Positions 1-15,226 of a stretch of 15,226 nt of DNA are shown here, piece by piece. Location of the stretch: the NCBI GenBank assembly GCA_025456165.1, contig JALOLI010000004.1, positions 1 to 15,226 on the forward strand, given 5' to 3'. Within the stretch, counting starts at the first letter, position 1. Every line of letters begins with the position of its first letter. The notes under the pieces were generated by a model. That model ran no database searches, had not been told where the DNA came from, and saw only the letters and a list, made by a program, of their open reading frames with translations. A program made the position numbers and the translations under genes. The DNA is from Acidimicrobiia bacterium (GTDB lineage: Bacteria > Actinomycetota > Acidimicrobiia > UBA5794 > UBA11373).

Positions 1-270
1 CACCTTGGCCCGTGCCGCACGGGCCGCCGCGGCCCGCCGGAGCACGGCGCGACAGGTCTTCTTGGCCTTCGCGCTGGACCTCGGCTTCGCCAGCACGGCC
101 TTGCAGCGCTTGACCTGCTGGGCACTCGGGGCCTTCGCCGGCGCCGTGGCGGCCGCGCCGGCTTCAGCCGGGCGCAGGACCAGGAGCAGTCCGATGAGGA
201 GCAGTGCCCCGAGGAGGGTCCACGCCAGGCGGGTGGCGGGGGATCCGGGGCGACGGGCGGCGGCGAGCAT
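1..270 (-). CDS. N-terminal part of an exported protein of unknown function (runs off left edge)
   Basis: Ninety codons are visible, reading leftward from an ATG at 270-268, and the gene continues past base 1. GAGG lies about 8-10 bases before the ATG, which supports this start. The product opens with a basic stretch (MLAAARRPGS), then a hydrophobic core at about residues 17-32 (WTLLGALLLIGLLLVL), then AEAGAAATAPA. This is a signal peptide or signal anchor with a possible cleavage site near AEAGA. The visible mature part is rich in Ala, Lys and Arg and holds two cysteines about 20 residues apart. Such basic stretches often precede cell-wall-associated domains in actinobacteria, but no catalytic domain lies inside the window, so no function can be given. 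It is separated from the F420/TRAP run by a terminator-like hairpin and probably has its own promoter. Confidence 0.6.
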   Translation of the reverse strand, partial: MLAAARRPGSPATRLAWTLLGALLLIGLLLVLRPAEAGAAATAPAKAPSAQQVKRCKAVLAKPRSSAKAKKTCRAVLRRAAAARAARAKV

Positions 271-368
271 GGCGGCGATCCTCTGCGTGGGAACAGGGGC
301 AGGCCAGGGGTGGACCTGCACGACCCCTCAAACGGGCGCCCACGCCGGAAAGTCGGCGAAACCTTGTG

Positions 369-391
369 AAAACCCCCCGGTCGGCGGGGGG
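369..391 (-). terminator. Terminator-like hairpin after the cof run
   Basis: On the minus strand a six-C arm (CCCCCC), a 7-base loop and a six-G arm are followed by TTTT. It stands 17 bases past the stop codon of the small gene at 408-662 and would end the long minus-strand run before the secreted-protein gene starts. The T tract is short, so termination may be partial. Confidence 0.5.
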
Positions 392-407
392 TGACCTCGA
401 CCTTGGT

Positions 408-662
408 CTAGGTCTCGTCCGGCCTCGGGGACCCCGGGGTCCTAGGACCGCCCTCGCCGGTGGTCCAGAACCAGCGCATCCACTCCTCGCGCTCGCCCCG
501 CCGGCGCGCCTCGAGGATGTCGAGCACCCGGTCGATCGCGACCAGGTCCCCGCGCAGCGCGTGGGGCATGAGCTCGCGAAGCTCGGCCTCGGAGTCGTGG
601 GCGACCGGCGCCGCGGCCGTCTCGGCGGCCGGGGGGGCGGGGGGCTCGGGGTGCTCGACCAT
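408..662 (-). CDS. Small hypothetical protein downstream of cofE
   Basis: An 84-codon reading frame at the end of the minus-strand F420 run, 63 bases after the cofE stop. The start is either the ATG at 662 or the adjacent in-frame GTG at 665; neither has a clear Shine-Dalgarno. The N-terminal third is Pro/Ala/Glu-rich (HPEPPAPPAAETAAAP) and probably unstructured. It is followed by an acidic-to-basic helical segment with the core LRELMPHALRGDLVAIDRVL and then DILEARRR, and a Trp-rich tail (EEWMRWFW). The helical part resembles short helices of phage small terminases or nucleic-acid-binding helices only in general character, which is too weak for a name. A perfect inverted repeat at 687-709 lies just upstream and could be its operator. 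Real coding is likely because the neighbouring strand has no better candidate and the codon third positions are G/C-rich, but the product is unknown. Confidence 0.55.
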   Translation of the reverse strand: MVEHPEPPAPPAAETAAAPVAHDSEAELRELMPHALRGDLVAIDRVLDILEARRRGEREEWMRWFWTTGEGGPRTPGSPRPDET

Positions 663-686
663 CACCCGTGCAAACGGCGCGCACCG

Positions 687-709
687 CCCAGGGTCGGAAC
701 AACCCTGGG
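687..709. promoter_or_regulatory. Perfect inverted repeat between cofE and the small ORF
   Basis: Arms CCCAGGGT and ACCCTGGG are exact complements, 8 bp each, separated by the 7 bases CGGAACA. The repeat lies in the 63-bp gap between the cofE stop and the start of the small gene. There is no T run after it on the minus strand (TTTT precedes it), so an operator or mRNA-processing hairpin fits better than a terminator. Confidence 0.5.
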
Positions 710-725
710 AAAACCCCCCGCCCGG

Positions 726-1529
726 TCAGGTCCCCCCCGCCCGCCGGTCCAGCCACGGGGGGTCCGAAACCCCGAGGCCCGGCTCCGGGCCGACCGCCTC
801 GGGGTCGTCACGGAAGAGGTCGTGCTCAGGGGGGCGCACGAGCTCATCCAGGCTCCCCACCCCGGGCGGGGTGGGCATGCCGCTCACCACCACCGCGGGC
901 GTCCCGGCCGCCTTGGCCATGAGCATGCCGCCGGCCGCGGCGAGCTCATCGGCCAGGGCCTGGTCGGTGGCCACCAGCGTGCGCCCCTCGCGGTCGGAGC
1001 CCCCGCGGTGGTCGACCACCCCCCGCAGGCCCGCCAGGCCGATCGCCACGTTCACCAGCCCCCGCCGGAAGGCCCGCCCGTGGGTGTCGATCACCACCAC
1101 CCCGACCCGGCCGCCGAGGGCCTCGGCCAGGCGGTGCTGGATCAGCCGGGCCGAGGCGTCGGGGTCCCGGGGGAGCAGCACCACCCACCCGTCGGCCACG
1201 TTGGAGGCGTCGATCCCGGCGTTCGCGCAGACCAGGCCGTGGTGGGTCTCCGAGATCACCGTGGCCCGGCGGCGGCGGAGGATCCGGCGGCTCTCGCGGA
1301 GGATGAGCTCACACAGGGCCGGGTCCTTGCCGGTCTGCTCGGCGAGTGCCCGGGCCCGCGGGCCCGGCACGACCGACGCGAGCTCGACCAGACGCCCCTC
1401 GGCCTTGCTCACCACCTTGTGGGCCACCACCAGCACGTCGCCGGGGCGCATCCCGGCCGCCCAGGCGGCGTCGGCGAGCAGCCCGGGCAGGTCGTCGCCC
1501 GGGCGCACCTCGGGCAGCCCGGCCAGCAC
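726..1529 (-). CDS. cofE: Coenzyme F420-0:L-glutamate ligase, single-domain
   Basis: Adds gamma-linked L-glutamates to F420-0 with GTP, the last step that produces F420-n. The 267-residue product has the family hallmarks: opening VLAGLPEVRPGDDL, HKVVSKAEGR at about 37-46, ETHHGLVCANAGIDASN at about 94-110, VVVIDTHGRAFRRG at about 145-157, a GLVNVAIG segment, and VRPPEHDLFR near the C terminus. These cover the usual metal- and GTP-binding segments. The GTG at 1529 is chosen because family members begin with this Leu-Pro-Glu-hu-x-Pro-Gly motif. A longer frame reaches 1835 but would lie inside cofC. It starts 17 bases after the cofC stop. It corresponds to the N-terminal domain of mycobacterial FbiB; the C-terminal nitroreductase-like domain that reduces dehydro-F420-0 is absent, so that activity, if needed, must be encoded elsewhere. 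Confidence 0.93.
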   Translation of the reverse strand: MLAGLPEVRPGDDLPGLLADAAWAAGMRPGDVLVVAHKVVSKAEGRLVELASVVPGPRARALAEQTGKDPALCELILRESRRILRRRRATVISETHHGLVCANAGIDASNVADGWVVLLPRDPDASARLIQHRLAEALGGRVGVVVIDTHGRAFRRGLVNVAIGLAGLRGVVDHRGGSDREGRTLVATDQALADELAAAGGMLMAKAAGTPAVVVSGMPTPPGVGSLDELVRPPEHDLFRDDPEAVGPEPGLGVSDPPWLDRRAGGT

Positions 1530-1546
1530 CTGCAGGGTGACCCCGC

Positions 1547-2209
1547 TCAGGCCGGCTGGGCGCTTGCGCGCGCGAGGTCGGCGACGCCGATGCGGGCGAG
1601 CACGGCGCGGGTCGCGCCGGTCGGCCCGGCCGCCCAGAGGGCGACGAGGTCGTCGGGGGTGTCCACGTCCAGGCCGATCCGCGGGTGCTGGATCAGCGCC
1701 ACCCGAAGGCCGCGGCGCTCGGCCTGGGCGAGGTGCCGGGCGAGCGAGTCGGGCCCCAGCCGGGGGACCAGGGCCTCGGGCGGGCGGATCAGCATCGCGT
1801 TGGTGCCGGTGCCGGCCGCCGAGGCGACCAGGCACACGCCCGGGGCGGCCGGGGCGGCCTCGACCACCTGATCGAGATCGTCAGCGCGCACCAGCGGCAG
1901 GTCGGCGGTGAGCACCAGCGCCGCGCCCCGGGCGGCGGCAAGACCCACCGAGACCGCGGCGTTCATCCCCCGCGGGGGCGCGTGGTCGGGCAGCCAGCGG
2001 GCCCCGTGGGCGCGGGCCATCGCGCGCGCGTGCGGGTCGGCGGTCACCACGATGACCTCCCGCACCCGCCGGGCCCCGGCGCAGGCGGCGAGCACGTCGG
2101 TGAGCATGGCCTCCTGCAGCTCGCGCCGGGCCTCGCGCGGGAGCACCCCCGACAGGCGCCCGAGGGCCCGGTCCAGGCGCTTGACCGGGATCACCGCGCT
2201 CACCCTCAC
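1547..2209 (-). CDS. cofC: 2-phospho-L-lactate / phosphoenolpyruvate guanylyltransferase
   Basis: Activates the three-carbon phosphate (phosphoenolpyruvate in actinobacterial FbiD, 2-phospho-L-lactate in archaeal CofC) with GTP, giving the donor used by CofD. The 220 residues form a small Rossmann-like nucleotidyltransferase: N-terminal VIPVKRLDRALGRLS (the usual KxLxxAKSRLS region), GMNAAV at 81-86, the DLPLV motif at 103-107, GTGTNAML at 133-140, and GLDVDTPDDL at about 179-188. Family length is about 200-230 residues. The start GTG at 2209-2207 overlaps the cofD stop by 4 bases (GTGA), a sign of translational coupling. The substrate (PEP or 2-phospholactate) cannot be settled from sequence; fbiD would be the actinobacterial name. 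Confidence 0.92.
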   Translation of the reverse strand: MRVSAVIPVKRLDRALGRLSGVLPREARRELQEAMLTDVLAACAGARRVREVIVVTADPHARAMARAHGARWLPDHAPPRGMNAAVSVGLAAARGAALVLTADLPLVRADDLDQVVEAAPAAPGVCLVASAAGTGTNAMLIRPPEALVPRLGPDSLARHLAQAERRGLRVALIQHPRIGLDVDTPDDLVALWAAGPTGATRAVLARIGVADLARASAQPA

Positions 2210-3141
2210 GCGACACCCGCCCCGAGCGCGGCGAGCACCGCGCCGGCCAGCCGCTCCCGCGCCGCGCGGTCGGGCATGAGGATGTCGGTGACCACCGGGC
2301 GCACCCCGAGGGCGGCGATCGCCTCGGCCTCACCCTCGTCGGTGTGGTCGATCAGCATCGTCGCGCACACATCCGCGTAGATCCGGGCCATCTCGGTGGC
2401 CGAGCACTCATCGTGCCCGGCCCCGGCCAGGAACCGGCAGCCCGGCCCCTCGACCGGCCGGCGCCCGACGATCGGGCTCACCGCCACCACCCGATCGCGC
2501 CGGGCGGCCACCGCCTCGCGCACCCCGCCCACCGCGAGGATGGTGCCGATCGAGACCACCGGGCTCGAGGGGCAGATCACCACCGCCTCGGCCGCCGCGA
2601 TCGCCTCGAGCACCCCGGGCGCGGCCTGGGCCCGCTCGATGCCCCGGAACTCGATCCGGGTGATCTCCTCCCCCGCCCCGTGCTTGACCAGGTACTCCTG
2701 GAAGGTGCGCTCGCCCTGCGGGGTGGTGATCCGGGTGGCCACCGGCTGGTCGCTCATCGGCAGCACCCGCGCGGCCACCCCCAGCCGGGCGCACAGGTCG
2801 GCGGCCACGGCCGACAGCGGATGGCCCTCGGCGAGCATCATGGTGCGGTGCAGGTGGGTGGCCAGATCCCGGTCGCCCAGGCCGAACCACGCCTCGCGCC
2901 CGTAGGTGGCCAGCCCCTCCAGGCAGCGGAAGGTGTCCTCGGCATACCCCCAGCCCCGCGCATCGACCACCCCGGCGAGCACATAGGTGCAGATGTCGAG
3001 GTCGGGGCAGACCCGGAGCCCGTAGAAGTCGGCGTCGTCGCCGGTGTTGACCACCACCGTCAGGCGCTCCGGGCCGGCCACCCGGGCCAGGCCGTCGACC
3101 ATCTTGGAGCCGCCGGTGCCCCCCGACAGGGCGACGATCAC
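2206..3141 (-). CDS. cofD: 2-phospho-L-lactate transferase (FbiA-type)
   Basis: Transfers the phospholactyl or enolpyruvyl phosphate from the guanylylated donor to the deazaflavin Fo, making F420-0 or its dehydro form. The 311-residue product begins VIVALSGGTGGSKMVDGLARV, the glycine-rich signature of CofD/FbiA. It also shows VNTGDDADFYGLRVCPDLD, AWFGLGDRDLATHLHRT, and later ICPSSPVVSIGTILAV and SPIVGRRPVEGP, which form the GDP/Fo-binding cleft in known members. The GTG at 3141 is preferred because the family signature starts there. An in-frame GTG at 3198 adds 19 basic, Pro/Arg-rich residues and would overlap the exporter gene by 29 bases. Neither start has a clear ribosome site. The 4-base overlap with cofC shows one operon. 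No Fo synthase (fbiC or cofG/cofH) is in the window. Confidence 0.92.
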   Translation of the reverse strand: MIVALSGGTGGSKMVDGLARVAGPERLTVVVNTGDDADFYGLRVCPDLDICTYVLAGVVDARGWGYAEDTFRCLEGLATYGREAWFGLGDRDLATHLHRTMMLAEGHPLSAVAADLCARLGVAARVLPMSDQPVATRITTPQGERTFQEYLVKHGAGEEITRIEFRGIERAQAAPGVLEAIAAAEAVVICPSSPVVSIGTILAVGGVREAVAARRDRVVAVSPIVGRRPVEGPGCRFLAGAGHDECSATEMARIYADVCATMLIDHTDEGEAEAIAALGVRPVVTDILMPDRAARERLAGAVLAALGAGVA

Positions 3142-3169
3142 GAAAGGGCGGCGGGCTCGGGGGCGCGGC

Positions 3170-4087
3170 TCACGGCGGGGGCGAGCGTAGCGGACCACCG
3201 CCGGCGGGGGCGGGGGCGGGCTCCCGGGCGGGCCCCGGGCGGAGCACCAGCCACAGCCCGAGCGAGACCAGGGCCATCCCGGCGATGAGCTGGCCGGTGA
3301 GCGGCTCGCCGAGCAGCGGCCAGGCGGTCAGGACCCCGACCACCGGGACCAGGAAGAACCAGGCCGAGACCTCGCTCGCCGGCGCGCGGCCGAGGGCCAG
3401 GTAGAAGAGCGCGAACGGGAGCGCCGACCCGACGATCGCGGTGAGCCAGATCAGGCCCACCTCGCGCGCGCCGGTCTGCTCCGGGCCCCCCTCGACGGCC
3501 AGGCCGAGGACGGCGAGCACCCCGGCGCCCAGCACCATCTGCCACCCGGCCAGGGCGACCGGGGCGGCCGTCGTCTGCAGGCGCCGGGCGGCGGCCACCG
3601 TGCCGATGGCCCAGGCGAGCGCCCCGCCCACCACCACCAGCGCCGCGCCGGAGACCTCCGGGGGCCAGATCGGCCCCTCCCAGACCACCACCGCCGCCCC
3701 CACCAGGCCCAGGCCCAGGCCCGTCCACTGCCCGCCGGACAGCCGCTCGCCGAGGAACGGCACCGAGAGGGCGGCCACGAAGAGCGGGTCGGTGTTGGCC
3801 AGCACCGCCGCCAGGCCGGCCCCGCCGTGGGCGATGCCGTAGAAGGTCGCCCCGTAGAAGAGCACGGTCTGGGTGAGGGCGAGCACCACGACCACCCCGA
3901 CCCCCGTCCGCGGCCGCAGCGGCATCCCGAGCGCCATGAGCACCCCGATCAGGATGAGCCCCCCCAGGCCCATCCGCGCGGCGGCGGCCACCAGCGGCGG
4001 CCAGGTCTCCACCAGCCAGGCCGAGGGCACGTAGGCCACCCCCCACCCGGCCATCGCCCCCACGGCCAGGAGGGTCCCCGGCCTCAT
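3170..4087 (-). CDS. EamA/DMT-family membrane transporter
   Basis: A 305-residue, highly hydrophobic protein with about ten predicted membrane helices arranged as two EamA repeats, roughly residues 5-135 and 145-285. Typical features are the opening LLAVGAMAGWGVAYVPSAWL, the loop FYGIAHGGAGLAAVLANTDPLFVA with a following FLGERL, and in the second half GSALPFALFYLALGRAPASEVSA then PLLGEPLTG. The G-E-R/P-L pairs at the end of each repeat are common in this family. Members export amino acids, nucleosides, metabolites or riboflavin-like compounds; specificity cannot be read here. It starts 13 bases after the TRAP permease stop and runs to or into cofD, so it sits between carboxylate uptake and F420 synthesis in one transcription unit. 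Confidence 0.85.
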   Translation of the reverse strand: MRPGTLLAVGAMAGWGVAYVPSAWLVETWPPLVAAAARMGLGGLILIGVLMALGMPLRPRTGVGVVVVLALTQTVLFYGATFYGIAHGGAGLAAVLANTDPLFVAALSVPFLGERLSGGQWTGLGLGLVGAAVVVWEGPIWPPEVSGAALVVVGGALAWAIGTVAAARRLQTTAAPVALAGWQMVLGAGVLAVLGLAVEGGPEQTGAREVGLIWLTAIVGSALPFALFYLALGRAPASEVSAWFFLVPVVGVLTAWPLLGEPLTGQLIAGMALVSLGLWLVLRPGPAREPAPAPAGGGPLRSPPP

Positions 4088-4100
4088 CGCGAGGCCCGGA

Positions 4101-6119
4101 TCAGTGCACCAGGTTGGAGAGCGCCAACACCACCTCGGCGGGAAGGTAGGTGACCAGGAACAAGACCAGGATGCTCACCGCCAGCCACGGGATGATCATC
4201 AGCGACAATCGCTCGATCGACACCCGGGCGATCGAGCTCACCAGGAACAGCACCAGCCCGATGGGCGGGTGGATGAGCGCCAGCACCAGGTTGAAGACCA
4301 TGATCAGCCCGAAGTGCACCGGGTCGATCCCGAAGGTCTCCACCGCCACCGGGGCCAGGAACGGCGCGAGGATCGCGAGCGCCGGCAGGGGCTCGATGAA
4401 GATCCCCACCACCAACAGCAGGATGTTCACCAGCAGCAGGAACACGTACTTGTTGCTGGTCAGGTCGGTGAGGAAGGTCTCGATCGTCGAGCCGAAGTCG
4501 TTGATGAACAGGACCTTGGCCAGGATGTAGGAGTCGCCCAGCAGCAGCAGCACGATCCCGGTCTCCACCGCGGCGGCGGTGAAGATGGTGGGCAGCTGCC
4601 CCGGGCCCACGCTCGCGTACCAGAAGAGCGCAAGGCCGATGGTGACCACCGCGGCGACCGAGGCCGACTCGGTCGGGGTGAAGACCCCGGTGAGGATGCC
4701 GCCCAGGATGATCACCGGGATCGCGAGCACCGGCAGCGCCACCCCGCCGGTGCGGGCGACGGTGCGCATGCCGGAGAAGGGCCGCTTGGACAGGAACCCC
4801 ATCCGGCGCACCACGATGTAGACGGTGATCGCCTGGAAGATGAGCAGCAGCAGCTCGGCGAACACCCCGGAGAGCAGGAGCTTGGAGATCGACGCCGACC
4901 CGGGGCCGGTGACGATGAAGCCGTAGACGATGAACATGATCGAGATGGGCCCGATCGGTCCCTTGATCGAGGCGCCGGCGACCACCGCGGAGGCGACGTC
5001 GCGCGGGTAGCCCTCCTTCTCCATCGCCGGCACCAGGAGCGGGGTCATGATCGCCGCGTCGGCCTGCGCCGAGCCGGAGATCCCCGAGACCAGGGCCGAG
5101 GTCACCTGGCACACATAGGCCATGCCCCCGCGCAGGTGGCCGATCATCGCCGCGGCGAAGCGGATGAGCCGGTCGCTCATCCCCGAGGCGTTCATCACCT
5201 CGGCCACCACCAGGAACATCAGGATGACCAACAGCTCGGTCCCGCCCGAGAGGCCCATGATCGACTGGGTGGTGCGGAAGGGAAAGAGCGGGTCCACGCC
5301 GATCTCGGGCCAGAAGGTCAGCCCGAGCACCGACATCGTCGAGAGGATCCCGACGATCGAGAGCATGAACACGATCGGGTTCCCGGCGATCGTGAGCACC
5401 ACGAAGATGACCAGCAGGGCCAGGAGCTTGGACAGGTTGGTGCTCATCACCCCCTGCTCGCCGAGCAGGAGGATCCCCCGGCAGGCCAGCCACAGCGCCG
5501 CGCCCACCGTCAGGGCGCCGATGATGGCCACCCCCACCACCCGGCCCGCCGGCCGCCCCCGGGCGGCCAGCCGGGCCGCCCCGGCCGTGGCCCCCTGGGC
5601 GAAGTGCAGGGTGATGAACCAGTAGCCGATCGTCATCGAGGCGATGGCGTAGAAGAACGGCACCCCGAGGGCCGGCGAGTCGGTGTCGAGCGAGCTCGGG
5701 CTGATCGCGTACTGGGTCGAGCGCACGCAGCAGTAGGGCAGCAGGATCGCCAGCGACAGCCCGCTGAAGGTCCTGACCGAGGCCTGCCACCACCAGGGCC
5801 CGCGCCCCGAGACCAGGGTGATCACGGTCACCGCGCCGCGCTTGACCGCGAGCGAGACCCCCATCCAGATCACCCACAGGAAGGCGAAGCGCGCGAACTC
5901 CTCGGATCCGAAGATGGAGTAGCCGAGCAGGTAGCGGGTGAAGACGTTGATCGCGAGCGCCGCCACCACGGCGGCCGCCGCCCCCACCGCGATCGTGCGG
6001 GCGATCCGCACCGCGGCCTGGGAGTAGACCTCGAGCCACCCGGCCAGGCGCTCGAGCCCGTGCGCGAGCGCAGGCGCCTCGGGCGGGATGGCCGGGGTGG
6101 GGGCGGCGGCGCTCGTCAT
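4101..6119 (-). CDS. TRAP transporter fused small/large permease (DctQ-DctM)
   Basis: A 672-residue inner-membrane permease that pairs with the receptor encoded just upstream to import an organic acid with a cation gradient. The N-terminal part (about residues 35-185) is the four-helix DctQ unit, with NVFTRYLLGYSIFGSEEFARF followed by WVIWMG, its usual signature. The C-terminal part (about 215-670) is the DctM unit, with ALLVIFVVLTIAGNPIVFML, then VSGISGSAQADAAIMTPLLV followed by PAMEKEGY and VAGASIKGPIGPIS, which match the discontinuous helix and substrate/cation motifs of DctM. Fusion of Q and M is common in bacterial TRAP systems and matches the summed length. The ATG at 6119 is 57 bases after the receptor stop, with a large hairpin in the gap. 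Confidence 0.93.
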   Translation of the reverse strand: MTSAAAPTPAIPPEAPALAHGLERLAGWLEVYSQAAVRIARTIAVGAAAAVVAALAINVFTRYLLGYSIFGSEEFARFAFLWVIWMGVSLAVKRGAVTVITLVSGRGPWWWQASVRTFSGLSLAILLPYCCVRSTQYAISPSSLDTDSPALGVPFFYAIASMTIGYWFITLHFAQGATAGAARLAARGRPAGRVVGVAIIGALTVGAALWLACRGILLLGEQGVMSTNLSKLLALLVIFVVLTIAGNPIVFMLSIVGILSTMSVLGLTFWPEIGVDPLFPFRTTQSIMGLSGGTELLVILMFLVVAEVMNASGMSDRLIRFAAAMIGHLRGGMAYVCQVTSALVSGISGSAQADAAIMTPLLVPAMEKEGYPRDVASAVVAGASIKGPIGPISIMFIVYGFIVTGPGSASISKLLLSGVFAELLLLIFQAITVYIVVRRMGFLSKRPFSGMRTVARTGGVALPVLAIPVIILGGILTGVFTPTESASVAAVVTIGLALFWYASVGPGQLPTIFTAAAVETGIVLLLLGDSYILAKVLFINDFGSTIETFLTDLTSNKYVFLLLVNILLLVVGIFIEPLPALAILAPFLAPVAVETFGIDPVHFGLIMVFNLVLALIHPPIGLVLFLVSSIARVSIERLSLMIIPWLAVSILVLFLVTYLPAEVVLALSNLVH

Positions 6120-6135
6120 GGGCGTCGTGGGGCGG

Positions 6136-6170
6136 CCGGGCCGGGGCGCCGCAGGGACGCCCCGGCCCGG
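6136..6170 (-). promoter_or_regulatory. Strong intercistronic hairpin between dctP and the TRAP permease
   Basis: Exact 13-bp complementary arms (CCGGGCCGGGGCG at 6136-6148 and CGCCCCGGCCCGG at 6158-6170) enclose a 9-base loop. It begins 7 bases past the dctP stop and has no T run. Such hairpins after periplasmic-receptor genes usually stabilise the upstream mRNA or allow only partial readthrough, so more receptor than permease is made. Confidence 0.6.
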
Positions 6171-6176
6171 GTGGCG

Positions 6177-7298
6177 CTAGGTGGCCGCGCAGCCCTCAGG
6201 CAGCGGGGCCGGGGCCGGCGGGGCCGGCAGGGCGTCCTTGAGCGCCTGGATCTGCTGCACGTACTCGCCGGTCGAGCCGTTGGCGAACTCGTCATAGACC
6301 GGCTTGGTCGCCTCGGTCAGCTGGGTCAGCTGCTGCGGGGTGGCCGCGGCGAACTTGAGCCCCTCATCGCACAGGGTCGGGATCAGGTTGTTGGCCGGGT
6401 CGGTGAAGATGCCCAGCGAGAACTGGGGCACCTCCTTGGCCGCGTCGGTGATCCACTGCTGCTGCTCGGCGGTGAGGGAGTCGAACTTCTCCTGGTTGAC
6501 CACCAGCACCGTCGGGAACGGCCACAGGTTGACGTTCAGGGTCATGTAGTCGGCGACCTCGTAGTACTTGAAGGTCTGGACCAGGCCCAGGTTGGCCTCC
6601 ATGCCGTCGACGGTCCCCGAGCGCAGGGCGTTGTAGACGTCGCCGATCGGCAGCGGGGTGGCGTCGGCGCCGAGCGCCCTGATCCCGGCCACCAGCACCG
6701 GGCTCTCGACCGAGCGGATCTTCTTGCCCTTCCAGTCGGCCAGGGAGACGATCTCGGTCTTGGCCCCGAGGGGCTTGCGCAGGCCGCCCTCGTGGATGGC
6801 CAGGCCCTTGAGGCCGATCTTGGACGGCCCGTCGGGGCTTGCCAGCATCGACTCGCCGATCTCGCCGGTGATGACCTGCGACTCCAGGTCATACCGGGTG
6901 ATCAGGAACGGCATCTGCAGGGCCTCGAAGCTGGTGACGCCCTTGTTGCCCCACACCGCCGCCGAGACCGAGCCCATGTCCACCGAGCCGGCCTGGACGT
7001 CGTCGAGCAGCTGCAGGTCGTTGCCACCGGCGTAGACCGGCAGGGTCTTGATCTCCAGCCTGCCGCCGGAGAGCTCGCCGACCCGCTTGGCGAAGAAGTC
7101 GATGGCCTGTCCGTAGGGGTGGGCGGCCGGGGTCACGTACCCGACCCGCAGGGTCACCTCGGCCGACCCGCCGCCACCACCGGTCGTGCCGCCGCCGGAG
7201 TCGTCTGAATCCCCGCAGGCGGCCGCGCCGAGCGCGAGCGCGGCGGCGCCCAGGAGCACCAGGAGGCGCCAGGCCCACGTGCGTCGTGCGTCCCTCAC
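6177..7298 (-). CDS. dctP: TRAP transporter solute receptor, lipoprotein, DctP family
   Basis: The extracytoplasmic receptor that captures the carboxylate ligand and delivers it to the fused permease. The 373 residues start with RR, a hydrophobic segment and GAAAC, with Cys28 as likely lipidated residue (the -3 position is Ala, slightly atypical), then a Gly/Ser/Thr linker. The body has the DctP layout: LRVGYVTPAAHPYGQAIDFF, FAKRVGELSGGRLEIKTLPV, the KGKKIRSVES segment whose Arg195 aligns with the conserved carboxylate-binding Arg, GADATPLPIGDVYNALRSG followed by TVDGMEANL, and FPTVLVVNQEKFDSL. The GTG at 7298 is chosen because AGGGGGA sits exactly 7 bases upstream and the lipoprotein signal begins there; a longer frame to 7334 lacks this. 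The ligand is unknown. Confidence 0.92.
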   Translation of the reverse strand: MRDARRTWAWRLLVLLGAAALALGAAACGDSDDSGGGTTGGGGGSAEVTLRVGYVTPAAHPYGQAIDFFAKRVGELSGGRLEIKTLPVYAGGNDLQLLDDVQAGSVDMGSVSAAVWGNKGVTSFEALQMPFLITRYDLESQVITGEIGESMLASPDGPSKIGLKGLAIHEGGLRKPLGAKTEIVSLADWKGKKIRSVESPVLVAGIRALGADATPLPIGDVYNALRSGTVDGMEANLGLVQTFKYYEVADYMTLNVNLWPFPTVLVVNQEKFDSLTAEQQQWITDAAKEVPQFSLGIFTDPANNLIPTLCDEGLKFAAATPQQLTQLTEATKPVYDEFANGSTGEYVQQIQALKDALPAPPAPAPLPEGCAAT

Positions 7299-7389
7299 CG
7301 TTGCATCCCCCTTCTTCGTGTCGGTCTCGGGCAATCCGTATTGGCCGAGCCGGCGGCAACCCCCTCGCCCACCGGCGCTTTCGGGCAGC

Positions 7390-7419
7390 AGGCTATGCAG
7401 GCGCGACGGAGGTTGTCAA
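7390..7419 (-). promoter_or_regulatory. Predicted promoter of the dctP-cof run
   Basis: On the minus strand TTGACA (7419-7414) and TAGCCT (7395-7390) are 18 bases apart, a near-consensus housekeeping promoter. The start of transcription would be near 7383, leaving a leader of about 85 bases before the dctP GTG. Confidence 0.6.
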
Positions 7420-7433
7420 CATCCGCACGAAGT

Positions 7434-7473
7434 CGTCGCACGACGCAACACCCGCCAAACCATGCGGGTTGTT
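7434..7473. promoter_or_regulatory. Inverted repeats between divergent promoters (possible operators)
   Basis: CGTCG-CA-CGACG at 7434-7445 and AACACCCGC (7447-7455) / GCGGGTTGTT (7464-7473) with an 8-base spacer lie side by side between the two divergent promoters. Position and symmetry suggest binding of a dimeric regulator that acts on both directions. No regulator gene is encoded next to them. Confidence 0.4.
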
Positions 7474-7511
7474 CGCCCCTCCGGGCGGCCGGGCCGAGCC
7501 CCGGATGCGCG

Positions 7512-7541
7512 TTGACGGCCGCCGTGTACGTGACATATGCT
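7512..7541 (+). promoter_or_regulatory. Predicted promoter of the ADC-like pair
   Basis: TTGACG at 7512-7517 and TATGCT at 7536-7541 have an 18-base spacer, the same spacing as the divergent dctP promoter. Transcription would start near 7548, giving a leader of about 110 bases before the ATG at 7658. Confidence 0.55.
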
Positions 7542-7657
7542 GCGTGCATCGTCGGAACGGCGCCCTCAGTCCCGATGCGGCCTCCTGGCTGCGCGAGATG
7601 CGTCGTCCGACCGACTGCAGCAGCCACCCTTCAATTCCTAAAGGGGGATGCCAGCCT

Positions 7658-8680
7658 ATGGCCGAGCAGTTCGCCGTGACGCAGATTCCCGGTGCCGAGA
7701 CCGGGGAGATCCCGCCCTCGCCCGTCGACCGTGACGAGAAGACGGCTTTCATCTACTCGCTCGTCGACCCCATCTGGGACATCGACACCCTTCCGCTGAC
7801 CTACACCAACTCGCGTTGGTCGGCGTTCTTCTACCGGGCCGACGAGAAGCACCTGCGTCGCGTCCTTCCCGACTGCCTTGAGCTCGAGGACGACATCGTC
7901 GAGTTCTGGTACGTCGACCACAACCACACCATGCTCGGCCCGTACGGCGAGATGGGTGTGACCGTGGCCGCCTCCCACAAGGGTGGCGACGGCAAGACGT
8001 ACTACGCCGGGTACTACCCCTACATGTACCTCACGCAGGACGCCGCGATCGACGCCGGTCGCGTGCTGGGCTTCCCCAAGAAGGAGGCCTTCATCCGCGT
8101 GCTGGAGCACGGTGGGGCGCCTGACGACGGCTACGGCCTCGAGACCAAGCAGTACCAGTTCGACTACTTCTCGTTCCTGATGGTCCGGAACGGGTACGTG
8201 CTGCACTCGGCCACCGGGAAGTACGACGACGCCGACCTGTCGGCCAAGCCGGCCTTCTACGGCAACACCGAGTACGGCCGCATGAACATGAAGGTCGTGA
8301 CGAGCCCGGACATCGCCCAGTCCGAGTGGCAGCTGGTCTACCTGCCCTCGCTGGTCACCAAGGACCTGGCCACCGCCATGGGCCGCCCCGAGAGCGAGGG
8401 CTCCCACCGCTTCCAGGTCAAGCCGGAGTCGATCCGGACCGCCTCGCCGTCCAGCATCAACTGGTTCATGCAGGCGACTCCGTACGACAACCTCGGCCAC
8501 GAGCTGCCGCCGAAGGAGCTGATCGGTCTCATGACCTTCAGCTTCGACCTCATCATCCCGGCCGGCCAGACCCTGTGGACGGAGACCTACACCCGCGACG
8601 CCACGTGGGCCGGCGCCGCCAAGCCGTACCGCTTCGGTCTGCGTCACCGCTTCCCGAAGCCCGTCGGCCTCGGCGCGTAG
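7658..8680 (+). CDS. Acetoacetate decarboxylase-family protein, first copy
   Basis: A cytoplasmic enzyme of the acetoacetate-decarboxylase fold, 340 residues, clearly longer than classical Clostridium enzymes of about 245. The extra length is mainly an N-terminal extension of about 25 residues and insertions in the middle and C-terminal half. Key positions can be matched: Arg53 in YTNSRW (Arg29 of the clostridial enzyme), Glu98 in GPYGEMG (Glu76), and Lys141-Lys142 in GFPKKEA (the Schiff-base Lys115 with its pKa-tuning neighbour). The equivalent of Glu61 is not obvious. It could be a decarboxylase of a beta-keto acid, or, as some family members do, an aldolase/dehydratase working through the same lysine. 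AAGGGGGA precedes the ATG at 7658. An in-frame extension to 7286 is rejected because it enters the divergent promoters. Its codons (many CGT, CTT, TTC, GAC) suggest high expression. Confidence 0.85.
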   Translation: MAEQFAVTQIPGAETGEIPPSPVDRDEKTAFIYSLVDPIWDIDTLPLTYTNSRWSAFFYRADEKHLRRVLPDCLELEDDIVEFWYVDHNHTMLGPYGEMGVTVAASHKGGDGKTYYAGYYPYMYLTQDAAIDAGRVLGFPKKEAFIRVLEHGGAPDDGYGLETKQYQFDYFSFLMVRNGYVLHSATGKYDDADLSAKPAFYGNTEYGRMNMKVVTSPDIAQSEWQLVYLPSLVTKDLATAMGRPESEGSHRFQVKPESIRTASPSSINWFMQATPYDNLGHELPPKELIGLMTFSFDLIIPAGQTLWTETYTRDATWAGAAKPYRFGLRHRFPKPVGLGA

Positions 8681-8704
8681 CGACACGACCCTCACTCCCC
8701 CGGA

Positions 8705-8732
8705 CGGGGGCCCGGCCTGGCCCGGGTCCCCG
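8705..8732 (+). promoter_or_regulatory. Hairpin between the two ADC-like genes
   Basis: GGGGCCCGG and CCGGGTCCCC can pair (one bulged T) around a short loop in the 82-base gap. No T tract follows, so this is more likely an mRNA stability or processing element than a terminator; both genes could still be read from one promoter. Confidence 0.4.
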
Positions 8733-8762
8733 CACCGGATCCCGTCGAAGGAGGCTTAGCGC

Positions 8763-9779
8763 ATGGCGCAGCTGAACGTCACGAGCGTTCCGTGGGTCGA
8801 CTCGGGCGACGCCCCGCCGCTCGCTCTGGACCGTGACAAGCGCGACATCATCTCGCAGGGCATCGCGGACCCGCTCGTCGACTACGACATCGTCCCGCTG
8901 ACCTACACCAACTCCCGTTGGTCGGCGTTCTTCTACCGGTGCGACGAGAAGGACCTGAAGCACATCCTTCCGAAGTGCCTGGAGCTCGAGGACGACGTCA
9001 TTGAGTTCTGGTACGTGGACCACCTGCACACCGGCCTCGGCCCGTACGGCGAGATGGGCGTCACCGTCTCGGCGTCGTGCAAGGGCTCGGATGGCAACAC
9101 GTACTACGGCGGGTACTACCCGTACATGTACCTCACGCAGGACGCGGCCGTGTTCGCCGGCCGGGAGCCCTTCGGCTTCCCGAAGAAGATCGCCTACATC
9201 GTCACCCAGGAGCACGGTGGCAAGGAGGACGACGGCTACGGCGGCTTCGGCAACGACTACTTCAACTTCACCCTCGAGCGTCGCGGCTACCTGATCCACA
9301 CCGCGACCGGCCGCTACGACGACGCCGAGCTTCCCGCGAAGCCCGCGTTCTACGGCGACCCGCGCTACGGGCGGATGAACCTCCGGCTCATCACCGACCC
9401 GTCGCTTCGCACCACCAAGTGGGACCTGACCTACCTTCCCTCCGAGGTCACCAAGGCGACCGCCATCGCCATGGGCCGCCCGGAGACCGAGGGCCAGCAC
9501 CGGTTCCAGCTCAAGCCCGAGTCGATCCGCACGGCCTCGGCCAACGCGATCCGCACCTGGGCCCTGCAGGCCACGCCGTTCGACAACCTCGGCGCGATGA
9601 TGCCGGTCAAGGAGCTCGTGGGTCTCATGAGCTTCAACTTCGACCTGATCATCCCCGGCGCGCAGACCGTCTGGACCCAGACGATCGAGCGCACCGACGA
9701 GGACATCGCGGACCTGCTCTTCGCGACGCCGTACCAGTACACGATGCGGCACCGCTTCCCGAAGCCCCCGGGCGTCTGA
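8763..9779 (+). CDS. Acetoacetate decarboxylase-family protein, second copy
   Basis: A 338-residue paralogue of the preceding gene, alike along nearly its whole length, with long identical blocks such as PLTYTNSRWSAFFYR, GPYGEMGVTV and YYPYMYLTQDAA. The matched active-site residues are kept: Arg52, Glu97 and Lys141-Lys142 in GFGFPKKIA. So both copies look catalytically competent and neither is a decayed duplicate. Differences cluster in the N-terminal 35 residues and in the segment after the lysine pair, which may mean different substrates or a heteromeric complex. GGAGG lies 9 bases before the ATG at 8763. It is followed directly by a strong terminator, so the two-gene unit ends here. Function within the ADC superfamily is not resolved. 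Confidence 0.85.
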   Translation: MAQLNVTSVPWVDSGDAPPLALDRDKRDIISQGIADPLVDYDIVPLTYTNSRWSAFFYRCDEKDLKHILPKCLELEDDVIEFWYVDHLHTGLGPYGEMGVTVSASCKGSDGNTYYGGYYPYMYLTQDAAVFAGREPFGFPKKIAYIVTQEHGGKEDDGYGGFGNDYFNFTLERRGYLIHTATGRYDDAELPAKPAFYGDPRYGRMNLRLITDPSLRTTKWDLTYLPSEVTKATAIAMGRPETEGQHRFQLKPESIRTASANAIRTWALQATPFDNLGAMMPVKELVGLMSFNFDLIIPGAQTVWTQTIERTDEDIADLLFATPYQYTMRHRFPKPPGV

Positions 9780-9801
9780 TCCACCGACCCCCAGGCTTCA
9801 C

Positions 9802-9838
9802 CCGCCGGCCGGGCCCTGTGCCCGGCCGGCGGCGTTTT
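9802..9838 (+). terminator. Strong intrinsic terminator after the ADC-like pair
   Basis: Exact 13-bp arms (CCGCCGGCCGGGC at 9802-9814, GCCCGGCCGGCGG at 9820-9832) with loop CCTGT are followed by CGTTTT. It starts 23 bases past the stop of the second gene. Confidence 0.85.
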
Positions 9839-9874
9839 GGCGTGCGCTCCGACCGTGCGTCCGACCTTCCCCGG

Positions 9875-9887
9875 TAGGCTCCACGCC
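9875..9887 (+). promoter_or_regulatory. Leaderless-type -10 element of the tyrosinase gene
   Basis: TAGGCT at 9875-9880 lies 7 bases before the GTG start at 9888, so transcription would begin at or next to the start codon. There is no Shine-Dalgarno. No convincing -35 is seen. Confidence 0.5.
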
Positions 9888-11087
9888 GTGGTGCGCCCCC
9901 GCACGCTCATCATCGGCCTGGCCCTCGCCGCCCTCGCCGGCGCCCCGGCCCTCGCCGCGCCCGGCCACGCCGGCCACCCGGCCCCCGCGGCCGCCGATCC
10001 GGTCCGCACCGGGCCCCCGGTCGTCTACCGGGCCGCGGGCCCGCCCCGCGTGCGCAAGGCGGTCACCGACCTCACCGCGAGCGAGCGCGCCCGCCTGGTG
10101 CGCGCCATCCTCATCACCAAGCGCACCCCCTCCCCCTGGGACCGGCGCTTCTCGGTCTATGACAACTTCGTCTGGTGGCACCGGCAGGCCTTCGCCTGCT
10201 CGGTCGACCAGGCCCACATGCGCCCGGCCTTCCTGCCCTGGCACCGGCAGTTCCTGTTCATGTTCGAGTCGGCGCTCCGGCGCTACTCCGGCGATGCCAC
10301 CGTGACCCTGCCCTTCTGGGACTGGACCGACCCCCGGGCGATCGGCGCGGTCTTCCGCCGCGACCTCATGGGCCCGAACGGCGACCCCGCCCAGGGCTTC
10401 GCGGTCACCGAGGGCCCCTTCCGCAAGGGGCGCTGGCGCCTGACCGTCCTCGACCCGCGGGTACAGGACCGAAACCAGATCACCCACCTCACCCGGCGCT
10501 TCGGCTCCATGCGCTTCGGCGGGACGCTGCCCACCCGCGCCTCGGTGCTCGCCGCCCTGCGGCTCCCCGACTACGACGTGCCGCCCTACAGCTCGGCCTC
10601 GGATCCGTCCCTGAGCTTCCGCAACAACCTCGAGGGCTGGCGGGGCATGCTCGGGGGCACCTGCCGCGCGGGCTGGATGGACCCGGTCGCCGGCCGCGGC
10701 CGGCCCCGGCGCGCCCTGCACAACCTGGTCCACACCTGGGTCGGGGGCGAGCTGCCCCCACTGGCCGACGACATCGGCGGCACCATGACCCTGAACACCT
10801 CCCTGAACGACCCGGTCTTCTGGCTCCACCACGCGAACATCGACCGCCTCTGGGCCATCTGGCAGCGCCGCCACCCCGGGGCGGCGGGCTATGCCCCGGT
10901 CCGGGCCGGCGGCCTCCCCTACGGCCAGAACCTCGCCGAGCCCATGTGGCCCTGGCGCCAGGCGGGCCTGTACGTCGCACCGGTCTCGGTGCTCTCCACC
11001 CGGGCCATGGGCTACGTCTACGCCCCCGCCCCGGCCGCCCGGGGTGGCATCCTGCGGCGCCCCGCCGCGCCCGCGGTCACCGGGTAG
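9888..11087 (+). CDS. Secreted tyrosinase-family type-3 copper oxidase
   Basis: A 399-residue exported protein with a binuclear copper site, expected to hydroxylate and/or oxidise phenols to quinones outside the cell membrane. The signal peptide is VVRPRTLIIGLALAALAGAP then ALA-AP, cut near residue 24. CuA ligands are His98, His110 (QAHMRPAF) and His119 (LPWHRQF). The last two are 9 residues apart, as in Streptomyces enzymes. CuB has His278-Asn279 and His282 (LHNLVHTWVGG) and the LHHANIDRLW segment with His314-His315. The Asn after the first CuB His is present. The usual water-holding Glu nine residues before that His is not seen, which could weaken monophenolase activity. GTG 9888 is preferred over GTG 9891 for its -10 spacing; a TTG at 9837 lies inside the terminator. 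No MelC1-type copper caddie is encoded next to it. Confidence 0.9.
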   Translation: MVRPRTLIIGLALAALAGAPALAAPGHAGHPAPAAADPVRTGPPVVYRAAGPPRVRKAVTDLTASERARLVRAILITKRTPSPWDRRFSVYDNFVWWHRQAFACSVDQAHMRPAFLPWHRQFLFMFESALRRYSGDATVTLPFWDWTDPRAIGAVFRRDLMGPNGDPAQGFAVTEGPFRKGRWRLTVLDPRVQDRNQITHLTRRFGSMRFGGTLPTRASVLAALRLPDYDVPPYSSASDPSLSFRNNLEGWRGMLGGTCRAGWMDPVAGRGRPRRALHNLVHTWVGGELPPLADDIGGTMTLNTSLNDPVFWLHHANIDRLWAIWQRRHPGAAGYAPVRAGGLPYGQNLAEPMWPWRQAGLYVAPVSVLSTRAMGYVYAPAPAARGGILRRPAAPAVTG

Positions 11088-11118
11088 CGGTCCTCCGCCG
11101 CCCCCATCCGCTGCCACT

Positions 11119-11162
11119 ATGCCTGGGCATACCGGCATATGGGCATGCCGGCAGCGTGGCAT
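11119..11162 (+). repeat. Array 1: 8-bp-period GGCAT repeats, candidate centromere/operator before parA
   Basis: An inverted start ATGCC (11119-11123), two bases, then GGCAT at 11126, 11134, 11142 and 11158, with the decayed unit GGCAG at 11150. All direct units are exactly 8 bp apart. The consensus unit is GGCATAYN. The first two units form the palindrome ATGCC-TG-GGCAT. A further GGCAT at 11230, still in 8-bp phase (72 bp on), overlaps the parA start. Position upstream of parA and tandem short units match the parS sites of type Ib partition systems, where ribbon-helix-helix proteins bind tandem 7-10 bp units. Confidence 0.75.
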
Positions 11163-11221
11163 ATCGGCGGCGGGGCCGGTGGCCATCGGCCCAGCCGGCA
11201 GGACTCACGGCCATGAGGGCG

Positions 11222-11234
11222 TACTCTCAGGCAT
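11222..11234 (+). promoter_or_regulatory. Leaderless-type promoter of parA with overlapping GGCAT unit
   Basis: TACTCT at 11222-11227 is 7 bases before the ATG at 11235, the same spacing as at the tyrosinase gene. GGCAT at 11230-11234 covers the presumed transcription start, which fits repression by the protein that binds array 1. Confidence 0.5.
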
Positions 11235-12020
11235 ATGGACGGCAACGGAGCTCGGCCTGCGCGCATCGTCACCGTCGCCGCGACCAAGGGCGGCGTCGGC
11301 AAGACCACCCTGGCGTATGAGCTTTCGGCCGCGCTCGGGGGGGTGCTGGTGGACCTGGACTGGGACTCCGGCGGCGCCACCCGCCGCTGGGGCTTCGATC
11401 CGGCCGCCCGCCGCCGCGCGCCCCTGCTGGACGCCCTGGAGTCGGCGCCCGAGGGGCGCCCGCCCCACGCCTATCGCCGCAAGGGCCACCCGGCCCTCGT
11501 GCCGTCCCACCCGGGCCTCTCCGAGGCGGCCGACGGGGCGCTCGACCACGGGGTGATCGCCGACGCGCTCGCCGCCTGGGCCGCGGCGTGGGGGGTCGGG
11601 TGGGTGGTGGTCGACACCCATCCGGGCATCAACTCGATCACCGTGGGGGCCCTGGCCGCCGCCGACCTCATCGTGGTCCCCGCGGTGCTCGCCCCGAGCG
11701 AGCTGGATGCGCTGGAGGGGATGCTCGGCGACCTCGCCGGGGGCGGCTACCGGCTGATGATCACCCTGAACAAGCTCCCGGCCGCCCCGCCCCGGCGCCT
11801 GCTCGCCCGGCTGGAGGCCCTGGTGGCCGCCGCCGGGCCGGCCTACGGGGGCGGCGCCGACCTCGTGGTCGGGCCGGCGGTGAGCCACCACGGCTGGATC
11901 GACCGGCGCGCGCGCCGGAGCGCCCTGGTCCTGCAGCCTGCGCCGGGCCGGCGCACGGAGCTTGCCGCCGGTGAGCTTCGCCGCCTGGCCGACGCCGTGG
12001 AAGGAGCCGCCCGTGGCTGA
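11235..12020 (+). CDS. parA: ParA-type partition ATPase (small, type Ib-like)
   Basis: A 261-residue P-loop ATPase that would move or position replicon copies over the nucleoid. The deviant Walker A KGGVGKTT spans residues 18-25 and includes the signature lysine Lys18. Walker A' is VDLDWDSGG with Asp42, Walker B is VVVDTHPG with Asp127, and the PSELDALEG segment follows. There is no N-terminal helix-turn-helix, so it is the short form that cannot bind its own operator and relies on the small partner protein. The ATG at 11235 has no ribosome site, consistent with a leaderless mRNA. The gene overlaps the next by 8 bases. A repeat array just upstream completes a three-part partition locus. Plasmid partition is favoured over other MinD/ParA roles because of the rep gene nearby. 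Confidence 0.88.
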   Translation: MDGNGARPARIVTVAATKGGVGKTTLAYELSAALGGVLVDLDWDSGGATRRWGFDPAARRRAPLLDALESAPEGRPPHAYRRKGHPALVPSHPGLSEAADGALDHGVIADALAAWAAAWGVGWVVVDTHPGINSITVGALAAADLIVVPAVLAPSELDALEGMLGDLAGGGYRLMITLNKLPAAPPRRLLARLEALVAAAGPAYGGGADLVVGPAVSHHGWIDRRARRSALVLQPAPGRRTELAAGELRRLADAVEGAARG

Positions 12021-12483
12021 CCCCACCCCGAGTCCCGACGGCCTGGCCGAGGCCCGGGCCCGCGCCGAGCGCCGAAGCGCGCGCGCGCCACGCACCCTCC
12101 CGCCCTCCCGCCGCCAGGGCGCCCCGGAGGCCGGCGCGGCCCCACCGGCGGCCTCACCGGCGGCCCCACCGGCGCCGGTGCGCACGCCCCGCCCCCGCGT
12201 GCCCAAGGCCCCCGCCCCCGCTCCCGCCCCCCCCGGAGCCGCGGCGCCGGGCATCGACCTCTCGGGGCTCGCCGACGCCCCCACGGTGGGGCTCACCGCC
12301 CGCATCCGGGTGCCCCTGGACCGCCGGATCGTCGGCCTGGTCAGGGCCCTGCAGGATGAGGGGGTGCGCACCTCCAAGATCGAGCTGATCGAGATGCTGA
12401 TCTCCGAGCTGCCCGAGGAGCTCACCCCGGCCTTCCGGGCCCGGGTCGAGGCCTTCCGCGCGCGGGCCGGCCGCCAGCGCTAG
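12013..12483 (+). CDS. Small ParB-like protein with C-terminal ribbon-helix-helix domain
   Basis: A 156-residue protein starting at GTG 12013, with GGAG about 7 bases upstream and 8 bases overlap with parA. Residues 10-80 are Ala/Pro/Arg-rich and probably disordered; basic N-terminal tails of such partners usually stimulate the ParA ATPase. Residues about 93-133 look like a ribbon-helix-helix: strand GLTARIRVPL, helix DRRIVGLVRALQDEG, turn VRTSK, helix IELIEMLISELP. This fold binds short tandem repeats as dimers, so it is the natural ligand of the 8-bp arrays at 11119 and 13811 and a likely autorepressor of parA. No classical ParB HTH or CTPase motif is present. The RHH call is made by eye from the strand-helix-helix pattern and hydrophobic spacing, not by a search. 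I do not recognise a specific family. Confidence 0.7.
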   Translation: MADPTPSPDGLAEARARAERRSARAPRTLPPSRRQGAPEAGAAPPAASPAAPPAPVRTPRPRVPKAPAPAPAPPGAAAPGIDLSGLADAPTVGLTARIRVPLDRRIVGLVRALQDEGVRTSKIELIEMLISELPEELTPAFRARVEAFRARAGRQR

Positions 12484-12528
12484 CGGCCCGGTGATCCCCG
12501 CGGGCCCGGCGCCCGTACCCCACCCCAG

Positions 12529-13125
12529 ATGGGACTCCTCCGCCGCAGCCCGGACCCCGCCACGCTCGCCGACGAGGAGCTCATCGCGCTGGTCGCCGGC
12601 GGCGACGAGCGCGCCTTCGCCTGCCTGTACGACCGCCACGCCCGGGTGGCCTGGGCCCTCGCCCACCGGCTGCTCGGCGAGCGCACCGCCGCGGAGGACC
12701 TGGTCCAGGAGGCGTTCCTGGCCCTGTGGCGCGGGGCGGCGGGCTACCGCCCGAGCCGCGGCGGGGTGCGCACGTGGCTCCTGGCCATCCTGCGCAACCG
12801 CGGCATCGACCGCCTGCGCACCCAGGGCGCCCAGGCCCGGCGGCAGGGGCTGCTCGAGCAGGAGGAGCAGGTGCTGCGCCCGGCCGGCGCGCCGGCCGAG
12901 GAGGCCGCCCTCGGCGCGGTGCAGGGCCAGGCGGTGCGGCGGGCGCTCGCCCAGCTGCCCGACGACCAGCGCGAGGTCCTTCGCCTGGCCTACTACGGCG
13001 GGTTCACCCATCATGAGATCGCCGACCTGCTCGGGGTCCCGCTCGGCACCGTGAAGAGCCGCATGCGTCTCGGCCTCGAGCGGGTGCGCCGGGCCATCGC
13101 CGGGCCCGAGGGGGTCCTCACGTGA
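12529..13125 (+). CDS. ECF RNA polymerase sigma factor (SigK-like pairing)
   Basis: A 198-residue group-4 sigma factor. Region 2 spans about residues 23-98, with DERAFACLYDRHARVAWALA, the acidic TAAEDLVQEAFLALWRG core-binding helix and SRGGVRTWLLAILRNRGIDR, which would contact the -10. After a short linker, region 4 spans about 136-191, with LAQLPDDQREVLRLAYYGGF and the helix-turn-helix THHEIADLLGVPLGTVKSRM followed by RLGLERVR, which reads the -35. The ATG at 12529 begins 45 bases after the parB-like gene and has no clear ribosome site. TACCCC ends 6 bases before it and could be a non-canonical promoter element. The stop overlaps the anti-sigma start by 4 bases. Its placement inside a partition/replication region is unusual. 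Confidence 0.92.
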   Translation: MGLLRRSPDPATLADEELIALVAGGDERAFACLYDRHARVAWALAHRLLGERTAAEDLVQEAFLALWRGAAGYRPSRGGVRTWLLAILRNRGIDRLRTQGAQARRQGLLEQEEQVLRPAGAPAEEAALGAVQGQAVRRALAQLPDDQREVLRLAYYGGFTHHEIADLLGVPLGTVKSRMRLGLERVRRAIAGPEGVLT

Positions 13126-13811
13126 GCGGCCACGATGAGCTGCGCGACCTGCTCGCCCCGGTGACCCTCGGCGCGGCGACGCCCGAGGAGGCCGCCCGGG
13201 TGCACGCGCACCTTCCCGCCTGCCCGGCCTGCCGGGCGGAGTATGAGGACCTCCAGGCGGCAAGCGACGCGCTCGCCCTCACCCCGCCCCCGGCCGACCC
13301 CCCGGCCGCCCTCCGGCGGCGGGTGCTCGCCGCGGTGCGGGCCGAGGCCCCGGCCGCCCCGGCCCACGCGGCGCGCCCGGGCCGGCGGCTCGGCTGGCCG
13401 GCGCTTGCGGCCGCCCTCGGGGCGGCCTGCCTCGGGCTCCTGGCCTGGAACATCTCCCTCGCCCGCACCCCCGCCGGCGCCGAGCCGGTGCGCCAGGTGG
13501 CCGTGCGCGGGGGGCCGGCCGCCCCGGCGGTCCGCGGCGAGGTGGTCTGGGTGCCCGCCCGGGGGGCGGCGGTCGTGCGCCTGGAGGGCCTGCCCGACCC
13601 CGGGCCCGGCCGGGGCTGGCGCCTGTGGGCCATCCGCGACGGGCGCCCCGAGAGCCTCGGCCAGGTGACCGCGGTCGGCCGCGGCGGCGCCGCGAGCGCC
13701 GGGGTCGCCGGCCTGGCCGGCGTCCAGGCCCTCGCCCTCACGCCCGAGCGGCCCGCCCACCCCGGAGGCCCCACCTCGACCCCGGCCGTGCAGGTGGCCC
13801 TCCCCGCCTGA
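13122..13811 (+). CDS. Anti-sigma factor with zinc-binding ZAS motif and RskA-like outer domain
   Basis: A 229-residue single-pass membrane protein that would hold the preceding sigma factor inactive until a signal causes its release or proteolysis. The cytoplasmic N-terminal domain has the ZAS motif His30-x3-Cys34-x2-Cys37 (HLPACPAC). A basic Pro/Ala linker leads to one membrane helix at about 91-109 (GWPALAAALGAACLGLLAW). The outer part contains WVPARGAAVVRLEGLPDPGP and GWRLWAIRDGRPESLGQVT, typical of the RskA anti-sigma-K C-terminal domain, which in SigK systems is redox- or metal-responsive. The GTG at 13122 overlaps the sigma stop (GTGA), a classic coupled pair. Its stop codon is the first base of the second repeat array. 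The inducing signal cannot be read from the sequence. Confidence 0.88.
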   Translation: MSGHDELRDLLAPVTLGAATPEEAARVHAHLPACPACRAEYEDLQAASDALALTPPPADPPAALRRRVLAAVRAEAPAAPAHAARPGRRLGWPALAAALGAACLGLLAWNISLARTPAGAEPVRQVAVRGGPAAPAVRGEVVWVPARGAAVVRLEGLPDPGPGRGWRLWAIRDGRPESLGQVTAVGRGGAASAGVAGLAGVQALALTPERPAHPGGPTSTPAVQVALPA

Positions 13812-13838
13812 TGCCCTCATGCCCGTATGCCTCGGCAT
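13811..13838 (-). repeat. Array 2: mirror-image copy of the 8-bp GGCAT array
   Basis: ATGCC at 13811, 13819 and 13827, exactly 8 bp apart, then GGCAT at 13834-13838. Read on the minus strand it has the same layout as array 1: inverted ATGCC, two bases, then GGCATAC and further GGCAT units at 8-bp steps. It starts on the last base of the anti-sigma stop codon and extends from its palindromic core toward array 1, so both arrays point inward over the par-sigma block. Confidence 0.72.
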
Positions 13839-14013
13839 ACGGCCAGCGGCCCAGCCGCCCGTCGGTCGTGACGGCCAGGCGCGGCCCGGGGGACTGTCCA
13901 TGAACCAAGGCCCGCCTCCCGGGGAGCGAATCGCCAGCAGATCGGTGACCTCGGGACGTCGCATGTACTGGTGGTACATGTGATCCCGAGGGTGCCGAGG
14001 TGCGCCGCGATGC
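13839..14013. other. Intergenic stretch between array 2 and the terminator
   Basis: No gene supported. It contains one perfect inverted repeat (listed separately) and otherwise no open frame with recognisable content, although a minus-strand frame crosses it as a shadow of the anti-sigma gene. Confidence 0.4.
13962..13980. promoter_or_regulatory. Perfect 19-bp inverted repeat CATGTAC-N5-GTACATG
   Basis: CATGTAC (13962-13968), TGGTG, GTACATG (13974-13980). Weaker outer arms CGGGA (13952-13956) and TCCCG (13984-13988) extend the symmetry. It is A/T-richer than its surroundings and lies between the convergent anti-sigma and rep genes. It could be a regulator site, a resolution/dimer site or a transfer-related site; nothing decides between these. 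Confidence 0.5.
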
Positions 14014-14040
14014 AGCCGACGGGTGGCGGGTCGGCTTTGT
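14014..14040 (+). terminator. Terminator-like hairpin between the convergent anti-sigma and rep genes
   Basis: AGCCGAC (14014-14020) and GTCGGCT (14030-14036) pair exactly around 9 bases and are followed by TTGT on the plus strand. It would end the parA-anti-sigma unit. Read from rep the same hairpin lacks a T tract. The stem is short, so this is a moderate call. Confidence 0.45.
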
Positions 14041-14050
14041 GGACAGGCCC

Positions 14051-14923
14051 CTACGCGGTGGCGGCCAGCCGGGCCCGGGCCCGGGGCGCCCGGGAGGCCA
14101 CGAGCTGGACCTGGAAGCCCTGCTCGGTCAGCACCCGCTCGCGGCTGAAGGCATAGCGGGGGTCCTGCTGGGCGATCGCCTCACACGCCCGCATGACCGC
14201 GGCCACGTTGTCGCGGTCCCGCGCGCAGGTCGAGCCGACCGAGGCGAAGAACGGCGCGCCCAGGTGGTAGGCCTGCCACTCCCGGCCGTCCTCACGCGTC
14301 TCGAAGCGGTCGTTCTCGAGCAGCCCGTAGATCTTGCGGGCGATCGGGGGCAGATCGCGGACGATGTGCCAGTCCAGGTAGGCGCCCGCCTCGTGGCGCA
14401 GCTGCTCGAGGAACCAGCTGCCCAGGAAGATGTAGCCGACCCGGTCGACCCGGCCCTCGGTCACCACCGGCCACATGATGCGATCGATGATCCCGAAGTG
14501 GTCCTCATGGGTCTTGCGCCCGGTCACCGGATCGTTGACCTCGCCCTCCCAGCGGGCCTCCTGCAGGTTCAGCAGCGTGCGCCTGAGCGCCTGGCGCGCC
14601 GGCTTGCCCGAGTCCTGCCAGCCGAAGTCGTGCAGCAGGCGGTACTGGGTGAACGGCACCGCCTGGGCGCCGGCCTCCTCCAGCTGCAGCCAGCGCGAGC
14701 CGAGCCACACGATCGCCATGTAGCCGTGCCGGCCGATGGGGGGGCCGGCGGTCTGGCGGATGGAGCCCAGGCGGTCGGCGATCGCCACCCCGGCGGCCAC
14801 CTCGAGGCCCTTGCGGGCACTGGTGCGGTCGGCGAAGCCGTACCGCAGCGGCTGCTCGAGCCGGCGCAGCTGATCCGGCGCGTAGAGCGTGAGCTGCTCG
14901 GTGGGGGAGGGCGCCCCCTCCAC
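14051..14923 (-). CDS. Plasmid-type replication initiator protein
   Basis: A 290-residue protein whose look and place fit an iteron-binding initiator that opens the origin and recruits the replisome. Segments that resemble initiator winged-helix domains are PFTQYRLLHDFGWQDSGKPA with RQALRRTLLNLQEA (first domain, about residues 90-120), and GYIFLGSWFLEQLRHEAGAY then LDWHIVRDLPPIARKIYGLL (about 163-202). The phrase PIARKIYGLL is typical of RepA-like initiators of actinobacterial and Deinococcus-type plasmids. The GTG at 14923 is 21 bases from the 35-bp dyad; no Shine-Dalgarno is seen. The iterons lie immediately upstream, the standard layout. Family naming is from recall of motif style, so the exact Rep class stays open. 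Confidence 0.72.
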   Translation of the reverse strand: MEGAPSPTEQLTLYAPDQLRRLEQPLRYGFADRTSARKGLEVAAGVAIADRLGSIRQTAGPPIGRHGYMAIVWLGSRWLQLEEAGAQAVPFTQYRLLHDFGWQDSGKPARQALRRTLLNLQEARWEGEVNDPVTGRKTHEDHFGIIDRIMWPVVTEGRVDRVGYIFLGSWFLEQLRHEAGAYLDWHIVRDLPPIARKIYGLLENDRFETREDGREWQAYHLGAPFFASVGSTCARDRDNVAAVMRACEAIAQQDPRYAFSRERVLTEQGFQVQLVASRAPRARARLAATA

Positions 14924-14944
14924 GGCCGGGGGCGGGGCGGGGGT

Positions 14945-14979
14945 GCGCGAGTCAGCTACCCGGGGTAATCGACTCGCGC
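14945..14979. promoter_or_regulatory. 35-bp perfect dyad upstream of rep: two inverted iterons (rep operator)
   Basis: Arms GCGCGAGTC (14945-14953) and GACTCGCGC (14971-14979), with inner arms TACCC and GGGTA at matching distance (3-base spacers) around one central base. Each half is an iteron sequence (GCGCGAGTC-N3-TACCC), here overlapping head to head. In iteron plasmids an inverted pair before rep is where the Rep dimer represses its own gene. Confidence 0.75.
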
Positions 14980-15019
14980 CCCCGGCCGGCCCCCCGGGAC
15001 GGGCGGGCCGGGGGCGCCT

Positions 15020-15057
15020 GGGGTTTTGAAAGGGGTTTTCCTACCCCTACCCCTAGG
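15020..15057. other. Lower-GC tract with short repeats, possible unwinding element
   Basis: GGGGTTTT occurs at 15020-15027 and 15032-15039, then CCTACCCCTACCCCTAGGG. It is one of the least G/C-rich spots of the right half and lies between the dyad and the iterons, where an origin would melt. Confidence 0.4.
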
Positions 15058-15099
15058 GCGGCCAGAAGGCGGCCGTGTGCAGGGAGGATTGGCCTCGGG

Positions 15100-15226
15100 G
15101 CGCGAGTCGGATACCCCGGTCGGCGCGAGTCGGATACCCCGGTCGGGCGCGAGCGCCGTACCCCGGGGCGCGAGCCGCTTCCCCCGGGCCGCGAGCGCCG
15201 TACCGGGGTGGATGGCTCGCGCCTGT
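15100..15226 (+). repeat. Iteron cluster of the candidate origin
   Basis: GCGCGAG starts at 15100, 15123, 15147 and 15168, and a one-mismatch unit CCGCGAG at 15189, giving steps of 23, 24, 21 and 21 bp, about two helical turns. The first two units share GCGCGAGTCGGATACCCCGG; later ones vary in the middle but mostly keep TACC or CCCCGG at the right end. An inverted unit (GGCTCGCGCC, 15215-15224) faces the fifth, again giving a head-to-head pair. More units may lie past the edge. Confidence 0.8.

Follow-up and report, generated by a model that had tools for sequence, protein, structure and literature searches.

Partition loci of type Ib in which octamer arrays lie both upstream and downstream of parAB have already been published. 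Arrays flanking the par genes on either side are described for plasmids pESBL, pB171 and pSM19035 in the available portions of PMC7602700, where the octamers of pESBL are also shown to be bound by its ParB in EMSA and the par operon of pB171 to be under the control of the upstream array. For the type Ib proteins, the sizes given in the accessible part of PMC3235114 are 192-308 aa for ParA and 46-131 aa for ParB.

The locus described here lies in a stretch of 15,226 bp (hereafter the window) from a contig that is a Miltoncostaeales plasmid, a relative of NZ_CP064358 of M. oceani. GGCAT units spaced on an 8-bp lattice form two mirrored arrays, each with the core ATGCC-N2-GGCAT at its outer end, which bracket parA, a parB-like gene and a sigma/anti-sigma pair (Table 1). 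In our view the bracket is most probably that of a type Ib partition system whose centromeres are paired, the sigma unit sitting between them without taking part in partition. An earlier note on this DNA knew of no described system with such a layout; for the bracket this does not hold, since type Ib double octamer arrays are published (PMC7602700, as far as the available portions go). The odd part is the ECF sigma/anti-sigma pair inside the bracket, and it is found in one plasmid.

Table 1. Location of the partition block, its flanking arrays and the neighbouring replication gene in the window
Feature	Position	Strand	Remarks
Array 1, putative parS1/operator	11119..11162	+	core ATGCC-N2-GGCAT, then GGCAT at 11126, 11134 and 11142, degenerate GGCAG at 11150, unit at 11158
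Single GGCAT half-site	11230..11234	+	adjoins parA start codon
parA, Walker-type ATPase, 261 aa	11235..12020	+	PF13614, 5.5e-11, residues 10-159
Small putative centromere-binding protein (ParB, RHH-like), 156 aa	12013..12483	+	8-bp overlap with parA; relatives have homologues behind parA
Candidate sigma autoregulatory promoter, TGATCC-N16-CGTA	12492..12517	+	suggested by conservation
ECF sigma factor	12529..13125	+	PF04542/PF08281; TIGR02937 above cut-off
Anti-sigma factor, zf-HC2 + RskA_C	13122..13811	+	Pfam; NF052375 above cut-off
Array 2, putative parS2	13811..13838	-	ATGCC-N2-GGCAT-N3-GGCAT-N3-GGCAT on the minus strand
Plasmid replication initiator, RepA-like	14051..14923	-	convergent with the par-sigma block
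Iterons upstream of repA, GGGTA-N2-CGACTCGC-like	14944..15223	-	4/5 copies at intervals of 21-24 bp; differ from the GGCAT arrays

When the whole 15,226 bp were searched for chains of GCAT/ATGC units on an 8-bp lattice, the two arrays, with four consecutive units each, were the only chains of at least two units. The 1000 dinucleotide shuffles contained on average 0.61 chains of at least two units and 0.002 of at least three; none had a chain of at least four. All four copies of GGCATNNNGGCAT in the window lie within the two arrays (0.06 expected; 0/200 shuffles reached four), and the two copies of ATGCCNNGGCAT span 11119-11130 and 13827-13838 (0.02 expected). Among 655,086 bases of fetched loci (loci not retrieved via the array, overlapping ones counted, L102 and L109-L140 omitted), the sole chain of at least three units precedes parA of the relative G412. 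The coordinates, sequence, orientation and mirror layout that the earlier note had given for the arrays are correct. The beginning of array 2 on the anti-sigma stop codon (TGA, 13809-13811) is likewise correct, the A being the one common base. Array 1 had been rightly located but is longer than was thought, as it continues to the degenerate GGCAG and to a GGCAT at 11158-11162. The proposal of (putative) paired centromeres, made in the same place, is well supported by arrays beyond chance and by the published double arrays of type Ib.

The parA gene gives 55-57% to the parA of three related plasmids. The AAA_31 match of its product starts at residue 10, which argues that ParA lacks an N-terminal DNA-binding domain; a protein of 261 aa without that domain is of the type Ib kind, as are short repeat arrays upstream and/or downstream of the par operon. 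The small gene directly follows parA, yet its product, with 156 aa, is above the 46-131 aa of type Ib ParB proteins. It gave no match in Pfam, NCBIfam or PHROGs. The ParB expected in type Ib is a ribbon-helix-helix protein whose N-terminus is disordered. The N-terminus of the small protein is of low confidence and its C-terminus conserved; the models show helices only, no strand, and have no fold or family match. Foldseek with two of them returned no useful match, and the chains matched in a PDB sequence search were, judged by their names, unrelated. A motif read by eye in the protein may be ribbon-helix-helix. The gene content proposed for the block (parA, parB-like, ECF sigma, anti-sigma) is upheld by Pfam for three genes, the small, putatively RHH protein being without Pfam match.

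Upstream of parA, GCAT arrays on a 4/8-bp lattice are present in M. oceani p2, G405 and G412, all three of the close relatives; their parA start, annotated or likely, is in each case overlapped by GCAT or ATGC. In the two testable ones, M. oceani p2 and G405, no GCAT array follows the ParB gene, and the more distant relatives M. oceani p1 (L006) and G330 (L058) have no GCAT lattice. An exact scan of IMG/VR for ATGCC-N2-(GGCAT-N3)x3 gave a single contig, L102, where the array follows a parA/small-ORF pair at a distance of 4 bp from its 3' end and further GGCAT/GGTAT arrays stand upstream of parA; this locus has no sigma gene. No sequence relation could be detected between the ParB of the window and the small protein of L102, so the half-site common to both may be convergence or a chance choice. 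According to the earlier note, random sequence at the second site in relatives would make the bracket a coincidence. The outcome is mixed: an unrelated par pair has the same bracket, whereas M. oceani p2 and G405 have no array after the small gene.

Direct GGCAT arrays without the core are not par-specific, because in IMG/VR only 2 of 32 such stretches were near a strict Walker-A frame (and those two are 99.5% identical). The exact core-plus-array pattern was present in 0/42 Miltoncostaeales genomes; a ParA search of genome contigs yielded four distant, unhelpful matches, and the viral contigs searched with RepA and ParA contained no relatives. Plasmids of Nocardiopsis, S. niveus and S. europaeiscabiei show, by eye, flanking arrays with other half-sites. 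For these a crude lattice test, which picks one exact 4-mer core per locus (implausible ones for L001 and L058, ATCA and not GCAT for L102), gave downstream P values of 0.076, 0.022 and 0/500, respectively. The same test detected no downstream recurrence in L006, L057, L058, L094, L096 and L099, nor directly after the window's own ParB gene; L098 (match at record start) was omitted and L056 has no downstream sequence. Upstream, L056 (P 0.34), L057 (0.385), L097 (0.14) and L102 (0.105) were not significant alone.

The bracket could also be an inversion scar, the parA-ParB-sigma-anti-sigma segment having flipped through recombination in or between two GCAT arrays, one of which moved with parA while the other stayed by repA. 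With repA and the ADC genes as reference, the orientation of parA-ParB in the window is the reverse of that in M. oceani p2 and G405, and two GCAT clusters lie in the repA-parA interval of G405. The two arrays, taken with about 10 bp of outer flank, moreover align in inverted orientation (79% over 39 bp). However, the similarity of the window's repA 3' flank to the repA-parA intergenic regions of the relatives is not beyond chance, and array 1 with the start-codon half-site already matches the layout of G405. We regard an inversion as unlikely.

In SigK/RskA-type pairs, a sigma factor with regions 2 and 4 is associated with an anti-sigma factor bearing zf-HC2 and RskA_C, and a conserved motif precedes the sigma gene. 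All these domains are found in the pair of the window. The SigK-type model PRK09646 was the second-best NCBIfam match of the sigma factor (151 bits, for a cut-off of 226); because the score is below cut-off, the protein is SigK-like and was rejected as a SigK orthologue. The protein cluster of the window's sigma factor (P0015) extends over 6 contigs, of which the longest measures 25,890 bp. A hydrophobic stretch, a candidate transmembrane segment, was noticed by eye in the anti-sigma factor. The motif TGATCC-N16-CGTA has one exact match in the window, and precedes sigma at a short distance in 9 of the 11 nearest homologue loci. A homologue of the sigma unit is carried by the main contig of M. 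oceani (G410:C1, 3.68 Mb), and the unit probably has a chromosomal origin. Judging from sequence, the pair reads best as a passenger with its own putative promoter.

The earlier note had instead linked partition to an envelope-stress type sigma switch. As a functional module, the block would be looped or silenced by ParB bound at the two arrays, and copy number or segregation would control the switch. The four genes are indeed co-oriented and tightly packed (45 bp from ParB gene to sigma, a 4-bp overlap between sigma and anti-sigma); no terminator-like site was found within the block, so read-through is possible. Gene order and this missing terminator are all that connects partition and switch. 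Array 2 does touch the anti-sigma stop codon, but in the relative L110/L134 the array starts at the small gene's stop codon, and the L110 par pair has no sigma gene; besides, the gap between two convergent gene ends is an unlikely place for an operator. Nor does any GGCAT separate the ParB gene from sigma, which has its own conserved promoter motif. Finally, tblastn detected neither sigma nor anti-sigma at any of 18 comparison loci, and absence from most relatives was what the earlier note had said would undo its sigma part, which accordingly fails; on present evidence we reject the idea that the par module includes the sigma unit as a conserved component. A functional module is therefore highly unlikely, and we give as little credit to a par locus that captured a sigma switch and modulates it by ParB loading, spreading or bridging between the arrays. 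If true, an envelope-stress regulon would be coupled to the copy or segregation state of the plasmid, making the locus a stress-responsive partition module.

It is extremely improbable that array 2, although 212 bp from the repA stop codon, is a RepA iteron or copy-control site, and the arrays were rejected as iterons, since array 2 shares its half-site and geometry with array 1 at parA and repA has different iterons upstream, here and in three relatives (GGGTA-N2-CGACTCGC-like in L001, L056 and L057). The RepA itself matches the 'replication initiator protein A' encoded by the M. oceani plasmid at 80%, over 92% of its own length.

With paired centromeres as the preferred reading, the locus might work as follows. 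A ParA ATPase and a small, presumably RHH-like ParB would be made from one operon, and ParB dimers would sit on GGCAT half-sites repeated head to tail at 8-bp intervals at each end of the block. Array 1 would be a centromere and, together with the GGCAT next to the parA start codon, an autorepression operator; array 2, in the gap where block and repA converge, would be the second centromere. The ECF unit between the ParB gene and array 2 would be self-contained, transcribed from a sigma-dependent promoter and outside partition. GCAT/GGCAT octamers would then be putative centromeres added for a little-studied actinobacterial order, with the same half-site, spacing and bracket recurring around a par pair with a small ParB that shows no detectable relation. 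Such a bracket could help to find type Ib par loci in which no domain of ParB can be recognised. The sigma unit that it encloses is a curiosity, which would matter only if its expression responded to ParB; the conserved TGATCC-N16-CGTA offers a testable regulon for a Miltoncostaeales sigma factor.

A literature search in a limited library (ECF sigma with partition; Miltoncostaea plasmids) found no report of the whole layout. Among known systems, the type Ib par of pESBL, an IncI plasmid of E. coli, uses the octamer GATAACAA, unlike the GGCAT octamer of the window, and the passages available on it mention no sigma or anti-sigma genes, both of which are present here. The loci pB171 par2 (parC1-parA-parB-parC2; PMC4270457) and pSM19035 with its several parS (PMC5016525) are of type Ib and, according to PMC7602700, have double arrays as in the window; their repeat units are others, and the passages available mention no ECF unit. 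In the centromere of TP228 ParF-ParG-parH, tetramer boxes alternate with spacers and are bound by an RHH protein, to which the GCAT boxes and 4-bp spacers of the window compare; the spacers of TP228 are AT-rich, and its operator lies upstream of the genes, a downstream array not being named in the portion available (PMC7308502).

The sigma unit, for its part, has the domains and the motif of SigK/RskA-type pairs; what sets it apart from them is that it is plasmid-borne and stands between par genes and a centromere-like array.

The two GGCAT arrays that the earlier note had placed at either end of the parA-ParB-sigma-anti-sigma block are present in the window and are real, beyond chance. All four occurrences of GGCATNNNGGCAT in the window fall inside the arrays (0.06 expected), and ATGCCNNGGCAT occurs twice (0.02 expected). 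Chains of at least two GCAT/ATGC units on an 8-bp lattice are found in the two arrays only, with four consecutive units in each, and no chain of four arose in 1000 dinucleotide shuffles of the window. The fetched loci that had been located by other means than the array amount to 655,086 bases, overlaps counted; among them, chains of at least three units were seen only in front of parA of a close relative's genome, G412. An additional GGCAT adjoins the parA start codon. Array 2 does begin on the anti-sigma stop codon, whose last base is common to both. Nested inverted repeats, TCGCATGTAC/GTACATGTGA within ACCTCGGGAC/GTGCCGAGGT, are situated between array 2 and the 3' end of repA and gave no terminator call.

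Coordinates of features in the window and in comparison loci
Feature	Sequence	Position	Strand	Remark
cofE, cofC, cofD (coenzyme F420)	window	726-3198		TRAP transporter adjoining
Tyrosinase gene	window	9837-11087		adjoins array 1; none in M. oceani p2, G405
Array 1	window	11119-11162	+	extent includes one degenerate unit
TGATCC-N16-CGTA	window	12492-12517		just upstream of sigma
Array 2	window	13811-13838	-	
Nested inverted repeats	window	13948-14001		
RepA iterons, GGGTA-N2-CGACTCGC-like	window	14944-15223		21-24 bp spacing in 4/5 copies
Array match	L102	8162-8189		4 bp beyond small-ORF 3' end
Small ORF	L102	8194-8643	-	after ParA gene
ParA gene	L102	8496-9149	-	
GATCAC repeats	L006	5441-5511		11-bp spacing in two pairs; about 430-500 bp upstream of parA
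Divergent motif pair	G410:C1	130559-130679		M. oceani
Divergent motif pair	G412:C42	4151-4250		

The window is a plasmid contig with a relationship to the order Miltoncostaeales. Among 72,556 PLSDB records (E <= 1e-5), its RepA-like protein has one relative, the 'replication initiator protein A' of the 46.6-kb M. oceani plasmid NZ_CP064358 (M. oceani p2; 80%), which also shares the TRAP transporter, cofDCE, two ADC-like genes, parA and the small ORF after it. The order of repA, parA and small ORF is kept in G412 and in a second close relative, G405. The parA-ParB pair is inverted in the window with respect to repA and the ADC genes when compared with M. oceani p2 and G405; this and the extra tyrosinase gene indicate that the region has been rearranged, a process in which the arrays may have taken part. 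Tyrosinase relatives (55-58%) are found in G414, G428 and G303; two of these carry an in-frame stop. The TRAP transporter also lies beside the cof genes in M. oceani p2, which additionally has cofG and cofH, and in G405. Three related plasmids likewise have copies similar to the RepA iterons upstream of repA.

All three close relatives (M. oceani p2, G405, G412) carry GCAT boxes on a 4/8-bp lattice directly upstream of parA, some of the boxes at the start codon itself. No similar array follows the small ORF in either of the two testable downstream, M. oceani p2 and G405; the G412 contig stops at the small ORF, which puts its downstream side outside the comparison. The more distant par loci of the 816-kb M. 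oceani plasmid (L006) and of G330 (L058) have no GCAT lattice. The GATCAC repeats of L006 are possibly a different centromere.

When all IMG/VR contigs were scanned for exact matches to ATGCC-N2-GGCAT-N3-GGCAT-N3-GGCAT, a single one, L102, was returned; in it, GGCAT/GGTAT units on the same lattice also lie upstream of parA. In its relatives L110 and L134 (99.5% identical to each other, 78-84% to L102 in pieces) an array starts on the small gene's stop codon, just as array 2 does on that of the anti-sigma gene. The ParA proteins of the window and L102 are distant relatives (24%), and no relationship was detectable between their small proteins. Over-reading of the L102 match is cautioned against by 32 IMG/VR stretches with direct GGCAT arrays and no core: a strict Walker-A frame lies within 2.5 kb in two, L110 and L134 (2.7% at random positions).

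The parA product (261 aa) matches AAA_31. No match in Pfam, NCBIfam or PHROGs was obtained for the small protein (156 aa); its C-terminal half is conserved in a ten-sequence alignment which, judged by eye, resembles ribbon-helix-helix proteins. Since single-chain AlphaFold models gave helices only and matched no solved fold, the ribbon-helix-helix assignment is an inferred one.

ParA relatives occur in 110 PLSDB records. Ten were examined, two from M. oceani and eight others, and none had a sigma factor annotated in the vicinity of the par pair (or, in the case of the 46.6-kb M. oceani plasmid, anywhere in the record). By tblastn (E <= 1e-3), the window's sigma and anti-sigma had no match in 18 loci, which include G412 (ending at the small ORF), the near-identical L110 and L134, and two repA loci, L059 and L060, that lack a close parA match. 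By eye, repeats flank both ends in Nocardiopsis, S. niveus and S. europaeiscabiei (the last with no annotated small ORF), and weakly in Thermobifida. In a crude test of lattice recurrence, the downstream signal reached P <= 0.032 in the window, L097, L100, L101 (period 12), L102 and L001, and 0.076 in L095; it was absent from L006, L057, L058, L094, L096 and L099, and from the stretch immediately following the window's own ParB gene. The L001 signal was not credited, its core being GC-rich and implausible. By the same test, the upstream signal alone was not significant in L056 (P 0.34), L057 (0.385), L097 (0.14), L102 (0.105), L006 (0.145) and L096 (0.075).

Anti-sigma homologues are present at 20 places in 15 of 42 Miltoncostaeales genomes; those of M. 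oceani are on the main 3.68-Mb contig and, a weaker one, on the 816-kb plasmid. Of the 11 closest homologue loci, nine (L066-L073, L076) have TGATCC-N16-CGTA no more than about 70 bp from the sigma match; L074 has it about 450 bp upstream, and it is missing from L075 and from all nine more distant loci (L077-L085). The pair therefore has its own conserved promoter-like motif, upstream of sigma in the window as in those nine nearest loci, and no GGCAT is near it. Two of the nine motif-bearing loci are on contigs over 3 Mb (G410:C1, taken to be M. oceani, and G079:C1) and so are chromosomal; the others are on draft contigs. Four genomes contain 17 copies of the extended form, against one of a reversed control. 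These copies include one divergent pair each in M. oceani and G412, with Ferritin_2 genes and tatC in the region (the domain assignment was made in M. oceani only), and the motif-bearing genes, sigma homologues and Ferritin_2 cluster, make up a candidate regulon for this ECF sigma factor. The closest sigma (75-79% identical) and anti-sigma (78%) proteins beyond the window's own clusters come from contigs shorter than 1.5 kb; hence there is a diverged sister lineage. The sigma unit would have got inside the bracket by insertion or rearrangement, and the suggested link of partition to a sigma switch is supported by nothing more than gene order and the absence of a terminator.

The best interpretation of the locus is that of a type Ib par locus whose octamer centromeres come as a pair. 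By analogy with that type, ParB would bind both arrays, array 1 would additionally autorepress parA, and the ParB-array complexes would be moved by ParA; the position of array 2 between convergent genes would suit a centromere rather than an operator. The earlier note knew of no described system with this layout. According to PMC7602700, the pESBL type Ib locus has octamer arrays upstream and downstream, bound by ParB in EMSA, and pB171 and pSM19035 are stated to be arranged likewise; the bracket was therefore already in print as a known layout. Other papers describe parC1-parA-parB-parC2 constructs of pB171 (PMC4270457), arrays on both sides in pMF1 together with type Ib size ranges (PMC3235114), tetramer boxes in parH (PMC7308502) and, in a type Ib review, an upstream centromere (PMC5016525). 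The novelty lies in the occurrence of this half-site in the lineage, in its reappearance alongside a small ParB that seems to be unrelated, and in the presence of a sigma unit inside the bracket.
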